A stretch of 42,991 nucleotides of DNA from NCBI GenBank assembly GCA_017436525.1, contig JAFSCX010000043.1, positions 1 to 42,991 of the forward strand. The letters are read 5' to 3'. Below are positions 1 through 42,991 of this stretch, in pieces. Source of the stretch: Clostridia bacterium (GTDB lineage: Bacteria > Bacillota > Clostridia > Oscillospirales > QAKW01). Below the pieces are notes generated by a model that worked only from the letters and a program-made list of their open reading frames with translations, had not been told where the DNA came from and searched no databases. Numbering within the stretch: the first letter of the stretch is position 1; every line of letters starts with the position of its first letter. The translations under genes and the position numbers were made by a program.

Positions 1-8
1 CAAAAAAG

Positions 9-49
9 GCACAGACCGCAGAAAATAAAAGAATAAAAGAATTCTGCCG
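9..49. repeat. 41-bp repeat, copy 1
   Basis: This 41-bp stretch recurs at 12473-12513 with 38 of 41 bases the same by eye. It begins GCACAGACCGCAGAAAATAA and ends in GAATTCTGCCG. GCAGAA and TTCTGC form a small stem inside it. It lies downstream of spoVT; the other copy lies at the end of a decayed AraC gene. Function is unknown. Confidence 0.7.
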
Positions 50-459
50 ATTCAATAAATCAGCAAGGGAAAAGAAATCCTACTCTTTTTCCTTGCTTTC
101 TTATTATAAGGAAAAATCCGCATGATGAGGCGGATTTAGATTGAAATTTTCTGCTTTTCGCCAAAATAACCTCTCGACGTATCAATATACGACTTCGGGT
201 TATTTTGACGAAATCTGCACTCTTTTTTGAGAGTCTCCCAGCGTGTCAAAAACCTCCGCAGGAGTTTTTTGACACGCTGGAAAAATGCATCGGTTTTTTC
301 ACCGATGCATTTTTTTCCTTCACTTTCATGAAATTCACCGAATTTCATGAAAATATCACTGCCCCAAGGGCAATATCACTTGCGCCATTAGCGCAAATAT
401 CACTCTTTTTGAATTTCTGATTCAAAAAGAATAGCACTGCAAATCGCCTTGCGATTTGC
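20..459. repeat. Chain of about 12 consecutive short hairpins after spoVT
   Basis: No gene is supported in this 459-base stretch. It is filled by back-to-back inverted repeats: 20-49, 62-97, 114-137, 159-210, 219-234, 238-280 (15-bp perfect arms), 281-314 (14-bp perfect arms), 324-352, 361-371, 381-395, 405-429 (10-bp arms) and 439-459 (9-bp arms). The last one touches the spoVT stop codon. The four hairpins nearest spoVT are separated from each other, and from the hairpin at 324-352, by the nonamer AATATCACT (once AATAGCACT) on the plus strand, which is AGTGATATT on the spoVT transcript strand. Arm sequences differ from hairpin to hairpin while the spacer is kept. The first hairpin could act as a spoVT terminator, but one terminator would not need a dozen stems. 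Confidence 0.8.
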
Positions 460-999
460 TTACCCTTCCAGTTGCTTGCCTAAGAATTGTGCTCCCACCT
501 GTATCATCCGCTCCTCGGCAGGGCTCGGCCGCTTTTCTCCGTTTTGAATCAAAGAGATCATCCCCGCAAGATCCCCGCCGGCGATGATGGGATAAAAGGA
601 TAATACCCGAAGCTGATCCTGATCCCGCAAAAGAGGAAAGCCCGAAGCTTCGCTTTCCGCACCGATGGCGCGCCGCGCGCTCATCAGTTCCTCGCAGCGT
701 GCACTGATCTCCCGCTCAAGGGCTTCCCGCTTGCCCGCGCCCGCAAAAGCGACCACCCGATCCCGATCGCAAACCGCGCAGGAAAATCCCGTTACCGTAT
801 GGACTGCCGCCACATACTCCGCCGCATGATCCGCCAAACTCTCCATAGGCGAGTATTTCTTAAAGACCACCTCGCCCTCTTTTCCGGTAAAAATTTCCAA
901 AGGATCGCCTTCGCGAATCCGCATCGTTCGACGAATTTCTTTGGGGATAACGACCCTTCCCAAATCGTCAATTCTTCTCACAATTCCAGTTGCTTTCAT
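460..999 (-). CDS. spoVT: SpoVT, AbrB-type sporulation transcription regulator
   Basis: SpoVT is a DNA-binding regulator active in the forespore late in sporulation. The 179-residue protein has the family length. Residues 1-50 form the AbrB swapped-hairpin DNA-binding domain, with the typical MKATGIVRRIDDLGRVVIPK start and the REGDPLEIF segment. Residues from about 55 to 178 form the GAF-like sensor domain. The start is ATG at 999. An AAGGAGA ribosome site lies about 14 bases upstream, inside the arm of a long stem (1010-1064). The gene stands alone. Its stop codon abuts the hairpin chain to the left, and the GH116 gene ends 100 bases upstream. Three partial copies of its leader and first codons occur elsewhere in the window. 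Assignment is firm from the N-terminal signature and length. Confidence 0.93.
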   Translation of the reverse strand: MKATGIVRRIDDLGRVVIPKEIRRTMRIREGDPLEIFTGKEGEVVFKKYSPMESLADHAAEYVAAVHTVTGFSCAVCDRDRVVAFAGAGKREALEREISARCEELMSARRAIGAESEASGFPLLRDQDQLRVLSFYPIIAGGDLAGMISLIQNGEKRPSPAEERMIQVGAQFLGKQLEG

Positions 1000-1009
1000 A
1001 ATATATACA

Positions 1010-1064
1010 AAATCTCCTTGCTTTACAAATTTGTACTGTTAGTATCTGTAAAACAAGGAGATTT
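1010..1064 (-). promoter_or_regulatory. Leader stem enclosing the spoVT ribosome site
   Basis: AAATCTCCTTG at 1010-1020 pairs with CAAGGAGATTT at 1054-1064, and the stem continues through TTTACA/TGTAAA with one mismatch. On the spoVT transcript the proximal arm holds the AAGGAG ribosome site. If RNA starts upstream of the stem, translation could be masked. A TATAAA hexamer just beyond the distal arm may belong to the promoter, but no convincing -35 was found. The same stem layout recurs in two of the three mini-elements (4004-4021 with 3962-3979, and about 8450-8510). Confidence 0.55.
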
Positions 1065-1099
1065 ATACCCAAATTCGAATTGTATTTCGGGATTCTGTG

Positions 1100-3613
1100 T
1101 TAATTATCCGACGTTTGTATTTCAAGAGTGGACTTCACTTTTATTTTTGAAAAAATAAGCCGATCGCCTTTTTGCTCAAACGGGATTGTTTTTCCGTCCG
1201 CAACAACACATTCTACTTTTTTGTCATCTCTTAACCCAAAAGATGACAAAGCGATTTCATTTCCTATTACAGAAAGTGTTTGTTTTTCACCCTTGAATTG
1301 CACAGTTCCGTAAGAGTTAGCCACGCTCCAAAAATAATTTCCGTCGCCTTTTTTGATGGGCTTAAATCCGATGTGATTTTTTGTCATATCGAAAGAAAAA
1401 CCGCTGTAAATAAGTAACAATGCATATGAAGCCATTGAACGTGCATAATTATGTCCACACTCAATTTCGCTCCATGGATTTCTTTTTTCACCGTCATAAC
1501 GGTCACGAACAGCTTTAATAATGTTTTCGCCTTCGGTAACGAATCCCTGTGAAAGCATAAGTCCGGCCAAGGCATATTCAAACCCTGTCATTGTTTCTGT
1601 TGAATAAAGAATCGGGATTGCGGGTGTTTTTTTGTGTTCGGGGAATGAGCAAATAATGGTGCCTGCTTCATCATTTATTGCAAAATTCCTAAATGCATTC
1701 GGGACTGTGCGCATAGACGATTTATAATTATATTTATACAAGCTCTCTAATGCCTTTGCTTTTTTCGAATTTTCGAAAATTTCGTCCATGCCAATGATGG
1801 CGGCATGCCAATCCGCAAGCATTTGATCGATACTGCATCCTTCTCCGATTTGGTATTTGATTTCGCCTGATTCGTCGTTCCAATACTCCAAGGCAGAATA
1901 TCGTTCTAAGATTGATTTATCAAAAAGATCAATCTTTTGGACAAAATATTCACCGTTAAATAAATGTTCGTTTGTCCACGCTTTTCCTGCATCATACAGC
2001 TGCTTATACTTTTGAACACGTTGTTCATCGCCCAATTCTTCTGCCATTTCAGCGGCACAATCAAGAGCCAATAAATAAAAACCTTGCATCCATGAATTAG
2101 GGCCAAATAGTTCGATATCCAAGGTGTTATGCTGACGGCCCTCAATTACACCGTCGCAGTTTTCATCCCAGCAATGCGAATTGGTATCGGACCAAGCATA
2201 TTCTAACATTTTGAATATTGCTTTGGCGTGTTTTTTCAGCCATTCGTTATCACCGCAAATTTTCCACTCACGGTAACATTTTATAATTTCACCCATTTGA
2301 CCGTCTACGCAAGCGAAAAATCTTTCAGCTTCGCGACCCAATGGCAAGGGTAGTCGGAATCGGCTCTCACCATTTTCATACAATCCGTATTTTATGGTGT
2401 TTTCGCGCATTGAACGCTCTAAATTGGGGAATAAGAACGGTAATGCGTAGGCATAGTTCCAAACGTGCTGACAACTTCCCTCGCACAATCCACTTCTATC
2501 GTGAACACCCTCCCATCCCCAAAAAGAACCATCTTCTAATCGTAACACAGTCGGAGATTTCAGCACGGATAAATTCGCCGATATGGCATCAATTACAAAA
2601 CTTGGAAGCGAGCAGTTTTGCAGCATTTCAGCAAAGCGTTTTGTTTTTGCCAACAATTCATTAAAATTAGCCAAAGCATATTTTGCTGTTGCAATGGAAT
2701 CGCTAAATTCAGTAGCATAATAATTCTTCCAAGTAACATCATTGCCACTTTCATCCTGCAACGGTGACCAATAGTTATACTGAATTGGGGAGTTCCAAGA
2801 CAACACAAAACGAATTTTCTCTTTTTCACCTGCATTAACTTTGACCGACGCAACAACGGATGCATGGTCGCCCCTTGATTCATTTGAGTATGAACGTTCA
2901 GACATGCGCGCGTTATGTGAAAATTCATTCCAGTAAGTAGTGACGCCGTCTTGCCACCCTCCGCGATACCAATAGGCTTGAATGTCAACATCTTCATTAT
3001 CAGTTAAAACAGATAGATCACAATATCCAACGTCTTCTTTTTTCTTGTTTGCACTATAAAGAAAACATCCGTTTTCTAACGCCCTATTTTGCGTGCATGC
3101 GGAAGGATTGCACACACAAAACGAAATGGAATATTCAATGTTCTTATCTGTTATATTTTCAATTTCCCACTCAAAAAAAGCTACAGGAAGGCTTGAATTA
3201 AAATCATCGTGCGGAATAAACGGATTAAAGGCACAAAGCTGTACATTGGCGGGAAAATCCTCATCATTATACTTCAGTTTTGCAATAGGAAAATTCCCCT
3301 CAAATTGCACATTTCTAAAATGGGGAAAGCCCGCCATAGAATTAACTCTAGGTCCAAAATCAAAACCGCCAGGATGGTCAGGATGACGCGTGCCAATCAA
3401 ATCTTCATTTGTGTCTCCTTGCAAAACTTTAACCCATGTTTTATCTTTACAAATCGCTTTGATTGCAAAATGAGAATATCCATTTCTTGTGTTTTTGTTA
3501 GGACGATTAAATATTTCCCAATCAATAAGTTCGCCATTTCCTGCAAGGCCAACACACCCCGTGCCAATGCCACCAAGAGGGAAAGAGACCTTTTTTTGTT
3601 TTTCATATTTCAT
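1100..3613 (-). CDS. Glycoside hydrolase family 116 (GBA2-type beta-glycosidase)
   Basis: The 837-residue protein begins with the GH116 signature FPLGGIGTGCVGLAGNGEL near residue 11, then an N-terminal beta-sandwich region (to about residue 330) and a C-terminal alpha/alpha toroid. In the family a Glu nucleophile and an Asp acid/base act in the toroid. Likely counterparts are Glu368 or Glu378 (WEG...LCEG) and Asp499 in HNTLDIELFGP. Family members cleave beta-glucosides or beta-xylosides; the exact substrate cannot be read here. There is no signal peptide, so it probably acts in the cytoplasm on imported glycosides. It is the last gene of the DMT transporter/oxidoreductase operon, but a mini-element at 3820-4021 and a hairpin at 3757-3784 separate it from the gene before. 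It may also have its own promoter (3660-3688). The ATG at 3613 has GGAG 9 bases upstream. Confidence 0.9.
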   Translation of the reverse strand: MKYEKQKKVSFPLGGIGTGCVGLAGNGELIDWEIFNRPNKNTRNGYSHFAIKAICKDKTWVKVLQGDTNEDLIGTRHPDHPGGFDFGPRVNSMAGFPHFRNVQFEGNFPIAKLKYNDEDFPANVQLCAFNPFIPHDDFNSSLPVAFFEWEIENITDKNIEYSISFCVCNPSACTQNRALENGCFLYSANKKKEDVGYCDLSVLTDNEDVDIQAYWYRGGWQDGVTTYWNEFSHNARMSERSYSNESRGDHASVVASVKVNAGEKEKIRFVLSWNSPIQYNYWSPLQDESGNDVTWKNYYATEFSDSIATAKYALANFNELLAKTKRFAEMLQNCSLPSFVIDAISANLSVLKSPTVLRLEDGSFWGWEGVHDRSGLCEGSCQHVWNYAYALPFLFPNLERSMRENTIKYGLYENGESRFRLPLPLGREAERFFACVDGQMGEIIKCYREWKICGDNEWLKKHAKAIFKMLEYAWSDTNSHCWDENCDGVIEGRQHNTLDIELFGPNSWMQGFYLLALDCAAEMAEELGDEQRVQKYKQLYDAGKAWTNEHLFNGEYFVQKIDLFDKSILERYSALEYWNDESGEIKYQIGEGCSIDQMLADWHAAIIGMDEIFENSKKAKALESLYKYNYKSSMRTVPNAFRNFAINDEAGTIICSFPEHKKTPAIPILYSTETMTGFEYALAGLMLSQGFVTEGENIIKAVRDRYDGEKRNPWSEIECGHNYARSMASYALLLIYSGFSFDMTKNHIGFKPIKKGDGNYFWSVANSYGTVQFKGEKQTLSVIGNEIALSSFGLRDDKKVECVVADGKTIPFEQKGDRLIFSKIKVKSTLEIQTSDN

Positions 3614-3659
3614 ATTATACAGCTCCGATTCTATTTATAAGAATTACTCCGTTAATCAT

Positions 3660-3688
3660 ATAATACCGAAGTGTTTTATTTTTGTCTA
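3660..3688 (-). promoter_or_regulatory. Candidate promoter of the GH116 gene
   Basis: On the minus strand TAGACA (3688-3683) and TATTAT (3665-3660) are 17 bases apart, about 47 bases before the GH116 start. Just upstream, CATGGTTTTT and AAAAATCCAT form an imperfect dyad (about 3688-3712) that could be an operator. This fits separate transcription after the mini-element broke up the operon. Confidence 0.45.
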
Positions 3689-3756
3689 TGGATTTTTTCT
3701 GCAAAAACCATGAAATATGTTAGAATTTTCTATTTTCATTTTACGCTAAAAGAAAT

Positions 3757-3784
3757 AAAGCAGAGTGAATTTCACTCCGCTTTT
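3757..3784. terminator. Hairpin with T run between the oxidoreductase and GH116 genes
   Basis: AAAGCAGAGTGAA pairs with TTCACTCCGCTTT with one mismatch. It has A and T runs on the two sides, so it could terminate in either direction. The same GCGGAGTG-type stem occurs at 7176-7210 and 10212-10240. Confidence 0.55.
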
Positions 3785-3819
3785 GTTATTGTGAATTAAT
3801 ATCATAACAAGAATATAAA

Positions 3820-4021
3820 ATTGAGTTCAATCAAAAACTGCTAAAAGCCCAGTATTTATGCGGGGTTCAACAACTTTTGTCCTAATATGACACATTCCTC
3901 GATTCTTCTCACAATTCCTGTTGCACCCCAAGGGCACTTCCGTTGGGCGCTTTCATATATAAATCAATCTCCTTGTTTTTGTGATAGTGATACTATTGTC
4001 TGTAAAACAAGGAGATTGATT
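3820..4021 (-). repeat. spoVT-leader mini-element, copy A (with 26-bp insert)
   Basis: Read on the minus strand this copies the spoVT leader. It has an 18-bp perfect stem (3962-3979 with 4004-4021) carrying AAGGAG, then TATATATG and codons for MKA...TGIVRRIE, and then a tail unrelated to spoVT (ECVI and onward, stop at 3856). A 26-bp near-palindrome at 3923-3948 sits between the MKA codons and the rest, shifting the frame so that translation from ATG 3956 ends after 15 residues. The tail is shared with copy B as far as about 3820. The 482-base gap between the two genes holds this element, a hairpin and a promoter. Confidence 0.75.
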
Positions 4022-4095
4022 CTGATTAAAAGATTATTTAAAAATCTGCAAATTAATTTTATTTATTATAAATTATTATTTGCCGTCCGGTTTTA

Positions 4096-5343
4096 CTACT
4101 TTAATCCCAATACCTTTTTGTAATTTTGAACTTGTTTTTCAGTGGGTTTGAAATCCCTTTGAGAGCAGCATGGAATGGTGGGTTTGCTGCCATCTTGACT
4201 ATAAAACGGCGAGAGGCGGTCATTTTCGTAGAGCTTGCAATCCTCTTCCTTAGTGAAATCGGGAATATCATACGGCTTACCGCCTTCAAGCATTGAACGG
4301 TGGGCAAGAATTGCAACCGAAGACATATTGATAGCACTATATATATCAAAAGGATGTTCCGGTTGTTTGCCTTTCTTTATACAGTCAAGAAACACGCGAG
4401 CGGTTAAATAATCTCCACCACCGTGACCGCTGGTTTTGAATATTTCTTCATCCGGATCATTCCATTTAGGCTCATAAAGATTTACTTCATCCATACCTTC
4501 AGGCTTTGACCAACCGTTATAACGGAGCATTACTTTCTTGCCCATTCCACGTAAATTTTCTATCTGTCCTTCTGTTCCGCATATTCTATATGCGTTATGA
4601 TGCCCACCAAATGCCGCACAACCGGTTATTCTAAAGATAGAGCCATCATCATTTTGAGTTGTAACAATGGAAGCACGGTCTCCGTTAAAGCTTGCTGTTG
4701 GCACATCCCCCTCTACAGGTGCAAAGGCGGCGAAAGACGTTACCTTCTTTGGAGTTGCTCCGGTTGCCCACATAACGGGACCCAAAGAATGCGTTATATA
4801 ATAACTTCCCGGCAAGAAATTGCGCCAATGTTCAGGAAAATAGTTATATGTTTTGTTGAATTCTACATCAGCAGGGTCACCCGGATGATTATACTCACCC
4901 TCTGCATAAAGAATTTTACCCAAAGTTCCACCATCGCAAACACGTTTCATTTCGCGGTTGAATATCATCTGGGGATAGTTTTCTGCAAGCATATAAATAC
5001 TATTACTCTTTTCAAATGCTTTTAGCAATTCAACACCTTCCGCCATAGTTCCGTTGCTTATACACTCGCTGAAAACGTGGATTCCCTTTTCAAAACATTT
5101 TATTGCAAAAGGAGCGTGCTCATGAAAATAGTTTGCGAGCACTACCGCATCCAAATCATGCTCAATAAAAGAATCGAAATCAGAATAAATCGCCGTGTCA
5201 GTTCCTACTTTTTTGGCCGCTGCATCTAAACGCTCTTTATTAAAATCGCAGATAGCGGCAATGTCAGCACCGAGAAGCATAAAATCCTTTGCAAGATCCA
5301 TTCCTCTGCCAACACCAAAAATACCTACTTTAATTTTTTTCAT
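4096..5343 (-). CDS. Gfo/Idh/MocA family NAD(P)-dependent oxidoreductase
   Basis: About 415 residues. The N-terminal Rossmann fold opens with MKKIKVGIFGVGRGMDLAK and includes an AAICDFNKER stretch at the nucleotide-binding edge. The usual Gfo/Idh/MocA C-terminal beta-sheet domain follows. Family members oxidise or reduce hydroxyl/keto groups of sugars, cyclitols or glycosides. The EKG segment around residue 86 normally has EKP or ECP in this family, and the lysine is partly retained. The start is taken at 5343 because AAGGAG lies 8 bases upstream; an ATG three codons earlier lies too close to that site. The gene follows the DMT transporter by 22 bases and shares its promoter. With the GH116 enzyme it probably handles an imported glycoside; the substrate is unknown. 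Confidence 0.85.
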   Translation of the reverse strand: MKKIKVGIFGVGRGMDLAKDFMLLGADIAAICDFNKERLDAAAKKVGTDTAIYSDFDSFIEHDLDAVVLANYFHEHAPFAIKCFEKGIHVFSECISNGTMAEGVELLKAFEKSNSIYMLAENYPQMIFNREMKRVCDGGTLGKILYAEGEYNHPGDPADVEFNKTYNYFPEHWRNFLPGSYYITHSLGPVMWATGATPKKVTSFAAFAPVEGDVPTASFNGDRASIVTTQNDDGSIFRITGCAAFGGHHNAYRICGTEGQIENLRGMGKKVMLRYNGWSKPEGMDEVNLYEPKWNDPDEEIFKTSGHGGGDYLTARVFLDCIKKGKQPEHPFDIYSAINMSSVAILAHRSMLEGGKPYDIPDFTKEEDCKLYENDRLSPFYSQDGSKPTIPCCSQRDFKPTEKQVQNYKKVLGLK

Positions 5344-5365
5344 AAAAACCACTCCTTTTTATTTT

Positions 5366-6229
5366 TTAAGTCGGTATTGCAAACAACAAAAGCAACCCAA
5401 TAAAAGCAACTATATTTGATAAAATTTCTTTTTTCGAGGGCTTATTCTTGCCTAAAAAGCAGATAAGCGTCGATACAATCATCACTCCGCCCGTTACCAT
5501 GGGGTATTGAACGGATGCATCAACATGAGCTAATGCGATAACAAGAACTAAATTTGCTATTCTATTAGTAATTCCCGAGGCAGCACCTATAACCGTTCCC
5601 GCAAAAGAAAACTTTTCTCCCTTTGATTGATTTTTGGAAATAATCAACAATAAAACACCGGAAATAACCACACTGCAAATAGATATTAAATTCGTATATC
5701 CCGTTGCGCTTGTTTTCGGAAAGTTCGATTCGGCAAAAATTTTCGAAAGCACTCCCGACATACCATTAAGGATAAATACGCATACATAGTAAATCGTGCC
5801 TTTTTTTCTTTCTCCTTTTTCGACCGTCAAAACAAGTGCAAACGTTATGAATAAAAAACAGACCGCTTTTGCAATCGTGATTTTTTCACCGTAGAATAAT
5901 ATGCCTTGTAAAAACGGAAGCACCATACCGCCGAGCATCGAAAATAAGGAATAAAGGGACAGGTTAATTCTATCAAGAGCTTTAAAAGAGCAAAAAGTGA
6001 ATGCAAAGCCGTTAAAGGAAGCAAGTATTGCCATAATGAATGTGAACGGCGTAAATTCAAGTTTTAAACCATTTACCAGTATTAAAACAACAAAGCCCGC
6101 CAACGAGCCTATCAAAGAGAATTGCAGACTGATTTTGATACTGCTGCCTCTTCTTTGCCGATATGCGTCGTTCAGAGCAAAGCAACCGCCGAACATCACG
6201 ACGGACAACACGATAAGTGCATAATACAC
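5366..6229 (-). CDS. DMT-superfamily (EamA-like) membrane transporter
   Basis: About 287 residues with roughly ten hydrophobic helices arranged as two EamA-like halves, the usual size for drug/metabolite or sugar-porter members of the DMT superfamily. The frame is open upstream to 6361, but that would start before the promoter (-10 at 6262-6257). The GTG at 6229 follows GGGGGGTGA at a good distance and is chosen as the start; GTG at 6238 is a second option. It is the first gene of the operon with the oxidoreductase and GH116 genes, and it diverges from the AraC-type regulator. Context suggests import of a sugar or glycoside, but the family alone does not show substrate or direction. Confidence 0.8.
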   Translation of the reverse strand: MYYALIVLSVVMFGGCFALNDAYRQRRGSSIKISLQFSLIGSLAGFVVLILVNGLKLEFTPFTFIMAILASFNGFAFTFCSFKALDRINLSLYSLFSMLGGMVLPFLQGILFYGEKITIAKAVCFLFITFALVLTVEKGERKKGTIYYVCVFILNGMSGVLSKIFAESNFPKTSATGYTNLISICSVVISGVLLLIISKNQSKGEKFSFAGTVIGAASGITNRIANLVLVIALAHVDASVQYPMVTGGVMIVSTLICFLGKNKPSKKEILSNIVAFIGLLLLFAIPT

Positions 6230-6256
6230 ATTCTTCACCCCCCATTTTTTACATCC

Positions 6257-6285
6257 ATTATATAGTTCGTTTTCCTTATGTTCAA
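6257..6285 (-). promoter_or_regulatory. Promoter of the transporter/oxidoreductase/GH116 operon
   Basis: TTGAAC (6285-6280) and TATAAT (6262-6257) are 17 bases apart on the minus strand, placing the RNA start near 6250, about 20 bases before the GTG start. The -35 lies inside the left half of the palindrome at 6279-6306. Confidence 0.8.
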
Positions 6286-6306
6286 TGGAATATTTCCATT
6301 GAAACA
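6279..6306. promoter_or_regulatory. 28-bp palindrome, candidate operator of the AraC regulator
   Basis: TGTTCAATGGAA and TTCCATTGAAACA form an almost perfect inverted repeat in the shared upstream region of the divergent regulator and operon. It overlaps the operon -35 and lies just upstream of the regulator promoter. AraC proteins often bind paired sites next to the -35 of their target, so this is the natural candidate site. Confidence 0.65.
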
Positions 6307-6317
6307 TTAAAATAAGT

Positions 6318-6346
6318 TTGATTTTTTCGTTTTTGTTTGATATACT
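6318..6346 (+). promoter_or_regulatory. Promoter of the AraC-type regulator
   Basis: TTGATT (6318-6323) and TATACT (6341-6346) are 17 bases apart. They sit 34 bases before the chosen GTG start. Confidence 0.7.
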
Positions 6347-6379
6347 GTAAAAAAACGACATAAAATGGGAGTGGGTGCC

Positions 6380-7177
6380 GTGAAATCAAAAAACATCTGC
6401 AAATTTGTTCCTGCTGATATAGCCAGCCAACTTATGCCAACACAGTTTATTTTGGAAACCGATTCGGAAGCTATGCGCAATGCCACACCGAAACCTGTTT
6501 ATCGAATGGCTCTTATTACGAACCACTCGGGGAAACTCATCCTTAACAATCGTTCTTATCGTTGTTCTGCCGGCGACATCATAATGCTTTTTGAAAACGA
6601 AACCTATTTTTTTGAAGGCGAAGCGGGTTTTCAATATATGTATATTGATTTTAAGGGGCTGCGTTCCAACGAACTGTTTCGGCGATTCGGCATAAACGAA
6701 TCCAACAGAATGTTTTCCGGCTTTGAGGGACTGATCCCTCTGTGGATGGAAAGCCTTTCAAGAGCCTCCAAAGAAAATATCGACCTTGTTTCCGAAAGTA
6801 TCCTTTTATACACATTTTCAAAATTAAACTCTGAATATACAAAATCCGATGATTGTACCAACAAAATAATAGAAATCACCGAGCAAGATTTTTCCGACCC
6901 GCAATTATCTATAAGCTCTATCGCAGAACAATTAGGATACAACGCAAAGTATTTATCTCATATTTTTAAGAGAAAAAACGGTATCGGATATACTGAGTAT
7001 CTGCAAAACTTTAGAATTAAATATGCCATTTCCCTCTTTGAAAACGGTTTGGATTCCATAAAAAACGTTGCCCTGCTATCGGGATTTACCGACCCTTTAT
7101 ATTTTTCAACCGTCTTTAAAAACAAAACGGGCTCTCCCCCTAAAACCTATATTAAGAATCTTTTTAAAAAACAATAA
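6380..7177 (+). CDS. AraC-family transcription regulator
   Basis: About 265 residues. The N-terminal half resembles an AraC cupin ligand domain (GKLILNNRSYRCSAGDIIML, about residues 50-75). The C-terminal hundred residues hold two helix-turn-helix motifs, SISSIAEQLGYNAKYLSHIF and IKNVALLSGFTDPLYFSTVF, ending in the usual GSPPKTY. It diverges from the transporter/oxidoreductase/GH116 operon with a long palindrome between them, so it probably controls that operon in response to a sugar ligand. GTG at 6380 is preferred because GGGAG lies 8 bases upstream; the ATG at 6365 is in frame but lacks a ribosome site. A terminator follows the stop directly. Confidence 0.88.
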   Translation: MKSKNICKFVPADIASQLMPTQFILETDSEAMRNATPKPVYRMALITNHSGKLILNNRSYRCSAGDIIMLFENETYFFEGEAGFQYMYIDFKGLRSNELFRRFGINESNRMFSGFEGLIPLWMESLSRASKENIDLVSESILLYTFSKLNSEYTKSDDCTNKIIEITEQDFSDPQLSISSIAEQLGYNAKYLSHIFKRKNGIGYTEYLQNFRIKYAISLFENGLDSIKNVALLSGFTDPLYFSTVFKNKTGSPPKTYIKNLFKKQ

Positions 7178-7210
7178 AAATGCGGAGTGGATTTTCCACC
7201 CCGCATTTTT
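7176..7210 (+). terminator. Terminator of the AraC regulator gene
   Basis: AAAAATGCGG-GTGG pairs with CCAC-CCGCATTTTT with one mismatch and ends in a T run. It overlaps the end of the coding sequence. Confidence 0.85.
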
Positions 7211-7234
7211 GCTATATGTTTATGATGTTTTGAA

Positions 7235-7392
7235 CAAATTGAATCCAATTAAAAACTGCTAAAAAACCAGTGCTCATAAGGGTTTATCGCACTTTTGTGT
7301 TATTATAACACAAGCCTCTATTCTACGAACTATTCCTGTTGCACCCCAAGGGCACTTCCGTTGGGCGCTTTCATATATAAATCTCCTTTTAT
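7235..7392 (-). repeat. spoVT-leader mini-element, copy B (with 26-bp insert)
   Basis: On the minus strand AAAGGAGATTTATATATG leads to codons for MKA, then the same 26-bp near-palindrome as copy A (7341-7366), then codons for TGIVRRIE and a tail ending at 7274. Translation from ATG 7374 with the insert gives 14 residues; without it, 24. The outer arm of the leader stem is missing here. The tail to about 7235 matches copy A, including AAAAACTGCTAAAA and a GTGTTATTATAACAC palindrome. Confidence 0.72.
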
Positions 7393-7423
7393 TTGTGATT
7401 AATGGTAATTTATACTGCTTGTA

Positions 7424-7460
7424 TTCACTTTTTGAATTCATTATGCTATAATGAATTCAA
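7424..7460 (+). promoter_or_regulatory. Promoter and perfect 13-bp inverted repeat before the phosphoesterase gene
   Basis: TATAAT at 7447-7452, with a weak TTCACT 17 bases upstream, gives a plausible promoter. TTGAATTCATTAT (7432-7444) and ATAATGAATTCAA (7448-7460) are exact reverse complements around a 3-base centre and cover the -10. A protein bound there would block transcription, so this looks like a repressor operator. Confidence 0.6.
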
Positions 7461-7519
7461 CCGCTTGCAATTAAAGTGGTTTTTCAAAGAAACAGTTGAA
7501 CCAAAAACGAGGTATTTTT

Positions 7520-8257
7520 ATGGACATTCTCAAAACAAAACTCCAAATCGGAGCAAAAAAACCCTTTAAGATCATCCATATGAGCGACACCCATCTTACC
7601 CACGCTGATCTTCGAGACGGAGTGCGGAAGGTCAAGCTTGCCGAAGACCGCCTTCCTATCTTCCCCCATGCAGAAGAGATGTTGGAGGCAGCAGATCAGC
7701 TTGCCAAAGAGTTGGGGGCGCCCATTTTATCCACCGGAGATCTGATCGATTTTGTCTCCTTAAAAAATCTGGAACGGGCAAAAGAGTTTGCAAAGACCCA
7801 TGATCTTTTTTTGGCAGCAGGCAACCATGAATACTCCCTTTATGTGGGAGAAGCGTTTGAGGATGCCGCCTACCGCAACCAAAGCCTTCAAAAGGTACAG
7901 GCCGCTTTCAAGAACAACATTCGCCAATCTGCCCGCGTGATTGAAGGGATCAATTTTGTGGCAATCGACAATGGATATTATCTCTTTGAGGAGGAGCAGC
8001 TGGCTTTCCTAAAAGAGGAAGTGAAAAAGGGGCTCCCCATTGTCTTGCTCCTGCACGTCCCCTTCTATAAAGAGGAACTGACGCGCCAAGCAGAAGACCC
8101 CTGCACCCACAAAACCATCGCCTATATTCGAGATGAACAGCTGATCAAAGCGGTGATCGCAGGGCATATCCATAAAAACACCGAAGGCACCGCCCTCGGC
8201 CGCCTTCCCCAATGGACCACCGGCTGCACCACCCTCAGGGTATTTGAAATTTCTTGA
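7520..8257 (+). CDS. Calcineurin-like metallophosphoesterase
   Basis: 245 residues with all motifs of the metal-dependent phosphoesterase fold in order: HMSDTH (Asp23, His25), STGDLID, AAGNHE, LLLHVP and AGHIH. These residues bind two metal ions that hydrolyse a phosphomonoester or phosphodiester. There is no signal peptide or membrane helix, so it is cytoplasmic. The substrate cannot be told; family members act on proteins, cyclic nucleotides or small phosphoesters. The start is ATG 7520 with GAGGT upstream. The gene stands alone, with a promoter covered by an inverted repeat and a strong terminator. Confidence 0.87.
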   Translation: MDILKTKLQIGAKKPFKIIHMSDTHLTHADLRDGVRKVKLAEDRLPIFPHAEEMLEAADQLAKELGAPILSTGDLIDFVSLKNLERAKEFAKTHDLFLAAGNHEYSLYVGEAFEDAAYRNQSLQKVQAAFKNNIRQSARVIEGINFVAIDNGYYLFEEEQLAFLKEEVKKGLPIVLLLHVPFYKEELTRQAEDPCTHKTIAYIRDEQLIKAVIAGHIHKNTEGTALGRLPQWTTGCTTLRVFEIS

Positions 8258-8273
8258 TCTTTATAAGGCAAAA

Positions 8274-8302
8274 AGCGAGGTGAACGCTCACCTCGCTTTT
8301 TT
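8274..8302 (+). terminator. Terminator of the phosphoesterase gene
   Basis: AGCGAGGTGA pairs with TCACCTCGCT around a 4-base loop, followed by six T. The 24-bp hairpin is the exact reverse complement of the one at 35050-35073 after the polysaccharide operon. Confidence 0.9.
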
Positions 8303-8324
8303 GCTATGTATCGGTCAAAATATG

Positions 8325-8510
8325 TTGTTTTTTATCGAAAATTTTCTCTGAAAATCGCCCGAAAACCTAGTATTTATACGGTCTTTCTGGCTTTGGTGTT
8401 ATTATAACACATTCCTCGATTCTATGAACTATTCCTGTTGCTTTCATATATAAAAACTCCGGTGTTGATTTGATAACACTGTTATTATCTGCCAACAAAG
8501 GAGTTTTATA
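8325..8510 (-). repeat. spoVT-leader mini-element, copy C (no insert)
   Basis: Same layout as copies A and B: a stem of AAAACTCC and GGAGTTTT with CGGAG as ribosome site, TATATATG, and codons for MKATGIV. The frame here is uninterrupted. The part after the micro-ORF is less like copies A and B. It lies in a 273-base gap between convergent genes, which also holds the phosphoesterase terminator. Confidence 0.72.
8367..8447 (-). CDS. Possible 26-residue peptide with SpoVT-like start
   Basis: ATG at 8447 follows CGGAG at a normal distance and opens a 26-codon frame. It begins MKATGIVHRIEECVIITPK and ends in PYKY. The first ten residues match the SpoVT/AbrB start with one change (His for Arg); the rest is unrelated. 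In copies A and B the same frame would encode 24-residue relatives (ending LLNPA and CDKPL) but is broken by a 26-bp insert. The peptide lacks the rest of the AbrB fold and could not bind DNA in the known way. It could interfere with SpoVT dimers, or be only a by-product of a mobile repeat. Confidence 0.3.
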   Translation of the reverse strand: MKATGIVHRIEECVIITPKPERPYKY

Positions 8511-8530
8511 CTTTGTTTCAATGTGAAATC

Positions 8531-9550
8531 TTAATTCATGTTTTCAAGAGGGAAAGTTACTTGCCAATGTCCTTTCGTCAAGCTTTTGCAAGTAACGAAA
8601 TAGCCAAAAGCCTTGTAGTTTTCAATATCTTCTGGTGAAATATCATAGATGATTTCTTCATAGCTACCAACCTTTTTATCATCCCAAAAAGAGAAGTGAT
8701 AGCTTTCAGCTTGATTTCCTTCCTCGTCATACATGCGGATATACCCGTGATTATCGTATGACAAAATATTCTCAAAATACAACTGCACATGCAGTTTACC
8801 ATCCACAAAGCCAACATTGGTTACTGTAACACCGTCAACAGGAGAAAGAATCCCGCCATCTACAGGAACTAAATACTTAAGATCAAAACGGCTTTCATAA
8901 TCGAATTCTTTGCCTCCGCCGCCCCGAAAAGATTCGGGCATCTGTGTTTTTTTTGCTTCAGCGACAGAGTTTAGATCAAGTTCTGTCAGTTCACCTTCAA
9001 ATTTGCTTTTATTACCGAGAAATTCTGTGAAGTAGAACGTAATTTTATCTCCACCAATTTCTTGGTCATTCCATTGACTGATGTTGATTAAGAATGTGGC
9101 TATGCCGGTTTCTTCATCAAAAGAAACTCTATTACAAGAGGCAGAAGAATCGAAGGCACGATTAATATGATAACTATCAAATAGATCGGTTGTTTCATCA
9201 ATTCTATTTTGGTCTGTTAGATCTTGCAGTGAAATATAGATTGCCGCTTCGTTTTCATAAACCGCCGCAGAGAGAACCTCCATTCTGATTCCGTTATCCT
9301 CGCAAGATAATTGAACCGGTTTTAACATTTGTGCTAAAGTCGGAGAAATGCGATATACCATTAAATAAATCGGATCTACCGTTGCTGCTAAAACGGGAAC
9401 GGAAATGGTTATACATAATATAATTGCGGCAACCATTGCAACCGCTCGCCTGAAAGATATTCTTTTAATTTTACCGGGAGTTACTTTTGCATTTCTGATT
9501 TTATTATCATCAATCTGCCCGATAGCATCAATTAGTTTATCAGTTTTCAA
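8531..9550 (-). CDS. Anti-sigma factor-like membrane protein (DUF4179-type)
   Basis: 339 residues: about 30 cytoplasmic residues, one membrane helix (roughly residues 33-55, AVAMVAAIILCITISVPVLA), and a large extracellular part of about 280 residues rich in beta-strand-like sequence. The start overlaps the upstream ECF sigma gene by 11 bases, the typical arrangement of a sigma factor with its membrane-bound anti-sigma factor. In such pairs the cytoplasmic segment holds the sigma factor until an outside signal releases it. The signal is unknown. The DUF4179 label is from remembered resemblance, not a search. Confidence 0.72.
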   Translation of the reverse strand: MKTDKLIDAIGQIDDNKIRNAKVTPGKIKRISFRRAVAMVAAIILCITISVPVLAATVDPIYLMVYRISPTLAQMLKPVQLSCEDNGIRMEVLSAAVYENEAAIYISLQDLTDQNRIDETTDLFDSYHINRAFDSSASCNRVSFDEETGIATFLINISQWNDQEIGGDKITFYFTEFLGNKSKFEGELTELDLNSVAEAKKTQMPESFRGGGGKEFDYESRFDLKYLVPVDGGILSPVDGVTVTNVGFVDGKLHVQLYFENILSYDNHGYIRMYDEEGNQAESYHFSFWDDKKVGSYEEIIYDISPEDIENYKAFGYFVTCKSLTKGHWQVTFPLENMN

Positions 9551-10106
9551 TTATAACACCTTCTTCTAATAATTTGGATCGTAGCTTCTTTCGAGTTCGG
9601 TGTAACATGGATTTCACTTTGCTCTCACTAAACCCAAAATGAGCTGAAATAGTAGAAATGCTGTCAAAATACCAATATCGGCAAACAAAAATCCTTTGCT
9701 CGCATAAGGGGAGTTCGTCTAAAAAATCATTAATCACCTTTGCAAGCTCTTGATTTTCTAATTCTTCATCAATACTGGTATTAGCAAGAATACAGTCAGA
9801 CAGTTCTTCATATGCGAGATCAATATTTCCGCCACCTCGTTTTTGTGTTCTCTTTTCTCGCCATTTCTTCAAACTAACGAACCTCGTTACTTTACCAATA
9901 AAGGTTGATAGAATTGCCGGACGATGAGGCGGCATACTGTTCCAAGCATTTAGGTACGCGTCATTAACGCTTTCCTCTGCATCCTCTGTATTGGAAAGAA
10001 TGTTAAACGCAATCGAATAACAATACCGCCCGTACTTTGCAGCCGTTTCGGTAATTGCTTTTTCATCTCGCTCCCAATACAGATCAACTATGTATTTGTC
10101 TTCCAC
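9540..10106 (-). CDS. ECF-type RNA polymerase sigma factor
   Basis: 188 residues. Region 2 is visible at about residues 25-60 (YCYSIAFNILSNTEDAEESV, then DAYLNAWN). Region 4 lies at about 130-180 (LCEQRIFVCRYWYFDSISTI, then SESKVKSMLHRTRKKLR). Regions 1 and 3 are absent, as expected for this class. The start is GTG 10106 with AGGTG six bases upstream. The downstream anti-sigma-like gene overlaps by 11 bases and is presumably co-transcribed. Such sigma factors usually control envelope stress or antibiotic responses in Clostridia; the targets cannot be seen here. Confidence 0.9.
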   Translation of the reverse strand: MEDKYIVDLYWERDEKAITETAAKYGRYCYSIAFNILSNTEDAEESVNDAYLNAWNSMPPHRPAILSTFIGKVTRFVSLKKWREKRTQKRGGGNIDLAYEELSDCILANTSIDEELENQELAKVINDFLDELPLCEQRIFVCRYWYFDSISTISAHFGFSESKVKSMLHRTRKKLRSKLLEEGVIIEN

Positions 10107-10211
10107 TATTTCACCTGCCTTTCGTTTTTCTTAAAGAGCCCTTTCTCTATACTACCACCCAAATTTTTAAGTTGGTTGCAAATCTTCTAAAAATTATTAT
10201 ATCACATAACG

Positions 10212-10240
10212 AAAGCGGAGTGGAAATTCCACTCCGCTTT
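10212..10240. terminator. Hairpin upstream of the sigma operon
   Basis: AAAGCGGAGTGGAA and TTCCACTCCGCTTT are perfect 14-bp arms around one base, with flanking A and T runs. It probably stops leftward transcription from the 10308-10625 remnant before the sigma operon. Confidence 0.6.
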
Positions 10241-10253
10241 TATGAAACAAATA

Positions 10254-10295
10254 ATAACGCACAAAAAACGCACGCGTGCGTTTTTTGTGCGTTAT
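10254..10295. terminator. Perfect 42-bp palindrome at the end of the ATP-binding-regulator remnant
   Basis: Two 21-base arms, outer ATAACGCAC and inner AAAAACGCACG, are exact reverse complements with no loop, centred on CGCG. It begins 12 bases after the stop codon at 10308 (minus strand). It could act as a terminator, though the T run lies inside the stem and not after it. Confidence 0.6.
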
Positions 10296-10307
10296 CGTGT
10301 GTTTGGA

Positions 10308-10625
10308 TCAAAATAGAATATACTTTGCTCCAGCGCCAGAACCAATTAATTTTATTTTATTCGCTTCTGCCATTTTCTTCAATATGCGAAACGCTTGAGG
10401 TTTTGTAACGTGTAATAAATCAACCACATCAGCCCGTTTAACATCGCCTTTTTTCTTAAGCAATTCTAACACCAACTCCTCATAACGAATAGGGTCGATA
10501 TCTTTTTGACGAATATATGCTACCGTATTTTTTGTTTTTTTGTAATATTTAGAACTAAGCATGTAATAACGACCGCGCCCATTCCCACCAGCTTCAATTA
10601 AACCTGAAGCAAAGGTTCTTTGCAT
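10308..10625 (-). pseudogene. C-terminal remnant of an ATP-binding/AlbA_2-type transcription regulator
   Basis: The frame resembles only the C-terminal end of putative ATP-binding regulators (AlbA_2/HATPase_c_4 type). GLIEAGGNGRGRYYMLSSKY is the typical turn after a winged helix, followed by a second winged helix (about residues 48-100, ELLKKKGDVKRADVVDLL and VTKPQAFRILKKMAE). The N-terminal ATPase/AlbA domains, usually about 350 residues, are missing. The ATG at 10625 has no ribosome site and sits in the middle of the domain. It borders the decayed GH31 gene, so a deletion probably removed the 5' part. Confidence 0.6.
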
Positions 10626-10654
10626 GGTCGTCTTTTTCTTGCCGGCAATATTTC

Positions 10655-11890
10655 TTATCGGCGGTATTCTCGCTCCAGTAAGTATAATTCCAAAATGGCG
10701 GCAACCGTTGCCCGTTCCTCAGGGGTGCGGGAGCTAAAATAGAAATGGCAATCGGTTTTGGGGTTGAAATCGATCATTTTTTTATACAGAGCATCCTTAA
10801 ACGCCATGCCGGTCTGGCTGTGCTTGAGAATTTCAACGGCCTGATCCAGCGCGTCGGTATTGCGATTGCGCAAATCGGCACCGGTTACGCAAACCGTAAC
10901 CTTTTGGGCAACGGCCGTTTCCGGTTCTTTACGAACGGTATGGGTGGCCGGATCAAAAGAAAAATCAACGTTCTTACCGCCAACCGTAACGGAATCCGGT
11001 TTGGCGAATCCGCGCAAACACACCGCATATTGACGCACCGACGGAATCAAGGAGCAATCGCCTTGCGCAGGTTCGATCTCAAACAGTGCTTGCCGGTCGG
11101 TATATTTCAGCCGCATGGTTGTGGTAACGTTCGCACCGTTGCGATATTCGTTTCCGTCGCCGGCGTCCTCATAGAGGGTAAACTCGTTGTCCGCCCTCGG
11201 GAACACCAGGATCTCCATTTTCTCGGCGCCCCCAAACGATTATCGTGTTCCTTGTGCGCCTGCATCGGTATGATTGCGCCCGCCTTGCACAAAACAGGTA
11301 TGGAGTAATCGTTGCGATACAGATCAAGCATACGCCCGCCCAAGCCGTCATAGATGCGGCCGGTAAAGAAATCGATCCAGATTCCCTGCGGAAGCCATTC
11401 TCTCACATGCCCCATCTGAGAACCCTCGTTATTTTTTTCAGTAATAGGAGCGACAATCATCTGATCGCCAAACCAATACTGATTTTTCACATCATAGGCG
11501 CATCGGCATTCGGGATGGGTGTAATACATCGGCATAACCAACGGCTTGCACTCGGTATGTGTCCGATAATTCATGGTGTAAAGATAAGGGAACAGTTGAT
11601 GACGTAATTTCAGACTTTCACGCATCACTTGTTCGGTTACGGCATTATAGTCCCAGGGCTCTTTATTAATAAACGGATTGCAGGACGAATGCAGGCGGTT
11701 GATGGGGGAGAATACGCCATATTGTACCCAAAGCGCCGTCATGTTATCGTCGCGGCACCCATGATGATGGCCCCCGATATCATGGCTCCACCAGTTGCCC
11801 AATGCATAGGCAGGCAACAGCGGCGGTTCGCCGGTTAAGCGGCAAAGGTCTCGCAGCACGTTGCCGCACCGCCTTCGCGCTATGACAGTT
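10655..11890 (-). pseudogene. Decayed glycoside hydrolase family 31 gene (internal deletion and frameshift)
   Basis: Two frames together cover parts of a GH31 alpha-glycosidase. The upstream frame (about 11107-11885) has LCRLTGEPPLLP and YALGNWWSHDIGG. In intact relatives YALGNWWS and YWWSHDIGG are about 200 residues apart; here they are fused at the shared WWS codons near 11785, so the catalytic Asp region between them is gone. The frame then runs through VFSPINRLHSS and DQMIVAPIT. Near 11224 one base is missing: GCGCCGAGAAAATGG should read GCGCCGGAGAAAATGG, restoring NRLGAPEKMEILVFPRADNE. The remainder (to 10655) is the C-terminal beta domain. The 5' end is cut off near 11870-11890 against the AraC remnant. 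It cannot make an active enzyme. Confidence 0.85.
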
Positions 11891-12465
11891 TGGTGATCCC
11901 CATGAGGCTGCTTACTCTTTCGGCGGGACATGCGGCGATGACGGACCTGATCAGCCCTATTTTTAACGGAGAGCGAATCTTTTCACGTCAGACGCAGGAT
12001 CCGATTTTAATCGATCTGTTTGAGCGTATTACTGCCTGTTACAAGCAAAAGGAGCAGAATGCGGCGGCGATCATGGCTTATCTGCTGTTGCTGTTGGATC
12101 GCAGTCAAAAAATCGGATTATTAACCGAATCAACGTCCTCACCCACCATGCCGATCCGAAAGGCCATTGATTATATCCAATCGAATTTCGATAAAAGAAT
12201 TCTCCTGAGCGATATAGCGGCATCGGTCGGAATGAATAGGAAATATTTTTGCAGCTATTTCAAAAAGCATACCCTCACCACGCCCATTACCTATCTGACA
12301 ATGTTGCGAATCCGGCACGTTAAAACGTTGTTGCAGGAAAAGCAGATGTCCGTATTGGAGGTTGCGCTCAGCTGCGGTTTTGATAACGTCAGTTTCTTTA
12401 TCCGCCAATTTAAGGCCGCCACGGGGCAGACTCCGGGGCAATATCGCAAAGCCACATATCGATAA
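11878..12465 (+). pseudogene. 5'-truncated AraC-family regulator
   Basis: The frame opens directly at the junction with the GH31 remnant. It lacks the N-terminal cupin part, roughly the first 80-100 residues. It retains a linker (LVIPMRLLTLSAGHAAMTDL) and a complete C-terminal DNA-binding domain with two helix-turn-helix motifs (LLSDIAASVGMNRKYFCSYF and VLEVALSCGFDNVSFFIRQF). It was probably the divergent regulator of the GH31 gene, and one deletion removed the 5' ends of both. A TTG at 11890 and an ATG at 11902 are in frame, but no ribosome site is obvious. A short HTH-only protein cannot be excluded. Confidence 0.7.
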
Positions 12466-12472
12466 CAAATAA

Positions 12473-12513
12473 GCACAGACCGCAGAAAATAAGAGCACAA
12501 AAGAATTCTGCCG
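12473..12513. repeat. 41-bp repeat, copy 2
   Basis: Second copy of the sequence at 9-49, differing at three positions, in the same orientation. It starts eight bases after the stop codon of the AraC remnant. Confidence 0.7.
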
Positions 12514-12555
12514 CATCTTTTACTACACGGGGTTTATACTGCGGTTTAATAAAGA

Positions 12556-12584
12556 TTTACTTTTCTGCCTACCTGTGCTATACT
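12556..12584 (+). promoter_or_regulatory. Candidate promoter of the GT51-like gene
   Basis: TTTACT (12556-12561) and TATACT (12579-12584) are 17 bases apart, about 32 bases before the TTG start. Confidence 0.55.
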
Positions 12585-12615
12585 TTTAGAAAAGGTTTAT
12601 GGAGGGAAGGCAAAG

Positions 12616-13725
12616 TTGGAGACGTTATTTTCAAATAATATTTACATTTTATATATTCTTGTCGGCTTTTCTGTCTTTTCTTTGCCCTCTTTTCAAGAAT
12701 ACCAACGGGTCATTCTTTTTTATGTGATCTCATTTATATCCGGCCTTTTGAACATCATCCCCGTTCGCTATATTCTCTTGCTTTCGGTTTCGGTCATGTT
12801 TTTTATGACAGAATACTTTTCTTGCGATAAAAGTAAACGAGACATTATTTTGAAAGTTCGCTACAAGCTGCTGGATTTTTTATACAGCTTTGCCTTTTTA
12901 TATCATATCACTTTATATATATTGGCGCTGATGCTGGTCTTTTTTTCTCATATAGCAGATCAGCGTTTGGCGGAAATATTCTGGGCATTGCTGGCAGTCG
13001 GCGTGATGTTTTGGGATATACAGATTGTTTCAAAACGAGAATTCAAAGTATTTGATCTGCATTACTTGAGCAAAAAGCTGGAAGGATTTGAAATCAACAA
13101 TTTAAGGTTAACGCCCGATATGCAAACAAGATTTGAGATTCTTGCGTTAATTGAAGATAAAACATATTTTACCAGAGAAAATGCATATACGCCCTTTACC
13201 TTTGAATTTCTAAAAATCAAATTGCGTCAATTCACAGCAGCATTTAGAAAAAAATCGCTGAAAGATTTTTGCGCAGACAATTTGAAATACACCTTAAAAA
13301 GTATTTCGCGCAGAGGCTATTCTACGCTGGAAATGCAGTTGATCCGAACTTTGGCGATCGATCGAGGGTGGAACTGCGTTATAAGAAGGAAATTCTACGA
13401 AATTTTTTATAGTCCCATCTTTTTTTCTTCCTATTATGATAGGTTTTATACTTATTATTACCGAAACACCGGCAAATTTCGTATGTTTCTGCTTTATGTT
13501 TATTGTCATACCGTACACACCTGGATCGGCGGTAAAAAGCGGCGTTTTTGCGATTGGTTTGAAGAGGATGATATCGGAAAATGGGAGTTGGAGAAAATGT
13601 TGGTCGCCAGCGTAGGGTTGAATTCCACAAGAATCACCAAGGATAACATTGACCGTTATGCATCTATCATAGAGGCCTATCAATTAAATCGGGAGCGTAT
13701 CCTTGCTATCAGTAAAGGGCAATGA
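12616..13725 (+). CDS. Membrane protein with GT51-like (peptidoglycan transglycosylase) domain
   Basis: 369 residues from a TTG start preceded by GGAGG. Residues 8-135 hold about four or five hydrophobic helices. The remainder resembles a divergent glycosyltransferase 51 domain. Glu180 lies in ALIEDKTYF (family motif EDxxF), STLEMQLIR at 236-244 resembles STITQQLxRN, Glu262 lies in RRKFYE (family RKxxE), and KWELEKMLVASVGL near 322 resembles the LTLAEAALLAGL stretch. Both glutamates needed for glycan-strand polymerisation in the family have counterparts, but spacing between the first two motifs is about 25 residues longer and several glycines are lost. Normal GT51 enzymes have one membrane helix. 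The gene has its own promoter and terminator and lies among decayed genes. It may be an active relative, a regulator or a diverged remnant. Confidence 0.55.
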   Translation: METLFSNNIYILYILVGFSVFSLPSFQEYQRVILFYVISFISGLLNIIPVRYILLLSVSVMFFMTEYFSCDKSKRDIILKVRYKLLDFLYSFAFLYHITLYILALMLVFFSHIADQRLAEIFWALLAVGVMFWDIQIVSKREFKVFDLHYLSKKLEGFEINNLRLTPDMQTRFEILALIEDKTYFTRENAYTPFTFEFLKIKLRQFTAAFRKKSLKDFCADNLKYTLKSISRRGYSTLEMQLIRTLAIDRGWNCVIRRKFYEIFYSPIFFSSYYDRFYTYYYRNTGKFRMFLLYVYCHTVHTWIGGKKRRFCDWFEEDDIGKWELEKMLVASVGLNSTRITKDNIDRYASIIEAYQLNRERILAISKGQ

Positions 13726-13750
13726 CTCAAGAAGGTCATTGCCCTTTACT
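13711..13750 (+). terminator. Terminator overlapping the end of the GT51-like gene
   Basis: AGTAAAGGGCAATGAC (13711-13726) and GTCATTGCCCTTTACT (13735-13750) are exact 16-bp arms. The stop codon lies in the left arm. Confidence 0.8.
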
Positions 13751-13762
13751 ATTCATTTTTAT

Positions 13763-14005
13763 TTAGTGCTTTGCTGCGGCTCTCTTTTTATCAAAAACAA
13801 TCAATGTGAATAATGTGCCGCCGCTTATAAAGAAGAGCGCGATCCACAAAGCCATCCGGCAGCGATCGCCGGTTTGGGGGAGCGTTGTTTCGGGAACATT
13901 GCTTGGATCTTTCGCTGCGCAGACGGTGCATTTTCCATTCTCATAGGTATGAACCGAACGTTTGCCATAAGCAGTGCCGCAAGGAGATCTTCTTGTATCA
14001 ACAAT
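13763..14005 (-). pseudogene. C-terminal remnant of an LPXTG surface protein
   Basis: On the minus strand an open frame of about 80 codons without start ends in a complete sortase signal: LPQTGD, a hydrophobic stretch (ALWIALFFISGGTLFTLIVF) and a basic tail (DKKRAAAKH, stop at 13763). Before it lies HTYENGKCTVCAAKDPS, the cysteine-containing spacer common in Clostridial surface proteins. The frame is closed by a TGA at 14006-14008 and nothing upstream continues it, so the rest of the protein has been lost. The neighbouring ktrA gene ends at 14043. Confidence 0.75.
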
Positions 14006-14042
14006 TCAACAGACGCTCCCGTATTTTCATCTCTTTGCCACA

Positions 14043-14687
14043 TTATTTTAATTTCTGCAATTTTTGCGTGTTTGCAATGACAATCAGCTGCATTCCTTTT
14101 TCAAGAGGGAGCGCAGGATCAACCGTTGTACTGATATGGTCTCCCTTTCGTACCGCCACCACATTGATCGAATATTTTTTCCGCAAGCTCAGTTCTATCA
14201 GCGTTTTACCGATCCATTCCTCTCTGACATCGATTTCTACCATCGAGACCTCATCAGAAAGTTCCATCATTTCCAAAAATCCTGAGGTTAGCAGGTTTCT
14301 GGCAAGCCTTGTTCCGGACTCTTTTTCGGGGAAAATCACCTTGTCTGCGCCCACGCGGCTTATAATCTTTTGCTGCATCTCATTGCCGCATTTTACGATA
14401 ACGGTGGGAACGCCTGCTTCTTTACAAAGGGTTACCGCCATAACGCTTGCTTCAAGATTACTTGCCATCGCAACAATGACAACGTCGATATTAGAAATAC
14501 CGAGTCTTTTAATTGCCTCCGGCTCCGTAACATCCGCACATTTGCAAATAGGAATGGTTTCAATGGCGTTGTTGACACGATTTTGGTCCATGTCAACCGC
14601 CAAAACTTCCGCACCGTTCTTTACAAGCTCTTCTGCGACAGCTTTTCCGTATCTGCCCAGACCGAATACGGCATAGGTTTTATTCAT
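14043..14687 (-). CDS. ktrA: Potassium uptake regulatory subunit, KtrA/TrkA family
   Basis: 214 residues: an N-terminal RCK Rossmann domain with the GLGRYG nucleotide loop and EVLAVDMDQNRV at the end of strand two, and a C-terminal RCK_C domain from about residue 130. KtrA rings bind ATP/ADP at the N-domain, often c-di-AMP at the C-domain, and gate the KtrB channel from the cytoplasm. The start is ATG 14687, six bases after GGAGG; the ATG at 14693 directly abuts that site. It follows ktrB by 12 bases and is co-transcribed with it. Confidence 0.93.
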   Translation of the reverse strand: MNKTYAVFGLGRYGKAVAEELVKNGAEVLAVDMDQNRVNNAIETIPICKCADVTEPEAIKRLGISNIDVVIVAMASNLEASVMAVTLCKEAGVPTVIVKCGNEMQQKIISRVGADKVIFPEKESGTRLARNLLTSGFLEMMELSDEVSMVEIDVREEWIGKTLIELSLRKKYSINVVAVRKGDHISTTVDPALPLEKGMQLIVIANTQKLQKLK

Positions 14688-14699
14688 ACTCATCCTCCA

Positions 14700-16061
14700 T
14701 CATCCCACACTGATTGTTTCAATGGGGTTTCTTACCATATTTTGATTATCTTTGCTTCGTTTGAATGCGACAGCTAATGAGATGGGCCCCACTCTGCCAA
14801 GATACATGGTCATTATAATAATGAGTTTACCAACGCTATCAAGAGAGGCGGTAAGATTTCTTGTAAGACCCACGGTTGCCGTTGCGCTGACCGTTTCATA
14901 AATAACATCCAATGCGCTTGCATCTGTTACGGCAGAAAGCAGGACCGTTGAAGCAAACAGAATAATAAAAGACATACAGGCAACAGCAACCGCTTTGCTG
15001 ACAGCCTGCTTCGTAAGCCGCCTGCCAAACACCTCGGTATCCTCTTTATTGCGGACAGAGGCGAACGCAGACGCGGCAAGGACAGCAAAGGTAACCGTTT
15101 TAATTCCGCCGGCTGTCCCAACGGGTGAACCGCCGATAAACATCAAGAGTAAACATACGATAGAACTTGCATTTGTCAGATTTTGCTGCGGTATTGTTGC
15201 AAAACCTGCCGTCCTTGTTGTAACCGACTGAAACAAAGATGCTTCCATCTTTTGCAGCAACGAATAATCTTTTATTGTTTGCGGATTGTTGTATTCAAAT
15301 GTGAAAATTAAAACCGCGCCGACCAGAATCAAAATCAAGGTTGCCGTTATTGCGATTTTACTGTGCAGGGTAAGATCTCTGAATAATTTTACTTTCTTTG
15401 TTCGGGCTTTTTTTAATACCCGAAGCACATCCCACCAAACAATATAACCGATGCCGCCCAAGACAATCAGCGCGCAGGTAACTATGTTGATCATGGGATT
15501 GAGCGCATAATCGCAAAGGCTGTTTTCGGCGATGATATCAATCCCTGCATTGCAAAAGGCAGAGATGGAAGTGAACACCGATATCCAGATCCCTTTTGCG
15601 CCAAATTGCGGGATAAAAACCGTCATATAAAGCAGGGCGCCGATCCCTTCTATGAGGAGCGTTCCGCTCACAACCTTTTTCACAAAACGAATCAACCCTG
15701 AAAGCGAATTCAGATTAAATGCATCTTGCAAGAGAAGCCTGTCGCCGATGCCCATTTTCTTGTGCAGAAGGATCATCAGCCCGGACATGATCGTGATAAC
15801 CCCAAGACCGCCGATCTGAATCAATATTAAAATTACCACCTGCCCGAAAACACTCCAAGAGGTAACCGTCGGCATCACGACCAATCCCGTAACGCAAGTG
15901 GAAGTGGTCGCCGTAAAAAGCGCATCCAAGAAGGGGATTGCCTCTCCGGTTGCAGAGCTTATGGGGAGGGAAAGGAGCCCTGCGCCGATCAATATTGTTA
16001 TTAAAAAGCTCAACAATATAATTTGTGTTGTTGATACCCCAAGCCGTTGTCTTCTCATCAT
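14700..16061 (-). CDS. ktrB: Potassium channel subunit, KtrB/TrkH family
   Basis: 453 residues with about ten hydrophobic segments built from four membrane-pore-membrane repeats. Filter-like loops are visible at TSTCVTGL (near residue 53), FCNAGID and TRTAGF, and the fourth at TATVGLT. KtrB conducts K+ (with Na+) into the cell when gated by KtrA. The start ATG 16061 has AGGA upstream. It is the first gene of the ktrB-ktrA operon, which diverges from the polysaccharide operon and has a strong sigma-A promoter and a leader hairpin. Confidence 0.93.
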   Translation of the reverse strand: MMRRQRLGVSTTQIILLSFLITILIGAGLLSLPISSATGEAIPFLDALFTATTSTCVTGLVVMPTVTSWSVFGQVVILILIQIGGLGVITIMSGLMILLHKKMGIGDRLLLQDAFNLNSLSGLIRFVKKVVSGTLLIEGIGALLYMTVFIPQFGAKGIWISVFTSISAFCNAGIDIIAENSLCDYALNPMINIVTCALIVLGGIGYIVWWDVLRVLKKARTKKVKLFRDLTLHSKIAITATLILILVGAVLIFTFEYNNPQTIKDYSLLQKMEASLFQSVTTRTAGFATIPQQNLTNASSIVCLLLMFIGGSPVGTAGGIKTVTFAVLAASAFASVRNKEDTEVFGRRLTKQAVSKAVAVACMSFIILFASTVLLSAVTDASALDVIYETVSATATVGLTRNLTASLDSVGKLIIIMTMYLGRVGPISLAVAFKRSKDNQNMVRNPIETISVG

Positions 16062-16095
16062 TCTGTCCTACACCCTGAAATTCCTGTTATAAAGC

Positions 16096-16133
16096 AAAAG
16101 GAACCAACCCCCTGCAGACAGCTGGTTCCTTTT
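16096..16133 (-). promoter_or_regulatory. Leader hairpin of the ktrBA transcript
   Basis: AAAAGGAACCA (16096-16106) pairs with TGGTTCCTTTT (16123-16133) in the leader, between the ktr promoter and the ktrB start. On the ktr strand the stem is followed by TTTTGCTTT, a weak terminator tail. It could be an attenuator or a stabilising stem. The leader is only about 80 bases, too short for a ydaO c-di-AMP riboswitch. Confidence 0.5.
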
Positions 16134-16148
16134 TAACTATTTTGGTTT

Positions 16149-16177
16149 ATTATACTATACTCAGTCATTATAGTCAA
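16149..16177 (-). promoter_or_regulatory. Promoter of ktrBA
   Basis: TTGACT (16177-16172) and TATAAT (16154-16149) are 17 bases apart on the minus strand, a near-consensus sigma-A promoter. Confidence 0.85.
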
Positions 16178-16239
16178 GTTTTTGATGGAATCTTAATAAA
16201 TACACATGTATTTAACTAAACCTACAAAAAAGTTACCCC

Positions 16240-16268
16240 TTGCATTATAATAAAAGATATTGTATAAT
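16240..16268 (+). promoter_or_regulatory. Promoter of the polysaccharide operon
   Basis: TTGCAT (16240-16245) and TATAAT (16263-16268) are 17 bases apart. A leader of about 85 bases follows before the first gene. No other promoter of this quality was noticed between the operon genes. Confidence 0.8.
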
Positions 16269-16362
16269 GTAGGTTGTGAAATACTGTCGATTATTTAGTT
16301 CACGCGATTTGAGAGGTTGATCCGTTTTCTTCAATGCCTGTCGCGCTGAAAAGGAGTATGGT

Positions 16363-16884
16363 ATGGATAAAAGCTTATTGATTGCCGGCGCCGGCATCTA
16401 CGGCTTGGTTGCCAAAGAAATTGCCGAGAGTATGAATTGCTTCGATCGCATCGACTTTATTGACGACGGTGCTCAGCAAGCGCCCGACGGAGCAATGGTA
16501 ATCGGCACTACAAAAGACCTTGAAGCGTTGAGCGGAAGATATGCCGACATTATTGTCGCCATTGGGAATCCGGCTGTTCGGATGAATCTGATTCAAAGGA
16601 TTGAAAAGAATCCCCGGCTGACCCTGAGGACGTTGGTTTCTCCCAAAGCTTATATTTCCCCCTCTGCCCGAATGGAGAAAGGGTGTATTATTGAGCCGAT
16701 GGCAGTGGTTCACGCAGGCTGTATTTTAGGAAAAGGCTGTCTGGTTTGCGCCGGCGCTGTCATCAACCACGCCGCTGTTTGCGGCGATTGTATTCAGGTG
16801 GATTGCAATGCCACCGTTGCCGGCAACGCAACGGTCCCCTCCGGCACCAAGATTCCTTGCAATACAGTATACAACAACGCATAA
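16363..16884 (+). CDS. PglD-like sugar O/N-acetyltransferase
   Basis: 173 residues. The N-terminal part is the PglD-type nucleotide-sugar fold (LLIAGAGIYGLVAKEIAES). From about residue 92 there is a left-handed beta-helix of hexapeptide repeats. His136 in AVINHAAVCGD lines up with the catalytic histidine of PglD. Such enzymes transfer acetyl from acetyl-CoA to a nucleotide-linked amino sugar. It is the first gene of the operon, directly before the initiating sugar transferase, as in pgl-type clusters. It is shorter than PglD and its later helix coils are irregular, so the exact acceptor is uncertain. AAGGAG precedes the ATG. Confidence 0.8.
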   Translation: MDKSLLIAGAGIYGLVAKEIAESMNCFDRIDFIDDGAQQAPDGAMVIGTTKDLEALSGRYADIIVAIGNPAVRMNLIQRIEKNPRLTLRTLVSPKAYISPSARMEKGCIIEPMAVVHAGCILGKGCLVCAGAVINHAAVCGDCIQVDCNATVAGNATVPSGTKIPCNTVYNNA

Positions 16885-16919
16885 ACCCCATCCCTTTAAT
16901 TTGATAAGAGAGGTTTGAA

Positions 16920-17552
16920 ATGTATCAAAAATTTTGGAAACGAATCATTGATATTTTGTTGTCTGCCATCGGCATCTTAGTATTGACCCCCGTATGGCTG
17001 ATTTTGGCTGTCGCCATTAAAGCGGATGATCCCGGCCCGATATTTTTCCGGCAAAAACGCATCGCTCAGGATAAAGACGGGCAGATTCGCTATTTTCAGA
17101 TTTATAAATATCGGTCCATGAAAATGTGTACGCCGAAGGATACTCCAACGCACCTGCTGGAGAACCCCGAGCAATATATTACCAAAGTCGGCGGCTTTTT
17201 GCGAAAGACAAGCCTGGATGAATTGCCCCAAATCTTCAATATTTTCTTGGGGCAAATGAGCATCATCGGCCCTCGGCCTGCGCTTTGGAATCAGGAAGAT
17301 CTCTATGCAGAGCGCGCAAAATACGGCGCCAATGCTGTAAAACCCGGCCTTACGGGATGGGCCCAGATCAACGGGCGGGATGAGCTCCCCATTGATGTTA
17401 AGGCGAAGCTGGATGGCGAGTATGTAGAAAAAATGAGCTTTCTATTCGACGTGAAATGCTTCCTCGGCACCATTTCCTCTGTGCTCAAAAGCGACGGAGT
17501 GGTAGAAGGAGGCACCGGCGCCATGGAAAAAGAAAAGGACGAGCAGAAATAA
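16920..17552 (+). CDS. Initiating sugar-1-phosphate transferase (PglC/WcaJ type)
   Basis: 210 residues of the bacterial sugar transferase family. An N-terminal re-entrant hydrophobic helix (about 9-33) is followed by KADDPGPIFFRQKR, the catalytic Asp-Glu pair Asp100-Glu101 in RKTSLDELPQ, GPRPAL, and KPGLTGWAQINGRDE. It moves a sugar phosphate from a UDP-sugar onto undecaprenyl phosphate at the inner membrane face, starting repeat-unit synthesis. The small size matches monotopic PglC-type enzymes and not the longer WbaP/WcaJ forms. A PglD-like gene before it suggests an acetylated amino sugar as first residue. Confidence 0.92.
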   Translation: MYQKFWKRIIDILLSAIGILVLTPVWLILAVAIKADDPGPIFFRQKRIAQDKDGQIRYFQIYKYRSMKMCTPKDTPTHLLENPEQYITKVGGFLRKTSLDELPQIFNIFLGQMSIIGPRPALWNQEDLYAERAKYGANAVKPGLTGWAQINGRDELPIDVKAKLDGEYVEKMSFLFDVKCFLGTISSVLKSDGVVEGGTGAMEKEKDEQK

Positions 17553-17553
17553 A

Positions 17554-18429
17554 ATGAAAAAAATTCTGATCGCCGGTGCAAACAGCTATATCGGCACCTC
17601 TTTTGAAAAATATCTGCAGCAATGGCCGGAGCAATATCAGGTGGACACTGTGGATATGATCGACGGCTCCTGGCGGGAAAAATCCTTTGCCGGCTATGAT
17701 GCAATATTTCATGTGGCAGGAATTGCGCACTCCGATAACGGCAAAATCAGCCCGGAGAAGGCCAAGCTTTACTATGCGATAAATACAGATCTGACCATAG
17801 AAACCGCAAAGAAGGCCAAGACGGAAGGGGCGAAACAATTTATTTTTATGAGCTCCGCTATCGTCTACGGTGAAAGCGCCCCCATCGGAAAAACCAAGAT
17901 GATTACTAAAGATACCCCGGTATCTCCCGCCAACAGTTATGGAGACAGTAAGGTGCAAGCGGAAAAAGGGATTCTGCCTCTAAATGATGATTTTTTTAAG
18001 GTTGTGATCTTGCGCCCGCCCATGATCTATGGTCCCGGAAGCAAGGGAAACTATCCCGTACTCAGCAAATTGGGGCAAAAACTGCCGATATTTCCCAAAG
18101 TAGATAATCAGCGTTCCATGCTGTTTATCGGCAACCTGATGGAGTTTGTTCGCTTAATGGTAGAAAACCAGGAACAGGGCATCTTCTGGCCCCAAAACGC
18201 GGAATATTCCAATACTACAGATCTGGTGCGGCAGATTGCTAAGGCTCACGGGAAAAAGATTGTCATTGTCCCCGGATTTACCTGGGTGTTGAAACTTTTG
18301 AGCCATTGTACCGGATTGGTAAACAAGGCGTTTGGAAACATGAGCTATGATATCGAAATGAGTAAATATCCTTGCAATTATTGTAAATTTGAACTTCAGG
18401 AATCGATCATTGAGACGGAGGCAGAATAA
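17554..18429 (+). CDS. NAD-dependent epimerase/dehydratase (extended SDR)
   Basis: 291 residues. The Rossmann motif is AGANSYIG, and the catalytic Tyr129/Lys133 lies in SYGDSKVQAEK, with FMSSAIVYG before it. It modifies a nucleotide sugar by epimerisation, dehydration or 4-keto reduction. Its place right after the PglC-like gene suggests it prepares or reduces the first sugar, as 4-reductases of the UDP-QuiNAc/FucNAc route do, but this is inferred from context. It starts one base after the previous stop and overlaps the next start (TAATG), showing tight co-translation. Confidence 0.8.
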   Translation: MKKILIAGANSYIGTSFEKYLQQWPEQYQVDTVDMIDGSWREKSFAGYDAIFHVAGIAHSDNGKISPEKAKLYYAINTDLTIETAKKAKTEGAKQFIFMSSAIVYGESAPIGKTKMITKDTPVSPANSYGDSKVQAEKGILPLNDDFFKVVILRPPMIYGPGSKGNYPVLSKLGQKLPIFPKVDNQRSMLFIGNLMEFVRLMVENQEQGIFWPQNAEYSNTTDLVRQIAKAHGKKIVIVPGFTWVLKLLSHCTGLVNKAFGNMSYDIEMSKYPCNYCKFELQESIIETEAE

Positions 18430-19535
18430 TGCAGCGGGTGATGATTGTCAACTGTTTTGAAACCTATGAGCAGCGGGTGGAGTTGCTGTGCGACTATTTT
18501 CAAGAAAACGGTTGCGAAGTAAAGGTTATTACATCCGATTGGCTTCATATGCACAAAACGATCAGGCAGACTTGCCCGGATCATTTTGAAATGATTCATG
18601 TTAAACCTTATACAAAGAACCTTTCGCCCCAACGGCTGATGTCCCATGATGGTTTTGCCAAAGCGGCGCAAAGGAAAATGGAAGAATATCAACCGGATCT
18701 GCTTTGGGTGCTGATTCCACCGAATTCATTAGCAAAGACGGCCTCTGCATATAAAGCAAAGCATCCCAAGGTTAAGTTGGTGATGGATCTGATTGATATG
18801 TGGCCGGAAACCATGCCGATTTCTCGTTTTAAGAATATACCCCCTTTTACAAATTGGCGTAAGTTGCGGGATCAATATTTGCGGTATGCCGATGCCGTGG
18901 TAACGGAATGTAATCTGTTTCAGTCGATTCTTCACGGGGTATGCGACCACCAAAAAATGCACACCCTATATCTTGGCCGAAAAAGCACGGGTTCTGTCAG
19001 CAACCCCAACCCTCCTACGGATCGGGTTTCTCTGTGCTATTTAGGTTCTATCAACAACATCATCGATATCTCTTGTATCGAACAAATTATTCGAAATATC
19101 AAAGGGGATGTGGAACTGCATATTATTGGTGATGGCGAAAACAGGCGAGAATTGATTGACCGTGCATCAGGTGCAGGCGCTAATGTCATTTACCATGGCA
19201 AGATCTATGATGCCGAGAAAAAACAGCAGATCATGGATCAGTGCCATTTCGGGCTAAATATTATGAAGCAAACTGTGTTCGTGGGTCTTACCATGAAGAG
19301 TATAGATTATTTCGAGTATGGCCTGCCCATTATTAATAATATTCAGGGCGACACTTGGTATTTTGTAAAGTCCAAGGGAGTTGGAATGAATCTTTCTGAT
19401 TTGAGGATGGATTATATTGAGATGATTCAATTTTCTAATCAAAGCAGAGAGGGTGTTCCTTCTTTCTTTTTGGAATATTTTACGGAGGACGCATTCAAAA
19501 AGCGAGTCAACGAGATTCTTGAAACCATCATATAA
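18429..19535 (+). CDS. Glycosyltransferase family 4-like
   Basis: 368 residues. GT-B fold features are visible: an N-terminal half with YFQENGCEVKVITSDW and MDLIDMWPE, and a C-terminal half with CYLGSINN, LHIIGDGENR and the YHGKIYDAEKKQQIMDQCHFG stretch just before the acidic donor-binding region. It probably adds the second sugar to the lipid-linked repeat unit in the cytoplasm. The donor is unknown. It overlaps the epimerase gene by one base. Confidence 0.82.
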   Translation: MQRVMIVNCFETYEQRVELLCDYFQENGCEVKVITSDWLHMHKTIRQTCPDHFEMIHVKPYTKNLSPQRLMSHDGFAKAAQRKMEEYQPDLLWVLIPPNSLAKTASAYKAKHPKVKLVMDLIDMWPETMPISRFKNIPPFTNWRKLRDQYLRYADAVVTECNLFQSILHGVCDHQKMHTLYLGRKSTGSVSNPNPPTDRVSLCYLGSINNIIDISCIEQIIRNIKGDVELHIIGDGENRRELIDRASGAGANVIYHGKIYDAEKKQQIMDQCHFGLNIMKQTVFVGLTMKSIDYFEYGLPIINNIQGDTWYFVKSKGVGMNLSDLRMDYIEMIQFSNQSREGVPSFFLEYFTEDAFKKRVNEILETII

Positions 19536-19563
19536 TTGAAGCAACAAGCAAGAAGGAGATGCT

Positions 19564-20535
19564 ATGGCTATATCAAAGGCAATTGATTTGATCATTCCAA
19601 TTTATAACCGTGCAGACTTGATTCCCGGTCTTATTCAAACATTAGAAGGGCAACGAATGAAGGATTTTCGCGTTATCTTTGTGGATGATGGGTCAAAAGA
19701 CAATAGTTATAATGTATTGGCCGAATTACTCCCAAAGGCTTCTCTTGATTTTTTAATATTGCAGCAGGAGAATAAAGGCCCCTCCGCCGCTCGAAATTTT
19801 GGAATAACCCATGCAGAGGCGGACTGGATAGCATTTTGCGATAGTGATGATATCTTGTTGCCGGAGTATCTGGAATATTTGTTGGGTGCGGTTGAAGGCA
19901 AGGATGCCCAAATGGGCTATTGTCGGTTGCAGGTAATTCCTGTAGGCGATAATACACCGATAAAGCCCGCAGGAAGCCCTCGTTACAGCTTATTGACAAG
20001 TGCTGAAGCGATGCATCGCCATTACACAGATTGGATCGCACCGGTATGTTTGATTTTGAACAGAAAATGGGTGCAAAGCAATCAGCTCATCTTTGATGAA
20101 GGCTGCAGATATTGCGAAGATTTGATGTTTATCACCGAGTGCCTTAATGCTGCTGAGCACGTTTGTGAGTGCGACAACCAACTATATGTTTACCGTACTC
20201 ATGAGGGGTCTTTGCTAAGAAGCAGCGATACGACCAAGTATATTGATGGCCTAAACGGCTTTGAACGGCTGGAGAAAAAGCTCCAAGGATGCAATACAAC
20301 CGCCGCTAAGGTTTTCTTTGAAATGGGGAAAGCCAGATTTTTATTGGGAATTTTGAGACGGGCTGCTTTACAGTTAAGTAAGAATGATTTTCTAAAATTG
20401 ACAAAACTCGTAGAATTCAAAAAATGCAGCTACCAAATAAAACGATTGCCCCGGATGCAACACATTGCCGGCCGTTTGTATCAAATATCTAAACTACTAT
20501 TTTATTACAGCGCAAGAATACTTTTTTCAGACTAA
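19564..20535 (+). CDS. Glycosyltransferase family 2
   Basis: 323 residues with a GT-A domain at the N-terminus: LIIPIYNRADLIPGLIQTLE, VIFVDDGSKDNS and the metal-binding DSDD in AFCDSDDILLPEYL. A C-terminal extension of about 110 residues is helical. It transfers one sugar from a nucleotide donor onto the growing repeat unit. Donor and linkage cannot be told. GAAGGAG precedes the ATG. Confidence 0.88.
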   Translation: MAISKAIDLIIPIYNRADLIPGLIQTLEGQRMKDFRVIFVDDGSKDNSYNVLAELLPKASLDFLILQQENKGPSAARNFGITHAEADWIAFCDSDDILLPEYLEYLLGAVEGKDAQMGYCRLQVIPVGDNTPIKPAGSPRYSLLTSAEAMHRHYTDWIAPVCLILNRKWVQSNQLIFDEGCRYCEDLMFITECLNAAEHVCECDNQLYVYRTHEGSLLRSSDTTKYIDGLNGFERLEKKLQGCNTTAAKVFFEMGKARFLLGILRRAALQLSKNDFLKLTKLVEFKKCSYQIKRLPRMQHIAGRLYQISKLLFYYSARILFSD

Positions 20536-20553
20536 TACCAGAAAGGCGAGATC

Positions 20554-21762
20554 ATGAAAACGATTGCATTTTACCTTCCCCAATTTCATGCTATCAAAGA
20601 AAATGATGAATGGTGGGGTAAAGGGTTTACCGAGTGGGTCAATGTAAAAAAAGCCAAGCCTCTTTTCGACGAGCATTACCAACCTCGAGTCCCTTTGAAT
20701 CAGAATTATTACAATTTGCTGGACCATGATGTCATGCAATGGCAGGTGGATCTGGCAAAGGAATACGGCGTTTACGGTTTTTGCTTCTACCATTATTGGT
20801 TCGACGGGCATCTGCTTTTGGAAAAGCCGGTAGAACATTTCCTTGAGCATAGGGAATTGGATCTCCCCTTTTGCATCTGCTGGGCCAATGAACATTGGAC
20901 CAAAGCATGGGTAGACAAGCAACAGCAAATTCTTATTGCTCAATATTATGGCGGCCCCAAAGAATGGGAAGAACATTTTAACTATTTGCTTCCTTATTTG
21001 AAAGATCCACGATATATCTGCAACAACGGTAAACCTTTGGTGGTTATTTATAGAGCGGAAATCATTGATTGCCTCAATGAAATGTTGGATTATTGGCAGA
21101 AGCTGGCCATAGAAAACGGTTTCCCGGGGTTGGAATTTGCCTATCAACATATTGCTTTTGATTTGAAAGAAGGCCGCGATGACAGCCGATTCACTTATAA
21201 CATCGAATATCAGCCTGCCTATGCACTGAACGACATGGATAAATCCGGCTATAAATTCCTGCGAGATATCAAGGGCAAAATAGTAGAAAAAATGGATAAG
21301 ATCGGCCTAAAGCTGGCGGAAAAACACTCCGACAGCGCTATCCAGAAAGGTTATCAAAAGATTTGGGATGCCGTGCGCAATATCCATCCGCAAGGATTAA
21401 TTAAGCAAAGTTATGACGATGTATGGCAAGCTGCCTTGTCCCATTGCCCCGAAAGCGAAAAATGCATCCCTGGTGCCTTCGTTGGTTGGGATAATACCCC
21501 TCGCCACAAAGAAAAGGGGCGCGTTTTCCTTGATGCTACTCCGGAAAAATTTCAAAAATATATGACGCAGCAGATCAAACGCGCGAAAGATGTTTATCAC
21601 AAAGATATGATTTTTCTGTTTGCTTGGAATGAATGGGCAGAAGGAGGTTATATGGAGCCGGACGAAAGATACGGCTATGGATATCTTGAAGCGCTGAAGA
21701 ATGCACTGATTGCAAACGGAGAGATGCCAATTTTCCGCAGCCATCCAGAGGAAGAAAGGTGA
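20554..21762 (+). CDS. WbsX-like (GH99-like domain) polysaccharide protein
   Basis: 402 residues. The start IAFYLPQFHAIKENDEWWG, then GFTEWVNV, YGVYGFCFYHYWFDG and the late FLFAWNEWAEG, are the hallmarks of the WbsX family, a GH99-like fold found almost only in O-antigen and capsule clusters. Its biochemical role is not settled; members occur as free proteins or as domains of glycosyltransferases. There is no signal peptide, so it acts in the cytoplasm. It is complete and in frame with the operon. Confidence 0.85.
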   Translation: MKTIAFYLPQFHAIKENDEWWGKGFTEWVNVKKAKPLFDEHYQPRVPLNQNYYNLLDHDVMQWQVDLAKEYGVYGFCFYHYWFDGHLLLEKPVEHFLEHRELDLPFCICWANEHWTKAWVDKQQQILIAQYYGGPKEWEEHFNYLLPYLKDPRYICNNGKPLVVIYRAEIIDCLNEMLDYWQKLAIENGFPGLEFAYQHIAFDLKEGRDDSRFTYNIEYQPAYALNDMDKSGYKFLRDIKGKIVEKMDKIGLKLAEKHSDSAIQKGYQKIWDAVRNIHPQGLIKQSYDDVWQAALSHCPESEKCIPGAFVGWDNTPRHKEKGRVFLDATPEKFQKYMTQQIKRAKDVYHKDMIFLFAWNEWAEGGYMEPDERYGYGYLEALKNALIANGEMPIFRSHPEEER

Positions 21763-21766
21763 TAAG

Positions 21767-23284
21767 ATGAACGTAAATATAAAAAGCATTCTTCGATCTG
21801 CCGAGAATGTTGCCTATATTGCATTATGTGTGGCAATAGCGAATGGGGTTTTCTTTGGCACCGCCAATTATGCGGTTGAATTGGGATTTTCTGTTTGGAG
21901 TATTGTCATTCCCGTAATGGTTATCGGATCATTAGCATTATTGATTTGTAATATAAAAGACATCCTCAAGAATTCTACGCTATGGCTTCTCATTGCTTAT
22001 GGTGTGTGGATTCTGATTTCTGCAGTTCGTGGATATCAAGCAGGCAATGATATTGGTCATATTACAGAGGATTTGCAAAGAGTCATTTATTTTTCTTTGT
22101 TCCCCTTAATTCTGACAATTTTGAATCGCGAATCACGTATAATTAAGCTGATGAAAATTGTAGTTTATGGGAGCCTGGCTTTGAGCATTCTTACAATTAT
22201 TTTTTATATTAGTTATTTGTTCTTGCCAGCTTTATTTGACAAGCTTCTCTATTTGGGCTATTATGGCCAGATGATCAACTTCACCAGAATTTCGGATGTC
22301 ATTTGCCGTATTTTATTTGTCAGCACACCGATGCAACTGTTTGGCTGTGCATTTGCACTATATTTTCTTGCAACAGATCGGCAACATACAATTAGATATT
22401 CGATCATAATCGGCTTAAACTTGTTTTGCATTTTGATGTCTTTCACAAGAACGCTGTATTTAGCAACCTTTGTTGCGGCGGCATTGGCGATATTGTTGGT
22501 TTTCCTGAAAGCAGATCAAAAGTCTCGCTTGTTTGTTGCCAAGGGAATTGCCACATCCGTTGTAACTTGCGCGGTAATAATTGTGTGTTTCTCAACGGCT
22601 GCCAAAACAAATTATTTTGGGTATGCATTGCAACGTGTATTTGTTACACAGCAAGAAACACCTGATACAAACATTAATAATGAGCAGGGAGAAACACCTG
22701 ATTCAATCATTAATAATGAACAGCAAGAAACGCCCGGTTCAAATATTAATAATGAGCAGCAAGAAACACCAGGCACCAATCCTTCAACAAATGAAACCCC
22801 GGAAATTCCGGAAAATACAACTCCTCCGGAGGAAATCATAGGCTTCGAAAATGAAGATGAGTATCTTCAAGCAACGCTTCTTTCCGATAATATTCGTGAA
22901 AACACCAAAAAGTTGCTTCAGGCGCGCATTGATACCAATCCGTTATGCGGTGTTGGGTTGGGCATGCGTTTACCCGAGCGCGAAACACCGCCTGAATTTT
23001 TTTATTTAGATCTTTGGGCCAAAACGGGCCTATTGGGCCTTCTGCTCTTTTTGATTCCGGCGTGTGTTGTAATCATTGACATTTTGAAGAGAATAATCCG
23101 CCGTCAGCCATTTTTACTCAGCGCCGTTTGGGCCGTAGGGTTGATTGGACTAATGGTTTATTCTGTACTGCAACCATATATGAATACAGCTCCATGCGTT
23201 TTGATGTACTGTTGTGTGCTTTGCGTAAATGCTTGGCAGAAAAAGCATGCTGCTGAGCAAAACGAGATCGGTTATCAGGCTTAA
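21767..23284 (+). CDS. O-antigen ligase/polymerase-like membrane protein (Wzy type)
   Basis: 505 residues with about eleven hydrophobic segments and the Wzy_C/O-antigen ligase pattern, including a large outside loop between the last membrane helices. It probably joins lipid-linked repeat units outside the membrane. Residues 295-342 of that loop are four near-identical 12-residue units of the type QQETPGSNINNE (36-bp repeats, 22649-22792), followed by a Pro/Glu/Thr-rich linker. CGVGLGMRLPERETP near 400 resembles the conserved NPLxGxG stretch of ligases. The start is ATG 21767 after AAAGGTGAT; an upstream in-frame start would lie inside the WbsX gene. Confidence 0.85.
   Translation: MNVNIKSILRSAENVAYIALCVAIANGVFFGTANYAVELGFSVWSIVIPVMVIGSLALLICNIKDILKNSTLWLLIAYGVWILISAVRGYQAGNDIGHITEDLQRVIYFSLFPLILTILNRESRIIKLMKIVVYGSLALSILTIIFYISYLFLPALFDKLLYLGYYGQMINFTRISDVICRILFVSTPMQLFGCAFALYFLATDRQHTIRYSIIIGLNLFCILMSFTRTLYLATFVAAALAILLVFLKADQKSRLFVAKGIATSVVTCAVIIVCFSTAAKTNYFGYALQRVFVTQQETPDTNINNEQGETPDSIINNEQQETPGSNINNEQQETPGTNPSTNETPEIPENTTPPEEIIGFENEDEYLQATLLSDNIRENTKKLLQARIDTNPLCGVGLGMRLPERETPPEFFYLDLWAKTGLLGLLLFLIPACVVIIDILKRIIRRQPFLLSAVWAVGLIGLMVYSVLQPYMNTAPCVLMYCCVLCVNAWQKKHAAEQNEIGYQA
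22649..22792 (+). repeat. Four 36-bp in-frame tandem repeats inside the polymerase gene
   Basis: Units start CAGCAAGAAACACC or close variants and encode QQETPDTNINNE-type dodecamers. The last unit diverges in its second half. The length is a multiple of three, so gain or loss would change loop length without breaking the frame. Confidence 0.9.
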
Positions 23285-23347
23285 GATTGCAACATTGTGA
23301 AACAAATGTCTGCGCACATAAATTAAATATGTTTTTGGAGGACTACT

Positions 23348-24238
23348 ATGAAAGGTATCATTTTAGCCGGCGGGTCCGGCACTCGACTCTATCCCCTGAC
23401 TAAGGTAACATCCAAGCAACTTTTACCCATCTATGATAAGCCCATGATCTATTATCCCATGTCTGTCTTGATGAATGCAGGGATCCGGGATATTCTGATC
23501 ATCTCCACCCCTCAGGATCTGCCCCGCTTTGAGCAGCTTTTGGGCGATGGGCACCAATTCGGTGTAAACCTGAGCTATGTGGAGCAGCCTTCTCCCGACG
23601 GGCTGGCTCAGGCCTTTATTCTGGGCGCAGACTTTATCGGCGACGATACTGCCGCCATGGTACTGGGCGATAATATTTTCGCCGGCCACGGCCTGAAGAA
23701 GCGCCTCAAAGCCGCTGTTGAAAACGCAGAGAGCGGCAAGGGCGCCACTGTTTTCGGCTACTATGTAGATGATCCCGAGCGTTTCGGGATTGTGGAATTC
23801 GATAGCGAGGGCAAGGCCATCTCCATTGAAGAAAAGCCCGCCAAGCCCAAGAGCAACTATTGCGTTACCGGCCTTTATTTCTATGATAACCGCGTTGTTG
23901 ATTTTGCAAAGAATCTGAAGCCCTCCGCCCGCGGGGAGCTGGAGATCACCGATCTCAACCGGATCTATCTGGAGAAGGGCGAGCTGAATGTGGAGCTTTT
24001 AGGCCAAGGGTTTACCTGGCTGGATACCGGCACCCATGAAAGCCTTGTGGATGCCACCAACTTTGTAAAGACCGTTGAGACCCATCAGCATCGCAAAATT
24101 GCCTGCTTGGAGGAAATTGCCTATCTGAACGGTTGGATTTCCAAAGAGGATGTTCTGGCTGTTTATGAGGTTCTGAAGAAAAACCAATACGGCCAATATC
24201 TGAAAGATGTTTTAGACGGAAAATACATCGATAAATAA
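23348..24238 (+). CDS. rfbA: Glucose-1-phosphate thymidylyltransferase
   Basis: 296 residues, the family length. The start [19 protein letters not shown] and [17 protein letters not shown] are diagnostic, and [19 protein letters not shown] lies in the sugar-binding half. It makes dTDP-glucose from dTTP and glucose-1-phosphate, step one of dTDP-L-rhamnose synthesis. The next two genes catalyse later steps. Third-position G/C is clearly higher than in the neighbouring transferase and polymerase genes, as for a more conserved cassette. GGAG lies upstream of the ATG. Confidence 0.96.
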
Positions 24239-24263
24239 ATTATTTTAGAAGGAGAAAACGATT

Positions 24264-25283
24264 ATGACAATCATTGTTACCGGCGGTGCCGGATTTATTG
24301 GTTCCAACTTCGTATTCCATATGCTGGGTAAGTACCCGGATTACCGAATCATCTGTCTGGATAAGTTGACCTATGCAGGCAATCTTTCTACACTGGCTCC
24401 TGTAATGGATAATCCCCATTTCCGTTTTGTGAAGATGGATATCTGCGACCGTGAAGGCGTTTATAAACTTTTTGAAGAAGAGCATCCGGACATTGTCGTC
24501 AACTTTGCCGCAGAGAGCCATGTAGACCGCTCCATCGAAAACCCTGAAGTATTCCTGCAGACCAACATCTTAGGCACGCAGGTGCTGATGGATGCTTGCC
24601 GTAAATACGGTATTCAGCGTTATCATCAGGTTTCTACCGACGAGGTGTACGGCGACCTGCCTCTGGATCGTCCTGACCTGTTCTTCACCGAGGAGACCCC
24701 CATCCATACCAGCTCTCCCTACTCCTCTTCCAAGGCCGGCGCCGATCTGCTGGTGCAGGCATATCACCGCACCTTTGGCCTGCCTATTACCATCTCCCGC
24801 TGCTCCAATAACTATGGCCCCTATCATTTCCCCGAGAAGCTGATCCCCTTGATGATCGCCAACGCTCTGGCCGATAAGCCCCTGCCTGTATACGGTGAGG
24901 GTCTCAATGTCCGCGATTGGCTGTATGTAGAGGATCACTGCAAGGCCATCGACCTTATTATTCATAAGGGCCGTGTGGGCGAGGTTTATAATATCGGCGG
25001 TCATAACGAAATGAAGAATATCGATATTGTAAAGATCATCTGCAAGGCTCTGGATAAGCCGGAAAGCCTGATCACCTATGTTACCGATCGTAAGGGCCAC
25101 GATATGCGCTATGCCATCGACCCCACTAAGATCCATACCGAGCTGGGCTGGTTGCCTGAGACCAAATTTGTCGACGGAATCCAGAAGACGATTCAATGGT
25201 ATCTGGACAATAAAGAGTGGTGGCAAACCATCATCTCCGGTGAATATCAGAATTATTACGAGAAAATGTACGGGAATCGCTAA
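24264..25283 (+). CDS. rfbB: dTDP-glucose 4,6-dehydratase
   Basis: 339 residues. NAD-binding GGAGFIGSNFV, STDEVYGDL (active-site Asp-Glu) and YSSSKAGADLLV (catalytic Tyr/Lys) are all present, as is NNYGPYHFPEKLIPL. It converts dTDP-glucose to dTDP-4-keto-6-deoxyglucose, the branch point to rhamnose and to dTDP amino sugars. It lies between rfbA and rfbD with short gaps, and GAAGGAG precedes the ATG. Confidence 0.96.
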   Translation: MTIIVTGGAGFIGSNFVFHMLGKYPDYRIICLDKLTYAGNLSTLAPVMDNPHFRFVKMDICDREGVYKLFEEEHPDIVVNFAAESHVDRSIENPEVFLQTNILGTQVLMDACRKYGIQRYHQVSTDEVYGDLPLDRPDLFFTEETPIHTSSPYSSSKAGADLLVQAYHRTFGLPITISRCSNNYGPYHFPEKLIPLMIANALADKPLPVYGEGLNVRDWLYVEDHCKAIDLIIHKGRVGEVYNIGGHNEMKNIDIVKIICKALDKPESLITYVTDRKGHDMRYAIDPTKIHTELGWLPETKFVDGIQKTIQWYLDNKEWWQTIISGEYQNYYEKMYGNR

Positions 25284-25285
25284 CG

Positions 25286-26200
25286 ATGAAAATATTTGTA
25301 ACCGGTGTCGGCGGCCAGTTGGGCCACGACGTGGCAAACGAACTGCATAAACGCGGCCATGAATGTATCGGCAGTGATATTGCCTCAGCATATAATGGGA
25401 TTCCGGACGGCTCTGCCGTAACCGCTATGAAATATGTGGCAATGGATATCACCGATGAAAAGAGTGTCCGCAATATCCTCACCCGGGAAAAACCGGATGG
25501 GGTGATCCATTGCGCCGCTTGGACGGCGGTAGATGCCGCAGAGGACGCGGAAAATCAAGAAAAGGTCCGTGCGATCAACGTCGACGGTACCCGCAATATA
25601 GCGGAAGCTTGCAAAGAACTTGGCTGCAAGATGATGTATATCAGCACCGACTATGTCTTCAACGGTCAGGGAGAAGAGCCTTGGCAGCCCGAATGTAAGG
25701 ATTATGCTCCCCTCAGCGTCTATGGTCAAACCAAATTGGATGGCGAGCTTGCAGTTGTAAATACGCTGGAGCAATATTTCATTGTCCGTATCGCATGGGT
25801 ATTTGGATTAAACGGAAATAACTTTATCAAAACCATGCTGAACATTGGTAAAAAATATGATACGTTGCGGGTGGTAAACGACCAAATCGGTACCCCCACC
25901 TATACCTTGGATCTGAGCCGTTTGCTGGTGGATATGATCGAAACCGAAAAATACGGCTACTACCATGCCACCAATGAAGGCGGTTATATCAGTTGGTATG
26001 ACTTTGCCTGCGAAATTTTCCGCCGGGCCGGCTACACCATCAAGGTTACTCCCGTTACCACTGAAGAATACGGCCTTTCTAAAGCCGCCCGCCCCTTCAA
26101 CAGCCGATTGGATAAAACCAAGCTGGCAGAAATGGGCTTCGCTCCCCTGCCCACCTGGCAGGACGCATTGGCAAGATATTTGAAAGAGCTCTTTTCATAA
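25286..26200 (+). CDS. rfbD: dTDP-4-dehydrorhamnose reductase
   Basis: 304 residues of the RmlD family. The start is MKIFVTGVGGQLGHDVANEL, with STDYVFNGQGEEPW, YGQTKLDGE (catalytic Tyr/Lys) and RIAWVFG. It reduces dTDP-4-keto-L-rhamnose to dTDP-L-rhamnose. It starts two bases after rfbB ends. The matching epimerase rfbC lies 2.5 kb downstream, beyond an acetylation pair. Confidence 0.95.
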   Translation: MKIFVTGVGGQLGHDVANELHKRGHECIGSDIASAYNGIPDGSAVTAMKYVAMDITDEKSVRNILTREKPDGVIHCAAWTAVDAAEDAENQEKVRAINVDGTRNIAEACKELGCKMMYISTDYVFNGQGEEPWQPECKDYAPLSVYGQTKLDGELAVVNTLEQYFIVRIAWVFGLNGNNFIKTMLNIGKKYDTLRVVNDQIGTPTYTLDLSRLLVDMIETEKYGYYHATNEGGYISWYDFACEIFRRAGYTIKVTPVTTEEYGLSKAARPFNSRLDKTKLAEMGFAPLPTWQDALARYLKELFS

Positions 26201-26222
26201 AAATCGCTTATAGGAGGCTGGT

Positions 26223-27635
26223 ATGTCCTTTAATTCCGTAATTTTTATTTTTTTCTTCTTGCCGATTGTTCTGATTGGAAATTTCCTTCTTCGTAATAAA
26301 CCTACCGGGAAAAAGACATGGCTTTTATTGGCCGGTGTTGTATTCTATGGGTACTGCAATTTGCGCATTTTGGCCTTTCTTATTGTATATGGGCTGATTC
26401 ATTATTGGTTCGGTTGTTTGCTGGAATCGTGTAATGATCGTAAAATTGCCAGAAATTATCTCCTGATCCCCGGAATTCTGCTGGATGTCTTTTGCTTATT
26501 TGTTTTTAAATATTTGAATTATGCACTTTCCCTTGGTAACCGACTCTTTGGTACAACCTTTCCGGCTGTGGCAAATTTGATTCTGCCTCTGGGAATTTCT
26601 TTCTTATCATTTTCTATGATTGCCTATTTGGTGGACATTTACCGAGAAAAGTCAAGCGCATTAAAGAGCCCGGTTGACTTTTTCCTTTATCTGAGTTTTT
26701 TCCCGAAAGTATCACAAGGTCCCATTACCCGGCATGGCGATATGCCGGAAATTTCTCGAGGCGGAAACCAAACATCGATAACAACATTTGCATCTGGATT
26801 ACGCAGGTTTATTGCTGGTTTTGGGAAAAAAGTCCTGATTGCAGATATTCTGGGAAATTCTGTCGATATGGTATGGGACAATATTTCTTCCGGCCTCTCC
26901 TCCGCCACCGCATGGATGGGTATTTTATGCTATACTTTGCAGATTTATTACGATTTTAGCGGCTATACCGATATGGCAATTGGATTGGCTAAAATGCTTG
27001 GCTTTTCATTGCCGGAAAATTTTAACTTTCCGTATCTTTCCAGATCTGTCTCGGAATTTTGGAGACGTTGGCATATCACCTTGGGAAATTGGTTCAAAGA
27101 ATATATTTACTTTCCCTTAGGCGGCAGCCGCAAAGGGATGGTTCGCACAATTATTAATAGTACGGTGGTATGGCTATTTACCGGAATTTGGCACGGCGCT
27201 GCAACCAATTTTGTGTTATGGGGCATTTATTTCGGATTCTTTGTTATTTTAGAAAAATTCGTCAACAAAAAACTTTGGTATCAAAAGATCCCCGAAATAC
27301 TTAAGTGGGCTTTTACCTTCTTCCTTGTGATGATGGGATGGATTATTTTCCGCAGCAACAGTTTAGATGAAATTGTCGCCTATATTCAATATATGTTTGC
27401 TTCCTGCCAAGATGCTGTATATGAATTTGGTTATTTCTTTGACAATTCTGTATATATCGCTTTGTTTGCGGGTATTCTTCTTACACTCCCCAGACCCCAT
27501 AAAATAATTGCTCAAGCATCTGATAAACCGATAGTAATTATAGTAAGGGATTTGCTTCTGTTTTGCGTTCTTCTTCTCTCTATCATTTTTATGCTTAACA
27601 GCACCTATCAATCCTTTATTTATTTCCAATTTTAA
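26223..27635 (+). CDS. MBOAT-family O-acyltransferase (AlgI/DltB type)
   Basis: 470 residues with about eleven membrane helices. MBOAT landmarks are FPKVSQGPITRHGDM, YYDFSGYTDMAIGLAKMLGF, FWRRWHITLGNWFKEYIYFP and the putative catalytic His324 in GIWHGAATNFVLWG. AlgI-type proteins pass acetyl groups across the membrane to a periplasmic or extracellular partner. The next gene encodes an AlgX/AlgJ-like SGNH protein, so the pair probably O-acetylates this polysaccharide outside the membrane. AGGAGG precedes the ATG. Confidence 0.93.
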   Translation: MSFNSVIFIFFFLPIVLIGNFLLRNKPTGKKTWLLLAGVVFYGYCNLRILAFLIVYGLIHYWFGCLLESCNDRKIARNYLLIPGILLDVFCLFVFKYLNYALSLGNRLFGTTFPAVANLILPLGISFLSFSMIAYLVDIYREKSSALKSPVDFFLYLSFFPKVSQGPITRHGDMPEISRGGNQTSITTFASGLRRFIAGFGKKVLIADILGNSVDMVWDNISSGLSSATAWMGILCYTLQIYYDFSGYTDMAIGLAKMLGFSLPENFNFPYLSRSVSEFWRRWHITLGNWFKEYIYFPLGGSRKGMVRTIINSTVVWLFTGIWHGAATNFVLWGIYFGFFVILEKFVNKKLWYQKIPEILKWAFTFFLVMMGWIIFRSNSLDEIVAYIQYMFASCQDAVYEFGYFFDNSVYIALFAGILLTLPRPHKIIAQASDKPIVIIVRDLLLFCVLLLSIIFMLNSTYQSFIYFQF

Positions 27636-27649
27636 TAGGGGGATGAGAC

Positions 27650-28702
27650 ATGAAAAAAGCAGTCAATATTATCTTTATCGTCTTTTGTGCAATCATTGTA
27701 TTCGTTCCAATATTAACTTTTAATTGGAAACCAAACCAAATATCGGCTGCAGAAAATAGGCAGTTGGCAGAGCTGGAATCTCCTAAAAACGGGTTATCTT
27801 ATTTTATGAAAAGTCTGGATAATTACGTAAACGATCGATTGGGGTTCCGTGATCAATCTGTACAACTATACCGTCAACTCACAATTAAACAGCTAAATTT
27901 CAAACACAAAGATGTAATTGTTGGGAATGATGGGTGGCTGTTCTATTCAGAGGAGCTCCCTGATTATACAGGCGCAAATAACACCCAAGAAACTACAGAC
28001 AGATATATCGCTGTTCTCAAGCAGATCAATTGTTGGTGCGAGGAGCGAGGGATTCAATTTATATTTGCTGTGGGGCCGAATAAAGCTTCGATTTATTCCG
28101 AATATATGCCGAGCTATATTAAGCAAGCAAATACCACCCTTTTGGATGCGCTTATGGAAAAGACGGCGGATGAAGGAATCTTGATGCTTTGCCCTAAAAA
28201 GGAATTACTAGAAGATAAAGATAACCAAGAGTTATATATGCGATTAGATACGCATTGGAATCATCTGGGTGCCAAATATATGATTACCCAATTGGCAGAG
28301 ACGCTGAATATGGATTCCTATGATATCCCTGTGGCATCCACTTATGAATCCACCGGTGATTTGAAGGATATGTTAAATATCGGAAATACCGGCGCATTAT
28401 CTCTTATGACCGATTTACCGATGGCAACCGAATCAACCATCGAACCAATACCGGATACAAAGCATCAAATAGTCCATTCCCCCAATAAAGAAAGTTTTGT
28501 TTGTTATCGCGATTCTTTTTCCATTGCATTAACATCATTTTATTCCTATTATTTTGATGGCCCGATGTTTTGGGAATTTGCAATTGATTTTGATTACATT
28601 AACAGTGCACGGCCAAAGTATTTGGTTTTGGAGTGCGTTGAACGATATATTCCCCAAGCAATAGAAAGCAATGCTGCGGTGTTAAACTGGAATTTGGGAT
28701 AA
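27650..28702 (+). CDS. AlgX/AlgJ-like SGNH acetyltransferase
   Basis: 350 residues. A signal-anchor helix at about 5-24 exports the SGNH domain. DTHWN (Asp200, His202) and CYRDSF (Ser289) match the Asp-x-His and Ser of the AlgX triad in order and spacing. VGNDGWLFY and the ENRQLAELESP start are typical of this family. It would transfer acetyl from the MBOAT partner to the glycan. It starts 14 bases after the MBOAT gene. A carbohydrate-binding domain like that of AlgX is not apparent. Confidence 0.87.
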   Translation: MKKAVNIIFIVFCAIIVFVPILTFNWKPNQISAAENRQLAELESPKNGLSYFMKSLDNYVNDRLGFRDQSVQLYRQLTIKQLNFKHKDVIVGNDGWLFYSEELPDYTGANNTQETTDRYIAVLKQINCWCEERGIQFIFAVGPNKASIYSEYMPSYIKQANTTLLDALMEKTADEGILMLCPKKELLEDKDNQELYMRLDTHWNHLGAKYMITQLAETLNMDSYDIPVASTYESTGDLKDMLNIGNTGALSLMTDLPMATESTIEPIPDTKHQIVHSPNKESFVCYRDSFSIALTSFYSYYFDGPMFWEFAIDFDYINSARPKYLVLECVERYIPQAIESNAAVLNWNLG

Positions 28703-28715
28703 AAAAGGAGAAAAT

Positions 28716-29315
28716 ATGGGACAAATTACCGTTGAAAAAAACGTTGCAGGGATCGAAGGCCTTTGCGTGATCACCCCTGCCGTTCATGGCGATAATCGTG
28801 GCTATTTTATGGAAACCTATAGCCAGCGAGATATGGAAGAAAACGGCATCGACATCGTTTTTGTGCAGGACAATCAGTCCATGTCCACCAAGGGTGTTTT
28901 GCGCGGCCTGCATTTCCAAAAAAACTTCCCCCAGACCAAGCTGGTTCGGGCCATTAAGGGAAGCGTATTTGATGTGGCGGTCGATCTTCGCGCCGGCTCT
29001 GCCACCTACGGCAAGTGGTACGGTGTTTTGCTGACTGAGGAAAATAAAAAGCAGTTTTTGATCCCCAAGGGCTTTGCTCATGGATTTCTTGTGCTCACCG
29101 ATACCGCCGAATTTTGCTATAAATGCGATGATTTCTACCACGCCAACGACGAAGGCGGCCTGGCATGGAATGATCCCGAAATCGGCATTCAGTGGCCGGA
29201 GGTGGTCGGAGAGTATCAAGGCAGCGCTTCTGCCGAAGGGTATACCCTTGCCGACGGTACTCCGCTGAATTTAAGCGAAAAAGATCAGAAATGGGATGTG
29301 CTGAAAAATGGTTGA
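28716..29315 (+). CDS. rfbC: dTDP-4-dehydrorhamnose 3,5-epimerase
   Basis: 199 residues of the RmlC cupin family. GDNRGYFMETYS, VQDNQSMSTKGVLRGLHFQK (catalytic His in LRGLHFQ), GSVFDVAVDLR and IPKGFAHGFLVL are all present. It epimerises C3 and C5 of the 4-keto sugar before RfbD acts. It is separated from rfbABD by the MBOAT/AlgX pair, unlike the common contiguous order. Its G/C-rich third positions resemble the other rfb genes. The following GT gene overlaps its end by 8 bases. Confidence 0.95.
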   Translation: MGQITVEKNVAGIEGLCVITPAVHGDNRGYFMETYSQRDMEENGIDIVFVQDNQSMSTKGVLRGLHFQKNFPQTKLVRAIKGSVFDVAVDLRAGSATYGKWYGVLLTEENKKQFLIPKGFAHGFLVLTDTAEFCYKCDDFYHANDEGGLAWNDPEIGIQWPEVVGEYQGSASAEGYTLADGTPLNLSEKDQKWDVLKNG

Positions 29316-30267
29316 TCGCGACGAAATTCTCTTAAGTATCTATGTGGCAACTTATAACCACGAAAAGTTTATCGCACGGGCGCTGGATAGTATATTAATG
29401 CAGAAAACAAAATATAAATTTGAGGTTTTAGTTGGAGAGGATCTCTCCACCGATGGAACCCGTGCGATATTGAAAGAATACGAAAAGCAGCACCCCGGCT
29501 TTTTTACCATTTTTTACCGTGAGAAAAACATGCATAATACCGAGTGTAGTAATGCACAGGATCTTCGCGCACGCTGCAAAGGAAAATATCTGATTGCCCT
29601 GGAAGGCGACGATTTTTGGCTGGATGAATATAAGCTCGAAAAGCAGATCGATTTTCTGGAAACTCATCCTGAATATATCGCAGTTGCCCATAACTGTGTA
29701 GTCGTAGATAAAGATTCTGAAATCAACGGTGAATCCTATCCTGAATGTACGGATGAAGAATATACATTTCAGCATTTTTTCAACGACATTTTACCCGGGC
29801 AGCTTACCACTGTAATGTACCGCAACTATTTAAGGGATGAAACTTTTGATTCCAGCATTTTGTTTAAGAAACTCTCCCCTGATGATCGCTTGCTCTATTT
29901 TGCACTGCTTTGCCACGGAAAAATCCATTGTATGCAAGAGGTTATGAGTGCATACAGGCATATTACAAACGAGGGATCTTCATTTAGCGCAACTGCCAAA
30001 TTTGTGTATGACGAACAAAAACGCTGGCAAAAAGAATTGCTTGCATACACACAAAAGCATTGCAAAAAAAACGAGATCATTCAAGCAGAATATTTGTACT
30101 TTTATATTATCTTATGGGCAATGCTGACCAAACGAATTAAATTCAAGCAAGCGATCAGCGATTTTTCCGATATTACTCATAAGGTAGCTGTATTTGCCAT
30201 CGGCTTGAAACGTTTTATTAACAAAAAATTGCTTCGTAAGAAAGTGTTTGCTAAAAAAGGATTATAA
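29308..30267 (+). CDS. Glycosyltransferase family 2
   Basis: 319 residues. GT-A features are SIYVATYNHEKFIARALDSI, VLVGEDLSTDGTRAIL and the ALEGDDFWLDEYKLEKQ metal-binding stretch. This subtype is common in Clostridial and streptococcal polysaccharide clusters. It adds one sugar of the repeat unit; being directly behind rfbC it could be the rhamnosyltransferase, but only position supports that. Codon use is A/T-richer than rfbC. Confidence 0.87.
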   Translation: MVDRDEILLSIYVATYNHEKFIARALDSILMQKTKYKFEVLVGEDLSTDGTRAILKEYEKQHPGFFTIFYREKNMHNTECSNAQDLRARCKGKYLIALEGDDFWLDEYKLEKQIDFLETHPEYIAVAHNCVVVDKDSEINGESYPECTDEEYTFQHFFNDILPGQLTTVMYRNYLRDETFDSSILFKKLSPDDRLLYFALLCHGKIHCMQEVMSAYRHITNEGSSFSATAKFVYDEQKRWQKELLAYTQKHCKKNEIIQAEYLYFYIILWAMLTKRIKFKQAISDFSDITHKVAVFAIGLKRFINKKLLRKKVFAKKGL

Positions 30268-30268
30268 A

Positions 30269-31693
30269 ATGAAAAAAGCATTAATGTGGAAATTACTGGA
30301 GCGATTTGGTGTTCAAGGCGTCCAGTTTGTTCTGCAAATTATACTTGCGCGGTTGCTATTGCCGGAGCATTATGGCGTTTTATCTATCATGCTCATTTTC
30401 ACAACATTGGCCAATGTGTTTGTGCAAAATGGATTTAATACTGCGTTAATCCAAAATCCGGATGTTACAGAAGAAGACTATTCATCTGTATTTTGGATAA
30501 GCCTTGGCTTTGCCGGGATTCTGTATGGCGTAATGTATTTTATAGCACCGTTGATTGCAACCTTTTATAAAATGCCGGATATTGTACAGCCGTTTCGTGT
30601 ATTATCCTTAATGCTGATCCCGGGAGCTTTGAATTCCATCCAGCTGGCAAAGGTTAGCCGGGAAATGGACTTTAAGAAGATTTTCACAAGTAATATCGGT
30701 GGTATTTTAGTATCCGGAATTGTCGGCATTTTGTTGGCTTATATGGGTTTCGGTATATGGGCGTTGGTTTTTCAGACCTTGCTGAACATCGTTTTCGCCT
30801 GCATTGTCATGCTTTTCACCGTAAAGTGGAAACTGCGGTTTCGGTGTAACCTTTCCCGTATTAAGGTATTATTATCTTTTGGATGGAAGCTGCTGGTTTC
30901 CAGCCTTCTGGACACTTTATATCAGGATTTAAGCAGTCTGGTCATTGGAAAAAAGTATAACTCTGATACCTTGGGATTTTATAATAGAGGAAAACAATTT
31001 CCTCAGTTTATCATCAATGCCATCAACGGATCGGTGCAAAGTGTGCTGTTGCCGGCGATGTCTGAAAAACAGGAAAATAAGAGCGACGTTAAGCAGATGA
31101 TGAGAACTGCCGTTATGGTCAGCTCCTATCTGGTGTTTCCAATGATGGCAGGTCTTGCGGGTGTAGCAAAGCCGTTGGTAAAACTACTGCTGACAGATAA
31201 GTGGCTGGAGTGTGTCCCATATTTGCAGATTTTTTGCTTTTCCTTCGCCTTCTATCCCATTCACACGAGTAATTTACAAGCGATTAATGCCATGGGGCGC
31301 AGCGATATTTTTCTTAAATTGGAAGTCATTAAAAAGGCCATGGCCTTGATTGTTCTTTCGATTGGTGTATTTTGCTTTGATTCGCCCATTGCCATTGCCG
31401 TAACTGGTATGGTTACAGGGTTAATCAGTTGCTTCATCAATGCAGCACCAAATAAGAAATTGATTGATTATTCCTATTTTGAACAAATGAAAGATATTCT
31501 CCCCTCTTTTGTGATCGCATTACTGATGTTTGTGGCTGTGCAAACCGTTGAGCTGTTTCATTGGGGGGCAATTGCCACATTAATGATGCAGATATTCTTT
31601 GGTGTGATGCTTTATTTTGCCCTCTCTGCGGCTTTTAAGTTAAGACCATTTATAATGCTTATAAATACGCTGAAAAGAAAAATTGAAATGTGA
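30269..31693 (+). CDS. Wzx-type flippase (MOP superfamily)
   Basis: 474 residues with about twelve to fourteen hydrophobic helices and the polysaccharide-exporter pattern: an N-terminal WKLLERFGVQGVQFVLQI, LARLLLPEHYGVLSI, and FQNGFNTALIQ-like repeats. It carries lipid-linked repeat units across the membrane to the Wzy-like polymerase. The start is ATG 30269 with AAAAGGATT upstream; an earlier in-frame start lies within the preceding gene. The subtype is WzxC/TuaB-like. Confidence 0.92.
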   Translation: MKKALMWKLLERFGVQGVQFVLQIILARLLLPEHYGVLSIMLIFTTLANVFVQNGFNTALIQNPDVTEEDYSSVFWISLGFAGILYGVMYFIAPLIATFYKMPDIVQPFRVLSLMLIPGALNSIQLAKVSREMDFKKIFTSNIGGILVSGIVGILLAYMGFGIWALVFQTLLNIVFACIVMLFTVKWKLRFRCNLSRIKVLLSFGWKLLVSSLLDTLYQDLSSLVIGKKYNSDTLGFYNRGKQFPQFIINAINGSVQSVLLPAMSEKQENKSDVKQMMRTAVMVSSYLVFPMMAGLAGVAKPLVKLLLTDKWLECVPYLQIFCFSFAFYPIHTSNLQAINAMGRSDIFLKLEVIKKAMALIVLSIGVFCFDSPIAIAVTGMVTGLISCFINAAPNKKLIDYSYFEQMKDILPSFVIALLMFVAVQTVELFHWGAIATLMMQIFFGVMLYFALSAAFKLRPFIMLINTLKRKIEM

Positions 31694-31705
31694 GGAAAAG
31701 AAAAA

Positions 31706-32920
31706 ATGGGTAATACAGCGAAAAAGAAATTATTACTTTTAGGCGGATCTCGTTATATTTTGCCTGTTATTGAGGCTGCACATAAATTGGGAATATATGT
31801 GATCACCTGCGACTATCTCCCGGATAACATTGCACATCAGTATTCTGATGAATATTGCAATGTCAGCATTATCGATAAAGATGCTGTATTAGAGATGGCG
31901 AAGAAATTAAAGGTGGATGGAATAATGTCTTTCGCCTGCGACCCCGGCGTAGCAACAGCGGCATATGTTGCAGAAGAAATGGGGCTTCCCCACAGCGGTT
32001 CCTATGAATCTGTAAGTATATTGCAAAACAAAGGAAAATTTAGACAGTTTCTAGCAAATAATGGATTTAACGTTCCTGTGGCAAAGGGATACACCTCTAT
32101 AGAACAGGCCATTCGTGATATCGATATATTCAACTGGCCGGTTATCGTAAAGCCAACCGATTCTGCCGGAAGTAAAGGTGTTACCCGAGTTGATAGCCCC
32201 GACGATCTTGCAAAAAGCATAGAATACGCTCTATCCTTTTCTCATAGCAAAGAGTTTATAATTGAAGATTTCTTAGAAAAGAACGGCCATTCATCTGATA
32301 CAGATAGTTTCTCTGTAGATGGACAACTGAAATTTGTATCTTTTTCGGCACAACGCTTTGATGAAAATTGTGAGAATCCGTACACCCCTTCGGCATATAG
32401 TTGGCCCGCTACGATATCAGAGGAAAATCAAAAAGAACTTACAAACGAAATACAAAGACTTCTTACGTTGCTTGATATGAAAACGTCTATTTATAATATT
32501 GAAGTAAGAGAGTGTACAGACGGAAAAGCATATATAATGGAGTGTTCACCTCGTGGCGGCGGGAACCGCCTTGCTGAAATGCTGAGATATGCTACCGGCG
32601 TAGATCTAATTACTAATGCAGTTCGTGCAGCAGTAGGAGATCCTGTTATAGATGTCGAGCAAAAGCCCTATAACGGTTGTTGGGCAGAAATCATTCTGCA
32701 TAGCGAAAAATCCGGCGAGTTCGATCATTTATGGGTTTCTGATAAGATTAAACCTAATATAGTTGAAGAAGATTTATGGATAGAAACCGGAGCAGCAGTT
32801 GGAGGTTTTTCGGGTGCAAACGAAGCAATAGGTACTCTTGTTTTAAGATTTGACACTCACGAAGAATTAGAAAAAGTATTAGAAAATCAAAAAGACTACG
32901 TTCAAGTCATCTTGAAATAA
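31706..32920 (+). CDS. ATP-grasp ligase of the polysaccharide operon
   Basis: 404 residues: a preATP-grasp Rossmann-like domain (KLLLLGGSRYILPVIEAAH), then an ATP-grasp domain with KGKFRQFLANNGFNVPVAKG, VIVKPTDSAGSKGVTRV and the metal-site MECSPRGGGNRLAEML. Such enzymes join a carboxylate to an amine or other nucleophile using ATP. With an SDR enzyme and a DegT aminotransferase directly behind, it may attach an amino acid or other acyl group to an amino sugar made by that aminotransferase. The substrate is inferred only from context. Confidence 0.82.
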   Translation: MGNTAKKKLLLLGGSRYILPVIEAAHKLGIYVITCDYLPDNIAHQYSDEYCNVSIIDKDAVLEMAKKLKVDGIMSFACDPGVATAAYVAEEMGLPHSGSYESVSILQNKGKFRQFLANNGFNVPVAKGYTSIEQAIRDIDIFNWPVIVKPTDSAGSKGVTRVDSPDDLAKSIEYALSFSHSKEFIIEDFLEKNGHSSDTDSFSVDGQLKFVSFSAQRFDENCENPYTPSAYSWPATISEENQKELTNEIQRLLTLLDMKTSIYNIEVRECTDGKAYIMECSPRGGGNRLAEMLRYATGVDLITNAVRAAVGDPVIDVEQKPYNGCWAEIILHSEKSGEFDHLWVSDKIKPNIVEEDLWIETGAAVGGFSGANEAIGTLVLRFDTHEELEKVLENQKDYVQVILK

Positions 32921-32937
32921 TAAAAGAGGATTTTATT

Positions 32938-33912
32938 ATGAAAAAAATTGTTGTTTTTGGCGCAAGCGGTGATACAGGAAGATATTTTGTTGAGTATTTT
33001 TTAGAAAATAATAAAAACAACGAATATCAAATCATCGCAACCGGAACAAGAAAAACCGATTATTTTGAAAAAATCGGTGTTCCCTATTATCAAGTAGATA
33101 TTACTGACAAAAGCCACTTTGATCAACTTCCGAAGAATTGTTATGCAGTAGTGGATCTGGCCGGCTTGATGCCTGCCAGAATGAAAGGATATGATCCTTA
33201 TAAATATATTGATGTCAATATCACGGGTAATCTCAATATTTTAGAGTATTGCCGCAAAAGCGGTGCAGATCGGATTCTTTTTGCCCAGAGCTTTGGCGAT
33301 ATTAAGGATTGGGCAGAAGAAAAACTTGTGCTTACAGCTGATATGCCCAGAAATTTCAGTTTTAAGACCGATCATACCATCTATGTAATGTGCAAGAACT
33401 TTGCTGTGGATATGATGGAGAATTATCGCCAAATGTATGGTTTGAAACGGTTCATTTTCCGATTGCCCACCATTTATCTTTATTCTCCTGTAGACAACTA
33501 CTATGTAGACGGTGAAATTCGCAAAATCGGATACCGAATTCTTATCGATAAAGCTATAAAAGGTGAAGACATCGAAGTTTGGGGCGATGCAACACGGCAA
33601 AAGGACATGGTGTATGTCAAAGATTTTTGCCAGATGCTATATAAGGCCTTGTTTGTTGATAGAGACTTCGGGCACTATAATGTTGGAACCGGTGTGGGCA
33701 CCTCGCTACTGGAGCAAATCCAAGGAATGGTTGAAGTGTTTGGCGAAGAAGGCAAGAAATCCAAGTTGATTATGCGTCCGGACAAGCCTAACGCCCCGCA
33801 GTATATCATGGATATTACCCCTGCTCGCGAAGAACTTGGTTATGAGCCACAATACGATTATATTGCAATGCTTACCGATTTTAAGAAAGAAATGTTTAAG
33901 GATTTACCATAA
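32938..33912 (+). CDS. NAD(P)-dependent epimerase/dehydratase
   Basis: 324 residues of the extended SDR family. The nucleotide loop is VVFGASGDTGRYF, and YVMCK fits the catalytic Tyr-x-x-x-Lys. FRLPTIYLYSP and VWGDATRQKDMVYVKDFCQM are typical of sugar-nucleotide epimerases. It lies between the ATP-grasp and DegT genes with short gaps, so it probably supplies or finishes the same sugar. The reaction cannot be fixed. Confidence 0.82.
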   Translation: MKKIVVFGASGDTGRYFVEYFLENNKNNEYQIIATGTRKTDYFEKIGVPYYQVDITDKSHFDQLPKNCYAVVDLAGLMPARMKGYDPYKYIDVNITGNLNILEYCRKSGADRILFAQSFGDIKDWAEEKLVLTADMPRNFSFKTDHTIYVMCKNFAVDMMENYRQMYGLKRFIFRLPTIYLYSPVDNYYVDGEIRKIGYRILIDKAIKGEDIEVWGDATRQKDMVYVKDFCQMLYKALFVDRDFGHYNVGTGVGTSLLEQIQGMVEVFGEEGKKSKLIMRPDKPNAPQYIMDITPAREELGYEPQYDYIAMLTDFKKEMFKDLP

Positions 33913-33945
33913 AAAGACTGCCTTTGAAGCAGCGGAGGTTGCTAT

Positions 33946-35043
33946 ATGCTGATTAACGTTACTCGTTCCTCAATGCCCTCTTTTGAGGAATATTGCGAAG
34001 AAATTAAAGATTTATGGGACAGCCATTGGCTGACCAACATGGGCGCAAAGCACAAGCTGCTTCAAGCGCAGTTGGAAACATATCTTGATACGCCCCATGT
34101 AGTTTTATATACCAATGGTCATTTGGCGCTTGAGAACATTATTGCCGCCATGGGTTTTCCAAAGGGGAGCGAGGTTATCACAACCCCCTTTACCTTTGTA
34201 TCTACCACTCATGCAATTACACGCAATGGGTTGATCCCCGTATTTTGCGACATAAACCCTGCGGATTATACCATGGATGTTGCAAAGATCGAGGCGCTGA
34301 TCACAGATAGAACGGTAGCAATTGTGCCGGTTCATGTTTATGGCAATCTCTGCGATGTAGATGCCATTCAAGAAATTGCCGAGCGGCATGGCCTGAGAGT
34401 CATTTACGATGCAGCCCATGCCTTTGGTGTCTCCCGAAATGGCATTAACGCTGCCAATTTCGGCGATGCATCAATGTTTAGTTTCCACGCCACCAAAGTG
34501 TTCAATACCATCGAAGGCGGCGCAGTAACCTTCCGGGAAGATTTGGTTCAGAAGATGAATGATCTGAAGAACTTTGGCATTCGCGGCCCCGAGCAGGTGG
34601 CCTATGTGGGCGGAAATGCAAAGATGAATGAATTTCAGGCTGCAATGGGCATTTGCAACCTTCGCCATGTGGATGATGAAATTGCAAAACGGAAGGCTAT
34701 CGTTGAGCACTACCGTAGCCGCCTTTCCGGAATACCCGGCATCCGCCTTTGCAGCGATCAACCCGGCGTAATCCATAATTATGCTTATTTCCCGGTTGTT
34801 TTTGATGGATATCGGTACGACCGCGATCAGGTTTTTGAACGCTTGGCCGCTGAGAACATCACTGCTCGGAAGTATTTCTATCCTTTAACAAACAATATTG
34901 ATTGCTATAAGGATCTACAAACAGCCGGCGCAGAGAAAACACCTGTTGCAGATTATATTGCTAACCGTGTGCTGACATTGCCGCTCTATGCAGATTTATC
35001 TTTAGAGGATGTAGATCGCATTTGTGATATTATATTGAACTAA
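33946..35043 (+). CDS. DegT/DnrJ/EryC1-family PLP aminotransferase
   Basis: 365 residues. The PLP lysine is Lys184 in FSFHATKVFNTIEGGA, and VIYDAAHAFG (Asp155) binds the cofactor ring. This family aminates 3- or 4-keto nucleotide sugars. The FHATKVFNTIEGG form is frequent in enzymes acting on dTDP-keto sugars; because rfbA and rfbB make dTDP-4-keto-6-deoxyglucose here, a dTDP-amino-6-deoxy sugar is a reasonable product. It is the last gene of the operon, and a bidirectional hairpin follows within 10 bases. Confidence 0.9.
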   Translation: MLINVTRSSMPSFEEYCEEIKDLWDSHWLTNMGAKHKLLQAQLETYLDTPHVVLYTNGHLALENIIAAMGFPKGSEVITTPFTFVSTTHAITRNGLIPVFCDINPADYTMDVAKIEALITDRTVAIVPVHVYGNLCDVDAIQEIAERHGLRVIYDAAHAFGVSRNGINAANFGDASMFSFHATKVFNTIEGGAVTFREDLVQKMNDLKNFGIRGPEQVAYVGGNAKMNEFQAAMGICNLRHVDDEIAKRKAIVEHYRSRLSGIPGIRLCSDQPGVIHNYAYFPVVFDGYRYDRDQVFERLAAENITARKYFYPLTNNIDCYKDLQTAGAEKTPVADYIANRVLTLPLYADLSLEDVDRICDIILN

Positions 35044-35049
35044 AAATCA

Positions 35050-35078
35050 AGCGAGGTGAGCGTTCACCTCGCTTTTGC
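35050..35078. terminator. Bidirectional terminator after the polysaccharide operon
   Basis: AGCGAGGTGA pairs with TCACCTCGCT around GCGT and is followed by TTTTGCTTTT. It is the exact reverse complement of the hairpin at 8274-8297. The stop codon of the convergent small membrane gene lies in its right arm, so both transcripts use it. Confidence 0.85.
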
Positions 35079-35300
35079 TTTTCTTTTAATCCCCCATGTG
35101 ATCAGCATCGCAACACTACAGATTGTAAAATAGATTGCGGAATATACAACAGGGAATGCAGTTTGATAGGTTAGGCTGGAGAATCCCCAAAACAATCCTG
35201 CCAAAAGGATTGGCGAAAACCAAAAGAATTTCATCTCGCACCCCGCGATGATCCCGACCGCCGCAGAGACAATGGGATGAAGGATAAAGAACAGCAGCAT
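35064..35300 (-). CDS. Small hydrophobic membrane protein (possibly DUF2651-like)
   Basis: 78 residues from the ATG at 35300, almost entirely hydrophobic, with three likely membrane helices (FILHPIVSAAVGIIAG, SPILLAGLFWGFS, VVYSAIYFTICSVAMLITWG) and a basic tail (KRKAKAR). The early HPIVSAAVG recalls the PVISxxVG of small Bacillus membrane proteins of the DUF2651 type, a tentative resemblance. The MITE-like element begins right at its start, so its original promoter may have been displaced. It could have belonged to the M56/BlaI operon upstream. Function unknown. Confidence 0.55.
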   Translation of the reverse strand: MLLFFILHPIVSAAVGIIAGCEMKFFWFSPILLAGLFWGFSSLTYQTAFPVVYSAIYFTICSVAMLITWGIKRKAKAR

Positions 35301-35302
35301 GG

Positions 35303-35580
35303 TAAGCAAACACGAATAATCCGAACCTGATTTTAAGAGGCGGATTTTCGTCTTTGCTGTGTTAAAATACTCGTCAATCCGGCAGGATTAACTGCGTTTT
35401 ATGCCTTGCAAACCCAAAAATCCGCTCCCTTAAAATTCTTTGACCTTAAAACGAGCAAAATTTCGGATGATTTTTGGTGCGGAGAAGTTTATAAGGCTGG
35501 CGCCTATAAACCTTCGACAAGCCAAAAAGCGTTGAAATTTTGCCGTTTTAGGCAGGTTCGGATTACTCGTGTTTGCTTAA
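35303..35580. repeat. MITE-like element, copy 1 (about 278 bp, complete)
   Basis: Terminal inverted repeats of about 28 bp begin TAAGCAAACACGAATAATCC on the left and are mirrored on the right with one or two changes. Inside are two large hairpins: one around 35338-35430 (GCGGATTTT with AAAATCCGC) and a nested stem around 35440-35555 with GTTTATAAGGC/GCCTATAAAC at its tip. No transposase is encoded. It separates the small gene at 35064-35300 from the end of the M56 operon and ends inside the small ORF at 35504-35689. Related copies are at 40886-41062, 42691-42848 and 42850-42991. Confidence 0.85.
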
Positions 35581-35689
35581 CCATCATCCCTGCATCTGCT
35601 TTGATGGTCCGGATGGTGATCAACGGAATGATCAGCATGGCGACCAAAATGATTGCGCCGATTAAAATTCCTCTTTTCAATCTACTCAT
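35504..35689 (-). pseudogene. Small membrane ORF interrupted by the MITE-like element
   Basis: ATG 35689 overlaps the end of the M56 gene by 8 bases. The first 36 residues or so (MSRLKRGILIGAIILVAMLI onward) form one signal-anchor helix and a short outside stretch, KADAGMM. The remaining 25 codons (from VKQTRVIRT) are the terminal repeat and inner arm of the MITE-like element. The original 3' end was therefore replaced. It was probably a third gene of the BlaI/M56 operon. Confidence 0.55.
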
Positions 35690-38102
35690 ATTGCAACTCT
35701 CCAAACTGTATTTTCTCCCGTACCTCTTCGGTAGCGAAGATCAGCCACTCCGTATCCACCTGCACCCATACCGTCCCTTCGGTTTTGCCCATTCTATATG
35801 CATACCCTTCGCCGAAATTGGATTGATCGTTCTCGGTGGGCTTTTGGCTCTGCTTCACCGAGGAGGTGATGGTACCGCTTGTAAAGCTCAAGGTTTGGGT
35901 ATTTCGATAGCCGGTATCCATATAAATTTTGCCGTCGATCTTCACCATGGGTATCAGCGCATATTCCTCTTCCTCCATTCTGACGCAAAAAGAATACCGC
36001 ACGGTACCGCTGTATTTTGCGGCACTTTCCCAATCGGCGACCACCTCGTAGATGCAGGTCTCCTGATCGGGATCCGGCTGAAGCTGAAGGCCTTGCACCT
36101 TGGCTTCAATCGCCTTCCCCTTCCCCTTTTCATCGATCTGCCATGCATTTACTTGCAACCGGTCCGGCATGATCGTAAAATTCAAATGGATTGTTTTTTT
36201 ACCTTTATAAACCTTAAATGCATTATTTAATAAATCCTTGGTTCTTGCCAAAGGATGATCGCTATCCGCGCAAATTGCTTGCATCAGACCATCTTCTGCT
36301 TCAAAGTTCCAAGTGGCAGTTCCCTTTAAGGCCTCGGCGGTCTTGCCATCGCAGCTGATGATCAGATCGGGGATGGTGGACCCATCTCCCAGATCCTGCC
36401 AGAATAATTTTTTCACCTTTTCCCGATAGGCTTTTGTAATCCGATAGCCATAGCTGGATAAAGGATTGATTACCGGCTGAATGGTAATCTCCTCGCGGGA
36501 GAGATCATAGGTGGTTAATATGGCTCTCATTTCTGCAATGGTCGCTGCCCCCACAGAATAGGCAAAGCTATTATCCGAGACGGCCTCTTGGTGGGTATTG
36601 GCAAGGTAACATTCATAATGATCCTTTGCCATCTGCCAGATGTAAACAGTAAGCCCTCCGTCGGTAGGAATATTGAAAAAATGCGGGTGGGTCTTACGAA
36701 GCTGCTCGATGAGCGCCCCTTGGCCTCTCGCCGCCTGCTCTAAATGAAGGGCAAAATATTCCTCTGCGGCATTTTCGCAAAAGGCGGTCTGCTCCTTGAT
36801 ATATCTTTGAGAATCCAAGGCTTTTCCTTGAAGATGCCTTGGAAATTTTGCCTTAATATCTTTTTCATAATCGGAGCCGTCCCGCGGGGTCCAATATTCC
36901 ACCAATTCATAATGGCCGTGCTTTTGGGTGCGTTTGGCCGTAATGACGGTGGGGATATGAGAGCCGGCCTCCAATTGAATTTTTCCGTCTTTGAAGCAAT
37001 ATTCATGGTAGAGGGACCAAAAATAAACCGTTGCCCCATTGAGTGTGCGATCCACATCTAAAATTTTATGATGAGTAACGATAAAATTTTCATCGGTATG
37101 CCCCTCTGCATAATTGTGCTCCGCCACTTGCATATCCAGAAAAAGAGAAAGCTCCTCATCAAGGGTCGTCCTTGGATTGGTCAAGAAGCAAAGGGCGGCC
37201 GCAATTGCTGCCAAGGCGGCAACCACTACCAGCCAAAAGGCCGGTTTCTTATAATTCAATACCGATTTGATTCTTTTCTTTACCCCCACCTCGCCGAAAG
37301 CAAGAGGGCAGGCCGCAATCATGCGGCGATTAACGCTGCAGGCCAAAAGGGCTTGAGAATAATCCGCTTTCTGCTCTGCATTTAATTCTTTAATGACCTT
37401 CTCATCGCAGGCAAGCTCAATATCGCGGCAAAGCAAAATATAGCCAAGCCATATCAGCGGATTAAACCAATGAATGCTCAGAATCAAAAAGCCCAAGGGC
37501 TTCCACCAATGGTCTTTGCGGCGGATATGGGCCTGCTCATGGGCCACCACATACTCCATCTCCTGCTCTTCCATCCGGAAGGGCAGATAAATTTTCGGCC
37601 TGATGATCCCAAGGACAAAGGGAGAGACCACCCGCTCACTATGAAAAATCCCCTCGCGCAACAAAACAGCCGTACCGATTTTTCTCTTTAAGCAAAAATA
37701 GCTGACCGCGCTGTAACCAAGCAGGACCGCCATCCCGATGATCCAGCCGACCGCCGCCAGCGGGATCAAAATCTGCAACGGATTGGCGCTGGTGGCGGGA
37801 TCGGGCGCAAAGGAGCTGCCGATCATCGGATTCACCACCTGATTCAGCGCAGGAATCCCTGTATTGATTTCAGGGGAGCGATCCAGAATGATCCCGGGGC
37901 TGATGGTCTCAGGGCTTGGGATCAGGCTGATGATGCTCTCCAAAGAGACAGGGCAAATCAATCGGACCGCCACAATCCCCCAAAGCAGCACCCTGATCCA
38001 TTTGGGGGCCTTTTTTAGCAGTACTCTTAATAGCAGAACGGCTAAAACAATCCATCCTGCAGAGATGCTCATATTTACTACAGATACGAAGAACTCCGTC
38101 AT
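35682..38102 (-). CDS. BlaR1-type M56 membrane metallopeptidase, signal transducer
   Basis: 806 residues. The N-terminal third has four membrane helices around a zinc peptidase loop: HEQAH (188-192) in VVAHEQAHIRRKDHW, and the downstream DIELACDEKVI. The last of these helices lies near 283-306. The outside part of about 500 residues does not show the SxxK and KTG motifs of the BlaR1/MecR1 penicillin sensor. Family members on sensing a signal cleave themselves and inactivate the BlaI-type repressor encoded next to them. The two genes overlap by 4 bases (ATGA). The ligand is unknown; beta-lactam sensing is not supported. Confidence 0.88.
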   Translation of the reverse strand: MTEFFVSVVNMSISAGWIVLAVLLLRVLLKKAPKWIRVLLWGIVAVRLICPVSLESIISLIPSPETISPGIILDRSPEINTGIPALNQVVNPMIGSSFAPDPATSANPLQILIPLAAVGWIIGMAVLLGYSAVSYFCLKRKIGTAVLLREGIFHSERVVSPFVLGIIRPKIYLPFRMEEQEMEYVVAHEQAHIRRKDHWWKPLGFLILSIHWFNPLIWLGYILLCRDIELACDEKVIKELNAEQKADYSQALLACSVNRRMIAACPLAFGEVGVKKRIKSVLNYKKPAFWLVVVAALAAIAAALCFLTNPRTTLDEELSLFLDMQVAEHNYAEGHTDENFIVTHHKILDVDRTLNGATVYFWSLYHEYCFKDGKIQLEAGSHIPTVITAKRTQKHGHYELVEYWTPRDGSDYEKDIKAKFPRHLQGKALDSQRYIKEQTAFCENAAEEYFALHLEQAARGQGALIEQLRKTHPHFFNIPTDGGLTVYIWQMAKDHYECYLANTHQEAVSDNSFAYSVGAATIAEMRAILTTYDLSREEITIQPVINPLSSYGYRITKAYREKVKKLFWQDLGDGSTIPDLIISCDGKTAEALKGTATWNFEAEDGLMQAICADSDHPLARTKDLLNNAFKVYKGKKTIHLNFTIMPDRLQVNAWQIDEKGKGKAIEAKVQGLQLQPDPDQETCIYEVVADWESAAKYSGTVRYSFCVRMEEEEYALIPMVKIDGKIYMDTGYRNTQTLSFTSGTITSSVKQSQKPTENDQSNFGEGYAYRMGKTEGTVWVQVDTEWLIFATEEVREKIQFGELQYE

Positions 38103-38509
38103 TTTGATTCTCCTTTCCTATAGCGATCTATCATCTGCTGAACCGCATCAATCTCTGCATCAGAAATCTTTTGATGTTTTGTAAATGCTGCGATAAAAGC
38201 GGGCAGGGACCCTTCAAAGGTCTTTTCCACCATCTCGTTCAACTCTGCCGCTTGCACTTGATCTTTGCTGACAAGGGAGCGAACGACGGTATTTTCATTT
38301 TTTAAGATCCCCCGCTCGGATAATCGCTTGATCACCGTATAGGTGGTTGTCGGCTTCCAGCCGAGACGCTCCTTGCAAAGCTCCACAAGCGCGCTGCTCT
38401 TGATCGGCTCCTTCTCCCATAAAATCAGGCAAAACCGATATTCGCTTTCAAAGACCTTCGGTGTATCCATCAAAGACGCCTCCTTTTTATCTAATCCATT
38501 AGAGTTCAA
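38099..38509 (-). CDS. BlaI/MecI-family repressor
   Basis: 136 residues. The winged helix spans about residues 20-85 (RFCLILWEKEPIKSSALVEL, WKPTTTYTVIKRLSERGIL), followed by a C-terminal dimerisation helix region (LVSKDQVQAAELNEMVEKTF). WKPTTTYT is the recognition helix typical of BlaI. It represses its own operon until the M56 partner signals. AGGAGG precedes the assigned ATG (38509), and ATG 38470 (MDTPKVF) lies downstream just after AAGGAGGCGTC; the later start fits the ribosome site better and gives about 123 residues. Dyads and a promoter lie just upstream. Confidence 0.9.
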   Translation of the reverse strand: MNSNGLDKKEASLMDTPKVFESEYRFCLILWEKEPIKSSALVELCKERLGWKPTTTYTVIKRLSERGILKNENTVVRSLVSKDQVQAAELNEMVEKTFEGSLPAFIAAFTKHQKISDAEIDAVQQMIDRYRKGESK

Positions 38510-38542
38510 TTACACTCTACCACATTAGAGCCGCATTGTCAA
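38487..38542 (-). promoter_or_regulatory. Promoter and dyads of the BlaI/M56 operon
   Basis: TTGACA (38542-38537) and TAGAGT (38519-38514) are 17 bases apart on the minus strand. Overlapping dyads follow: CTCTA/TAGAG, AGAGT/ACTCT and CTAAT/ATTAG, with the octamer CTCTAATG occurring twice. They cover the -10 and RNA start, as expected for operators of the BlaI-like repressor. This supports translation from 38470, since the 38509 ATG lies within this region. Confidence 0.65.
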
Positions 38543-38724
38543 GAGGCTTCTTCTCCCGCACAATTTGTCGGATTCTGTTGCATCGGGTTCTCACTTATGG
38601 TATTATAAAATCAGATACTCGAAATATAGGAAAAAAGCATACTCCGTTCCCTGCCTTGAAGCAGAATATTCCGGTGCTTTTTACTTATTTTTGAAATTGT
38701 CCTCATATCCCAATAAAAATGATG

Positions 38725-38730
38725 TATAAT
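38725..38730 (+). promoter_or_regulatory. Probable -10 of the dipeptidase gene
   Basis: TATAAT lies 30 bases before the ATG at 38761. No good -35 sits 17 bases upstream (TTGTCC is 22 bases away). The upstream in-frame ATGs at 38719-38724 would precede the RNA start, so they are not used. Confidence 0.45.
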
Positions 38731-38760
38731 AAAGAGAAAGTACGGAAAGGATTTTTTATT

Positions 38761-40143
38761 ATGCGTATTTTGGAATTATTCAAAAACCTTGCCGCCATCC
38801 CCCATGGCTCCGGCAATACAAAAGCCATCAGCGATTATTGCGCCGCCTTTGCAAGAGAGCGCGGCTTTGAAGTGCTGCAGGATCAATGGAACAACTGCTT
38901 GATCCGCCTGCCCGCTACCCAAGGGAAGGAAGCAAACCCCATCGTCGTGCTGCAGGGCCATTTAGATATGGTCTGCGAAAAGGATGCAGGGGTCTCTCAT
39001 GATTTTGAAAAAGATCCCTTGGATCTTCAAATAGAAGGCGATCGCCTCTTCGCCAAAGGAACCACCCTTGGCGGGGATGATGGTGTAGCCATTGCCTATG
39101 GCCTTGCCTTGATCGAAGATCCTTCTATTCCCCATCCTCCCATGGAAATTCTCTTCACCTCCGATGAGGAGACAGGAATGGACGGTGCCATCGGGCTGGA
39201 GAGCACTTGGCTCAAGGGGCGCATCCTTTTGAATCTGGATAGCGAGGAGGAAGGGGTCTTTATCACCTCCTGCGCCGGCGGCGGCGAGATTTGTGCCCGC
39301 CTGCCCCTCTTTTATGAGCCTTGCACCAAGCCGGTTTATCGGATTTCAATAGAAGGCTTGCAGGGCGGCCATAGCGGCGCTGAGATCCATCGGCGCCTCG
39401 GCAATGCCAATATCATTCTTGCCAAGGTGCTTGCCGGGCTGAGCTGCCGCTTGATCTCCATCAACGGCGGCAATAAATCCAACGCCATTCCCCGCGCAGC
39501 GGAGGCTCTTTGCACCATGGATTCGCCGGTGGATTCTACCGCCCTCACCGAATTGCTTTTGCGGGAATACGGGGATCGGGAGCCGGATCTTAAAGTAATT
39601 GTCGAGACAGCTACCGCCGACCGTCAATTAGATGAGGCCTGCTCCAAGGCCGCCATCGGCCTGCTCTCCTCCTTGCCCGACGGGGTCTTCGAATGGAGCA
39701 CCGAAATTGAAGGCTTGGTCGAGACTTCTTCCAATCTTGGAATTCTGACCACCGCCGATCAGCAGCTCTCTTTGCTGATCTCCACCCGTAGCATGAAAAA
39801 CGCCAAGCGCGACGCTTATCAAGAGCAGCTGATCGCCCTTCTTGAGCGCTTTGGTTTTGCGGCAGAGGCCGGCGGCAGCTACCCCGCTTGGGAATATAAG
39901 AGCGAATCCACCCTGCGCCCCATTGTAGCCGAAATCTATCGGCAGCACTATCAAAAGGAGCCCGCCTTTATCGCCCTCCATGCAGGGTTGGAATGTGGAT
40001 TGCTCTCAGAAAAGATGCCGGGGCTGGATGCCGTCTCCTTCGGGCCTGATATCAAAGAGATCCACACCCCCCGCGAGACCCTCTCTCTCGCCTCCTTCCA
40101 GCGCACCTTCGAATTCTTAAAAGCGATCTTAGCAAAGCTATAA
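38761..40143 (+). CDS. pepD: Aminoacyl-histidine dipeptidase (PepD, M20 family)
   Basis: 460 residues. M20 metal ligands are visible: QGHLDMV (His67, Asp69), GGDDGVA (Asp106), TSDEETGMDG (Glu136-Glu137), LNLDSEEEG (Asp) and the late His in IHTPRETLSL. The inserted dimerisation domain lies between about 190 and 380. It hydrolyses Xaa-His and other dipeptides in the cytoplasm. AAAGGA lies nine bases before ATG 38761, and the -10 at 38725-38730 rules out the more upstream ATG. It stands alone and ends with a strong terminator. G/C content is clearly higher than in the polysaccharide genes. Confidence 0.93.
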   Translation: MRILELFKNLAAIPHGSGNTKAISDYCAAFARERGFEVLQDQWNNCLIRLPATQGKEANPIVVLQGHLDMVCEKDAGVSHDFEKDPLDLQIEGDRLFAKGTTLGGDDGVAIAYGLALIEDPSIPHPPMEILFTSDEETGMDGAIGLESTWLKGRILLNLDSEEEGVFITSCAGGGEICARLPLFYEPCTKPVYRISIEGLQGGHSGAEIHRRLGNANIILAKVLAGLSCRLISINGGNKSNAIPRAAEALCTMDSPVDSTALTELLLREYGDREPDLKVIVETATADRQLDEACSKAAIGLLSSLPDGVFEWSTEIEGLVETSSNLGILTTADQQLSLLISTRSMKNAKRDAYQEQLIALLERFGFAAEAGGSYPAWEYKSESTLRPIVAEIYRQHYQKEPAFIALHAGLECGLLSEKMPGLDAVSFGPDIKEIHTPRETLSLASFQRTFEFLKAILAKL

Positions 40144-40145
40144 TT

Positions 40146-40177
40146 AAAAAGCGACTGTGATCCCCACAGTCGCTTTT
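40146..40177 (+). terminator. Terminator of pepD
   Basis: AAAAGCGACTGTG pairs with CACAGTCGCTTTT around five bases, just after the stop codon. Confidence 0.88.
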
Positions 40178-40336
40178 CTCGTACTCTTAAAAAGAAACGG
40201 CCGGCAAAAGCAAAAGGATTTTTCAGATTCTTTAGACAATTAGGAAAGGGACTTTCTCCTCTCTCTTGCACGCTTAGACACATTACAAAATGAACTGTCA
40301 TCGCCACAATCGCTCTTTCATTTCTCCCCCCCATTT

Positions 40337-40360
40337 TGATATCATGATATCATGATATCA
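40337..40360. promoter_or_regulatory. GATATCAT triple repeat downstream of the RHH gene
   Basis: Three tandem GATATCAT units form a perfect 24-bp palindrome starting TGATATCA. Sites of the same type lie at 40668-40690 and 40785-40814. This one lies beyond the RHH terminator and facing pepD, so it is not needed for autoregulation. Confidence 0.6.
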
Positions 40361-40370
40361 AAAAAAAACA

Positions 40371-40409
40371 ACAACCGCGGCACCCTCGCAAAGAGGGTGC
40401 CGCGGTTGT
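40371..40409 (-). terminator. Terminator of the RHH gene
   Basis: Perfect 17-bp arms (ACAACCGCGGCACCCTC and its complement) around a 5-base loop lie six bases after the stop codon. On the minus strand the hairpin is followed by TTTTTTTT after TGTTG. Confidence 0.85.
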
Positions 40410-40414
40410 TTTGG

Positions 40415-40645
40415 TTATTTCTGCGCCATGCGCTTGAAAATGTCTCTTCGTTTCTCTACAGGCGAGGGGCTGCTGCTGTCTTTCAAATCCCGCTCCACCA
40501 ATTCGGTCAGATATTGATTTACGCTGAATCCCCGCTCTTCCTTTTTGATCTTCTGCACTTTCTCAATCATGGTTGCATAGGTTTCCGGCGGAAGCCGTAA
40601 AGTCATCATTACTTTTTCATAGGTAATTACATCCGTCTTATTCAT
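40415..40645 (-). CDS. Ribbon-helix-helix DNA-binding protein (orphan antitoxin-like)
   Basis: 76 residues. MMTLRLPPETYATMIEKVQK and GFSVNQYLTELVERDLK fit an Arc/CopG-type ribbon-helix-helix: a beta-strand with alternating contact residues, helix A, turn and helix B. Such proteins bind short tandem palindromes as dimers. A triple GATATCAT operator lies at 40668-40690, just after a perfect promoter, so autorepression is likely. No toxin gene is adjacent, which argues against a simple toxin-antitoxin pair; two more operators outside the gene suggest other roles, such as partition or control of neighbours. GAGGGCGC precedes the ATG. Confidence 0.78.
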   Translation of the reverse strand: MNKTDVITYEKVMMTLRLPPETYATMIEKVQKIKKEERGFSVNQYLTELVERDLKDSSSPSPVEKRRDIFKRMAQK

Positions 40646-40667
40646 CTTTGCGCCCTCTCTTCCATTT

Positions 40668-40690
40668 TGATATCATGATATCATGATATC
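40668..40690. promoter_or_regulatory. GATATCAT triple repeat, operator of the RHH gene
   Basis: Two full GATATCAT units and one GATATC follow the RHH -10 by about 8 bases and end 23 bases before the coding start. Repressor binding here would block the promoter clearance region. Confidence 0.75.
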
Positions 40691-40698
40691 TTAAATCA

Positions 40699-40727
40699 AT
40701 TATATATGAGAAACCGGCTTTTGTCAA
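40699..40727 (-). promoter_or_regulatory. Promoter of the RHH gene
   Basis: TTGACA (40727-40722) and TATAAT (40704-40699) on the minus strand with 17 bases between: a perfect sigma-A consensus. Confidence 0.88.
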
Positions 40728-40784
40728 GTTCTGCCGTTTTTGAGGGCGCCATCACTTTAATTTTGGCATGAGAACGGCAAAAAT

Positions 40785-40814
40785 TGCATTTTGATATCAT
40801 GATATCAAAATGCA
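40785..40814. promoter_or_regulatory. 30-bp perfect palindrome with two GATATCAT-type units
   Basis: TGCATTTTGATATCA and its exact reverse complement meet without loop. It contains the GATATC-AT-GATATC core of the RHH operator, about 60 bases upstream of the RHH promoter. It may be a second upstream operator. Confidence 0.65.
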
Positions 40815-40885
40815 TTGATGAGGGTGGGGTGAGCTTTGTTTTGGTCGGAAAAATCGTAGGAGATAGATCAAAAAACGCAGACATC

Positions 40886-41062
40886 TTAAGCAAACACGAA
40901 TAATCCGAATCTGCCTAAAATGGCATAATTTCAGCGCTTTTTAGCTTATCGAAGGTTTGTAGGCGCCAGCCTTACAAACTTCTTTGCACCAAAAATCATC
41001 TGAAATTCTGCTCATTTTAAGGTCGTTGAATTTTAAGGGAGCGGATTACTCGTGTTTGCTTA
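40886..41062. repeat. MITE-like element, copy 2 (177 bp)
   Basis: Terminal repeats TTAAGCAAACACGAATAATC on the left and GGATTACTCGTGTTTGCTTA on the right. It keeps the nested stem of copy 1 in opposite orientation but lacks the roughly 95-bp first hairpin. The 41063-41271 stretch after it holds nothing recognised. Confidence 0.85.
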
Positions 41063-41271
41063 GCGTGGTACTCCAAGCGGAACAGACAACGATATCCGCC
41101 TGCTTTTTTGCGGAAACATTTTCAATGAACTAATTTATAAAAATTTTTTGCTTAAACTTTTTCCTCCGGCTTTTTATAATTTTGAGTCATATGCTGATTT
41201 GTATCAACATGAATTTTATATAGGCAAACCGGTCCGGAGTGTACGGAACTTTATTGCTGTTTTCCGACGGC

Positions 41272-41300
41272 TTGAATTTTGGAGTAAAATGTTATATAAT
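41272..41300 (+). promoter_or_regulatory. Promoter of the MATE transporter gene
   Basis: TTGAAT (41272-41277) and TATAAT (41295-41300) are 17 bases apart, 36 bases before the start codon. Confidence 0.75.
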
Positions 41301-41335
41301 ATGCGTTGCAAATTTTAATTTTACGGAGTGTAAAT

Positions 41336-42694
41336 ATGAGCGACAACAAAGAAATGCTCGGCACGGCGCCGATTGGTAAACTGCTGTTCAAATTAGCGGT
41401 TCCGACGGTGGTTGCCCAGCTTATCAATATGCTATACAACATCGTTGACCGCATTTATATCGGTCATATGCCGGGCGACGGAAGCCTTGCGCTTACGGGT
41501 GTCGGCGTTTGTATGCCGATTATTATGATTATCTCGGCGTTCGCGGCGCTGATTGCTTCGGGCGGTGCGCCAAAGGCATCTATTTCCATGGGGAAGGGGG
41601 ATAAGACTTCCGCCGAAAGAATTATGGGAGGCTGCTTTTCTCTGCAGCTTATTATCTCCGCCGTTCTGACCGCCGTTTTGCTGATTTGGAATAAAGATTT
41701 ACTTTTAATGTTCGGCGCAAGCGAAAACACCATCGGCTACGCCAACGATTATATGAACATCTACGCGATCGGTACGGTCTTTGTTCAGTTGACACTCGGC
41801 ATGGGTGCTTTTATCACCGCTCAGGGATACACCAAAATCAGTATGATCACGGTGCTGATCGGTGCTGTCGGCAACATTATTCTCGATCCTGTTTTCATTT
41901 TCGGCTTTCAGATGGGCGTAAAGGGCGCGGCGCTTGCTACCATCCTTTCACAAGCCATTTCTTGCATTTGGGTGCTTGCGTTCCTTTGCGGGAAGAAAAC
42001 CTATCTGAAACTCAAAAAGCAGCATCTCCGCATAGACGGAAAACTCGTTTTTCCTTGCATTGCACTGGGAACGGCAACCTTTATTATGCAAAGCAGCGAA
42101 AGCGTCATCTCGGTCTGCTTTAATTCTTCGCTCTTAAAATACGGCGGCGATACTGCCGTGGGTGCGATGACGATCCTGACAAGCGTAATGCAATTTGCGA
42201 TGCTCCCGATGCAAGGGATTGCGCAGGGGGCGCAGCCGATCTTGAGCTATAACTACGGTGCAAAAAACGTAGGGCGTGTAAAGAAAACCTATAGGCTGTT
42301 GCTGATATCCTGCCTTGCTTACTCCTTTGCCATTTGGGGTGCTATTATGATGTTCCCGCAACTGTTTGCAGGAATCTTTACACCCGACGCAGCACTCATC
42401 GACTTTACCGCAACAGCACTTCGCATTTATTGCGGCGTGATGTGCATCTTCGGTATTCAGATCGCCTGCCAGATGACCTTCGTATCCATCGGAAACGCAC
42501 CGTGTTCCATTATTGTTGCCATTGTTCGCAAGTTCGTTTTACTCTTGCCGCTGATCTACATTATGCCGCAACTGATTGCGGATAAGACAATGGGCGTTTA
42601 TACGGCAGAGCCTGTTGCCGATGCAATAGCCGTAACCTTTACCGCTATTCTTTTCACCATTCAGTTTAAGAAGGCATTAAAAGCTTTAAGGTGA
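41336..42694 (+). CDS. MATE-family multidrug/organic cation efflux protein
   Basis: 452 residues with about twelve membrane helices in two halves, typical of MATE exporters of the DinF/MepA-like branch. LFKLAVPTVVAQLINMLYNI at the start and GMGAFITAQGYTKISMITVL in the first half match the family, and GIAQGAQPILSYNYGAKNVG is the diagnostic second-half motif. It exports cationic drugs or metabolites using a Na+ or H+ gradient. The start is ATG 41336 with GGAG seven bases upstream. The stop codon lies inside the terminal repeat of the next MITE-like element. Confidence 0.92.
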   Translation: MSDNKEMLGTAPIGKLLFKLAVPTVVAQLINMLYNIVDRIYIGHMPGDGSLALTGVGVCMPIIMIISAFAALIASGGAPKASISMGKGDKTSAERIMGGCFSLQLIISAVLTAVLLIWNKDLLLMFGASENTIGYANDYMNIYAIGTVFVQLTLGMGAFITAQGYTKISMITVLIGAVGNIILDPVFIFGFQMGVKGAALATILSQAISCIWVLAFLCGKKTYLKLKKQHLRIDGKLVFPCIALGTATFIMQSSESVISVCFNSSLLKYGGDTAVGAMTILTSVMQFAMLPMQGIAQGAQPILSYNYGAKNVGRVKKTYRLLLISCLAYSFAIWGAIMMFPQLFAGIFTPDAALIDFTATALRIYCGVMCIFGIQIACQMTFVSIGNAPCSIIVAIVRKFVLLLPLIYIMPQLIADKTMGVYTAEPVADAIAVTFTAILFTIQFKKALKALR

Positions 42695-42848
42695 TAAGAG
42701 TAATCCAAACTCCGTTTTATAAAGGCAGATTTCCGCTCACTCTTCGTTAAAATACTCGCCAATGCGGCAGTTTTATGCCTTGATTGAGCAAAAATCTGCT
42801 CTTTATAAAATCTCCTGCTTTAAGGCAAATTCGGATTGCTCTTATCAC
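42691..42848. repeat. MITE-like element, variant with different termini (158 bp)
   Basis: Ends GTGATAAGAGTAATCCAAA and TTCGGATTGCTCTTATCAC are inverted repeats with two differences. The interior (GTTAAAATACTCG, TTTTATGCCTTG) matches the first hairpin of copy 1. It overlaps the MATE stop codon and is followed at once by another copy. Confidence 0.75.
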
Positions 42849-42849
42849 C

Positions 42850-42991
42850 TTAAGCAAACACGAATAATCCGAACCTGCCTAAAATGGCATGATTTCAGCG
42901 CTTTTTAGTTTATCGAAGGTTTGTAGGCGACAGCCTTACAAACTTCTCTGCACCAAAAATCATCTGAAATTCTGCTCATTTTAAGGTCGAA
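42850..42991. repeat. MITE-like element, copy 3 (cut by window end)
   Basis: Begins TTAAGCAAACACGAATAATC like copy 2 and follows it closely (about 90 percent by eye) to the end of the window, including the nested stem. The right terminal repeat lies outside the window. Confidence 0.85.

Follow-up and report, generated by a model that had tools for sequence, protein, structure and literature searches.

The chain of inverted repeats that separates spoVT from the start of a contig in the genome of a Clostridia bacterium is a composite of two independent dispersed elements and one terminator, placed side by side. The best joint explanation, to which we assign a probability of about 0.7, is that it comprises a copy of a Gut-1-type hairpin array, the spoVT terminator, and a second mobile repeat, here called repeat A. 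On this reading, what has been published as an RNA family makes up one half of a dispersed hairpin element, and next to it lies a mobile repeat with the unusual property of duplicating terminators.

Organization of the window

The window, i.e., the whole analysed stretch of 42,991 nucleotides, is the start of one of the 60 contigs of a 1.75-Mb, 99%-complete genome. The spoVT gene (positions 460-999, minus strand) codes for a protein of 179 amino acids with an AbrB/MazE-type N-terminus and a SpoVT_C domain (Pfam, E 1.3e-28). The original prediction described the interval between spoVT and the contig start as short inverted repeats laid end to end; it is indeed largely made of inverted repeats, but these form three parts and not one chain, and the repeat that fills the left 60% of the interval is unrelated to the array with which it had been merged.

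The first part, a partial copy of the array (315-459), lies between the spoVT stop codon and the spoVT terminator. It starts directly after the stop codon with the hairpin GCAAATCGC-AAG-GCGATTTGC on the spoVT (minus) strand (439-459, arms 439-447/451-459), devoid of a T-run, and continues towards the contig start with the hairpin CTTTTTGAATTTCTGATTCAAAAAG (405-429, in an inverted repeat spanning 404-430 with arms 404-414/420-430), two short hairpins covered by the Gut-1 alignment, TGCGC-CATTA-GCGCA (381-395) and GCCC-CAA-GGGC (361-371), and the last one, TTTCATGAAATTC-ACC-GAATTTCATGAAA (324-352, arms 324-336/340-352). The nonamer AATATCACT, said to recur between the four hairpins nearest spoVT, is exact at three spacers (352-360, 372-380, and 396-404, plus strand), while the fourth (430-438, plus strand) is a variant, AATAGCACT. 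That the array is neither a CRISPR array nor a plain tandem repeat holds; its constant part has 9 nucleotides and its variable part is palindromic, CRISPR arrays having constant repeats of ca. 21-48 nucleotides and non-palindromic spacers.

The second part is the intrinsic terminator of spoVT (281-314, minus strand), recognized from an inverted-repeat call and from its sequence: a AAAAATGCATCGGT hairpin with arms 281-294/301-314, followed by a T-run on the spoVT strand. Such a T-run accompanies none of the hairpins at 324-459, so only the 281-314 hairpin has the features of an intrinsic terminator. The third part, repeat A (1-279, minus strand), belongs to a dispersed element of ca. 285 or ca. 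393 bp; it is truncated by the contig start and abuts the terminator. Its left inverted end, CAGCGTGTCAAAAAA, was found by pattern match at 265-279 (minus strand). A 43-nucleotide hairpin (238-280, arms 238-257/261-280) marks the left end of the repeat and is also present in the copies L350-L365. A long internal hairpin (arms 156-182/187-213) is the counterpart of the TTCTCGTCGGCGTAC..GGGTACGGTAGAGAGC core found in other copies, and a further inverted repeat has its arms at 54-75/84-105.

Match to Gut-1 and spread of the array

The recurrence of the nonamer AATATCACT is far above chance: it occurs 62 times in the 1.75-Mb genome versus five times for the reversed control word, and pairs of nonamers spaced by a hairpin number 18 versus none for the control. 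The array was matched to the Rfam covariance model of Gut-1 (RF01706) over the full model (positions 1-77) at 337-405 on the minus strand, with 44.3 bits and an E-value of 3.4e-7, below the gathering score of 50. The three hairpins with GUGAAAU-like spacers that characterize Gut-1 are found in this alignment, the spacers reading GUGAUAU and the third hairpin being replaced by a different one. The genome harbours 22 Gut-1 matches including that in the window, several of them above 50 bits, with other copies reaching 51.6-58.7.

Genome counts were drawn from searches and from individually retrieved stretches. Within the order, the distribution of Gut-1 is patchy: at least 114 of 295 genomes have it, this count being a lower bound because few candidates were scored in each genome. 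In a phylum-wide sample it was found in four of 398 genomes, two of the four coming from the genus of the window. Weinberg et al. (2010; PMC2864571) list Gut-1 as a non-coding RNA from human gut sequence only, and the Rfam family is built on covariation. One unannotated gut phage record contains a 103-nucleotide array match, while a pattern scan of viral contigs gave mostly single matches that look like chance; no array was found on a plasmid.

Anatomy of the full element

Full copies of ca. 250-350 bp comprise two half-arrays in opposite orientation, one of them enclosed by a long helix, P1. An element starts with the hairpin H0 behind a gene or a tRNA, followed by AGTTxTATTCGCC, which is the 5' arm of P1 and the start of H1. 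The left half-array then runs H1-AGTGATATT-H2-AGTGATATT-H3-AGTGATATT-H4 and is closed by GGCGAATAx'A, the 3' arm of P1, after which the right half-array runs AATATCACT-H5-AATATCACT-H6-AATATCACT-H7-AATATCACT into a tail. The order of the half-arrays is nearly always minus then plus, and a unique P1 enclosing only one half is present in 64 of 72 elements. P1 and H1 use one common 5' arm and are thus alternatives to each other. Within one element the Rfam model hits each of the two halves, the one on the strand opposite to the other; hence Gut-1 as filed is half of the element. Spacers vary jointly within an element (GTGAAAT/ATTTCAC, GTGATAT/ATATCAC, or ATGATAT/ATATCAT).

The right end of many Gut-1 elements across genera is a conserved tail of ca. 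60 nucleotides (GAGTTCGARTTCATACGCAAAA..GCCGAAAATATCTTTTTT; L018, L026, L032, L312, L320, and L323). A short ORF in this tail was rejected as a candidate gene, its frame, judged by eye, not being conserved. Three tandem elements lie behind a single tRNA in L312 (2700-3800), the middle one with the ATGATAT/ATATCAT pair, unlike its neighbours. In some stems of right halves, e.g., CGTGAGCGTAAGCGAACG in L312 and others in L315, tandem G.A mismatches are seen, and only when the ATATCAC strand is read; 20 G.A cells were counted versus one T.C cell.

The stems of the array and P1 covary strongly, which answers positively the covariation check that the original prediction had proposed. Both sides were changed in 36 alignment cells of P1 and in 58 of the local hairpins (50 aligned left halves). 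The covariation scores, 0.193 for P1 and 0.286 for the hairpins, drop when the partner is slid and were reached by none of 500 shuffles, a count that is not a probability, the elements being related. At one P1 pair A-T is found in 21, C-G in 17, and T-A in 14 of 55 cases.

Genomic position and dispersal

The arrays are dispersed, mobile-like elements and not an RNA of spoVT, as follows from their location 3' of genes and tRNAs, their patchy presence in the order, and their absence from spoVT and rplQ in relatives. In at least 45 of 58 cases, the left end of the element follows the 3' end of a gene or tRNA that runs in the same direction; this is a lower bound, a few of the minus-strand calls being spurious ORFs (e.g., at rplQ in L022). 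A tRNA 3' end is situated within 250 nucleotides of 22 arrays and a tRNA 5' end of none, while the right neighbours are oriented at random (24 versus 23 by hand count). Hairpins separated by AGTGATATT, for which the original prediction had proposed a search, are indeed present in related Clostridia, but not behind the spoVT orthologues: in the seven relatives whose spoVT flank was read (the orthologues in G007 and G001 are not counted among them) no array but other sequence follows, mostly an ordinary terminator. Similarly, a plain terminator lies 3' of rplQ in five congeners (93-97% identical protein), and in this set only the genome of the window has a full element there.

In genome G263, seven copies in differing contexts are mostly 96-98% identical over 140-197 nucleotides. 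In several genomes (G211, G191, G263, and G030) Gut-1 elements are located ca. 160 nucleotides or less from contig ends, which suggests recent multi-copy spread. The array would thus spread as a non-autonomous mobile DNA element.

Behind protein genes, H0 has no T-run in 47 of 51 cases, and in 23 of these 51 there is a terminator after the element; judging from this arrangement, the element usually precedes any T-run and is probably also transcribed as a structured 3' UTR. In elements that follow tRNAs, H0 itself is often a terminator. In L031 (7058-7345) a stretch of the neighbouring tRNA 3' end (GGGTCGTTGGTTCGAGTCCA) recurs on the right side of the element, which suggests a duplication of the tRNA end. 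A comparison for duplication of H0 around Gut-1 elements gave one case among 52, a repeated tRNA 3' stretch, and hence no clear target duplication.

Folding as DNA or as RNA

On the ATATCAC strand, loops of the GNA or GNNA type were found in 41 of 61 distinct hairpins of the left half and in 56 of 93 of the right half, with no complementary TNC or TNNC loop on that strand in either half; the closing pair is C-G in 58 of 61 and 81 of 93 hairpins, respectively. As the same strand carries these loops in both halves, the loop type follows the polarity of the unit and not transcription. GNA and GNNA closed by C-G is the rule for extraordinarily stable DNA mini-hairpins such as d(GCGAAGC) (PMC4686876; Nakano et al. 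2002, as cited in PMC8373063). Terminators of the same DNA have GNA in only four of 55 triloops and GNNA in 13 of 146 tetraloops, all 13 being GNRA, while the arrays have 31 GNRA and 25 GNYA loops; the differences (p 0.0026 for GNRA versus GNYA, p 2e-9 for GNA) are optimistic values, because the copies are related and the statistics are not independent. Since the ATATCAC strand has GNA/GNNA loops with a C-G closing pair irrespective of the direction of transcription, the units may fold as single-stranded-DNA or cruciform hairpins, a conclusion that we hold at about even odds. It has its counterpoint in GNRA loops being stable in RNA too, and the ratio of G.U to A.C mismatches (23:19 in arrays and 89:49 in terminators, no significant difference) does not separate DNA from RNA.

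The strongest competing explanation, possible though rather doubtful, takes the array for a structured non-coding RNA or a 3' UTR element acting as RNA, e.g., in protection of mRNA 3' ends, its spread being incidental. The covariation on which the Rfam family rests (PMC2864571) was reproduced here, and the arrays always lie behind gene 3' ends in one orientation, a fixed arrangement that would suit an RNA role too; behind protein genes they are mostly upstream of any T-run and so likely transcribed, and the right half has many GNRA loops. In the left half, however, the sense transcript would have UNC/UNNC loops, which are not stable RNA loops, and GNA/GNNA in the right half only, while GNYA loops are almost as frequent as GNRA loops, which is not so in terminators. 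Moreover, H0 behind tRNAs is often a terminator in itself, and the arrays are absent at orthologous spoVT and rplQ genes. A bolder combined reading, held at less than even odds, would make both neighbours DNA-hairpin systems: Gut-1 would be not primarily an RNA but a mobile array whose orientation-specific units form ultra-stable hairpins of single-stranded DNA, and repeat A would belong to a fold-recognizing, terminator-duplicating transposon family.

Repeat A

Positions 1-285 of the window match ca. 40 places in the genome with 81-99% identity. The inverted ends of repeat A, CAGnnTGTCAAAAAA, have 70 matches in the genome versus none for the reversed control, and many of these lie near contig ends; the repeat thus breaks the assembly (60 contigs). 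Complete copies, ca. 285 or ca. 393 bp long, are bordered by terminal inverted repeats CAGCGTGTCAAAAAA / CAGACTGTCAAAAAA as in MITEs and abut a terminator hairpin. The same terminator-sized hairpin lies directly on both sides in 11-12 of the 16 full copies with both flanks, the number depending on gap settings. The flanking repeats are perfect over 33 bp in L351, 31 bp in L358, and 34 bp in L360, and the scores of a copy's own flanks reach 70, with a maximum of 26 for mismatched pairs taken across copies. The duplication ends mostly 0-2 and up to 4 nucleotides from the hairpin feet. Thus, in most full copies the target-site duplication, again as in MITEs, is the terminator hairpin itself, 28-38 bp long, which is unusually long and variable. 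In the window the repeat abuts the terminator at 281-314, and its far flank, with a predicted second terminator copy, lies beyond the contig start. Hairpin duplication around repeat A is also seen in two relatives (L393 and L395), and the repeat, with its conserved core hairpin, is present in other genomes of the order. In L354 (element at 275-562) the loops of the two terminator copies on either side of the element are oppositely oriented (TGAT versus ATCA), as if one hairpin had been inverted.

The arrangement of the copies suggests that repeat A probably inserts by recognizing folded terminators. A putative transposase would recognize the folded terminator and cut at both hairpin feet, and gap repair would then duplicate the whole terminator hairpin; such a fold-guided cut would explain why the duplication tracks the hairpin size. 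Identity as a group IIC intron was considered and rejected: no catalytic intron RNA was found, a group II intron match in Rfam being absent from both L026 and L358, and the sole RVT_1 gene of the genome is on another contig. An Rfam search of repeat A gave nothing convincing. Among the end pairs no autonomous transposon with repeat A ends was seen, many copies lying at contig ends, where the assembly breaks.

Search for a mobilizing enzyme and other explanations of the array

No mobilizing enzyme was found for either the array or repeat A. Reverse transcriptase genes do not co-occur with arrays. Of the proteins encoded next to arrays at 108 loci, those of an ABC-transporter cluster are the only ones to recur at more than five loci, and no likely mover does so; a serine recombinase occurs in three.

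A REP/BIME-like nature of the array, with mobilization by a REP-associated Y1 transposase, would agree with its extragenic, multicopy, inverted hairpin units and with loops suited to single-stranded-DNA hairpins, yet this possibility is improbable: the hairpin foot is CACT / AGTG and lacks a GTAG/GTGG guide, and a constant spacer with a varying hairpin is the reverse of REP. The Y1 transposase (PF01797, Y1_Tnp) is absent from the 99%-complete genome of the window and present in three of 12 genomes of the family, with no correlation with arrays. A local accumulation of palindromes by replication errors, with no element identity, is less probable still; template switching can make palindromes and P1 resembles a duplicated hairpin arm, but it is contradicted by the presence, in different genera, of homologous elements that are ordered and have their spacers and tails conserved. 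Of the original suggestions, a repeat growing by addition of palindromes came closest in spirit, as the units are modular, although they build ordered, dispersed elements. A structured 3' RNA specific to spoVT, suggested by the array following the spoVT stop codon and preceding the terminator of the gene, is refuted by the lack of an array at the spoVT orthologues read in relatives and by arrays behind many unrelated genes and tRNAs.

Were the combined reading of Gut-1 as mobile DNA and repeat A as a fold-recognizing transposon correct, an RNA family listed since 2010 with no function would be half of a dispersed element obeying a DNA loop rule, a warning that covariation alone is not proof of RNA, and structure-guided insertion that copies whole terminators would let a mobile element land with the host transcription end kept. 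The array and repeat A together probably account for assembly breaks in genomes of gut Clostridia.

Comparison with known systems

MITEs are short, multicopy elements with inverted ends and flanking duplications of fixed short length. Repeat A shares with them the size, copy number, inverted ends, and flanking duplications, but what it duplicates is a whole hairpin (28-38 bp). Group IIC introns sit directly behind terminator stems, as repeat A does, though no intron RNA or reverse transcriptase belongs to the latter.

The array resembles the REP/BIME elements served by Y1 transposases (PMC6006769) in comprising dispersed extragenic hairpins arranged in inverted pairs 3' of genes; it differs in that its spacer is constant and its hairpins vary, in the lack of a GT[AG]G guide, and in the absence of a Y1 transposase from the genome. 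With the stable DNA mini-hairpins it has in common the GNA/GNNA loops closed by C-G, GCGAAGC itself being among its units; those are known as oligonucleotides, whereas here they build a natural genomic array. Finally, the three hairpins with GUGAAAU-type spacers of Gut-1 (RF01706) are matched in the window and at 21 other sites of the genome. The Rfam entry, however, is one 77-nucleotide half, called an sRNA, whereas the element described here is larger and inverted and also comprises P1, H0, and a tail; it is found in many genomes of Clostridia, among them some from the ruminant gut, and has loops that follow the DNA rule.
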